Of a DNA stretch of 34,496 bases, positions 1 to 34,496 are shown piece after piece. The translations under genes were made by a program, and so were the position numbers. The notes below the pieces were generated by a model. It did not search any database and was not told where the DNA came from. It worked only from the letters and a program-made list of their open reading frames with translations. The DNA is from a virus. Within the stretch, counting starts at the first letter, position 1. Every line of letters starts with the position of its first letter. The DNA is taken from IMG/VR virus record IMGVR_UViG_3300030419_005165, positions 1 through 34,496 of that record. One strand, 5' to 3'.

Positions 1-188
1 ATACCTCCAAGAAACATCCAATAAGGATTGTGAATGAAGAAAGATAGATGATCCATATTTCCCATAGCCTTCATTCCACCAGAGAACATTTTTAGTCCAA
101 TATAAAAAACCACCAACCCGACTAAGGCGGTGATTATAGGGTTTCCTAATTCCATTTTACATACCTTTTTTATTAATTTATTATTCAT
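1..188 (-). CDS. Small membrane protein, holin candidate (partial, runs off left edge)
   Basis: An open frame starts at an ATG whose last base on the plus strand is 188 and runs leftward out of the window with no stop. It reads MNNKLIKKVCKMELGNPIIT and then a hydrophobic segment (roughly residues 17-33, rich in A, L, V, F, Y, I), a Gly/Met-rich stretch (MFSGGMKAMG) and a second hydrophobic run near the edge. AAAAGGA lies 7 nt upstream of this ATG; a second ATG at 155 (MELGNP) also has an AAAAAGG in front of it, so the start is uncertain. It follows the lysozyme gene on the same strand, so a holin role is an inference from position and membrane character only. No family was recognised. Confidence 0.55.
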   Translation of the reverse strand, partial: MNNKLIKKVCKMELGNPIITALVGLVVFYIGLKMFSGGMKAMGNMDHLSFFIHNPYWMFLGG

Positions 189-203
189 AAAATATCCTTT
201 TCA

Positions 204-220
204 TGACGAGATTTTCGTCA
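204..220. promoter_or_regulatory. Perfect 6-bp inverted repeat between lysozyme and the leftmost gene
   Basis: TGACGA (204-209), 5-nt loop, TCGTCA (215-220). It lies 16 nt upstream of the start of the leftmost membrane gene and about 50 nt past the lysozyme stop. No T-run follows on either strand, so a terminator is unlikely; an operator or a leader hairpin is possible. The 81-nt gap 189-269 shows nothing else convincing. Confidence 0.3.
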
Positions 221-269
221 CAATTACTATACTACAGTTATGTTAAAGTTTTATGACAATTTTAACTTT

Positions 270-710
270 TTATATTGCTCTCATACGAGCTACAAGACGT
301 TCTGCACGTGCACCAACTTGTCTATACCAACGAGAATCTACCATCTCATCAGCAGCACGATTCCAATCTTCAGAATCGACACCGGCTTTCATACCCTTAA
401 ACTTAGAGAGTCTAGGATAACCAAGATTAAACATCATATTTGCAATTATTTGTTGAGCTTCTTCTGGCAGATCGTCAAAGTTTTCGTATAGTCTGTCGCA
501 GTCTGACAAGACTGTTTCGATATCTGATTCGAAGGCTTTAATACATCTAGATTCAGCAACTGCTGTTCCCACGTCCCAACCGGCTTCGGGATCGGATTCT
601 TTGACCAAGTGACCGATACCAAAAGTAGGATACCCAAGATGGTCAAGATATATTTCATGTACAACTCCTTCATCAATTTCTAACTGTTTTCGTAGTTTAT
701 CTGTATCCAT
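270..710 (-). CDS. T4-type lysozyme (GH24 endolysin)
   Basis: 146-aa muramidase that would hydrolyse the MurNAc-GlcNAc bond of host peptidoglycan at lysis. The catalytic triad of T4 lysozyme (E11, D20, T26) is present with identical spacing as E14 (IDEG), D23 (YLDHLG) and T29 (PTFGIGHL). The C-terminal part keeps the SRWYRQ...RAERLVARMR pattern matching T4 SRWYNQ...RAKRVI. No signal peptide is visible, so it should need a holin to reach the wall. The ATG at 710 was chosen because the family begins here and AAAGGA lies upstream; an open frame continues another 21 codons upstream, into the preceding gene. It overlaps that gene's stop by 14 nt. Length is slightly below T4 lysozyme (164 aa). Confidence 0.93.
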   Translation of the reverse strand: MDTDKLRKQLEIDEGVVHEIYLDHLGYPTFGIGHLVKESDPEAGWDVGTAVAESRCIKAFESDIETVLSDCDRLYENFDDLPEEAQQIIANMMFNLGYPRLSKFKGMKAGVDSEDWNRAADEMVDSRWYRQVGARAERLVARMRAI

Positions 711-1200
711 TATAAAATATTTCCTTTGTAATAAAATTAGGTACTGGTGGTTCCAATAAAAGAGGTTTCTCAACTATACTATAAAGTTGAGAAAAAGAAC
801 TTTTACCAATTACCTGTGATACTTTTTGGAGAGAACCTCCTGATTTTTCAAATGTGAAACCACATAAATATATTTTTTTAAACCCAAAATTTAACATTGT
901 TGCTATAGCTAAAGTACCTGTTGATAAACCTTGATTATAAGAAAAAAGTTTATCCTCATCGAGTAAAATAACTCTACCTGTATCAGAATATTTTTCATAT
1001 TCTCTAAAAGTGGTAAAAACTAATTGATCTTCAAATCCTGAAGTTTTTTCCTTTAAAAGTTTTTCTAAGATAGGTTCATCTCTAGCAAATATTAAATTAG
1101 CATTAGGATAAGATAAATTACAACTTACCGTAAATATATCAGTAGGAACTTTATCTATAAGCGTTCGTGAAGGGCCACTACCAAAAATTATTGCGTTCAA
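697..1200 (-). CDS. Rossmann-like MptE/DUF115 or GT42-like protein, possible sugar transferase
   Basis: 167 aa. The N-terminus AIIFGSGPS (residues 3-11) is a nucleotide-binding-like glycine loop. The core has FARDEP (38-43) and a LSTGTLAIATMLNFGF segment (92-107) followed by KKIYLCGFTF, the order seen in MptE-like/DUF115 proteins and in GT42 sialyltransferase-like proteins (GNGPS ... TG..A ... IYL.G.DF). This suggests a glycosyl- or pyrophospho-transferase fold, but no catalytic residue can be assigned with confidence. It overlaps the upstream SGNH gene by 4 nt and the lysozyme gene by 14 nt, so the genes are probably co-translated. Function in the phage is unknown; surface-sugar work is an inference from the many sugar genes in the window. 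Confidence 0.55.
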   Translation of the reverse strand: MNAIIFGSGPSRTLIDKVPTDIFTVSCNLSYPNANLIFARDEPILEKLLKEKTSGFEDQLVFTTFREYEKYSDTGRVILLDEDKLFSYNQGLSTGTLAIATMLNFGFKKIYLCGFTFEKSGGSLQKVSQVIGKSSFSQLYSIVEKPLLLEPPVPNFITKEIFYNGYR

Positions 1201-2000
1201 GCCTGTTTCTCCAAATACTTATCACCAAACATAATAGCTAGTTTTTGTTGTAAACTATCATTAGGGTGTAAATTGTCAGGAAAATACATAGCAGGTTTTT
1301 TTGTCATGTAGGTTTTTTTATTAGTAAATGTATCCATTACATCAAGCAAACTTTTTCTATATTTTTTATCTTTAAATACTTCCCACATTTCTTCAAAACC
1401 CATAATCCAAGTATCATTTATCTTATCATCAAACAATTCTATAACACTTGGATACATATCAAAAAATTTATTTTCTTTAACTATGTTGTCCATAATTTTA
1501 GTTAATCCGCCAAACAACACAAGCTTATCTTTCCAAGTTTCTAAATGTCTATAAATATCAATATTTATATCATATGCAATTTGATAAATGTCTGTACAGT
1601 CTTTGGGCCAACTATCTAAAGTAAAATCATAAGGACCAGTCATATTAAAACATCTTAAAGAACAGGTTTTAAAAAATATAATATAGTCACACAAATCACC
1701 ATAAGTTTGACAGGCTAAAATACTTTCATAGTCATGCCATCCTGGATTTGGAAAATAAATAACGTGACAATCATAAAACTTTTCTAAATAAAAAGCCATA
1801 GAGTGATAAAGTCTATGAAAAAACTCATCATCAAAACTTAGTGATCTATTCCACTCTCCTGCAGCCCAAGAGTCTCCCGTCATTAGTATAATAGGTTTAG
1901 AACTTTCTTGTTTTTTACCTTTTACTAATGCACGATTAGTTTGTTTGATTTCTTGAAAATGGTCATCACCCGTAATAAGTTCTCGTCTAACAACAATCAT
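1197..2000 (-). CDS. SGNH/GDSL-family hydrolase-like protein
   Basis: 267 aa. SGNH block I is seen as TGDSW (41-45) with S44 as the nucleophile candidate, and block V as DNLHP with D242 and H245 in the DxxH arrangement. Blocks II and III are not clear, so the exact chemistry (esterase or acyltransferase acting on a glycan or lipid) is open. No signal peptide is seen. It overlaps both neighbours by 4 nt (ATGA type), consistent with translational coupling to the nuclease and MptE-like genes. It is one of three SGNH-type genes in the window (also 7608-8198 and 8191-8844), which are diverged from each other. Confidence 0.72.
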   Translation of the reverse strand: MIVVRRELITGDDHFQEIKQTNRALVKGKKQESSKPIILMTGDSWAAGEWNRSLSFDDEFFHRLYHSMAFYLEKFYDCHVIYFPNPGWHDYESILACQTYGDLCDYIIFFKTCSLRCFNMTGPYDFTLDSWPKDCTDIYQIAYDINIDIYRHLETWKDKLVLFGGLTKIMDNIVKENKFFDMYPSVIELFDDKINDTWIMGFEEMWEVFKDKKYRKSLLDVMDTFTNKKTYMTKKPAMYFPDNLHPNDSLQQKLAIMFGDKYLEKQA

Positions 2001-2425
2001 TCACTGAGCAAACCCCTCAGCTTCTCTCGATTAAAAAAATGTGCCTCTTTAATTTCATCTTTAGATTGGCCTTCATATGCTACTGCGTAATGCTTATCCA
2101 CTAAATATTTACATAGACTACCCCAAGAATCTGAAACACTATCATAAATAATAAAATCACCTAATATGCGACCGAATTTTCCTCGTTCATCTTTGCTCGT
2201 TCGTAAGGTGACAGTCGATCCAACCGGACAATGACTTTCGACCATTTCTTTTGCGAGCAGTCCGAACTTCTTCTCTTCCAAATCCCGTGTGCGGGACTCG
2301 GGTGTATCAATCCCAGCCAGTCTAATACGTTGATTAGACAAAACAATATCGAAACCAAGATCAATATCAACATCAACGGTATCACCATCAACCACTTTAA
2401 TAATTCTACTATTATATTCATACAT
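1997..2425 (-). CDS. Staphylococcal-nuclease-like (thermonuclease) protein
   Basis: 142 aa SNase-fold nuclease. Counting from the ATG at 2425, the catalytic residues fall at R35, D40 and E43 (in RIRLAGIDTPES) and R86 (KFGRILGD), almost the same numbering as mature staphylococcal nuclease (R35, D40, E43, R87). The N-terminal VVDGDTVDVDIDLGF is the typical first strands with the calcium-ligand aspartate. It should be a Ca-dependent phosphodiesterase acting on DNA or RNA, perhaps in host nucleic acid breakdown. No signal peptide. A start 24 nt further upstream (2449) is also open; 2425 fits the family and gives an 8-nt overlap with iscU, whereas 2449 has no ribosome site. Confidence 0.88.
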   Translation of the reverse strand: MYEYNSRIIKVVDGDTVDVDIDLGFDIVLSNQRIRLAGIDTPESRTRDLEEKKFGLLAKEMVESHCPVGSTVTLRTSKDERGKFGRILGDFIIYDSVSDSWGSLCKYLVDKHYAVAYEGQSKDEIKEAHFFNREKLRGLLSE

Positions 2426-2807
2426 TTTTACATCCGCATTTTGTTTCATAGTCTTTTATAGCAGCTTTAATAGCATCTTCTGCAAGAATAGAACAATGAA
2501 TCTTAACAGGAGGTAGTGCTAATTCTTTTGCAATATGTGTATTTTTAATTGATGATGCTTCATCAATGGTTTTACCTTTAACCCATTCTGTAACTAATGA
2601 ACTTGACGCTATAGCAGATCCGCATCCAAAAGTTTTAAATTTAGCATCTTCAATAATACCATCTTCAACTTTTATTTGAAGTTTCATAACATCACCACAA
2701 GCAGGAGCACCGACTAATCCAGTACCAACTTTTTCTGAGTCTTTATTCATAGCCCCAACATTTCTAGGATTTTCATAGTGATCTACTAATTTATCACTGT
2801 ATGCCAT
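2418..2807 (-). CDS. iscU: IscU-type Fe-S cluster assembly scaffold
   Basis: 129-aa full-length IscU. The three cluster-ligand cysteines are C37 (PACGD), C62 (FGCGSA) and C105 (IHCS), with D39, H104 and the HscA-recognition motif LPPVK at 98-102, all in the positions of bacterial IscU. It begins MAYSDKLVDHYENPRNVG, the canonical N-terminus, so the ATG at 2807 is chosen over an upstream in-frame ATG that would overlap the preceding gene. It should assemble [2Fe-2S] or [4Fe-4S] clusters with the host IscS. The gene starts one base after the stop of the Rieske-family gene, and an IscA-like carrier lies at 26920, so the phage appears to supply its own cluster assembly capacity. A phage-borne, intact IscU is unusual. 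Confidence 0.95.
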   Translation of the reverse strand: MAYSDKLVDHYENPRNVGAMNKDSEKVGTGLVGAPACGDVMKLQIKVEDGIIEDAKFKTFGCGSAIASSSLVTEWVKGKTIDEASSIKNTHIAKELALPPVKIHCSILAEDAIKAAIKDYETKCGCKNV

Positions 2808-2808
2808 A

Positions 2809-3897
2809 CTAGTTATTCTCCCATACTGCATTTTCTCTCATAGGATTAGTAGGATCACGACCCATCCATGCACCCCACTCTTCATAATAATGACGCATAC
2901 CCACTTCATCATGAATAGTATCGTTTTCTTTTCTCCCATGCAGTACATGACGATGTTCTGTACCTGGTGCCATTGAAACTCCCTGACCTTGAATACCTAT
3001 TAAATCTTCATGAAGATTACGCCCAAACGGTCCCCAAATTGTATTATGATGTTTTATCCGTTCTTTGCGTTCTTCTGGTGTATCTTTCTTTAGACCAAAT
3101 CCTCTAAACTCAATCATCACCTTATCTGGTGCAAGAGGTGTAACAATATCGGTACGTAATGCACTTCCTCGCAAGTTAACATTCATGCCGGGAAATAAGT
3201 CTACCATATACCACTGATTAGGTGGTAGTGTAGGAAAACTTAATGCACCTCTGTCCGCGCCATCAAACTTGTCATACTGTACCTCAAAGCTTCCTACATT
3301 TACATGACCATTAGGAAATCCTGTATTTTTACGAGCAAAATATTCTTCATTAAATCCTGTAACCCGATTAAAGTAGTGCATATAGTCATGGTAAAATTCA
3401 CTGTTCGTATCGTGCCACAGTTTATAATTACTTCCTATAATACCTTTGTGATAATGAAATACTTCAAGTGGTTCAGTATCAAGTGCAGATTGAATACAAT
3501 CAAATGCACCAGCTGTCCACTGTTCTACATCCATAGTAGGATTTGGATCAAGAGTTACCCATACCATACCACCATATTTAACTTCACAATGTAATTCTGA
3601 ACAATCAGCTAACCAAGTAGTATCATCTAGATTTCCAGATACCGATAAATTATAGGGATTTTCATATGCACGAACACCTTCTTTTAAATTAACCATCACA
3701 ATATTTTGTCCTGCAATTGAAGCAGTTCGATAATCATTTATTTCTGGTATTTCTGATTCATGACAAATTGGTATATAAACCTTTTTAAAAATTTTTTCTA
3801 TTTCTTCATGGTAAATATCCCAGTCACTATATATTCTAGAATCTACATAATCAACTGTGGGTTTTTTAAGCCATTGAGTGTGTTTACGTGCCGGCAT
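2809..3897 (-). CDS. Rieske-type ring-hydroxylating oxygenase alpha-subunit family protein lacking the Rieske cluster ligands
   Basis: 362 aa. The N-terminal part follows the family (ICHESEIPEINDYRTASIAGQNIVMV, residues 45-69, then VRAYEN at 75-80). Where CxH...CxxH should follow, the chain passes from N80 straight to PYNLSVSGNL, with no CxH and with N83 where the second histidine (CPYH) would be. About 20-25 residues are missing in frame. The catalytic domain has a plausible mononuclear iron site: E167, H170, H174 (EFYHDYMH) and D298 (HEDLIGIQGQG). The first two histidines are four apart, not the usual five. It may be a cluster-less relative that binds only mononuclear iron, or an inactive one. 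It ends one base before iscU starts. Confidence 0.85.
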   Translation of the reverse strand: MPARKHTQWLKKPTVDYVDSRIYSDWDIYHEEIEKIFKKVYIPICHESEIPEINDYRTASIAGQNIVMVNLKEGVRAYENPYNLSVSGNLDDTTWLADCSELHCEVKYGGMVWVTLDPNPTMDVEQWTAGAFDCIQSALDTEPLEVFHYHKGIIGSNYKLWHDTNSEFYHDYMHYFNRVTGFNEEYFARKNTGFPNGHVNVGSFEVQYDKFDGADRGALSFPTLPPNQWYMVDLFPGMNVNLRGSALRTDIVTPLAPDKVMIEFRGFGLKKDTPEERKERIKHHNTIWGPFGRNLHEDLIGIQGQGVSMAPGTEHRHVLHGRKENDTIHDEVGMRHYYEEWGAWMGRDPTNPMRENAVWENN

Positions 3898-4075
3898 TTA
3901 ATTCTCCATACTTCTTTTTTAATTCCATGATCTTATTCCATTGTTTAGAAGTAACTTGAGAATAATTAGAATTATTTTGAAATTTTATACAACCTATAAT
4001 AAAATCTTTTTCCCAATCCGTCAATGGTTTTTCCTCAAAAAACTGTCTTAATGTCTTATTAATTCTTTTCGTCAT
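3884..4075 (-). CDS. Small conserved-looking protein of unknown function
   Basis: 63 aa, basic and aromatic: TKRINKTLRQFFEEKPLTDW at the N-terminus, ending in a helix-like KQWNKIMELKKKYGELNAGT. No family recognised, no signal peptide, no membrane segment. The ATG at 4075 has AGG 7 nt upstream; a GTG one codon earlier (4078) is also possible. It overlaps the Rieske-family gene by 14 nt and the 37-aa gene upstream by 17 nt, so it sits in a coupled run. Confidence 0.65.
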   Translation of the reverse strand: MTKRINKTLRQFFEEKPLTDWEKDFIIGCIKFQNNSNYSQVTSKQWNKIMELKKKYGELNAGT

Positions 4076-4172
4076 CACTTAACCTATAAATATAAGGATC
4101 AAGTTTTTTTAATTTTCTTTTTTTATACCAAAATTTAACTTGAAACACTAGCTCATGCCACCATGTAATCAT
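4059..4172 (-). CDS. 37-aa basic small protein
   Basis: A short open frame bridges what would otherwise be a gap: MITWWHELVFQVKFWYKKRK followed by LKKLDPYIYRLSDDEKN. It has GGAG about 10 nt before the ATG at 4172, starts inside the end of the 2OG oxygenase gene (20-nt overlap) and stops 17 nt inside the start of the next gene, the same packing as its neighbours. An aromatic N-terminal half followed by a KKRKLKK basic patch suggests membrane-surface or nucleic-acid contact, but the function is unknown. Confidence 0.6.
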   Translation of the reverse strand: MITWWHELVFQVKFWYKKRKLKKLDPYIYRLSDDEKN

Positions 4173-4659
4173 TACTATCTTCTCCTGTTGTAGTACATAA
4201 GGTTATTCTTATATCGTCATTTAAATTTAAAACACGATGTTTATTACCCGAACGAATAATATAACTTAAACCATCCTTATAATAATATTTTTTATCTTCA
4301 AACTCTATAAAACTATTTTTAGTGCTGATTGCAGTAATAATAGCATTATTAAAATCATTGTTAGTAGAATCGGTATGCCAATCAATGGAACTTTTTACAT
4401 CTAATGCAGAAATATAAGATGTTTTAATTGTTTTTATTCCTGTATGTTCTTTTAATATTTTAAACCATTCAGAAATAGATGGTAATTTTTTTAAAATAGG
4501 AGATACATTATAATTGAATATTAAATCAAAACTTTTCCAATCAGGACTATTACCATATCTTTGTTGAAATAAAGAATCATGACCATTCATATAAATAAAT
4601 TTTAGTCTTTCAATATCAGCGTTAAGTACTGGTAATGGAAGTTGTTTAACATTTTTCAT
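4153..4659 (-). CDS. 2OG-Fe(II) oxygenase-like protein
   Basis: 168 aa. A double-stranded beta-helix iron site is visible: H95 and D97 in DWHTDS, H141 in GNKHRVLNL and R151 (DIRITL) for 2-oxoglutarate, with the expected spacing. This matches small phage 2OG-dependent dioxygenases related to prolyl or aspartyl/asparaginyl hydroxylases. The substrate cannot be read from sequence. It overlaps the PD-(D/E)XK nuclease gene by 14 nt. It is one of seven such proteins in the window. Confidence 0.78.
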   Translation of the reverse strand: MKNVKQLPLPVLNADIERLKFIYMNGHDSLFQQRYGNSPDWKSFDLIFNYNVSPILKKLPSISEWFKILKEHTGIKTIKTSYISALDVKSSIDWHTDSTNNDFNNAIITAISTKNSFIEFEDKKYYYKDGLSYIIRSGNKHRVLNLNDDIRITLCTTTGEDSNDYMVA

Positions 4660-5320
4660 ATTGATTTCTTCTTAACTTTAAATCAGATAAAAAAGGAACA
4701 GCACTAGTCTCAAAACACTGAGGATCTTTTCCATCAACTGTAATTAATATAACAATATCTTTAATTCCTGTACCAAACATTTCATTATGAGCAACGGCAT
4801 AAGCACAACACTGAATAAAGTAATCTCTTATTTGTTTAATATATTTTGTTTTTTTAGATGTTTTAAAATCAATTATAGCAGGTTTTCCTTTCCAAATACC
4901 CACCATATCGCATCTACCAGCATATTTGTATTTATTACTCCATAAAATTTGTTCTTGTCCCCAAATTTCTTCAACACCTGTCTCCGTAATTTTAATTAAA
5001 TCCTTAGACATTTGAACTACATCATAATTTTGTTGTACTAAATCTCGATGTATATCTTCTCCATTAAAATATCTTTCTGCATATTCATGAACTAAAGTTC
5101 CGCGATCAGTTGCTTCTTTAGATATTCTAGCTGCTTCTTCTTCTCCTACTTTATCTTTCCATTTCTGTAGCCAAATATTATTAGCAGTTTTACCAAGCAC
5201 TGTTGTAATAGATGGATAATCACCATCAGGAGTAAAGTATGTCCTACCTGTAGAAAGCGTATCAACCTTCATATCATATGTATATTTATATTTTTTATTA
5301 TGAGGTATAATGTTTATCAT
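4646..5320 (-). CDS. PD-(D/E)XK nuclease (RecB/Cas4-like exonuclease)
   Basis: 224 aa. RecB-family motifs appear in order: RGTLVHEY (73-80) with H78; GRCDMVG with D138; IIDFKTSK with D151 and K153; and QCCAY (Q170, Y174), the QxxxY motif. Such proteins are common in T4-like marine phages and are expected to be metal-dependent DNA exonucleases for recombination, replication or host DNA breakdown. No Cys cluster like that of Cas4 is present, so a [4Fe-4S] type is not supported. It begins one base after the stop of the neighbouring Cys-rich gene (5321). Confidence 0.85.
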   Translation of the reverse strand: MINIIPHNKKYKYTYDMKVDTLSTGRTYFTPDGDYPSITTVLGKTANNIWLQKWKDKVGEEEAARISKEATDRGTLVHEYAERYFNGEDIHRDLVQQNYDVVQMSKDLIKITETGVEEIWGQEQILWSNKYKYAGRCDMVGIWKGKPAIIDFKTSKKTKYIKQIRDYFIQCCAYAVAHNEMFGTGIKDIVILITVDGKDPQCFETSAVPFLSDLKLRRNQYEKC

Positions 5321-5746
5321 TTAAATATCCTTTAACCAAGAACTAGAACCAACTTTTGCATGATCTAGTGTAGGCTGGTATTCCTTCATATCTGCATTTA
5401 TTTTTTTATTACCATCAAATGCAAGAACCCACACGCAAGGCATATCATGTATTACCTCACAACCACCATCCTCTCTTACACCCCCACAAGGTCCATTACG
5501 TATACCTTTAGGACAATTCATAGGACAAGACATGCCTGTAGAGGATAGTATACAATTACCACACATTTGACAATCAAATAATACGCCTTTTACAGTTTTT
5601 TCAACTGAGGTCACAGGAAGATAGGGTAATATAGGTTTTATATATCGTAATAAACTAATAAAACATTTATAAAATTCATGTAAAAATCGTGCATTTTTTA
5701 CAGACCATACTCTTCTACTATATTTCTTAGAATAATTTAACTTCAT
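5321..5746 (-). CDS. Stand-alone methylenetetrahydrofolate reductase C-terminal-type Cys-rich protein
   Basis: 141 aa. Residues 55-108 match the MTHFR C-terminal domain (MetV-like): CQMCGNC (59-65), then GMSCPMNCPK, RNGPCGG, GGCEV and PCVW, giving eight cysteines at 59, 62, 65, 74, 78, 87, 96 and 104. In bacteria this domain is fused or paired with MTHFR (MetF) and is thought to bind a metal or Fe-S cluster; no MetF-like catalytic domain is present in this window. The N-terminal ~50 residues are basic and aromatic. The ATG at 5746 is preferred (GAAGA upstream), giving a 20-nt overlap with the carbamoyltransferase gene; a start at 5791 is open but would overlap by 65 nt. Role unknown. Confidence 0.72.
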   Translation of the reverse strand: MKLNYSKKYSRRVWSVKNARFLHEFYKCFISLLRYIKPILPYLPVTSVEKTVKGVLFDCQMCGNCILSSTGMSCPMNCPKGIRNGPCGGVREDGGCEVIHDMPCVWVLAFDGNKKINADMKEYQPTLDHAKVGSSSWLKDI

Positions 5747-7100
5747 TTTTAAAATCTTCAACACTATTAACAATAGGTTTTCCTTTTGCATTTAAACTAG
5801 TGTTAATAAGTATAGGCTCTCCTTTTGACGTAGTGTGTTGTAGTATATTAGTTAAAAAAGAATTACTTTTGTTATTTACTAACTGTAATCTAGCTGTACC
5901 ATCATGCGTTTTAAATTTATCAGTTTCACTATAAGCTATAAATAACATATCATAAGAAGGTTGATATATATTAAATAAATCTTCCGCTATAGAATCTAAA
6001 CAAATAGGAGCATAAGGACGCCAATTATCATTAACTCTTTTCTTTATATTATTTAATTTTGAAATATTTACCTCAGTTGGTAAACATAATAAACTTCTAT
6101 TACCTAAAGCTCTTGGACCAAACTCTGCCCTACCATTAATTACAGGCACAATTTCATTCTGTAAAATCTTAAAAGCTATATCTTCAGGATTCTGATATAG
6201 AGAATCCTCAAAACCTAAAAATGGACCTTCCCAAAGAGGTCTTTCTATTAATGCTGCTGCCCCTAATGCACAACCCGCATCACCTGCAGCGGGTTGAATA
6301 GCAATATCATTAAAGTTAGTAAATTGACAAAGATGGGTATTTGCAACACAATTTAAAGCTACACCACCTGCATATGCAAGTTTATATAGACCTGTTTCTT
6401 TTTGTAACCATCCAGCTAGATTAACTAGACATTCTTGTAATATACTTTGAGCACTAGCAGCAATATCCCAATCAAGAGGTCCTACACCTATTCCTCTTCT
6501 TAAATCCTCTAAAATTTCATAGTTTCCAAACTCTGTTCTAATTAACTTTTCTTTTGCATAAGGAACCCATTTAGAGTCTCCATAGGCAGCTGCTGACATA
6601 ATTTTCTCCTCATCCATAAGAGGAGTAAAACCTAAAAATCTTGTAATCGTAGAATAAAATAAACCTAAACTGTTTGGATATTCGAAACGTTTAAGCCATG
6701 TAATTTGTCTATTGTTATATATCCCTAAGCTAGTAGCATACTTTCCGCCCACGGAATCAACTACCATAACAGCACATTCTTCCCAATCGGTAGTTAAAAT
6801 AGCACTCATGGCATGTGAATCATGGTGCTCAACAAACTCAATTGGATACTTACCTGGAAGAGTCTTTTTAATATCTCTTTTAATAGATTGCCTATCTTTA
6901 AAATTTTTATGCTCATAAAAAACAACACCGTCAATTTGTTCTTGTTGTTTTCGCATCCATCTTAAAGTTCTTTCTGGAAATCTTTTATCATACTTAACTC
7001 TAGAAAATCGCTCTTCATGAGAAGCTGAATGGATATACCTATCCTTAATATAAGCAGCAGCAGAGTCATGATGATATGCGCTAATTCCTATTATATTCAT
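5727..7100 (-). CDS. NodU/CmcH/TobZ-family carbamoyltransferase
   Basis: 457 aa. The N-terminus IIGISAYHHDSAAA (3-16) and HHDSHAMSA (92-100) are the family's ATP/iron-site motifs, with D115 in VVDSVGG. Later motifs are EEKIMSAAAYG, YAGGVALNC, QPAAGDAGCALGAA and EFGPRALGNRSLL, the last typical of the carbamoyl-transfer domain. These enzymes use carbamoyl phosphate and ATP to carbamoylate hydroxyl groups, often on sugars. At 457 aa it is compact: TobZ and NodU are about 550-600 aa. It overlaps both neighbours by 20 nt. A role in carbamoylating a phage or host glycan is inferred from the sugar genes downstream. Confidence 0.92.
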   Translation of the reverse strand: MNIIGISAYHHDSAAAYIKDRYIHSASHEERFSRVKYDKRFPERTLRWMRKQQEQIDGVVFYEHKNFKDRQSIKRDIKKTLPGKYPIEFVEHHDSHAMSAILTTDWEECAVMVVDSVGGKYATSLGIYNNRQITWLKRFEYPNSLGLFYSTITRFLGFTPLMDEEKIMSAAAYGDSKWVPYAKEKLIRTEFGNYEILEDLRRGIGVGPLDWDIAASAQSILQECLVNLAGWLQKETGLYKLAYAGGVALNCVANTHLCQFTNFNDIAIQPAAGDAGCALGAAALIERPLWEGPFLGFEDSLYQNPEDIAFKILQNEIVPVINGRAEFGPRALGNRSLLCLPTEVNISKLNNIKKRVNDNWRPYAPICLDSIAEDLFNIYQPSYDMLFIAYSETDKFKTHDGTARLQLVNNKSNSFLTNILQHTTSKGEPILINTSLNAKGKPIVNSVEDFKNEVKLF

Positions 7101-7638
7101 TAAAATACCTTTTATATACAGATTGTAACATTTTTTTATTCATGTTTCTATAGTTAGGATTATCAATAAAAGTAACTATTGCCCAACGTCTATTATCAAC
7201 AATAGGTTGTATTCTATGAACCATAAAACAAGGGAATATAACTGTTTTTCCTGGTTCAGGATATATTCTAGCTATAATTTTTTTTGGTTCTGGCGCACTA
7301 TAATCAGTTTGTTCTACTCTTTCTCCATCAGGATTCCAATCGCCAATCTCAAAAGGTTTACCTGTAGTTAAGTATATAAGTTCGCTCCAAAATCGTTCAG
7401 GACGGGGACAGCTAAGAATACCTTTAGCGTAATCCATATTATCAAAATGCCACTCATAACCTTCTCCAGGTTTTAATAGAATAGCTTTGTATCCTGCAAA
7501 TTCTGCATACCATTGACTACCAAAATACTTAACATTCTTGTCGCACTCTTTAACAATTCTTTCTGAGTTTTTTGCAATGGTCTTATTAAAACCAATCTCA
7601 ATTGCGTCTACCCAGACACTGTCAATGAAATCTTCCAT
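7081..7638 (-). CDS. 2OG-Fe(II) oxygenase (prolyl-4-hydroxylase-like)
   Basis: 185 aa. Iron ligands H64 and D66 (EWHFDN) and H141 (FMVHRIQPI), with R151 (NRRWAIVTF) as the 2-oxoglutarate anchor, spaced as in P4H-type dioxygenases; GKTVIFPCFMVH is the usual strand before the distal histidine. It overlaps the SGNH-like gene by 31 nt and the carbamoyltransferase by 20 nt, so the three are probably expressed together. Substrate unknown; a small molecule, sugar or protein are all possible. Confidence 0.85.
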   Translation of the reverse strand: MEDFIDSVWVDAIEIGFNKTIAKNSERIVKECDKNVKYFGSQWYAEFAGYKAILLKPGEGYEWHFDNMDYAKGILSCPRPERFWSELIYLTTGKPFEIGDWNPDGERVEQTDYSAPEPKKIIARIYPEPGKTVIFPCFMVHRIQPIVDNRRWAIVTFIDNPNYRNMNKKMLQSVYKRYFNEYNRN

Positions 7639-8198
7639 CTATTTTCAATCTCTTCCCTTAATTTCATTGCAAATAGTGTGTGACCAATTTGATTAGTATG
7701 ACCTCTACCATCAGGATGATCCTTAGCATAGTCTCGCATATATTCCCACCATATGCAAGGATTATCTTTAAGAAAGTCATGCTCTAATATATTTGGTCGA
7801 TATATAGGAATAAGTAATAAATTATCTGGTGTACACTCATTTAAAACTGATTTTATAAATAGTGCGTTGGTTCTCCAATACCAAGACATCTTAGTAAATT
7901 TCTTAAACCAAACATCTCTAGTTACTTTACCCCATACATTACCTTCTCCCCAATCATATGGAATTAAATATTTTCCATCTCCATGTGGGTCTGCACGATG
8001 ATGATGCCCAACTAGCCAAATTGTCTTAAAAGCCTTGACAAGTTTATTTGATATGATATACTCAGCTTGTGCATCAAGGGTTATACCAGGATGCTCCCAA
8101 CGATTAGTAAGGTTTAATAGATTAAATGCAGGATTTGGTGCTTCATCACTTGGAATTGACCAAGAATTTCCAACAACAAAAATATCTTCAATGCTCAT
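7608..8198 (-). CDS. SGNH-hydrolase-like protein (variant GNSWS)
   Basis: 196 aa. The N-terminal FVVGNSWS (7-14) resembles SGNH block I with N in place of D before the serine. VGHHHRADP lies mid-protein, and HPDGRGHTNQIGH near the C-terminus resembles block V with Asp and His. This is weaker than the other two SGNH genes, and it may be a diverged relative. The start codon is shared head-to-head with the plus-strand SGNH gene: its ATG (8198-8196) and the other ATG (8191-8193) fall in the same 8 bp. No good ribosome site precedes it. Confidence 0.6.
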   Translation of the reverse strand: MSIEDIFVVGNSWSIPSDEAPNPAFNLLNLTNRWEHPGITLDAQAEYIISNKLVKAFKTIWLVGHHHRADPHGDGKYLIPYDWGEGNVWGKVTRDVWFKKFTKMSWYWRTNALFIKSVLNECTPDNLLLIPIYRPNILEHDFLKDNPCIWWEYMRDYAKDHPDGRGHTNQIGHTLFAMKLREEIENRWKISLTVSG

Positions 8199-8844
8199 AG
8201 TAGCTTGTGGCGATTCCTTTACACAGGGAGAAGGTCTTAAACAGCAAGACCAAGTATATGCTCATATATTAGCTAAAAAACTTAATTCATCAATAACTAA
8301 TCTTGCACAAAGTGGTGCATCTGAGTATCTCATTTTAAACCAAGTTGAAGAAGCTGTCAAGTTAAAACCTGATTTGATTCTTATTGGACATACTAATGAA
8401 TATCGTTGGAAAGTATGGGACTTTAGACGTAATCATTGGCAAGGATTTATAATTGCAAATCATGTGGTTGAAAATGAAAAATATTATCGTAATTGGATCT
8501 TATCTGAACAAATTTTAGGAAATAAAAGAAAACATGAAAAACAACATCAAGCAGCGTGGCATGCAGCAGGTATGTTATATTTCTCAGATGAAAAAATTGT
8601 TACAGAATTATGGGAAGGAGCAGTATCAAAACAAATACTGTTATGTCAACGCAATGATATACCTGTTATACATTTATGTTGTTTTCCACACTTATACCCT
8701 AATCTCTGCAACCTTACCGACAGACATATACCGTTACATTTTGATTTAATGAAATATGATGACCGTGCTCCAGATGGTTCTCATGCAGGACCGAAATCTC
8801 ATTTAGAAGTTGCAGAATTAATTTGGGAAACTTTTATGAGTTAA
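8191..8844 (+). CDS. SGNH/GDSL-family hydrolase
   Basis: 217 aa. Block I is ACGDSFTQGEG with S9; block II is probably AQSGASEY (G42); block III is IGHTNEYR with N69; block V is DGSH (D195, H198), followed by H204. All four SGNH positions are therefore seen. It is likely an esterase or O-acetyl-type enzyme acting on a carbohydrate or lipid; no signal peptide. The ATG at 8191 begins the recognisable domain; the open frame continues upstream across the divergent gene, but that is shadow. It is the only plus-strand gene between two minus-strand blocks, overlapping the left gene by 8 bp and the convergent uvdE gene by 27 bp. Confidence 0.82.
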   Translation: MLIVACGDSFTQGEGLKQQDQVYAHILAKKLNSSITNLAQSGASEYLILNQVEEAVKLKPDLILIGHTNEYRWKVWDFRRNHWQGFIIANHVVENEKYYRNWILSEQILGNKRKHEKQHQAAWHAAGMLYFSDEKIVTELWEGAVSKQILLCQRNDIPVIHLCCFPHLYPNLCNLTDRHIPLHFDLMKYDDRAPDGSHAGPKSHLEVAELIWETFMS

Positions 8845-9900
8845 AACTTCGCCTGCCATATGTTCTTCTAGATTAATAAAATCATAAAAATGATTAACAG
8901 CTACTTCTTTATGCTTTGCTTCAATCTCAAAATCAGCATATTCAAGCATTGGTATAGCATTGCTCATTAACTCTTCATCGTGATATATTTCTGAATGAGC
9001 ATTAGGCTTCATCCAATAAGCTTCGTTATCAATAGGAAAAGATTGTGATTTATGGAATAACGGACGAACATCACCCCAAGTTTTTACAGCTTCTTTAAAA
9101 AAATCATCATTAACGGTGATATGTCTCACATCATCTCTAATTTTTCTATTAACAACTTTACCTTCAGAATTTTTTACTTTTTCATTCTGTGTCATACGAT
9201 GGCAAGCATAATGATGAATATCTAGACAAGTTCTAGTAGGTATTCTTTTTGCGAGTTCAAGAGTATGCTCAATATCATAACCATTAGGTTTATCCTCATT
9301 CTCAACTGTAAGACATTTTTGAGCATAGTCTGATAGATATTGAAAATTTGTAGCAAAACGTTTGATACCATCAATATGTTTTCCACCATACAATCCTTGA
9401 AGATGTATATTCATAGAAAAATCTTCTGCGGGCAATCCCATTAAACTACCGTACAAAGCATGATATTCTAAATCTTTAATTGAATTTTCTACTACATGAG
9501 CCTTATCTGAAGCTAATACAGTATACTGTCCAGGATGAACAGATAAACGTATTTCATGTGTTTTTGCTACTTCTCCTGCTAATTTAAGAATCGAGCAAAT
9601 TTCATCCCATATTTCTGCGTACCACTCTTGAGTGAAATCCAAAGTATAGCATGGAAACATTTCTGATGATATACGGAAAGAACGAAGATTTTTAGGCTGT
9701 TTAGAAAAATATTCTTTAAGAATAAGATGCAAACGGTTAACATTGTGTAGAGCTTTTTCTTGAACACGTTTTTTACCCCCCTCTTTTAGAGCATAGGTTT
9801 TTGTAGTAGTTCCAAAATTAAATTTCTTAGCTAAAGTTTTATCGTGAAACTGACAACATTGAGAAATGCGCCAATCGGTTGAGGTTTTGTTGAAATACAT
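8818..9900 (-). CDS. uvsE: UV damage endonuclease (UvdE/UvsE family)
   Basis: 360 aa TIM-barrel endonuclease of the UVDE family, which nicks DNA 5' to UV photoproducts. Recognised segments in order: FRISSEMFPCY, RLSVHPGQYTVLAS, ENSIKDLEYHA, the histidine-rich NIHLQGLYGGKH, LTVENED, RTCLDIHHYACH and MLEYADFEIEAKHKE, supplying the expected His/Glu/Asp metal ligands. Length is near the usual ~300-420 aa. The ATG at 9900 is preferred because AGGAA lies about 10 nt upstream; a TTG at 9921 is the only earlier start. It is the last gene of the 8818-11046 minus-strand unit. Phage UV repair fits a surface-ocean virus. Confidence 0.93.
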   Translation of the reverse strand: MYFNKTSTDWRISQCCQFHDKTLAKKFNFGTTTKTYALKEGGKKRVQEKALHNVNRLHLILKEYFSKQPKNLRSFRISSEMFPCYTLDFTQEWYAEIWDEICSILKLAGEVAKTHEIRLSVHPGQYTVLASDKAHVVENSIKDLEYHALYGSLMGLPAEDFSMNIHLQGLYGGKHIDGIKRFATNFQYLSDYAQKCLTVENEDKPNGYDIEHTLELAKRIPTRTCLDIHHYACHRMTQNEKVKNSEGKVVNRKIRDDVRHITVNDDFFKEAVKTWGDVRPLFHKSQSFPIDNEAYWMKPNAHSEIYHDEELMSNAIPMLEYADFEIEAKHKEVAVNHFYDFINLEEHMAGEVLTHKSFPN

Positions 9901-9902
9901 AT

Positions 9903-10046
9903 TTAAATTGTTCCTGTGCAAATGGAAAAAGGCATTATTCCGTCAATATACATAACAAGCATGGCATCTAAAAAGAAAGGCCATAATGTTATCATTACTT
10001 CAATAGTTAAAATTATAAGTAAAAATATAAGTAGTTTATGTAACAC
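9903..10046 (-). CDS. 47-aa hydrophobic small protein (possible)
   Basis: A short open frame fills the gap between uvsE and the DsbA-like gene. It starts at GTG (10046), 11 nt inside the upstream gene, and its TAA ends 2 nt before the uvsE ATG. The product is strongly hydrophobic (HKLLIFLLIILTI, then MITLWPFFLDAMLVMYI), compatible with one or two membrane segments. Start codon and reality are uncertain; support comes from packing and composition only. No family recognised. Confidence 0.4.
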   Translation of the reverse strand: MLHKLLIFLLIILTIEVMITLWPFFLDAMLVMYIDGIMPFSICTGTI

Positions 10047-10272
10047 TATCTAAAAGCTCATTAAACTCATTCCACTTTTCTTCTTCTTCTGCGCGAGAGT
10101 TTTTTCTCATAACATTAGCTACACGACGTGCAACAGGAATTTCTATACCATATTCAGCTTTAATATCTTTAAGCCGAGATGATATTCCTTCACGAGCAGA
10201 TTCAATCTGTATAAGTAAATCTACTACTTTTTCAAACTCTTGTTTTAATTCAGTATTAGTTTGTTGTGGCAT
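10036..10272 (-). CDS. DsbA-like small DNA-binding protein (T4 late-transcription type), tentative
   Basis: 78 aa, charged and helical. The layout (N-terminal helix, KDIKAEYGIEIPVARRVANV, then MRKNSR and an acidic C-terminal helix EEEEKWNEFNELLD) resembles T4 DsbA, a double-stranded DNA-binding protein that helps late transcription, where a KDI...A...LGV...F..L..LYHK-NR..F......E.Y pattern is found. The match is by pattern and size only. It lies between a 133-aa unknown gene (17-nt overlap) and the small hydrophobic ORF in an operon that ends with uvsE. Confidence 0.5.
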   Translation of the reverse strand: MPQQTNTELKQEFEKVVDLLIQIESAREGISSRLKDIKAEYGIEIPVARRVANVMRKNSRAEEEEKWNEFNELLDSVT

Positions 10273-10657
10273 TTGATCCCTCTATAACTTGAAAAGTTTG
10301 ACGAACATACTCTGGACGTTTTCTAATTAATTTTTCTTTTTCAAAATCGTCCATAACATCTTTAAATAAATCTAGTGCTTCTTCTCCGCAATCACTAAAG
10401 CCATCATCATTAGACAACTCTGCAATTAACATTTTTTGATGTAAAAGATTAAACGCGCTTACAAGATTAGCTGCACCAATTTCTCGTGACCCTTCGTAGT
10501 CTCCCCCTGGTCGAGGGTCATTAAGCTCATAACTAGAGCTTTCCCAAATGGAACCTTCATCGTCATCAAATACATCTATTGGCATTGACGATAAAACTTT
10601 CCAAACTAATTTTTTAGCTCTACTCTTTGGTATATGCACGTTATCCTCCTTTGTCAC
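10256..10657 (-). CDS. Unknown acidic protein
   Basis: 133 aa, unrecognised. It begins at GTG (10657), which shares one base with the stop of the preceding gene (TAGTG), so it probably relies on reinitiation. The middle is acidic and disordered-looking (DVFDDDEGSIWESSSYELND) and the C-terminal half has helical stretches (NLVSAFNLLHQKMLIAEL; EEALDLFKDVMDDFEKEKL). No motif is visible. It lies directly upstream of the DsbA-like gene, the relative place of late-transcription gene 33 in T4, but no sequence likeness to gp33 was established. Confidence 0.75.
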   Translation of the reverse strand: MTKEDNVHIPKSRAKKLVWKVLSSMPIDVFDDDEGSIWESSSYELNDPRPGGDYEGSREIGAANLVSAFNLLHQKMLIAELSNDDGFSDCGEEALDLFKDVMDDFEKEKLIRKRPEYVRQTFQVIEGSNATTN

Positions 10658-11046
10658 TACGTGACCCAGTCATCCCGATAAGGGGTAGCATAGAACCACA
10701 TTAGTGATTTAGACACACTTCTGACGAAGAGTTCATTTGATGTTCTAGCCATTGCATCTGCAAACTCACGTTTGAGAGTAAGATAAGGGTTTCTAGAAGA
10801 AGTTACTGGAACAATTGAATAAATATGTCTGTCCCTTCCAAGATAATTCCAATGATCAAAACGTTCAGCATAGGCTAGCGAAGAATTAAGATATAATTCT
10901 GTTTCTGAAAGTTTTGGTGATATTTCATACCAAAGATCATGATACAAAGTATCTTTTTCTTCAGCAGTAATATCTGAAATTGTAATTCGCCGTAAATTTT
11001 TTACGAAATTACGAAACGGATTTTTTGATGTCATCTTAAAACGCAT
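10657..11046 (-). CDS. Unknown protein, first gene of the 11046-8818 unit
   Basis: 129 aa, unrecognised. N-terminal basic segment (MRFKMTSKNPFRNFVKNLRR), then mixed alpha/beta composition with several aromatic residues (DLWYEISPKL; RFDHWNYLGRDRHIYSIVP) and a C-terminal LMWFYATPYRDDWVT. AGGTG lies about 8 nt before the ATG at 11046. The promoter at 11061-11089 lies immediately upstream, so this is the first gene of the unit that runs through the DsbA-like gene to uvsE. Confidence 0.75.
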   Translation of the reverse strand: MRFKMTSKNPFRNFVKNLRRITISDITAEEKDTLYHDLWYEISPKLSETELYLNSSLAYAERFDHWNYLGRDRHIYSIVPVTSSRNPYLTLKREFADAMARTSNELFVRSVSKSLMWFYATPYRDDWVT

Positions 11047-11060
11047 GTTTTAACACCTAT

Positions 11061-11089
11061 AAAGTAGCACAAAATTTGAGTTTGCGCAA
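11061..11089 (-). promoter_or_regulatory. Sigma-70-like promoter for the 11046-8818 operon
   Basis: On the minus strand: -35 TTGCGC (11089-11084), 17-nt spacer ending in TGC, -10 TACTTT (11066-11061). The extended TGC before the -10 and the TTGC -35 match the promoter before the ligase gene at 30451. It falls exactly in the only gap (11047-11106) of this run of genes. Confidence 0.6.
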
Positions 11090-11106
11090 GTTGAAAATTA
11101 ATTGAA

Positions 11107-11439
11107 TTACTCTTCTTCATTTGAAACAATGTCGTACTCATCATCTGGAATGATTTTTTTAATCATTTTTGGGGGAAGACCGTTCCAAAACTCTTTTTGA
11201 TTATAAAAACGATATTTTGTTCGGTTGTTCCAACCTTGATTAATAATATCAGCAGCTTTATCATGTTCTTCCATTATTAAATAATCATTGATAGAAATAC
11301 CCCTACAAGCTTCATTCATCCACTCATGGGCTAGCCAAGGATTCCAACGAGAAACATTCACAGCTTCTTTAATTGTTTTAAGTCTTGACCAAGCTGAGTA
11401 GCCACGAAGTAATTTACTTTCTTTTGTCTTTTTAGGCAT
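11107..11439 (-). CDS. Unknown protein
   Basis: 110 aa, unrecognised. Basic N-terminus (MPKKTKESKLLRGYSAWSRL), tryptophan-rich middle (SRWNPWLAHEWMNEACRG; GWNNRTKYRFYNQKEFWNGL) and an acidic C-terminus (PDDEYDIVSNEEE). GGAG lies about 9 nt upstream of the ATG. It is preceded by two more small unknown genes on the same strand. Confidence 0.72.
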   Translation of the reverse strand: MPKKTKESKLLRGYSAWSRLKTIKEAVNVSRWNPWLAHEWMNEACRGISINDYLIMEEHDKAADIINQGWNNRTKYRFYNQKEFWNGLPPKMIKKIIPDDEYDIVSNEEE

Positions 11440-11448
11440 AGTATACTC

Positions 11449-11637
11449 CTATAATACAGTAGTTTCGTGAGAATCAATATAATCATTTTCTGTACCACAT
11501 ATATTATCTAAATATCGTCTTGTAGTTTTAGTAATATATATTTTATCATCTACTCTACGATAAACTATGAATTCTTTTTTTATAACATTTTCTTGTTCTT
11601 CAGCATGTTTCATAGCGTGGTTAAACGGTCCTTGCAT
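11449..11637 (-). CDS. Unknown small protein
   Basis: 62 aa, unrecognised: MQGPFNHAMKHAEEQENVIK, then a beta-rich part FIVYRRVDDKIYITKTTRRY and an acidic tail. AGAGGAAAG before the ATG is a good ribosome site. It overlaps the upstream gene by 17 nt and lies 9 nt before the next. Confidence 0.65.
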   Translation of the reverse strand: MQGPFNHAMKHAEEQENVIKKEFIVYRRVDDKIYITKTTRRYLDNICGTENDYIDSHETTVL

Positions 11638-11824
11638 TAAAACTTTCCTCTAACGTTTTTTGGGTTTCAATATACACTTCAATTATAAAACGTCCAGCTA
11701 AAAATTCGCCGTTTGTTTCTTTAATGTCATTATATTCTGATATTAGTTCATCTGCTTCTTTGTTACCTTGATTTGATAAATCAATAAAGTATTGTTTTAC
11801 AAATGGTAATCTTGGTCGATTCAT
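11621..11824 (-). CDS. Unknown small protein
   Basis: 67 aa, unrecognised: MNRPRLPFVKQYFIDLSNQG, an acidic helix EADELISEYNDIKE, then GEFLAGRFIIEVYIETQKTL. AAAAGGA is about 9 nt upstream of the ATG. It is the first gene of the minus-strand run read away from the divergent region 11825-11920. Confidence 0.65.
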   Translation of the reverse strand: MNRPRLPFVKQYFIDLSNQGNKEADELISEYNDIKETNGEFLAGRFIIEVYIETQKTLEESFNARTV

Positions 11825-11920
11825 TATATTCTATCCTTTTTTGAGTTATTATGCAACATCGTTTTTAATGTGCTTCTAGTTTTTTGTTGACAATATTTTT
11901 ATTTTCTTTATTATTAAGTT
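11825..11920. promoter_or_regulatory. Divergent intergenic region with candidate promoters both ways
   Basis: 96 nt between the minus-strand run and the long plus-strand run. Minus strand: TTGCAT (11856-11851), 17-nt spacer, TAGAAT (11833-11828); it fits the TTGC family but sits only a few bases before the ATG, so the transcript would be nearly leaderless. Plus strand: TTGACA (11887-11892) followed by weak TATTAA (11912-11917) directly before the ATG at 11921. Either may be real; neither is secure. Confidence 0.35.
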
Positions 11921-12115
11921 ATGTATGCAACAGAAAAATATGTGCGCTTTGAGATAAAGGAAATTAGCGGTCAAGTCAGGGAATTAGCAAATGATTTGGG
12001 TGGGGACATACGCTATTTATCTCAACAATTACATGATATTGAAGAAAAATTACAACTTCTTGAAACTAATTTAGAAGAAATTGTCAATGAGGTGAGAGAC
12101 AACAATGGCCTATAA
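11921..12115 (+). CDS. Small coiled-coil protein
   Basis: 64 aa, largely helical with heptad-like hydrophobic spacing (FEIKEISGQVRELANDLGG, then LSQQLHDIEEKLQLLETNLEEIVNEV). It is likely a short coiled coil, perhaps an oligomerisation or antirepressor-type protein, but no family was recognised. No ribosome site is seen before the ATG, in line with the near-leaderless promoter candidate. It overlaps the next gene by 11 nt. Confidence 0.6.
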   Translation: MYATEKYVRFEIKEISGQVRELANDLGGDIRYLSQQLHDIEEKLQLLETNLEEIVNEVRDNNGL

Positions 12116-12395
12116 GTTAATTGGTTTTGCTTATGCTGACTCCGATAATTCATCATACATAAATATTCAGCTTCAGGCAATGAAAAATGCTATTCCATCA
12201 CTAGATATAGAACTAGGTGATGAAAATGATTCTAGGATCCAAGCTTCTCCAATACCTAAAAATAAAACTAGTTATTTGCCTTTATACATTGTTCAAGATG
12301 GTTCTGGCAACTATGTAGGTCATAGAACGGGTAAATTTCCTGACAAGGAAGTATTATCATGGTTGAGATCTTCTTTTCTTAGTATAGATGGCTAA
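12105..12395 (+). CDS. Unknown small protein, perhaps thioredoxin-fold-like without CxxC
   Basis: 96 aa. The order of elements (YKLIGFAYAD strand; NIQLQAMKNAIPSLDIELGD; LPLYIVQDGSGNYVGHRTG; EVLSWLRSSF helix) is what a thioredoxin-like domain would give, including a proline before the central strand (YLPLYIV), but there is no CxxC. This is a guess from pattern only. The stop shares one base with the start of the DegT aminotransferase gene (TAATG). Confidence 0.6.
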   Translation: MAYKLIGFAYADSDNSSYINIQLQAMKNAIPSLDIELGDENDSRIQASPIPKNKTSYLPLYIVQDGSGNYVGHRTGKFPDKEVLSWLRSSFLSIDG

Positions 12396-13447
12396 TGCCA
12401 AAAGCAATTCCCTGTATTCCCCATAAACAAAGAATGGGTACACATAAAATTGAATATCTCAAAGCTGTGTCAGAAGCTATGGATTATCCTTTTCAATCTG
12501 AAGATGGTAGAGACCCTTCTCCCGTACACCAAAAATTAGAAAAACAATGTATAAAATATACTGGTATAACTAATTGGTTATTTACTAATTGTTGTACAGA
12601 TTCTCTTCAAATTGCTTTTCAAGCTTTATGTAATATAGGTGATACAGTAATAGTTCCTGCGTACGGCTGGAGAGCTATTGTAAATGCTCCTGAATTTGTA
12701 GGATGTAACTTAAAATTTTGTGATATTGATGAAACAGGTAATATAAATTTAGAATTACTATTTGAAATGATATTAAAATATAAGCCTACAGCTGTTTTAA
12801 TAGTACATAATTTTGGCACTATTGTAGATATTTCTAAAATTTCTGGAGTATGTAAAGATATGGGAATTTATATTATAGAAGATGCAGCTCCATCTTTTAC
12901 TATGAATGAGCCATATAAATATAAATTAGGTTCATATTCAGATATTACTTGTTTTTCATTTGATTTTACTAAATCTCCTGCTACACTTGGTGCTGGGGGC
13001 GCAATTGCAACAAATAATTCAAGTATATATAAAAGGTTAAAAACAATTTGTTCTAATAGAAAAGATGGTAATGCTGCTGGGACAAAATCATACTTAGATA
13101 CAGTGGCAGCAGCTGTGGTAAGTAAAGATATGGAATTAATTGAGCAATACTCCTATCGAAAGAAAAAAGTTGAAATTGCTACTTTCTATCTTAACAATCT
13201 TCCCTATAAAACATTGCTTGGAGAAAATTACATATTCCATCGTTTTATAATTTTACCAGAAAAAGATGAAAAACAAAATCTACTTGATAAATTAAAATCA
13301 CAGATGATTCTAGCAAAAGGCGTATATGAACCGAATTGTGTAAATTCAATACAAGCTCAACAATTGTATGAAAGAGCAATTGAACTTCCATGTCATCAGT
13401 TTATTGATATAGATGATTTAAAATCTAGGATTGAAAAAATTGTATGA
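12395..13447 (+). CDS. DegT/DnrJ/EryC1-family PLP aminotransferase
   Basis: 350 aa sugar aminotransferase-type protein. Features: CCTDSLQIAFQAL (66-78, cofactor phosphate region), VIVPAYGWRAIVNA (85-98), IIEDAAPSF with D163 for the pyridine nitrogen, and CFSFDFTKSPATLGAGGAI with K193 as the Schiff-base lysine. The family transfers an amino group to keto sugars bound to nucleotides. It overlaps the following radical SAM gene by 4 nt, so the two probably act on the same compound. It is distinct from the second DegT gene at 19027. Confidence 0.92.
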   Translation: MPKAIPCIPHKQRMGTHKIEYLKAVSEAMDYPFQSEDGRDPSPVHQKLEKQCIKYTGITNWLFTNCCTDSLQIAFQALCNIGDTVIVPAYGWRAIVNAPEFVGCNLKFCDIDETGNINLELLFEMILKYKPTAVLIVHNFGTIVDISKISGVCKDMGIYIIEDAAPSFTMNEPYKYKLGSYSDITCFSFDFTKSPATLGAGGAIATNNSSIYKRLKTICSNRKDGNAAGTKSYLDTVAAAVVSKDMELIEQYSYRKKKVEIATFYLNNLPYKTLLGENYIFHRFIILPEKDEKQNLLDKLKSQMILAKGVYEPNCVNSIQAQQLYERAIELPCHQFIDIDDLKSRIEKIV

Positions 13448-14307
13448 TAGAGGCAAAACATAAACGATTAGATATTCATGTTACTAATTCGTGTCAGCTA
13501 CAGTGTTTTGGCTGTAATCACTATTCTAACTATGGAATACACGAGCATTTTAGTAATAGCACCTTAACAAAATGGGCGGAACCTTGGCATGAAAGAGTCA
13601 AGTTTGGAAAAATACAGTTAGTAGGTGGAGAACCTTTTCTTAATAAAGAATTAAAAGATATATGTTACAGTTATCGTAAACTTTTTCCTGATACTGAGCT
13701 ATTACTTTTTACTAATGGGTTACTATTATCTAAAAATATTAACTGGTTATACGATTGTTTATATGAAAATAATATTAAATTAATTATTTCGCTGCACAAT
13801 AAAAAAGATCAAAAATATCTAGACAAATTTAAAGAACAACTGTATGATTTTAATAATCTATATAATTTTAAGTTACTAGAGAAAACATGGTTCAGAAGTT
13901 TATATAAAGTTAAGGATATAGAAGTAGAAGTTAGAACAGTAAATGAGACCAATCCAAAAGATAATAAACCTCATTGGACTGTTACATATAAAGGCACTGG
14001 ACCAACTATGCAGCCTTATAATGATAATAATATCAAAGAAAGCTTTAAGCAATGTATAGTAAAAAATAGTTTACAACTTTATAAGTATAATTTATGGAAA
14101 TGTCCTCCAATTGCTTATTTAGATGATGTTCTAAAAAAATTTAACTTAAAAGATGATAATAAGTGGAAACCCTATCTTGAATATGAAGGGTTATCTGCAA
14201 ACTGTATTGATTTAGAATTGGAGAAATTTTTGTTTAAAAAAGAAGATTGGATATGCGGAATGTGCCCTTCAAATCCGCTAAAACTTGAAGAGAAGTCTAT
14301 TTGGTAG
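13444..14307 (+). CDS. Radical SAM protein with C-terminal Cys cluster
   Basis: 287 aa. The [4Fe-4S]-binding motif is CQLQCFGC (C17, C21, C24), followed by LVGGEPF, the GGE motif for S-adenosylmethionine, and LLLFTNGLL. The C-terminal third has further cysteines (FKQCIV; WKCPP; ICGMCPSN) typical of SPASM/twitch-like auxiliary cluster sites. Such enzymes perform dehydrogenation, epimerisation or peptide crosslinking. Its 4-nt overlap with the DegT aminotransferase suggests work on an aminosugar, but that is inference. Confidence 0.88.
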   Translation: MIEAKHKRLDIHVTNSCQLQCFGCNHYSNYGIHEHFSNSTLTKWAEPWHERVKFGKIQLVGGEPFLNKELKDICYSYRKLFPDTELLLFTNGLLLSKNINWLYDCLYENNIKLIISLHNKKDQKYLDKFKEQLYDFNNLYNFKLLEKTWFRSLYKVKDIEVEVRTVNETNPKDNKPHWTVTYKGTGPTMQPYNDNNIKESFKQCIVKNSLQLYKYNLWKCPPIAYLDDVLKKFNLKDDNKWKPYLEYEGLSANCIDLELEKFLFKKEDWICGMCPSNPLKLEEKSIW

Positions 14308-14309
14308 AT

Positions 14310-14588
14310 ATGAAAGTGATTGTAAGAAATAACGATATAAATAAAGCTTATCGAATACTTAATAAAAAACTTCATGAAGAAGGGTTTTTTAAGCAAATTA
14401 GAGATAATCAATATTACAAAACTAAAGGTGAAAAGAAGCGAGAAGCGGCTAGAGCAGGCCGTGCTCGTTGGTTAAAAAAACAAAAACAACTTGAATTAAA
14501 ATTCCTTAGAGAAGAAAGAAACCAATTTAAGAAAAGAAAAAAACCTAATTATTATAAAAATAAAAAACAACCTTCCAAAAGTAAATGA
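14310..14588 (+). CDS. rpsU: Ribosomal protein bS21 (phage copy)
   Basis: 92 aa. The first ~60 residues follow bS21: MKVIVRNNDINKAYRILNKK, HEEGFFKQIRDNQYYKTKGE, then KKREAARAGRARWLKK, matching the E. coli pattern ([22 protein letters not shown]...[29 protein letters not shown]). The C-terminal ~30 residues are extra, very basic (KKRKKPNYYKNKKQPSKSK). bS21 sits near the anti-Shine-Dalgarno end of 16S rRNA and acts in initiation; phage versions are known from pelagiphages and others and are thought to bias ribosomes to phage mRNA. The start at 14310 is preferred over 14301, which overlaps the previous stop. Its stop overlaps the 2OG oxygenase start by 4 nt. Confidence 0.9.
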   Translation: MKVIVRNNDINKAYRILNKKLHEEGFFKQIRDNQYYKTKGEKKREAARAGRARWLKKQKQLELKFLREERNQFKKRKKPNYYKNKKQPSKSK

Positions 14589-15313
14589 GACATAATACAA
14601 ACTGGAATAAAAAGTTAGCAGATCCAAATAATTATACTAGTAATTGGGATTGGACTGTTGCACATAGTGAATATCATTTTGATAAAAATATTAAAGATAG
14701 GATAGGTGATTGGTTTGATATACTTGGAGTATTTGAGGGAGATTGGTCTAAGGAGCGTAATGCTCTTATAAATGCTAGTATCCCAATTAATTGGAGTGCT
14801 AGAAAATTTTATGGTTATATTGATACACCATCTCCTATGTTACTACAAGAAGAGTATGATATTATTCAAGGAGGTGGTAACCCAAAAGAACTCATATTAA
14901 CAAATATGGTGCAAGATTGGAATAATTTCCCGACACTATCTAAGATGATGGATTACTTTGGTTTAGAAGATAGTGAAGAAAAAAAACGTGCTCATGTGCA
15001 GTTGACTGGGCAAATGTTTAATATGCACATTGATAAACTATGGGATCGTTGCCCTAATGATCCAGAGAGAGTTGCTCGTATTACTATTATGTTGGATGAC
15101 TGGCAACCTGGTCAATTTTATATGTATGGTAATTACATTTACAGTCATTGGAAAGCAGGTGAAGCTCATATTTTTGATTGGCCTAATGTCCCACATGCAA
15201 CTGCTAATGCTAGTAATTATTCAAGAGCGGTATTACAAATTACAGGATTAAAGACAGATCATACTAGAAAAATACTTGCCGCTGCATCACCAGATAATGT
15301 ATATAAACTTTAA
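14585..15313 (+). CDS. 2OG-Fe(II) oxygenase, aspartyl/asparaginyl beta-hydroxylase-like
   Basis: 242 aa. Iron ligands H148 and D150 (NMHIDKLW), H204 (VPHATANAS) and R214 (YSRAVLQITG) for 2-oxoglutarate, with the usual ~54-residue gap between the HxD and the distal histidine. ITIMLDDWQPGQFYMYGN and AGEAHIFDWPNVPH are the expected beta-helix strands. The start codon overlaps the bS21 stop (ATGA). Host ribosomal oxygenases hydroxylate ribosomal proteins, so bS21 or another ribosomal component is a reasonable candidate substrate, but this is inference from gene order alone. Confidence 0.83.
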   Translation: MRHNTNWNKKLADPNNYTSNWDWTVAHSEYHFDKNIKDRIGDWFDILGVFEGDWSKERNALINASIPINWSARKFYGYIDTPSPMLLQEEYDIIQGGGNPKELILTNMVQDWNNFPTLSKMMDYFGLEDSEEKKRAHVQLTGQMFNMHIDKLWDRCPNDPERVARITIMLDDWQPGQFYMYGNYIYSHWKAGEAHIFDWPNVPHATANASNYSRAVLQITGLKTDHTRKILAAASPDNVYKL

Positions 15314-15319
15314 TATATA

Positions 15320-15348
15320 TTGCTTTTAACTTATTTTTTCCCTATAAT
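15320..15348 (+). promoter_or_regulatory. Sigma-70-like promoter
   Basis: TTGCTT (15320-15325), 17-nt spacer, TATAAT (15343-15348), in the gap between the oxygenase gene and the 83-aa gene. It should drive the 83-aa gene, the tmRNA that begins right after it, and perhaps the genes beyond. The same hexamers and spacing recur at 33192. Confidence 0.8.
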
Positions 15349-15374
15349 TAAAATAATCAATTATGGAGATTAAT

Positions 15375-15626
15375 ATGAAAGCATATAAGGGTGTATTTAA
15401 AAAGAAGAATGGCGAAAATAGAACTATGGTGTTTTCAAGAATTGATGACTTGCCAACTTCTTTTGTTGCGTCTAAAATACAAGGAGCAGGTCAAGAACAA
15501 AAATATCCTGATGGTATGGAATTAGTTTGGGATCTGGAAGCAGATAGTTTTCGTGTTTTTAACTGGCGAACCTGTGAGGGTATGCCAAAGATGTTTGATA
15601 TAGAAGAAGACTTATTTATTGAATAG
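15375..15626 (+). CDS. Unknown small protein upstream of tmRNA
   Basis: 83 aa, unrecognised: MKAYKGVFKKKNGENRTMVF, then IDDLPTSFVASKIQGAGQEQ and VWDLEADSFRVFNWRTCEGM, a compact mixed alpha/beta composition. The ATG at 15375 is chosen for its GGAG 8 nt upstream. It has its own promoter and its stop touches the start of the tmRNA acceptor piece, so it may share a transcript with the tmRNA. Base composition is less AT-rich than its neighbours. Confidence 0.75.
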   Translation: MKAYKGVFKKKNGENRTMVFSRIDDLPTSFVASKIQGAGQEQKYPDGMELVWDLEADSFRVFNWRTCEGMPKMFDIEEDLFIE

Positions 15627-15949
15627 TGTCTCGAAGAAGGAAACAAAATAGACATACTGGACTCGGGGGCAGTACCCGACGCCTCCACCATAAGCACAGA
15701 GAGTCAAGGCCTCCTGCTTGGTAGCGCAAGTAAAAACGTAACTCTTATTCAACTAGGCCTGGTCGGTGTGCTTATTATGGGGGCGAACTAGGATCGACAG
15801 GTGTAGTAAAAGTAACTGGAGAGACAGGGATGACCGCCTAATAGGTCAACTTAAATAAACGCAAACGATAACTTTGCATATGAGGATTACGCGCTAGCCG
15901 CTTAATTTCTCGGGGCGGGCCACCGGCCTAGCAACAGAATTGGTGGTAT
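15627..15949 (+). ncRNA. ssrA: Circularly permuted (two-piece, alphaproteobacterial-type) tmRNA
   Basis: Permuted order: acceptor piece first (ending at 15690), an excised spacer (15691-15778), then the coding piece (from 15779). T arm: TCGGG (15663-15667), 7-nt loop GGCAGTA, CCCGA (15675-15679). Acceptor stem: CGCCTCC (15680-15686) pairs with GGGGGCG (15779-15785), with one G-U; then A and CCA (15688-15690). The 5' piece continues GAACTAGGATCGACAGG. The tag frame is 15861-15905, encoding ANDNFAYEDYALAA then TAA, ending in the LAA-type degron read by ClpXP. Spacer ends TAAGCAC (15691-15697) and GTGCTTA (15768-15774) pair and would extend the stem in the precursor. CCACC/GGTGG (15920-15924, 15942-15946) closes the last helix. 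Outer ends are approximate. It frees stalled ribosomes and tags nascent chains. Confidence 0.93.
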
Positions 15950-15956
15950 TTTTATT

Positions 15957-16457
15957 ATGCTTTACACTGAACCTTGGAAACATGACGTAATAGATAATTT
16001 TTTTGATGAGCCTACTCATGCATATTGTATAGAGTATCTTCAATCTTTTAGAAAACGTCAAAATACTCATACAGTAGTAAAAGATAAAATATTATTAGAT
16101 TATTTTGATAATATATTTACAGAAGAATATCTTAAAACAAATTTTCCAGAACACAGACCTTATAAATATCTTGAGAGTGTGGCAGAAGTTAATATCTGCA
16201 CAGATCAATTTTATTATGAAATACACGATGAAGCCATATATAAAATTTTATCTGTAGTAGTATATTTAGCTCCACGATATTCTAATGGCACATTTCTATT
16301 TAATAACTCCCAAAAACTTAAAAAACAAATAGTCTGGAAACCTAATAGAGCTTTTGCTTTTGCTGGCAGAGACGGTATTACTTGGCATAGTTATGGGCAT
16401 TGGGATAAAACAACTAGAGTTACAATAAATTATTTTAAAAAGTATTTTGAAAAATGA
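15957..16457 (+). CDS. 2OG-Fe(II) oxygenase-like protein with HxE motif
   Basis: 166 aa, P4H-like. IVWKPNRAFAFAG and ITWHSYGH with H144, then R154 (TTRVTINYF), fit the distal part of the family. The proximal motif is H90-D-E92, that is HxE in place of HxD; a few dioxygenases use Glu here. SVVVYLAPRYSNGTFLF resembles the VYLN..W..GG.L strand. It starts 11 nt after the closing stem of the tmRNA, and the only ribosome-site-like bases (GGTGG) belong to that tmRNA stem. Confidence 0.72.
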   Translation: MLYTEPWKHDVIDNFFDEPTHAYCIEYLQSFRKRQNTHTVVKDKILLDYFDNIFTEEYLKTNFPEHRPYKYLESVAEVNICTDQFYYEIHDEAIYKILSVVVYLAPRYSNGTFLFNNSQKLKKQIVWKPNRAFAFAGRDGITWHSYGHWDKTTRVTINYFKKYFEK

Positions 16458-16458
16458 A

Positions 16459-16812
16459 ATGGAAAAATTTTATTTATTAAACATACCCATTAAAAATTTA
16501 TATATAAACTTTCTTCTTCAAAATGTTAATCCTGAATACTATAATGCTGTTTATAACAATATTAAAAAACATGGATTACGAAAACCTTTAATTGTAAAAG
16601 AGATTAATCCATCTAGATATGATATATTAGTAGGTGGGTCTAGGTATTTAGCTTTATTAAAATTAAAACAAAATAAAGTTCCTTGTATAGTAATTACGAA
16701 AAATATATACAATGATAAATATAGAATAAAATCTTATAAAAAACTATTAGAAATTACAAAAACAGAAGAATTTATCTATAAAGATGGAGCAATTTTCAAC
16801 AGATACAGTTAA
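16459..16812 (+). CDS. ParB/Srx-like domain protein
   Basis: 117 aa. Residues ~8-80 resemble a ParB/sulfiredoxin-type domain: LLNIPIKNLYINFLLQNVNP, then YNNIKKHGLRKPLIVKEI and YDILVGGSRYLALLKLKQNK followed by VPCIVI, with the (G)GSR in the position of the family's G-x-x-R phosphate loop. In phages such domains occur alone with unknown or nuclease-like roles. The ATG at 16459 follows the previous stop; 16447 is a TTG. The reading frame continues sensibly past its TAA for another 34 codons (see 16813-16970), so the gene may be shortened. Confidence 0.6.
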   Translation: MEKFYLLNIPIKNLYINFLLQNVNPEYYNAVYNNIKKHGLRKPLIVKEINPSRYDILVGGSRYLALLKLKQNKVPCIVITKNIYNDKYRIKSYKKLLEITKTEEFIYKDGAIFNRYS

Positions 16813-16970
16813 GATAATAACATTCACAGAAAAAATCATTTTGATAATATCGAGTATTGTAGAAACTGTAATTTTTTAGTTGATGATCCAGAAGTTTTAG
16901 TATATAATTCAAATTAAGATGTGGATATATACCACATGATTGGAACCACATTCAGCCTGGATACTTACAG
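16813..16970 (+). pseudogene. Coding-like remnant between the ParB-like gene and the acetyltransferase
   Basis: After the TAA at 16810-16812 the same frame continues to a second TAA (16915-16917), reading ...HFDNIEYCRNCNFLVDDPEV and LVYNSN, with a CxxC and protein-like composition. From 16920 a different frame, the one used by the next gene, reads CGYIPHDWNHIQPGYLQ up to its ATG at 16971. Together they look like one former C-terminal coding segment interrupted by a stop and a shift. The parent family is not known to me. A start-less piece of this length could also be chance. Confidence 0.4.
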
Positions 16971-17606
16971 ATGAAACCAATTTATATTTTAGGTGCAGGT
17001 AACTTTGCACAAGAGGTATACTCAGAAGTATTTTTACAAGGAAACGCCTCAGATCACGGACTTTTTAGCGGGTATATCTATATTTCTAAATTAGATAACG
17101 CCATATTAATTGATTTAGAAAATAATGAAAAAGGTTTTGAATATCCTAAAGATGCATGTTTTATTCTAGCGACTGGTGTTAAAAAATGGAGACAAAAATT
17201 TATAGAGATATTTACTAAAAAATATCCTGTAAATGAAGAATATTTTCCCAACGTATGGTCTGACTCAGCTAATATCTCACCATTAGCATCTTATGGTATT
17301 GGTAATGTATTTTTATGGAATACACTTGTAAGGGCTAATGCAGAAATAGGAAATTTTAATCTTATGAACGCTGCATCTATTGTTCATCACAATGTAAAAT
17401 TAGGTTTTAACAATGTATTACTACCACAGTCACAGATATTAGGAGATTCATCTATGGGTGACAATAATGTATTAGCATCTAGTTCTGTAGTAGTAACAAA
17501 AATCTCAATGGGCAATGATAATACAGTGAGTGCAGGTGAAGTAGTGTTTGATAATATGTCAGATAGAAAATTTTTTCAAAGCGGAATTATAACAGATAAA
17601 CCATGA
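16971..17606 (+). CDS. NeuD/PglD-type sugar O- or N-acyltransferase
   Basis: 211 aa. N-terminal Rossmann-like part (YILGAGNFAQEVYSE, 5-19) and C-terminal left-handed beta-helix with hexapeptide-like repeats (GIGNVFLWNTLVRANAEIGN; LGFNNVLLPQSQILGDSSMG; VVVTKISMGNDNTVSAGEVV). H139 and H140 in SIVHHNVKLG are at the place of the general-base histidine. Such enzymes acetylate sialic acids or UDP-4-amino-sugars with acetyl-CoA. This is the first gene of a long coupled sugar operon (16971-25675); its end overlaps the next start by 4 nt. An aminosugar made by the DegT enzymes would be a natural substrate. Confidence 0.85.
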   Translation: MKPIYILGAGNFAQEVYSEVFLQGNASDHGLFSGYIYISKLDNAILIDLENNEKGFEYPKDACFILATGVKKWRQKFIEIFTKKYPVNEEYFPNVWSDSANISPLASYGIGNVFLWNTLVRANAEIGNFNLMNAASIVHHNVKLGFNNVLLPQSQILGDSSMGDNNVLASSSVVVTKISMGNDNTVSAGEVVFDNMSDRKFFQSGIITDKP

Positions 17607-18403
17607 AATTTAATTTATATTTTAGAGCTAATGAATCAGCTAAAAGTGCTGGTAGTACAAATGAAGATATTACTAAAGAATCGTATAGAATAGGCACTCA
17701 CACAAAAGAGGATATTCTTAGAGCAGTATGGTTATCAGTTAATAATTCAGGAATTACTAACGAAGATCGTATCAGAATTTTTTGTGATGCAGTAAGTGCA
17801 AAAACTGTAACATGGATGGCTGATCAACTTAAAACAGAAGATTTTGAGTTTAAAGAGGTTCCTCCTTTAAGTTATTGTCCCGGCTTTGAAAGTCATCCAT
17901 TTCCTGATTTACACCCTGTTAGAATTAATTGTTCCCTTGCTCTTTTTGAACTTTTTTATGAAGAAATAGAAGCTGGTAAAGACGATGATGTATTTTATTT
18001 ATGTGAAGATGATTATCTTCATAGGCCTGGTGCTTTACAAGTGGCAAAACAATTATATCTAAATGGGTATAAAGGATTTTTTCTTCCCTATGATTATCCC
18101 GATAGATACACTCTTGATACTAATAGAAAAGCAGAAGTAATTCTTGGACCAGGTATACATTTACGTTCTGTTCCTAGTGCTACTTTTACCATGATGGCGG
18201 ATAAACAAACATGGATGAGATTTAAGTTAGATGTTATGAGAGGATCTGTATTTTGTGATGATGGATGGACATGGAAAGCTTTTAGCCAAGTTAATGCGTT
18301 ATGTCCTATACCAGGTCTAGCTTGTCATTTTCAAGAGGGCTATATCTCTCCATATGTAAACTGGGAAGAGATATTTAAATGGGCTATGTCACATGAACAG
18401 TAA
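17603..18403 (+). CDS. Glycosyltransferase-like protein (GT-A, DxD-type)
   Basis: 266 aa. LYFRANESAKSAGSTNEDIT starts the protein; VFYLCEDDYLHRPGALQVAK carries an acidic E135-D136-D137 in the place of the GT-A metal motif. LGPGIHLRSVPSATFTMMAD and FCDDGWTWKAF fit the acceptor part. The sugar donor cannot be told. It overlaps both neighbours (4 and 11 nt). No membrane segment is present, so it is probably cytoplasmic. Confidence 0.7.
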   Translation: MKFNLYFRANESAKSAGSTNEDITKESYRIGTHTKEDILRAVWLSVNNSGITNEDRIRIFCDAVSAKTVTWMADQLKTEDFEFKEVPPLSYCPGFESHPFPDLHPVRINCSLALFELFYEEIEAGKDDDVFYLCEDDYLHRPGALQVAKQLYLNGYKGFFLPYDYPDRYTLDTNRKAEVILGPGIHLRSVPSATFTMMADKQTWMRFKLDVMRGSVFCDDGWTWKAFSQVNALCPIPGLACHFQEGYISPYVNWEEIFKWAMSHEQ

Positions 18404-19034
18404 AAGACTGGAAGAAAAATGGCAGTTTCATATAAATAATAAAAAAAATGATATGCATCAACATTTTGATATGTTGAAGTCCATATGTATGGATTCAAAT
18501 ATAGTAGTAGAACTAGGTATAAGAGAGGTAGTATCAACTTGGGCACTTATGGCAGGATTAGCAGGGAGACCTGAAAGATTTGTAACTGTTAATCCTGAAA
18601 GAAATAAACTTGTTGAAAATTGTTTTCATATTTTATACTCTTATGATATTGTGCATCCTAAAGAATATGGTATAGATATTGATGAAATTAAGGATATAGC
18701 TAAAGAAAATGGAGTAGACTGGAAGTTTTACCATGTAAATACTCTTGAAACAGAAATACCAAATTGTGATACTATCTTTTTTGATACAGATCATACATAT
18801 GAACAATTGTCTCAAGAAATAAAATTACATGCAAATAAGGCTGGTAAATTTTTAGCATTTCATGATACTTCAAGATATGGTGGGGAACTTATTCCTGCCA
18901 TAAATGAATTTTTAAACGAAAACACTCAGTGGCGTGTTTTACACTGTGAAAATTTATGTCAAGGTCTCACTGTATTAATTAAAGCTCCTTTAGAGGAAAT
19001 AAAAGATGCGGGGATAAGTGTATTTGATGAGTAA
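18393..19034 (+). CDS. SAM-dependent methyltransferase (class I, CmcI/Methyltransf_24-like)
   Basis: 213 aa. VVELGIREVVSTWALMAG (38-55) is the SAM-binding loop region (ExGxxxxxST), IFFDTDHTYEQLSQEIKLH is the post-strand-4 acidic motif and the metal-binding type DTDH, and GKFLAFHDTSRYGG resembles CmcI-like and macrolide or rhamnosyl O-methyltransferases (HDT). A sugar O-methyltransferase role fits the operon. It starts 11 nt before the end of the glycosyltransferase gene and overlaps the aminotransferase by 8 nt. Confidence 0.78.
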   Translation: MNSKRLEEKWQFHINNKKNDMHQHFDMLKSICMDSNIVVELGIREVVSTWALMAGLAGRPERFVTVNPERNKLVENCFHILYSYDIVHPKEYGIDIDEIKDIAKENGVDWKFYHVNTLETEIPNCDTIFFDTDHTYEQLSQEIKLHANKAGKFLAFHDTSRYGGELIPAINEFLNENTQWRVLHCENLCQGLTVLIKAPLEEIKDAGISVFDE

Positions 19035-20037
19035 CTTTATACAATCAAAACCATATGATTATGTAAAATTTAAAGAATATTTACAAGAAGCTGTAAAAAC
19101 TAATCAATGGTCAAATTATGGGTGGGCTGTTCAAGAACTTGAAGAAAGAGCTAGACATCTTTTAAAGATAGATGGTACGAAGGCTGTTATTGCAACAAAT
19201 TCAGGTACTTCAGCTTTACACGCTATAGTTTATGGTATGCGTAGGCATGACAGTAAGAACCATAGAGTTACCACACAAAATTTTACCTTTCCATCTGCAT
19301 CATTAGGCCCTTGTGGAGGTCCAATAGTAGTTGATTTTGATGGCGATCTTAATATTGAAATGCGTGATAGTTTTTTAATTAATTACGGCAAAATAGTAAT
19401 AGTCACAAACTGTTTTGGTCATCTTCAAAATATTGAATATATTACAGAGCAAGCAACAAAATTAGATAAATACATAATTTTTGATAATGCTGCTACACCG
19501 TATAGTTTTTACAAAGAGTATAATAGCTGTAATTATGGACATGCGTCCTTTATATCACTACACCATACTAAACCTATTGGTTTTGGTGAAGGTGGTTTAG
19601 CTATTGTTGATAGGGCGTTTGAAAAATCTGTTAGGCAAGCTATAAATTTTGGTTATGATGATGATCATCAATTTGATGAAAGAAGTAGTAACTTTAAAAT
19701 GAGTGAAATTTCTGCAGCTGGAATATTACAATGGTGGGATCAATTTGATATTAATAATATGATGGAAACATATTTAGAAAATTATTATAAAGCTCATTAT
19801 AAATTAGTTTTAGAAAAAAAAGGTAGGCCTTATCCTAATCACTCCGATGAAAATTTTTTACCGTTCGTACTGCCTTGGGTATATGACGAGGAAAATCCCG
19901 TATCATCATTTGATCATGTTGTCTCTAAAAAATATTATAAACCTTTACGTTTTAATGACCCTGCCTTTCCTAACTCTAATGTAATTTATGATAGGATTTT
20001 ATGCTATCCTGTTCATGGAGATATAACATATGACTAA
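19027..20037 (+). CDS. DegT/DnrJ/EryC1-family PLP aminotransferase (second copy)
   Basis: 336 aa. ATNSGTSALHAIVYGM (56-71) is the cofactor phosphate region, IIFDNAATPYSFY holds D153, and FISLHHTKPIGFGEGG holds the Schiff-base K182. It is a nucleotide-sugar aminotransferase by family. The ATG at 19027 gives the 8-nt overlap typical of this operon; a GTG at 19018 is also open. The RmlB-like dehydratase that follows would make the 4-keto sugar such an enzyme needs, so the pair can be read as one pathway. Confidence 0.92.
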   Translation: MSNFIQSKPYDYVKFKEYLQEAVKTNQWSNYGWAVQELEERARHLLKIDGTKAVIATNSGTSALHAIVYGMRRHDSKNHRVTTQNFTFPSASLGPCGGPIVVDFDGDLNIEMRDSFLINYGKIVIVTNCFGHLQNIEYITEQATKLDKYIIFDNAATPYSFYKEYNSCNYGHASFISLHHTKPIGFGEGGLAIVDRAFEKSVRQAINFGYDDDHQFDERSSNFKMSEISAAGILQWWDQFDINNMMETYLENYYKAHYKLVLEKKGRPYPNHSDENFLPFVLPWVYDEENPVSSFDHVVSKKYYKPLRFNDPAFPNSNVIYDRILCYPVHGDITYD

Positions 20038-21001
20038 AACAGCAGTTGTTACAGGTTGTTGGGGATTCATAGGTAATCATTTAGTAAAAAAACTTTTAGA
20101 AAATGGTTGGTATGTCTATGGAATTGATAAACACACATATGTAGCAAATCAAGAACAGCTTCTTTATTTTACAGAAAGTTTTCCTTCAAAATATAAGTTT
20201 ATTGAAGATGATATAACAAAAATTAAAAGAATACCGCAATGTGATGTTATTTTTAACTTAGCAGCAGAAAGTCATGTAGAAAATAGTTTTTATGATTCTA
20301 AAAAATTTATTAAAAGTAATATTGATGGAGTTCGTAATTTATTACAGATAATTGACTGTACTTTAAGTTCTTTTGATAAACCTTTATTTTTTCATGTGTC
20401 TACTGATGAAGTATATGGTGATAAAGAAGAAGGTTATTTTGATGAAAACGCTCAACTTAATCCAAGTAATCCATATGCGGCTACCAAAGCTTCCGCAGAT
20501 TTGTTAATTCAGGCATGGGCAAGAACACATGGATTAGAATATATTATTGTTAGACCATCAAATAACTACGGTATTTTTCAATATCACGAAAAACTAATTC
20601 CACTATCTGTGAAAAGATTAAGAGAAAATAAATTAATAAAACTACACAATAGAGGGAGACCAATTAGAACTTGGACTCACGCAGAAGATACTATAGATGC
20701 TATGATGCTTTTATTTGAAAAAGCAGATAGGAATAGAGTTTATAATATATCTTCTGAATTTGAACAAAATAATTATACAACAGTTCAAAAAATTATAAAT
20801 TGTTATTTTATGGGCAGAGCAAAGGTAAACGTGCCTGACTATGAAAAATATGTAGATCTTAATTATGAAAGACCTGGACAAGATATAAGATATTCAATTA
20901 GTTGTAACCATCTTAAACAGTATGGATGGAGTCCTAAAAAAATATTTGATAAAGAAATAGAACATATAGTTAAGCATTACAAAGGTATATACACATGGTA
21001 G
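20030..21001 (+). CDS. NAD-dependent sugar dehydratase (dTDP-glucose 4,6-dehydratase-like)
   Basis: 323 aa extended short-chain dehydrogenase. TGCWGFIGNHL (8-18) binds NAD; FHVSTDEVYGD has T125, D126 and E127, the TDE dehydratase signature of RmlB; Y149 and K153 (YAATKAS) are the YxxxK pair; RPSNNYG and HRGRPIRTWTHAEDT-type segments are as in RmlB (RTWTHAEDTIDA here). It should convert an NDP-hexose to its 4-keto-6-deoxy form. At 323 aa it is slightly shorter than RmlB (~350). It overlaps the aminotransferase by 8 nt and the epimerase by 7 nt. Confidence 0.92.
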   Translation: MTKTAVVTGCWGFIGNHLVKKLLENGWYVYGIDKHTYVANQEQLLYFTESFPSKYKFIEDDITKIKRIPQCDVIFNLAAESHVENSFYDSKKFIKSNIDGVRNLLQIIDCTLSSFDKPLFFHVSTDEVYGDKEEGYFDENAQLNPSNPYAATKASADLLIQAWARTHGLEYIIVRPSNNYGIFQYHEKLIPLSVKRLRENKLIKLHNRGRPIRTWTHAEDTIDAMMLLFEKADRNRVYNISSEFEQNNYTTVQKIINCYFMGRAKVNVPDYEKYVDLNYERPGQDIRYSISCNHLKQYGWSPKKIFDKEIEHIVKHYKGIYTW

Positions 21002-22020
21002 AAAATATTTTTATAACAGGAATTGCTGGACTTTTAGGATCAACATTAGCTAAACGATTATTAGTTAATGGAAGTTATAACGTATCAGGTTGTGATAATT
21101 TTATAGGTGGAATAGAGTCTAATGTTCCATATGATTATATAGATTTTTATAATATAGACATTATAGATTATGACAAACTTAAAGATGCTATGAAAGGTGC
21201 AGATGTAGTATTTCACGCTGCTGCTCTCCCTTATGAGGGATTATCTGTTTTTAGTCCCGGTATGGTGGCACAAAGTATTGTACATGGTACTGCTAATGTA
21301 GCCAGTGCTTGTTTACATAATAATACGAGACTATTAATAAACTGTAGCTCAATGGCAAGATATGGGGCGCAAACTCCACCTTTTACAGAAGATATGCCTA
21401 GATCCCCAGAAGATCCGTATGGACTCTCAAAAGTGCAAGCAGAAGAACAGTTAGAATTATTACATAAATTACACGGATTAAATTATGTTACACTAGTTCC
21501 GCATAATGTAATTGGAGTTGGGCAAAGATATTATGATCCTTTTAGAAATGTAGTAGGTATCATGATTAATCGTTGTCTACAAAATAAAGAAATTATAATA
21601 TACGGCGATGGTGAACAAAAAAGAAGTTTTAGTAATGTGCGAGATTGTATTAGAGCTGTTATTACTATGATAGATTCTGAAAGAGATATATGTGGACAAG
21701 TCTATAATATCGGGCCTCATGAGAATGAAATATCTATTAAAGATTTAGCCTATAAAGTTGGTCATCATTGTAATTTTTATCCTAGAATTAAACACTTTCC
21801 AGATAGGCCTGCTGAAGTTAAAAACGCATTTTGCTCAAGTAATAAAATAATGAAAGAATTTAATTATAATACAGATATAACTACCGATGTAACAATTCAT
21901 GAAATGGTGTCTTGGATTAAAAGCGAGGTAGGTAATAATGGTAAACCTTTTGAATACCATTTAGAGTTAGAATTTGTTAAAGAAAATACACCAAAAACAT
22001 GGACGGATAAATTAATATGA
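20995..22020 (+). CDS. NAD-dependent sugar epimerase/dehydratase (GalE/WbpP-like)
   Basis: 341 aa. TGIAGLLGSTLAKRLL (8-23) is the NAD-binding loop; INCSSMARYG has the catalytic S118/S119; Y142 and K146 (PYGLSK) are the YxxxK pair; VGQRYYDPFRNVVGIMINR and IYGDGEQKRSFSNVRDCIRA are typical of UDP-hexose or UDP-HexNAc 4-epimerases. It has no TDE motif, which sets it apart from the preceding dehydratase. Exact sugar unknown. It overlaps the following glycosyltransferase by 4 nt. Confidence 0.9.
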   Translation: MVENIFITGIAGLLGSTLAKRLLVNGSYNVSGCDNFIGGIESNVPYDYIDFYNIDIIDYDKLKDAMKGADVVFHAAALPYEGLSVFSPGMVAQSIVHGTANVASACLHNNTRLLINCSSMARYGAQTPPFTEDMPRSPEDPYGLSKVQAEEQLELLHKLHGLNYVTLVPHNVIGVGQRYYDPFRNVVGIMINRCLQNKEIIIYGDGEQKRSFSNVRDCIRAVITMIDSERDICGQVYNIGPHENEISIKDLAYKVGHHCNFYPRIKHFPDRPAEVKNAFCSSNKIMKEFNYNTDITTDVTIHEMVSWIKSEVGNNGKPFEYHLELEFVKENTPKTWTDKLI

Positions 22021-22772
22021 GTGTAAAAATTATATGCCCTTTTGTAAATGAAACAGATGTAAAACCTTTAAGAGCCGCAATGTGGAATCTACCTATACAT
22101 TTTGAGATGGATCATTCCCGTATAGGCTCTGATATGATGTATCAAAAACTTTGGAATAAATTTTCAGAAGATGATATTTTTATATTACATGCAGATATGT
22201 TTCCCTGTGAAGGGGATGATACTAATGAGTGGTTTACTTCAGTATTAAGTTATGTTGACAAATATCCTGAAGCAGGAATGTTCGGATGTTTACTGCTATA
22301 TCCTGCTAGAGATGCAGAAAATAACTTTTTCATACAATCAGCAGGAGGAAAGTTTACAGATAACTCTCCTGATCATTTCGGTAGTGGGTTAGTTCTTGAA
22401 ACTCATGGTAAATTTAAAGATGATTTAGAGGTTGATACAGGACAATACGATTGTGTTAGAGAAGTAGCATGGACTACTTTTGGTGGTTTATATATACGAA
22501 GAGAAGTATTTAATAAACTTGGTAATTTTTCCCCAGAATATGAATGGACATATAATAGAGATGTTGACTACTGTTTACGTGCTAGAGAAAATGGTTTTAA
22601 AATTTATCAAATACCTGTAAGGTTAATGCATCATGAAAGTAGGGATAATAAAATTATTAAAGCTAATGATGAAGCTAAAACTAAAGCTGAAATGAGAAAT
22701 TTAGATACACTTAGAAATAAATGGAAAGATTCTCAATTCTATAAAACGCTTGACGAGAAAATAAATGACTGA
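22017..22772 (+). CDS. Glycosyltransferase family 2-like protein
   Basis: 251 aa. IFILHADMFPCEGDD is the DxD-like region, AWTTFGGLYIRREVFNKLG is the GG-x-(h)-RR..F..LG acceptor-loop motif, and YNRDVDYCLRARENGFKIYQ is the (E/D)D-x-D-x-C-x-R-x-x-x-x-G motif of rhamnosyltransferase-like GT2 enzymes, followed by the usual MHHES. Residues are therefore well conserved for an active enzyme. Cytoplasmic, no membrane helix. Coupled by overlaps to the epimerase and the small membrane gene. Confidence 0.87.
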   Translation: MSVKIICPFVNETDVKPLRAAMWNLPIHFEMDHSRIGSDMMYQKLWNKFSEDDIFILHADMFPCEGDDTNEWFTSVLSYVDKYPEAGMFGCLLLYPARDAENNFFIQSAGGKFTDNSPDHFGSGLVLETHGKFKDDLEVDTGQYDCVREVAWTTFGGLYIRREVFNKLGNFSPEYEWTYNRDVDYCLRARENGFKIYQIPVRLMHHESRDNKIIKANDEAKTKAEMRNLDTLRNKWKDSQFYKTLDEKIND

Positions 22773-22989
22773 TAAAGTATTTGTTACAAAAGAAAATTTG
22801 CAGAAAGCCTTGGATATTAAACAAAAAAGTAAAGTTGGAATTTTAACAACTATGTGTGCAGTGCTTTGGCTAATAATATTAATGCCTTTTATTTGTGGTA
22901 TCATTTTATCATCGCTCTTTATGCTTTTATTCACGATTCCTTTCTATGCAATTGATCAACTTATAATGAGGAGTACCAACAATGCCTAA
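22765..22989 (+). CDS. Small membrane protein within the sugar operon
   Basis: 74 aa. A polar first ~22 residues (MTDKVFVTKENLQKALDIKQ) precede a long hydrophobic stretch ILTTMCAVLWLIILMPFICG continuing through IILSSLFMLLFTIPFYAI, enough for two membrane helices with a tight turn. No family recognised. It overlaps its neighbours by 8 nt each. It could anchor the glycosyltransferases at the membrane or affect the host envelope; this is speculation. Confidence 0.7.
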   Translation: MTDKVFVTKENLQKALDIKQKSKVGILTTMCAVLWLIILMPFICGIILSSLFMLLFTIPFYAIDQLIMRSTNNA

Positions 22990-23686
22990 ACTTAGTGATG
23001 AGTATGTCAAAGCATGTTTAAAAATGTCTGATGCAGAAAAATCAAAATTAACAGATAGTGAAAGAGAACTTCACGGACAGTCATCAATAAAATTAAAAAG
23101 TTTTCTTAATAATATTTGTGCTAAAGATGGGACAAGATATTTAGAGCTTGGAGTATATAAGGCCTCTACCCTAGTATCTGCTATATACGGTAATAAAAAC
23201 ACAGAAGCAGTAGGGGTAGAAGATTTTACTTTCGATTATAGAGAGCCAAAAAAGTACATGGAAGAAGGTTGGCCTAATATGCGTTCACACATGTACGATG
23301 TTCTTCAAAAATATCAATTTGTTGATGACGTAAATTCTGAAAATATTAAAATTATTGAATCAAATTTTGCTGATGTATCTTGGTCATCGCAACAAAAATT
23401 TGATGTTATATTTTTTGATATTGAACCAGTTACGGCTGATATATATGATATCTTTTTTAAGAAAGTATTTAACGCTTTTTCTAGGCAATGTGTAGTTGTA
23501 TTTTCAATGTATTCACATGAAGAAGTCGCCCCTGTGCTTGAACAAAAAGTAGAACAATACTCTGATAGATTAGTTACAGAATTTAAACACCAGAGAATAT
23601 CATCAGGAAGTGCAGATTCCTTTGGATATTATAGTGGTATTGCAATTTATGGATTTAGAAAAAAGGCTTTCGCAAAAAATGATTAA
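22982..23686 (+). CDS. Class I SAM-dependent methyltransferase-like protein
   Basis: 234 aa. GTRYLELGVYKASTLVSAIY (50-69) is a motif-I-like ExG loop and KFDVIFFDIEP is the acidic strand-4 motif. The rest is unusual, so fold assignment is moderate. GAGGAG lies before the ATG. The next gene begins 8 nt inside its end. Confidence 0.68.
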   Translation: MPKLSDEYVKACLKMSDAEKSKLTDSERELHGQSSIKLKSFLNNICAKDGTRYLELGVYKASTLVSAIYGNKNTEAVGVEDFTFDYREPKKYMEEGWPNMRSHMYDVLQKYQFVDDVNSENIKIIESNFADVSWSSQQKFDVIFFDIEPVTADIYDIFFKKVFNAFSRQCVVVFSMYSHEEVAPVLEQKVEQYSDRLVTEFKHQRISSGSADSFGYYSGIAIYGFRKKAFAKND

Positions 23687-24509
23687 GAAAAGTGCAATTA
23701 GTTTAATTAGTTATGATGCTCATCTATTACCTCGTAGTATTGAAAGATACTATGATTATGTGGACGAAATCATTCTAGGACTTGATAAAGATAGAATCAC
23801 TTGGAGCAATAATCCTTTTACTTTTGAAGAAGGAAAACTTTGGGAAAATTTAAATAAAATTGATAAACAAAATAAAATTTCAATAATTGAAGAAAATTTT
23901 CACAAAAGTGATATTGCCATTGAAAACGATAACTATGAACGAAATTTTTTAAAAGAACAATGTTCAAATGAAATGATAGTTAGCATTGATGCTGATGAAA
24001 TACTTCTCGATCCTAAATCATTTTTTATAGATTTTGTCCCACTTACTGAAAGATATTTTCACAATTATGATATCTGTATGACTTGGGCTACTCCTTATAA
24101 AGAAATTGATGATACTACTTTAGTTATCTCAAATCTAGATGGAACTCCTTTTTTTGGAGAAAATCAAGGATTTATTACACATAAAAATAGTACCTTTACC
24201 TATGCTAGATGGACGGATAAAAGTCAATTTGGTATGGGAAGAATTTTAAGTCCCCTTATTACACTTCACTATAGTCTATGTCGTGAGAAAGATGATTTAC
24301 ATAAAAAAATTCACAATATAGGACACTCTGATATCGTTGAGGAAGATCCTTTCTATGATCTTTGGAATCAGGTAACTTTAAATAACTTTACTGAATTGAG
24401 AAATTTTAAAACATCAGGTCTAGGAGAAGCTCAATGGCCAGCATTATTTGCAGTAAGAACAGCAGAGCTTGAAGACTATTACTATCAGCATAAAAATGGG
24501 GCATACTAA
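23679..24509 (+). CDS. Glycosyltransferase family 2-like protein (DAD motif)
   Basis: 276 aa. SLISYDAHLLPRSIERYYDY and IILGLDKDRITW form the nucleotide-binding first half; EMIVSIDADEIL has D104-A-D106, the DxD metal motif. The C-terminal half is less typical (LHKKIHNIGHSD). The ATG at 23679 overlaps the preceding stop by 8 nt; an earlier ATG is open but lies deep inside the methyltransferase gene. The stop and the next start share one base (TAATG). Confidence 0.78.
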   Translation: MIKKSAISLISYDAHLLPRSIERYYDYVDEIILGLDKDRITWSNNPFTFEEGKLWENLNKIDKQNKISIIEENFHKSDIAIENDNYERNFLKEQCSNEMIVSIDADEILLDPKSFFIDFVPLTERYFHNYDICMTWATPYKEIDDTTLVISNLDGTPFFGENQGFITHKNSTFTYARWTDKSQFGMGRILSPLITLHYSLCREKDDLHKKIHNIGHSDIVEEDPFYDLWNQVTLNNFTELRNFKTSGLGEAQWPALFAVRTAELEDYYYQHKNGAY

Positions 24510-25675
24510 TGATAAACGTAGAAATATTAGGAAAATTTTATGATAATCATTCTCTATCAATAATAAATAGGCAATTAGCTTTATATTTTAAAGATTGTGA
24601 AAAAATAAATCTTTTTATAACCCCTTTAGATGAAATTAATCCAGAATATAGGGTAGATATTAAAACTTTACAAAAGATAAAATCTTTGGCAGAAAAAGAT
24701 GATACTAAAGATGAGATTGATGTTCAAATAAGACATTCTTATCCACCTATATGGAATTGGCCTACAAATCCTAAAACTAAAATTGTATTTATTCAACCTT
24801 GGGAGTTTCCTAAAGTACCATTTGAATGGCAATATCGTTTTGAAAATTTCGCTGATATGTTATGTGTTCCATCTGATTATGAAAAACAAGTTTTTTTAAC
24901 AGGCGGTATGAACCCTGATAAAATTATAACGATTCCAAATGGATATGATGAGAGTATTTTTAATCTAGACCCTGTTGATCCTTATCCAGGAATTGATCCT
25001 GAAAGGTATAATTTTGTATTTGTAGGAAACGGTCAATGGAGAAAAGGTGTAGATATACTTTTAAATGCTTGGAAAGAAGCCGTTAAAAGATTTGATAAAG
25101 CAACCTTAATTGTAAAAGATAATCCAAGCGTATATGGTGTAAATAATCTATTAAATGAAATATTAAAAATGGAATATAAGACACAATGTGCAGAAATTAT
25201 TTATATGGATGATCAATTAACAGATCTTGAGATGGCTAGCATCTATAAAAATAGCAAATTTGTAATCCATCCTTATAGAGCAGAAGGTTTTGGTATGCAT
25301 ATTCAAGAAGCTGTAGCTTGTGGTTGTTTTCCATTTTTACCTAATGTTGGCCCTCATACTGAATTTATACCAGAAGAAATTGGTGCAAGATTTGAAACAA
25401 ATCAATTAAGTGTAGATATTACTAATCCAGAGTTATTTGCTTTAAAACCTGGTGATTCTACTTCTTTAATGAGTACACATACGTTTATGCATGAACCAAT
25501 TACGCAACACGTAAGCCAGATGGTACAAGGTGTTTATCACCATCATGAAAAAACTGAATTGCTAAACTCAGTAAAAAATGTTACACTTGAAAATACATGG
25601 AAAAATGTGTGTAAAAAATACGAAGAAGTAATACTAAATGTAGCAGAATGTGAGTACATTCAAAGGAATAAATAA
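24509..25675 (+). CDS. Glycosyltransferase family 4-like (GT-B) protein
   Basis: 388 aa. The C-terminal domain has FVFVGNGQWRKGVDILLNAW and the retaining GT4 signature HPYRAEGFGMHIQEAVACGC, where E-x7-E (in EGFGMHIQEA) contacts the donor. IPNGYDESIFN lies at the interdomain hinge. A long C-terminal extension (after ~330) with MQGVYHHH-type residues is odd. It is the last gene of the coupled sugar operon. Cytoplasmic. Confidence 0.9.
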   Translation: MINVEILGKFYDNHSLSIINRQLALYFKDCEKINLFITPLDEINPEYRVDIKTLQKIKSLAEKDDTKDEIDVQIRHSYPPIWNWPTNPKTKIVFIQPWEFPKVPFEWQYRFENFADMLCVPSDYEKQVFLTGGMNPDKIITIPNGYDESIFNLDPVDPYPGIDPERYNFVFVGNGQWRKGVDILLNAWKEAVKRFDKATLIVKDNPSVYGVNNLLNEILKMEYKTQCAEIIYMDDQLTDLEMASIYKNSKFVIHPYRAEGFGMHIQEAVACGCFPFLPNVGPHTEFIPEEIGARFETNQLSVDITNPELFALKPGDSTSLMSTHTFMHEPITQHVSQMVQGVYHHHEKTELLNSVKNVTLENTWKNVCKKYEEVILNVAECEYIQRNK

Positions 25676-25676
25676 A

Positions 25677-26291
25677 ATGGAAAATATATATCATAGATAT
25701 TTGAATTTCCCATTTGAAATTCAAAAGCATCATTTAATGAATACTATTCCAGATAATGTACGACATATTGTAATTAATCCCTACAGGGATAAATCACTAG
25801 AAGCTCTACATGAACAGTTAGGAATTTATACTCAACACACAGAACTATTTTATACACCACCAAATGGGGGTGAAGTACCAATACATACTGATAATAAACA
25901 AGTTGATAGTAGAGCAAAAATTAATATAACTTGGGGTCCTGAAGAAGGAGTTGTTAAATGGTGGACTTCCAATGAGGAAGTTTTAGCTTATGATAATGAA
26001 CAAGCAGAGAGACTAATTAATAAGTATCAAGGAAATGAAAATTGGACAAATGTGCCTACAGAAAAACACACACTTGCATTAGGTAGAGAAGAAGATTGCA
26101 CATTAGTATATACGGCTAATACTAATAAAGTTAGTTTAATAAACGTAGGGGAATTACATTCAACTTATAATCCGCATCCAACAGAAGGAAGGTGGACTTT
26201 GTGTTTTATTCCCGTAAGTAATAAAATTAGAAATGGTGAATATATAACTTTTCAAGAAGCATTAGAGATATATAAAGATTATATTATATAA
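25677..26291 (+). CDS. 2OG-Fe(II) oxygenase-like protein, tandem copy 1
   Basis: 204 aa. H70 and D72 (VPIHTDN), H161 (GELHSTY) and R172 (EGRWTLCFIP) fit a double-stranded beta-helix dioxygenase. Start at 25677 is set by AAAGGA 7-12 nt upstream and by the matching N-terminus of the next gene (MENIYHRYLNFPFEI versus MENIYHRYLNLPFEI). The two proteins are clear tandem paralogues along their whole length. Substrate unknown. Confidence 0.75.
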   Translation: MENIYHRYLNFPFEIQKHHLMNTIPDNVRHIVINPYRDKSLEALHEQLGIYTQHTELFYTPPNGGEVPIHTDNKQVDSRAKINITWGPEEGVVKWWTSNEEVLAYDNEQAERLINKYQGNENWTNVPTEKHTLALGREEDCTLVYTANTNKVSLINVGELHSTYNPHPTEGRWTLCFIPVSNKIRNGEYITFQEALEIYKDYII

Positions 26292-26305
26292 GGAAGTGAT
26301 TTTAA

Positions 26306-26905
26306 ATGGAGAATATTTATCATAGATATTTAAATTTACCATTTGAAATTACAAAACATCCGATGTTTGATACAGAACCAACAGAAATGAAACATCATGA
26401 TATTAATCCTTATAGAGATCCTCTTGTTGATGAATTTCATAAAGACTTAGGATTAATAATTAATCACACAGAAGTATTTTGGACGCCTGCTGGCACATCT
26501 TTACCTGTACATGCAGACTATGTAACACTAGACAATCATGTAAAAATTAATATTACATATGGTCCAGAAGAAGGTCGAATTAGATGGTGGCAATCTAATA
26601 ATACACAAGTAGTAACAGATAAAGAAACTGCTAAACAAATGCTTTATAATGATATAGATTTAACAACAGCAAATGAGTTTAGTGATAGAGAACATACTAA
26701 TGTTCTTGCAAATAGAGATGAGTGTACATTAGTATACGAAGCAAATACTAATCGTCCAAGTCTTGTAAATGTAGGACAGCTACATGATACGTATAGCCCT
26801 CCACATGCTGGACGTTGGACACTTTGTTTTATTCCCGGAAGATCAAATGGTCGTGACATCTATTGGGACGAAGCAATGGAGATATATAAAGATTATGTTA
26901 TATAA
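26306..26905 (+). CDS. 2OG-Fe(II) oxygenase-like protein, tandem copy 2
   Basis: 199 aa paralogue of the preceding gene, with H69 and D71 (LPVHADY), H160 (GQLHDTY) and R170 (AGRWTLCFIPG). Conserved blocks shared by both copies include INPYRD, KINIT.GPEEG, VKWW/IRWW, ECTLVY.ANTN and the C-terminal IYKDY. Its ribosome site GGAAGTGATTTTAA is nearly the same as that of the IscA-like gene downstream, so the duplication unit seems to have included the leader. Sequence identity is roughly half by eye. Confidence 0.75.
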   Translation: MENIYHRYLNLPFEITKHPMFDTEPTEMKHHDINPYRDPLVDEFHKDLGLIINHTEVFWTPAGTSLPVHADYVTLDNHVKINITYGPEEGRIRWWQSNNTQVVTDKETAKQMLYNDIDLTTANEFSDREHTNVLANRDECTLVYEANTNRPSLVNVGQLHDTYSPPHAGRWTLCFIPGRSNGRDIYWDEAMEIYKDYVI

Positions 26906-26914
26906 GGAGGTGAT
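26903..26914 (+). promoter_or_regulatory. Twelve-base perfect anti-SD match before the IscA-like gene
   Basis: TAAGGAGGTGAT (26903-26914) is a full complement to the 3' end of bacterial 16S rRNA. It contains the stop codon TAA of the preceding gene (26903-26905) and lies 5 nt before the ATG at 26920. It is by far the strongest ribosome site in the window. Confidence 0.8.
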
Positions 26915-26919
26915 TTTAA

Positions 26920-27360
26920 ATGTCGGAGAGTGTATACAATCTTAAAAATTCTCTTGAAGAAAAAATTTTACGAGATTTCCATTTTCATGCCCCTGAAATA
27001 AATGAAGAAGTTCATGGGCAACTACCAACACTTACTAACAAAGCAAAAATATTTATTCAACAAACTTTACAAGAAAAAGATTCTTATTTTAGATTTGGAG
27101 TATCCGGTGGAGGTTGTTCTGGATTTAACTATCTAATGGATGAAGATACAGAATTAAAAGAAGAAGATGTAATGTTTTGTGAGTCTCCAAAAGCCGTTAT
27201 AGACTCTGTTAGTCTTAAATATCTTTATGGGTCAGTTATTGATGTTTCAGATAAAGGATTTGGGCAATCTTTAGTAGTGGATAATCCAGGTGCAAAACAA
27301 AGTTGTGGATGTGGAACTAGTTTTAGTTTTGATTTGGACTTATGGAATGGCAACTTTTAA
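26920..27360 (+). CDS. IscA/ErpA-type Fe-S carrier (A-type, HesB family)
   Basis: 146 aa. The A-type cluster ligands are C66 (GGGCSGFNY), C129 and C131 (SCGCGTSF), with the usual ~60-residue gap and CxC. The ~35-residue N-terminal extension (NSLEEKILRDFHFHAPEINE) is longer than in IscA (107 aa). Family members deliver Fe-S clusters or iron to target proteins. With iscU at 2418 the phage has both a scaffold and a carrier. The next gene starts 14 nt inside its end. Confidence 0.92.
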   Translation: MSESVYNLKNSLEEKILRDFHFHAPEINEEVHGQLPTLTNKAKIFIQQTLQEKDSYFRFGVSGGGCSGFNYLMDEDTELKEEDVMFCESPKAVIDSVSLKYLYGSVIDVSDKGFGQSLVVDNPGAKQSCGCGTSFSFDLDLWNGNF

Positions 27361-27982
27361 TTGGATTGTAAAAGAAAGTAAGCTCCCTTGGCTTAAACTT
27401 GATATAGAATTTCCATTTGAGGAAATGTTAAATGAAGCAAAAAATATCCGAAAATACTTTGTCGAACATCGGGCAGAAGAACAAATTCATGGATATAGAC
27501 ACAAAGGTTGGGCTAGTTTATCTATTCATGGTATATCTCATAATCATACTAATCACTTTTCTTCATATGGATATGGCTCTAACAGGGAAACTCCCTATAG
27601 ATGGACTGAAATCTCTTCTAAGTGTCCAGTAACAACAAATTTTTTTAAAAATACTTATCCTTGTGACAACTATTATAGATTAAGATTTATGTTACTTAAG
27701 CCAGGAGGATATATAGCTCCTCATAATGATATGCAAGAACATAAGCTATCTCCTGTTAATATAGCATTAAATCATCCAAAAGGATGTCTTATGAAAATGG
27801 TAGGACATGGCACTGTGCCCTTTAAACAGGGTGAAGCATACTTACTTGATGTTGGGAATACACATGCTTACTATAATAAAAGTCATGAAGATAGGTATCA
27901 CATAATTGTTCACGGTAATTATGGATCTAATAAAAAATGGAAAGAGTTAGTTGAAAAAAGTTATACGAAAAATGGGTATTAA
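27347..27982 (+). CDS. 2OG-Fe(II) oxygenase, aspartyl/asparaginyl hydroxylase-like
   Basis: 211 aa. H126 and D128 (YIAPHNDMQEH), H173 (GNTHAYYNKS) and R183 (DRYHIIVHG) form the iron and 2-oxoglutarate site, spaced as in aspartyl/asparaginyl beta-hydroxylases; LKPGGYIAPHND and VPFKQGEAYLLDVGNTH are characteristic strands. The start at 27347 overlaps the IscA-like gene by 14 nt; an upstream ATG is shadow. Substrate unknown. Confidence 0.83.
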   Translation: MATFNWIVKESKLPWLKLDIEFPFEEMLNEAKNIRKYFVEHRAEEQIHGYRHKGWASLSIHGISHNHTNHFSSYGYGSNRETPYRWTEISSKCPVTTNFFKNTYPCDNYYRLRFMLLKPGGYIAPHNDMQEHKLSPVNIALNHPKGCLMKMVGHGTVPFKQGEAYLLDVGNTHAYYNKSHEDRYHIIVHGNYGSNKKWKELVEKSYTKNGY

Positions 27983-29336
27983 TAAAAATTATATAGTAGC
28001 TATACTTGATGATTCTTCTGTAATACCTAATGCAACCGCAGCACAAAAATCAAAAGAATTAACTGAATTTTTTACTAGATTTAAATACTTTGGAAAAATT
28101 TTATCAGGTACTTCTGTTAATGAAATATTAGATAAAGCATTAAAAGAAAATGTAAAATACTGTATTATTCAATGTGTAGGACATTTAATCAAAGAAGCAT
28201 ATTTTTTTGAATTACTTGAAAGATGGATGGAAACTCATAATTTTTTCATAACTGGGCACATTATGGATAAGCAGAATCCTAACTCTGCACATACTCCAGG
28301 AAATGGATATTATGGATTACACAAACAATGTATACTTGTTAATTTAGATTACTATAAAAAATTTGATAAACCTGTATATGGTGTTAAAAATATTTCGGGT
28401 ACAGCTATATTAGCAAAAGCTAAAAGACATGTTCGAGATATACACCATGATTACACTCCTTTATCTTTAAAACCGACAGAAGAAACATTATCATGTACTC
28501 CTCTTGTAGATGGCTGGAATTTTATTAATACAAGTTTACAAAATGGTATTACCGTATATAATTTTCATCCCAAAATAAGAGAACAAAAACAATATGTTTA
28601 TCCTAATAAAAGTGCGGAAGAATTACAACATCAGTTATCTTGGATAAATAATATAGTTAGCTTTGCGCCGACTTGTGTATTCTTTTGGAATACTGAATTA
28701 TATTTAGATACTAATTATATGTCTATTGAAAAACCAATAGATAAACTTTATTCTGTTGCAGCAGCATTTAAACCAAATTTTATTTTAAATAAATTTGGTT
28801 TTAAAGATACTACAGAAATAGTTTTTTATGATTATAGTAAACAAGCTCTAGCTTTTAAAAAACTACTACGTGAACATTGGGACGGTGAAGATTATCCAGA
28901 TTTTTTAAGATGGGCTAAATCAAAGTATTCAATAAACGAAACTGCTGGTACACAAACAGAAAATGAAACTTATGAAGATTTATGGGAAAAAGAATTAAAA
29001 TCATGGGGGTCGGCTAAAGAGCTTAAAGATCATTGGGATAATTATAAAAAACTAAAACATACTTATATTCATTGTGATATTTGTGTTAATCCTGAAAAAC
29101 TAACATCAAAAATCTCAAATGAAGAAACACAAATTATATGGTGGAGTAATGCATTTCATACAGTTAATGCACATTACTTAAGAGGTTTACAAGGCGTAGA
29201 AAATTGTTATAATGAATGGTTAAACCAAATAAATAATAGAGATAATAATATTTATATTATGGGAAAAGATTATTTAAATTTACCTGTAGAGGGTAGGACT
29301 ATTAAGGAGTACATAAATGAAAATCAGTGTGGATAA
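27972..29336 (+). CDS. Large protein of unknown function
   Basis: 454 aa from the ATG at 27972. N-terminal strand/helix pattern (YIVAILDDSSVI; KYCIIQCVGHLI; ITGHIMDKQN ... YYGLHKQCILVNLDYYKKF) is reminiscent of a GT-A-like nucleotide-sugar fold but no DxD is clear. The C-terminal half has EIVFYDYSKQALAFKKLLRE, ahead of an insert rich in charged residues, and IIWWSNAFHTVNAHYLRG, which may be a methyltransferase-like part. Family not recognised. It overlaps the preceding gene by 11 nt and the next by 20 nt. Confidence 0.75.
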   Translation: MGINKNYIVAILDDSSVIPNATAAQKSKELTEFFTRFKYFGKILSGTSVNEILDKALKENVKYCIIQCVGHLIKEAYFFELLERWMETHNFFITGHIMDKQNPNSAHTPGNGYYGLHKQCILVNLDYYKKFDKPVYGVKNISGTAILAKAKRHVRDIHHDYTPLSLKPTEETLSCTPLVDGWNFINTSLQNGITVYNFHPKIREQKQYVYPNKSAEELQHQLSWINNIVSFAPTCVFFWNTELYLDTNYMSIEKPIDKLYSVAAAFKPNFILNKFGFKDTTEIVFYDYSKQALAFKKLLREHWDGEDYPDFLRWAKSKYSINETAGTQTENETYEDLWEKELKSWGSAKELKDHWDNYKKLKHTYIHCDICVNPEKLTSKISNEETQIIWWSNAFHTVNAHYLRGLQGVENCYNEWLNQINNRDNNIYIMGKDYLNLPVEGRTIKEYINENQCG

Positions 29337-29511
29337 ACTTAAAATATTTAAAGAAGAAGGCGAACTTAGAAACTATTTAAAAATTAATGGTATTTCTGGA
29401 GCCTCAATAGAAGAGCATATAATGATGTGGAAATCAGATTCTTCAGAAAAACCAGCAGAAAAAGTAACGATGGTTGCTACTGAAACGGATACAACTGTAG
29501 AAACTAAGTAA
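29317..29511 (+). CDS. Unknown small protein
   Basis: 64 aa, unrecognised: KISVDKLKIFKEEGELRNYL, a helical start, with a low-complexity C-terminus (EKPAEKVTMVATETDTTVET). GGAG 8 nt upstream of the ATG. Its start lies 20 nt inside the preceding gene, and its stop shares one base with the start of the PC4-like gene. Confidence 0.65.
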   Translation: MKISVDKLKIFKEEGELRNYLKINGISGASIEEHIMMWKSDSSEKPAEKVTMVATETDTTVETK

Positions 29512-29789
29512 TGGATAAAGATTACGGAACGGCGTTTCATAAAAATAATGGAAACGCCGTTAAAGTTACCGTAAACGAATTTAGAGATAATCTATATTTG
29601 CATATCAGAGAATATGCAATGGATGGGGATACCGGACAATGGTTCCCCACCAAGAGTGGTTTTGCACTACCAGCAGATGAAGTTTGTTCTTTACTACCCC
29701 TCCTAGAAGATGCTGCTAAAGAAGTAAGTAGAAGATTCGTGCACTCTACTCAATTTGAGTTTGAATTTGGAGAAATAAATGAGCGTTAA
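29511..29789 (+). CDS. PC4/p15-family single-stranded DNA-binding cofactor-like protein
   Basis: 92 aa. Residues ~17-65 match the PC4 domain: VKVTVNEFRDNLYLHIREYA, then DTGQWFPTKSGFALPADE, the typical strand, I-R-E, glycine turn and P-T-K-x-G pattern. PC4-like proteins bind ssDNA as dimers and occur in phages such as T5. It may act in phage transcription or replication; the SANT-like gene follows with an 11-nt overlap. Confidence 0.83.
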   Translation: MDKDYGTAFHKNNGNAVKVTVNEFRDNLYLHIREYAMDGDTGQWFPTKSGFALPADEVCSLLPLLEDAAKEVSRRFVHSTQFEFEFGEINER

Positions 29790-30090
29790 AGCTTGGAGCG
29801 ATGAACAGGAAAATGAATTAATTTCACTGTATACTAATGATGGCAAAAAAGACGTACATGATCTTGCCAAACACTTTGGAAAAGGGTATCGTAGTGTTAT
29901 AAGTAAACTTGTTCAATTAAAAATATATGAAAAACCTGAGATTAATGAAGAGGATAAAGGTCAAACAGTTAAAGTAATGTTGAGAGATCTTGAAGAAATT
30001 CTTAATATCACAATCGAAGGAACTAATCTTAATAAAAAAGAAAATCTTTTTAAACTACTAACAGCTATAAAGGATAAACTTAATGAGTAG
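29779..30090 (+). CDS. SANT/Myb-like helix-turn-helix protein
   Basis: 103 aa. N-terminal ~50 residues (AWSDEQENELISLYTNDGKK, then HDLAKHFGKGYRSVISKLVQLK) form a three-helix HTH of the SANT or GcrA-like type; the rest is helical and charged (MLRDLEEILNITIEGTNLNK). The repeat resembles the units of the four-repeat protein at 33292. It should bind DNA. Coupled to the PC4-like and DUF3310 genes by 11- and 8-nt overlaps. Confidence 0.72.
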   Translation: MSVKAWSDEQENELISLYTNDGKKDVHDLAKHFGKGYRSVISKLVQLKIYEKPEINEEDKGQTVKVMLRDLEEILNITIEGTNLNKKENLFKLLTAIKDKLNE

Positions 30091-30442
30091 ACGCATATAT
30101 GATAGACAGCCTAATGAAAGCTGGGATCAATTTATAGTGCGTAAAATGGGGGAAGAAAGGAATGGAGATGTCTATCCTGTTAGAGAAGATGTACCCGCAG
30201 AACTATGGGGTAAACCTATAGTTAAAAAAGAAGATGCAGTTAATCATCCTCCACACTATAATAAAGGCATAGAAACAAATGATTATATTAAATCTTGGGA
30301 TATGTCTTATGCACAAGGTAATGTAATTAAATATGTTACACGTTATAATTTAAAACATAAAGACAAGAATTTACAGAGACAAGACTTAGAAAAAGCTGAA
30401 TGGTATCTAAAAGACTTAATACAAGGGCTTAAAACTAATTAA
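30083..30442 (+). CDS. DUF3310-family protein (T7 gp1.7-like nucleotide kinase domain)
   Basis: 119 aa. VNHPPHYNKGIETNDYIKSW and the following GNVIKYVTRYNLKHKDKN carry the DUF3310 signature (NHPxHY...GxE..D.I...F...GN.IKYI.R...K....E.DLxKA), also seen in the nucleotide-kinase-like phage T7 gp1.7. The preceding ~55 residues are charged and variable. Likely in nucleotide metabolism during phage DNA synthesis; direct evidence of activity cannot be seen. No promoter precedes it, so it belongs to the upstream unit. Confidence 0.82.
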   Translation: MSRRIYDRQPNESWDQFIVRKMGEERNGDVYPVREDVPAELWGKPIVKKEDAVNHPPHYNKGIETNDYIKSWDMSYAQGNVIKYVTRYNLKHKDKNLQRQDLEKAEWYLKDLIQGLKTN

Positions 30443-30450
30443 AAAATATC

Positions 30451-30479
30451 TTGCCATTGCCCTTCAATTATGCTACATT
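30451..30479 (+). promoter_or_regulatory. Sigma-70-like promoter with extended -10 for ligase
   Basis: TTGCCA (30451-30456), 17-nt spacer ending in TGC, TACATT (30474-30479), in the 61-nt gap before the ligase gene. It shares the TTGC -35 and the TGC-TAcnTT -10 form with the minus-strand promoter at 11061-11089. Confidence 0.65.
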
Positions 30480-30503
30480 AAGGGAATAACACAGGATTAA
30501 GGC

Positions 30504-32237
30504 ATGAACTACCCACAGTTAAAGAACTACGTTCTTGAGCACTCCCGAAATTATTATGACTTATCAACGTCACGCATCTCCGATGCGGAGTGGGATGAAG
30601 CTTATGAACAGCTTGAAAAAATGGAAACAGCTCAAGGATGGCGAGACTCTGATTCGCCAACTTTAAAAGTAGGTGGAGCTGCTGGTAAAATACGTCATCC
30701 TTATGCCCTTTATTCTCTAAGAAAAGTATATGAAAAATCAGAAATCGAATCCTTTATGGATGTACGCACGCCAAAAATTGATGGCACTAATCTTACACTT
30801 ATTTACAAAAATGGAAAACTCCATTTGGCACTCACTCGAGGGAATGGAGATAGAGGCGATGACGTCACCTCGCTGGCGGCAGAAATCTCCAATGTACCAA
30901 ATAAAATCATTACAGACCACGCGCAAGTTGTCATAAATGGCGAATGTGTTACAGACAACGATGTTGATAATTTTCGCAATTATGTTAGTGGTGCGCTCGG
31001 TCTAAAATCTCCTTTTGAATTTCGTCAAAGAAATATACAGTTTATCGCACACGATATTCTATCATGGCAAATGAACTATCTAAAAAAGATGGATATATTA
31101 GAGAACATGAATTTTCTAACTGTTATGATGGACGAGGCGTGGGAATATCCATGTGATGGTGTAGTGTATCGCTGTAATGATTGGAGAAAATGTAAAACAT
31201 TAGGGCATACTTCTAAATACCCACGATTTGCAGTTGCACTAAAAACCAGAGAGGAAACAACTGCTGAAACTATACTAAAAGATGTACTATGGACAGTAGG
31301 TAGAACAGGACAGGTATCTCCGACGGGAGTTGTAGATCCTGTAATACTAGATGATGCTACAATTACGCGTGTCACTTTACACAATATAGAACAGATACAA
31401 AATAATAAACTTGGTTTGGGTGATAGAATTGAAATTGAGCGGGCTGGTGGAGTTATTCCTAAGTTTCTACGAGTTCTCGAACATTCACCACATGGAATAA
31501 AAATTACTAAAGAACATGCAGAAACTACGCTAGGCTATAAGCTAAAGAGAAATGGTCCTAAATTATTTTCTGATTCAGTTAACACATCTAAAGTAGTTGA
31601 ACATTTTATTAAAACATTAGAGATAAAAGGGCTTGGACCTGCATCGGTTAAAAAGATGGGATTTGTACATCCCGCTGATTTATTTGATGATCCTAATTGG
31701 GATATATTAGGAGCGAATGGTGCTAAAGTAGCAGAAGAAATAGAACGTGCTAAGACCAAACCATATTCACTTGTATTAGCATCTTTTGGTATACATACTG
31801 TAGGCAAACGTGCTGCTAAACTAATAGTATCACATATTCCAGAATTTAAGAATCTACGAGATATTGGATATGAAGATATTAAAGGCGTCGGCCCTGTTAT
31901 GGTACAAAGCGTACTAACATGGCTCGACGAAAACGAAGACTGGGTGTATAATCTTCCTTTACAATTATCAGAAGAAATTACTACAGATGATATTGCTGAT
32001 ATACCTGTGCGTAAAATTTGTATTACAGGTAAAATGGATATGACACGCAGAGAACTTGCATCACATCTTGAAGAAAACTTTAACTTTAAAGTAACATCTA
32101 CAGTTACTAAAGATTGTTATGCGCTTATTACGGGTGGTGATACAACAAGTTCTAAATATAAAAAAGCCTCTGAATATGGTGTTACAATAGTAGATTATTG
32201 GCAAAATATGGGGAATGTTTTAAACGGTAACATCTAA
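30504..32237 (+). CDS. ligA: NAD-dependent DNA ligase, without the zinc-finger cysteines
   Basis: 577 aa. Domain Ia YYDLSTSRISDAEWDEAYEQ (17-36), the adenylation lysine K91 in PKIDG, TRGNGDRGDDVT (111-122), then DGVVYR, the OB-fold region WTVGRTGQVSPTGVVDPV (263-280), helix-hairpin-helix part (IKGLGPASV, SFGIHTVGKR, IKGVGPVMV) and a C-terminal BRCT domain (KICITGKMDMTRRELASHLE from 504). It seals nicks with NAD+. The Zn-finger four-Cys region between OB and HhH (residues ~330-365) holds no cysteine. It is shorter than bacterial LigA (~670 aa). It has its own promoter at 30451; the following radical SAM gene starts on its stop. Confidence 0.95.
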   Translation: MNYPQLKNYVLEHSRNYYDLSTSRISDAEWDEAYEQLEKMETAQGWRDSDSPTLKVGGAAGKIRHPYALYSLRKVYEKSEIESFMDVRTPKIDGTNLTLIYKNGKLHLALTRGNGDRGDDVTSLAAEISNVPNKIITDHAQVVINGECVTDNDVDNFRNYVSGALGLKSPFEFRQRNIQFIAHDILSWQMNYLKKMDILENMNFLTVMMDEAWEYPCDGVVYRCNDWRKCKTLGHTSKYPRFAVALKTREETTAETILKDVLWTVGRTGQVSPTGVVDPVILDDATITRVTLHNIEQIQNNKLGLGDRIEIERAGGVIPKFLRVLEHSPHGIKITKEHAETTLGYKLKRNGPKLFSDSVNTSKVVEHFIKTLEIKGLGPASVKKMGFVHPADLFDDPNWDILGANGAKVAEEIERAKTKPYSLVLASFGIHTVGKRAAKLIVSHIPEFKNLRDIGYEDIKGVGPVMVQSVLTWLDENEDWVYNLPLQLSEEITTDDIADIPVRKICITGKMDMTRRELASHLEENFNFKVTSTVTKDCYALITGGDTTSSKYKKASEYGVTIVDYWQNMGNVLNGNI

Positions 32238-33145
32238 TGTTATTAAAGTTAGAGTCTGATACAAAGCATGACTTATCTATAGCCTTTATGCTTACTTTTA
32301 GATGTAATTATGATTGTTCATATTGTGAGTCACATGATGTTAATCATCCTTTAAACAATAAACCTGCCAAAAGTATTAGTGATGCTTTAAACTATGTAAC
32401 TAGTTTTTATCAAAATAAAAGTATTATTATTAATATATTAGGTGGAGAACCATTTTTATATAAAAATATTTTTAATATGTTTAATAACTTAGAAGAACGT
32501 ATTGATATCAAAGTAACAACTAATTTAAGTTTTACACTTGATTTTATTAAAAAAACATTTAACAATACTAAAATAAATATAAAAGCTTCCTACCATCCAG
32601 AATATGCCGATCCTTATGAGTTTGTTAAAAAAGTTAAATATTTACAACAAAACAATTTTAATATTACTTCTAATATATCAATGCATCCTAATAAATCACA
32701 CTTTGAAAAAGCTATATACATTTTAGAAAATTTACCTAGATCAAAACCGCATATATTATCTAATATGAGTGTTAATGGATTAATTTTTGGAGATAGTTTT
32801 TCTTATTCTCCATCTCAAATTAAGACTATTAAAAAGTATTCTGGATCATTAAAAAAATATATTAAATGCACATATCCAGATAGTATTAAGTACGTTACGC
32901 ATCAAGATTTAATTTCTAAAAATCTAGATAATTTTAAAGGTATGAAATGTTACGCAGGACATGAAAATTTACATATTAAAGAAAATGGAGATATTTTCCC
33001 TGCGGCATGTTTCTTAAATACTAAAACATCTTTAGGTAATATGTATAAAAGAACATTTAGAGTTCCTAAATCTTATGTATCATGCCCGTTTACTTCTTGT
33101 AAATGCGTAACTGACTTAAACATAACTAAAGAAGTACAAAAATAA
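32237..33145 (+). CDS. Radical SAM protein with SPASM-like C-terminus (second copy)
   Basis: 302 aa. C23, C27 and C30 (CNYDCSYC) bind the [4Fe-4S] cluster; ILGGEPFLY (G69-G70-E71) is the SAM motif. The C-terminal part has CYAGHENLHIKENGDIFPA with following CFLN and SCPFTSCKC cysteines, as in SPASM/twitch domains with one or two auxiliary clusters. Not similar in detail to the radical SAM protein at 13444. The start shares one base with the ligase stop. The product and partner are unknown. Confidence 0.88.
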   Translation: MLLKLESDTKHDLSIAFMLTFRCNYDCSYCESHDVNHPLNNKPAKSISDALNYVTSFYQNKSIIINILGGEPFLYKNIFNMFNNLEERIDIKVTTNLSFTLDFIKKTFNNTKINIKASYHPEYADPYEFVKKVKYLQQNNFNITSNISMHPNKSHFEKAIYILENLPRSKPHILSNMSVNGLIFGDSFSYSPSQIKTIKKYSGSLKKYIKCTYPDSIKYVTHQDLISKNLDNFKGMKCYAGHENLHIKENGDIFPAACFLNTKTSLGNMYKRTFRVPKSYVSCPFTSCKCVTDLNITKEVQK

Positions 33146-33191
33146 GTTTAATATATTTTAAGCAAAAACACAATCTAATGTAAAATTCATC

Positions 33192-33220
33192 TTGCTTGAA
33201 ATACATTTTTCTCTTATAAT
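33192..33220 (+). promoter_or_regulatory. Strong sigma-70-like promoter
   Basis: TTGCTT (33192-33197), 17-nt spacer, TATAAT (33215-33220). Same hexamers and spacing as the 15320 promoter. Transcription would begin near 33227. The gap 33146-33291 also holds the stem-loop at 33231 and a ribosome site (GAGGGG) before the ATG. Confidence 0.85.
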
Positions 33221-33230
33221 CATTACATAG

Positions 33231-33253
33231 TCAAGAAGACAACAGCTTCTTGA
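33231..33253 (+). promoter_or_regulatory. 5'-terminal mRNA stem-loop
   Basis: TCAAGAAG (33231-33238), loop ACAACAG, CTTCTTGA (33246-33253): a perfect 8-bp hairpin starting about 4 nt from the predicted transcript 5' end. Such hairpins shield mRNA from 5'-dependent decay (known for ompA in E. coli). The combination with a strong promoter and terminator suggests a very stable, abundant mRNA. Confidence 0.65.
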
Positions 33254-33291
33254 GCAAACTTTAAAATCTAATCAACGAGGGGATATAATCC

Positions 33292-33975
33292 ATGAGTAAG
33301 TTTGAATACACTGATGAAATGGTTGCTGAAATGCATGAAGCAGCCGGATCTGGCGTTACCGAAGAAGTTATCGAAACGCTGATGGAAGACTTTGGTTTTC
33401 CACGTCGGTCTGTTACTGCCAAGCTACGTAAGCTAGGCTTTGACGTTCCGAAAAAGCCAGGTGCAGCACCTGTATTTTCTGCTGATGAAACAGATGCTCT
33501 TTCCGAGTTCTTGTCGGAAAATTCTGGTGTTCATACCGCAGAAGAAATTGCTGCTACTTTTGCTGACGGTAAGTTTACCGCACGGCAAATTAACGGGAAA
33601 GCTCTTTCACTAGAAATGACTTCCCATGTTAAACCGGCTGAAAAGAAAGTTACACCACGTACTTTCTCTGAAGATGAAGAAGCTACTATTGAAACAATGG
33701 TCGGCGATGATGCCTATCTGGAAGAAATTGCAGAAGCACTTGGTCGCACTGTTAATTCAATTCGTGGTAAACTTCTCAGCATGGGTCTCCGTGCTACTCA
33801 GCGCGATAAAAAGACTTCTAAGAGCGATCCTTATGAGGGGATTGAGGATATGCTAGATCAGACTGTTGAAGAGATCGCTGATCACTTTGACAAAACTGTT
33901 CGCGGAGTCAAGACCGTTCTTACGCGTCGTAAACTCGCTTGTGCTGACTATACACCAAAGTCAGTTGCTGAATAA
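33292..33975 (+). CDS. Four-repeat helix-turn-helix (SANT/GcrA-like) protein, probably abundant
   Basis: 227 aa built of four HTH-like units: residues ~3-55 (RRSVTAKLRKLGFD), ~60-112 (ARQINGKALSLEM), ~122-172 (EEIAEALGRTVNSIRGKLLS) and ~180-222 (VEEIADHFDKTVRGVKTVLT). Each ends in the helix pattern (r.v..Kl..L), as in GcrA or SANT-type repeats. It should be a DNA-binding protein. The gene is a monocistron with the strongest promoter, a 5' stem-loop and a clear terminator, and is visibly less AT-rich than its neighbours, with many codons ending in C or G (for example GTC, CGC, GCC), consistent with high expression or a separate origin. Specific role unknown. Confidence 0.75.
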   Translation: MSKFEYTDEMVAEMHEAAGSGVTEEVIETLMEDFGFPRRSVTAKLRKLGFDVPKKPGAAPVFSADETDALSEFLSENSGVHTAEEIAATFADGKFTARQINGKALSLEMTSHVKPAEKKVTPRTFSEDEEATIETMVGDDAYLEEIAEALGRTVNSIRGKLLSMGLRATQRDKKTSKSDPYEGIEDMLDQTVEEIADHFDKTVRGVKTVLTRRKLACADYTPKSVAE

Positions 33976-33992
33976 GCTACCATCACGAAAGG

Positions 33993-34024
33993 AAAAGGGG
34001 ATAGGTATTCTATCCCCTTTTTTT
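33993..34024 (+). terminator. Rho-independent terminator
   Basis: AAAAGGGGATA (33993-34003), 7-nt loop GGTATTC, TATCCCCTTTT (34011-34021), then more T. An 11-bp stem with a long T-run, 18 nt past the stop of the four-repeat HTH gene. Confidence 0.92.
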
Positions 34025-34032
34025 ATATCTAC

Positions 34033-34338
34033 ATGAATGACCTAACACTTAATGAATTAGAAGAAGATACACTTAATTTTCTATTAGGTATGCCTATGGA
34101 TGACAAAAAGGCTTATTTTCACAAACTAATCGAAACTTTTTATCCAAAGAGCTTAACAGATGAGAAAGAGTATGAAAATTTATTAGAGTCTTATATTTCT
34201 TCTATATATGTAGAAAAGCTTTATAGAAGTAATAGATTTTTTCAAGAACAATTTACTATAGTTTATACACAAACGGGATTAATACGGAATATAGTAAATG
34301 ATATTTATTTTACAGAGGACGATCTCATCACCCATTAA
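34033..34338 (+). CDS. Unknown protein
   Basis: 101 aa, unrecognised, mostly helical and acidic: TLNELEEDTLNFLLGMPMDD, then KKAYFHKLIETFYPKSLTDE and LESYISSIYVEKLYRSNRFF. It starts 9 nt after the terminator T-run with no clear ribosome site or promoter between, so its expression may depend on readthrough of the terminator. Confidence 0.6.
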   Translation: MNDLTLNELEEDTLNFLLGMPMDDKKAYFHKLIETFYPKSLTDEKEYENLLESYISSIYVEKLYRSNRFFQEQFTIVYTQTGLIRNIVNDIYFTEDDLITH

Positions 34339-34348
34339 TAATCTGTAC

Positions 34349-34377
34349 TTGCTAAATGCTTACTTTTATCCTATAAT
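34349..34377 (+). promoter_or_regulatory. Sigma-70-like promoter
   Basis: TTGCTA (34349-34354), 17-nt spacer, TATAAT (34372-34377), just after the 101-aa gene, reading into the partial gene at 34397. Fourth clear plus-strand member of the TTGCnn-N17-TAnnnT group. Confidence 0.8.
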
Positions 34378-34396
34378 GTAAAAAATGGAGTAAAGA

Positions 34397-34496
34397 ATGG
34401 CAAAATCCCCTACTATCCCTGAAGCAAAAATTCGTCAAGCTATTTGGATGCTGAAAAAAGGCAAAACCAAAAAAGCTGTCTGTGAGCATATAGGTA
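34397..34496 (+). CDS. Partial small protein, HTH-like (runs off right edge)
   Basis: ATG at 34397, with GGAG about 8 nt upstream; the frame is open to the window end. It begins MAKSPTIPEAKIRQAIWMLK, then KGKTKKAVCEHIG, where A-x-(W/L)-x-L..GKTKKAVCEHIGI is like the helix-turn-helix start of phage regulatory or replication-associated proteins (Hin/resolvase type HTH). Too short to assign. Confidence 0.6.
   Translation, partial: MAKSPTIPEAKIRQAIWMLKKGKTKKAVCEHIG

Follow-up and report, generated by a model that had tools for sequence, protein, structure and literature searches.

A 2022 publication described two-piece tmRNAs of marine phages, among them the alpha-type genes of Melnitz and Mosig, with a count of 402 phages and 133 distinct tmRNA genes, of which 53 were two-piece and 50 of these marine or aquatic (PMC9004378). 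A 2025 database includes 79 tmRNA sequences from phages and 11,946 sequences of the permuted type (PMC11915505). Three lineages are known to have permuted tmRNA, namely Alphaproteobacteria, Betaproteobacteria and Cyanobacteria (PMC9004378, PMC11915505), so that an earlier sequence-only reading of the present DNA, which treated it as an alphaproteobacterial trait, was too narrow on this point. Mycobacteriophages and Bacillus phage G carry tmRNA genes as well, but these are not alpha-type two-piece genes. The hosts of these phages have one-piece tmRNAs.

The window analysed here is the whole stretch of 34,496 bases, a fragment filed as an IMG/VR virus record. Its tmRNA gene resembles those of Melnitz (MZ577097) and Mosig (MT647606) in that all are phage-borne, alpha-type and permuted, have an intact tag, belong to the same phage branch and lie tight against an upstream CDS. 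They differ in the tags, which are ANDNYVPVDYALAA and GEDNFALAA in Melnitz and Mosig, and in the neighbours, which are T4-like late-transcription genes in those phages and a WYL_2-like ORF on what looks like a T5-like fragment here; in addition, a glutamine riboswitch adjoins the tmRNA of Melnitz, whereas the window has none. Phage-borne permuted tmRNAs were also found by ARAGORN in the Ruegeria, Rhodobacter, Mesorhizobium and Erythrobacter phages DSS3P8, RcSimone-Hastad, Cp1R7A-A1 and vB_EliS-L02, but their sequences and tags are divergent from those of the window, and most of them lie on other long branches. These four genes (L004, L007, L006 and L005, in that order) are unannotated in the records. 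The phage two-piece tmRNA is a kind already known, and the mild surprise lies in its separation from host genes and in the bias of its tags.

Anatomy of the permuted tmRNA gene

In the 34,496-base window, ARAGORN called one tmRNA, of the permuted type and with the tag ANDNFAYEDYALAA, and no tRNA genes. A tRNA inside the spacer, suggested by the GCTTGGTAGCGC stretch, was dropped as a candidate because ARAGORN called none. The sequence-only reading had described a permuted tmRNA with a 14-codon tag of its own at this place and had proposed a search with the Rfam alpha_tmRNA model. The results showed that this model (RF01849) matched at 126.8 bits (E 1.8e-34) and the newer model tmRNA_permuted (RF04321) at 123.1 bits (E 7.7e-24), far above the gathering scores of 50 and 47, respectively. 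Together with reading of the sequence, these matches define a complete circularly permuted tmRNA gene at positions 15628-15946 of the plus strand; its place, its description, its separate tag and its location on a virus record were all borne out.

The gene has the permuted order of acceptor piece with CCA, spacer and coding piece, the last beginning at G15779. The acceptor piece (15628-15690, plus strand) contains the T arm, the 3' acceptor strand, A73 and an encoded CCA at 15688-15690; its limits follow from the cmscan alignments and the sequence, with the exact 5' end as predicted by the model. The intervening spacer (15691-15778, plus strand) is 88 nt long and would be absent from the mature RNA. 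The 5' part of the coding piece (15779-15860, plus strand), identified by cmscan and comparison with relatives, holds the 5' acceptor strand GGGGGCG, the D-loop GAACTAGGATCGAC and a pseudoknot-like pairing. The tag frame (15861-15905, plus strand), read from the sequence, ARAGORN and Rfam, comprises 14 codons from the resume codon GCA (15861-15863) to 15902 and the stop TAA (15903-15905), giving a short tag with a hydrophobic C-terminal degron, the canonical ALAA end. A terminal hairpin CCACC/GGTGG (15920-15946) with the conserved loop CTAGCAACAGAA, followed by a T-rich tail, was recognized from the sequence and by comparison with the related locus L010 (15920-15954 in all, plus strand).

The acceptor stem is formed by GGGGGCG (15779-15785) and CGCCTCC (15680-15686), which pair at 7 of 7 positions including G3-U70 and are followed by A73 and CCA, confirming the 7-bp stem and the genomic CCA that had been noted from the sequence. 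G3-U70 and A73 are established identity signals for alanyl-tRNA synthetase. We found compensatory changes in the pseudoknot-like pairing, which is ATGACC/GGTCA in the window, TTAATC/GATTAA in L010 and TTGATC/GATCAA in another locus, L017, and in the terminal hairpin, which is CCACC/GGTGG in the window and GCCC/GGGC plus seven T in L010, with only four sequences aligned across these parts. These changes suggest that the window RNA is under selection for structure. The terminal hairpin and T-rich tail may serve as an intrinsic terminator; a T-rich tail follows the permuted tmRNA in just 20% of viral and 23% of cellular genes, so this role is a conjecture for the window, and the 3' T-run was dropped as a general terminator.

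The chromosomal permuted tmRNAs of alphaproteobacteria (RF01849; e.g. Caulobacter, Rhizobiales and SAR11) share the gene order and the tRNA-like domain with the window, as well as a 3' hairpin with the CAACAGAA loop. In contrast, the window scores lower with the alpha model than SAR11 genes do (127 vs 189-244 bits), and its region 3' of the tag is shorter than that of the model.

The spacer-end helix and the upstream ORF

The spacer ends TAAGCAC (15691-15697) and GTGCTTA (15768-15774) pair with each other. Folding of the whole precursor gave the spacer stem and the acceptor stem together, with ACCA opposite TTAT between them. The folding energy was ordinary (z -0.57 for the spacer and -1.06 for the precursor), and as sole proof of the helix it was set aside as uninformative. 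Pairing in the helix register, measured over 97 distinct viral spacers, was 84%, with many pair types per position, compared to 59% when the partners were swapped (sd 1.3; highest of 500 swaps 63%) and 31-58% when the register was slid. The helix is thus real and covarying, and the pairing pointed out in the sequence-only reading stands. Cellular alphaproteobacterial spacers also paired in the same register (74% vs 48%), except for the SAR11 spacers that were read, so the helix is a common feature of alpha-type genes and no phage invention; we make no claim of novelty for it.

The helix likely aids precursor folding and processing. It is not essential, since near relatives can do without it: L010 shares the tag of the window and almost all of its mature RNA, yet lacks the helix and has a 15-nt spacer (16 nt in L017). 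The spacers of L010 (1833-1847) and the window are wholly different while the mature tmRNAs are nearly identical, indicating that the spacer turns over much faster than the mature RNA and its tag.

The tmRNA begins one base after an ORF of 83 amino acids (M plus 82 aa; 15375-15626, plus strand), and the next ORF downstream begins at 15957. Relatives of the 83-aa ORF are 52-94% identical to it. The family is WYL_2-like (SH3/Sm-like fold) and was matched by PF10902 in 9 of 9 members with a best E of 1.3e-4, the window's own ORF giving E 0.0046, below Pfam's cut-off. In nine of the ten viral relatives of the ORF, a permuted tmRNA follows it on the same strand; the sequence of the tenth breaks off too early to decide. 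Two further loci that were reached via the tmRNA alone (L071 and L080) have the same ORF upstream, and in L009 and L010 both the tag and the upstream ORF are as in the window.

A putative sigma-70-like promoter, TTGCTT-17-TATAAT, lies 26 nt 5' of the ATG of the ORF (15320-15348, plus strand). Sites of this type are found 24-30 nt before the second codon of the ORF in the window and in 9 of 9 relatives examined. The site of L010 is a perfect consensus, TTGACA-17-TATAAT, which was reached in 0 of 500 shuffles. Single sites are mostly weak; that of the window is not significant alone, 19% of shuffles reaching the same level, and it was missed by a promoter scanner because its -35 hexamer is under the scanner threshold. 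That the position stays constant while the sequence has diverged speaks for a real promoter. The candidate promoter, the 83-aa WYL_2-like ORF and the tmRNA therefore appear to form a conserved unit.

The degradation tag and the expected function

Tags ending in [YF]ALAA were found in 53 of 91 distinct viral genes and 10 of 142 cellular genes (Fisher 6e-18), and tags ending in D[YF]ALAA in 26 of 91 and 1 of 142, respectively (Fisher 4e-11), p-values that are too small because the tags share descent. The window tag has 14 aa, whereas cellular alphaproteobacterial tags mostly have 12-13 aa, and phage tags are longer. The phage tags may reasonably be read as a putative stronger ClpXP-type degron. 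The SAR11 tags had 9 aa in 11 of 13 cases (e.g. ANESYAIAA and ANDELALAA), and the SAR11 spacers read out had 11-12 nt; the comparison of tag and spacer with SAR11 that had been proposed for this gene, with its 14 aa and 88 nt, gave no match. We also noted a tmRNA of cellular alphaproteobacterial origin whose tag, ANDNVASQDFALAA, is phage-like and 14 aa long (L195 and G493, the latter equal to L300/L325); L195 falls among the cellular genes in the tree.

We consider it quite probable that the window carries a working-looking, phage-borne, alpha-type two-piece tmRNA which would act in host-dependent rescue and descend from a phage branch. Transcription would probably start from the host-type sigma-70 promoter and include the gene of the small WYL_2-like protein. 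The pairing and covariation show that the precursor folds with the acceptor stem stacked near the spacer-end helix. By analogy with known permuted tmRNAs, RNase P and the 3' processing enzymes of the host would excise the spacer, so that two RNAs remain, the acceptor RNA ending in CCA and the coding RNA starting with GGGG. As G3-U70 is kept, charging by the host alanyl-tRNA synthetase is expected. No smpB was found in the window (34.5 kb of its genome), three related contigs and six complete phage records with permuted tmRNA, in a search that recovered smpB in 10 of 14 reference genomes, so that host SmpB presumably loads the phage RNA on stalled ribosomes. Because ANDNFAYEDYALAA ends in the canonical ALAA degron, tagged products would be expected to go to ClpXP/ClpAP. 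The likeliest benefit would be that ribosome rescue is sustained while infection raises the level of broken, non-stop mRNA and host expression fails. The tmRNA of mycobacteriophage Wildcat is highly expressed in lytic growth (PMC7474061).

Alternatively, the RNA might mainly redirect proteolysis, its own tag sending host or chosen proteins to ClpXP and the amino acids being recycled for the phage, as already proposed for Melnitz (PMC9004378). The longer phage tags with their frequent [YF]ALAA end are consistent with such a role, and the promoter-like upstream site would permit early expression. However, tmRNA tags anything that is stalled, we saw no sign of selectivity, and the likeness of tags among phages is partly due to shared descent, so that we regard this explanation as rather unlikely and prefer ribosome rescue. 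Ribosome rescue and proteolysis of host products had both been suggested in the sequence-only reading; as possible roles they are plausible and have appeared in print before. The difference between phage and host tags permits a direct test of whether the tag alters how fast proteolysis proceeds in infected cells, or which proteins it affects.

Descent, phage type and host

Permuted tmRNAs were gathered from IMG/VR, phage records, 118 genome contigs, SAR11 genomes and alphaproteobacterial genomes; some IMG/VR contigs in the viral sample may in fact be cellular and misfiled. When 267 rows (118 viral and 149 cellular) were placed in a quick tree, 9 changes of group label were required, compared to 99 with shuffled labels, although many of its deep branches are weak. 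A careful tree was built from 65 rows; one of its branches (94/98) set apart all 37 cellular rows, including those of SAR11, and the window grouped with phages including Melnitz and Mosig (96/88). The alignment behind these trees has about 150 columns, the phage branches are long and the rates are uneven, a bias that could pull phage sequences together; after twelve rows, most of them long-branched, had been removed, the phage/cellular split reached 100/99. The AU test rejected a clade made up of the window clade and SAR11 (p 0.00463), and did not reject SAR11 together with all phages (p 0.067).

The sequence-only reading had taken the gene as captured from the host, and its recent acquisition from the alphaproteobacterium that the phage now infects, whether SAR11 or another, would agree with the alpha model being the best Rfam match and with the spacer helix being common to cellular alpha genes. 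The separation of cellular from phage tmRNAs and the rejection of the window with SAR11 make a recent capture from SAR11 or another sampled host unlikely. Moreover, the tag pattern ANDNF..[DE]DYALA had no match in an 84,980-species genome collection, and the looser pattern ANDN....D[YF]ALAA was found in a single one of 385 alphaproteobacterial genomes; permuted tmRNA is present in 349 of the 385. We therefore think that recent capture is improbable. The gene appears instead to descend from tmRNAs in circulation among phages, a branch distinct from all bacterial copies sampled, with an ancient origin from some alphaproteobacterium being likely.

More broadly, we tentatively propose, at a little less than an even chance, that the permuted tmRNAs of marine phages are an old lineage of their own which has been passed among T4-like and T5-like phages, whose tags have shifted to the strong [YF]ALAA degron, and which is kept in this T5-like group as a unit of promoter, WYL_2-like ORF and tmRNA. 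If this is true, the published use of phage ssrA as a sign of a former host needs revision.

Two explanations in which the gene would have no role in rescue were weighed against this phage-lineage tmRNA. The RNA could be a decoy: by titrating SmpB or EF-Tu it would block trans-translation in the host, a role proposed for the RNA of phage DS6A, which has no tag; RNA of this tRNA-like-only type inhibits tmRNA (PMC4131195; PMC11915505). A decoy would have no need for the tag frame, resume codon, stop, pseudoknot-like pairing and 3' hairpin, all of which are kept with compensatory changes, and we find it very improbable. A non-functional remnant, for example of integration at the host ssrA, has next to no probability in our view: tmRNA genes are common integration sites (PMC9004378, PMC11915505), but this gene is complete with its pairings intact, it stands in the same place behind the same ORF in distant relatives, and no integrase was found among the window proteins checked, which are part of the protein set.

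As for the phage itself, the window encodes a D5-like protein (phrog_323, E 6e-31) and an NAD-dependent ligase (phrog_3869, E 6e-108), whose nearest phage relatives, at 35-43% identity, are in T5-like phages that infect Vibrio and enterobacteria. From these two proteins, a partial assignment, the window looks like a T5-like marine phage and not a SAR11 myophage. Melnitz has an alpha-type tmRNA, yet it infects OM43 strain H5P1 (PMC9004378), so such a gene does not fix the host. The view that the tmRNA supports an alphaproteobacterial host was not upheld, the D5-like protein and the ligase being nearest to those of gammaproteobacterial T5-like phages, and the host of a phage contig cannot safely be read from an alpha-type tmRNA.

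Other features were observed on the same fragment. A long run of sugar-related ORFs (16971-25675, plus strand) includes an aminotransferase-like, two epimerase-like and a methyltransferase-like ORF as well as glycosyltransferases, and resembles clusters for surface-glycan modification; one ORF has a GT4 match, and the other names come from reading the translations. Two adjacent similar ORFs at 25650-26291 and 26306-26905 (plus strand) both contain MENIYHRYLN..PFEI and have like ends, an apparent tandem duplication. Two genes for iron-sulphur assembly were found: one at 2418-2831 (minus strand) matched an IscU/NifU-N-like scaffold (PF01592, E 2.5e-53), and the other at 26920-27360 (plus strand) matched an A-type carrier (PF01521, E 1e-10).
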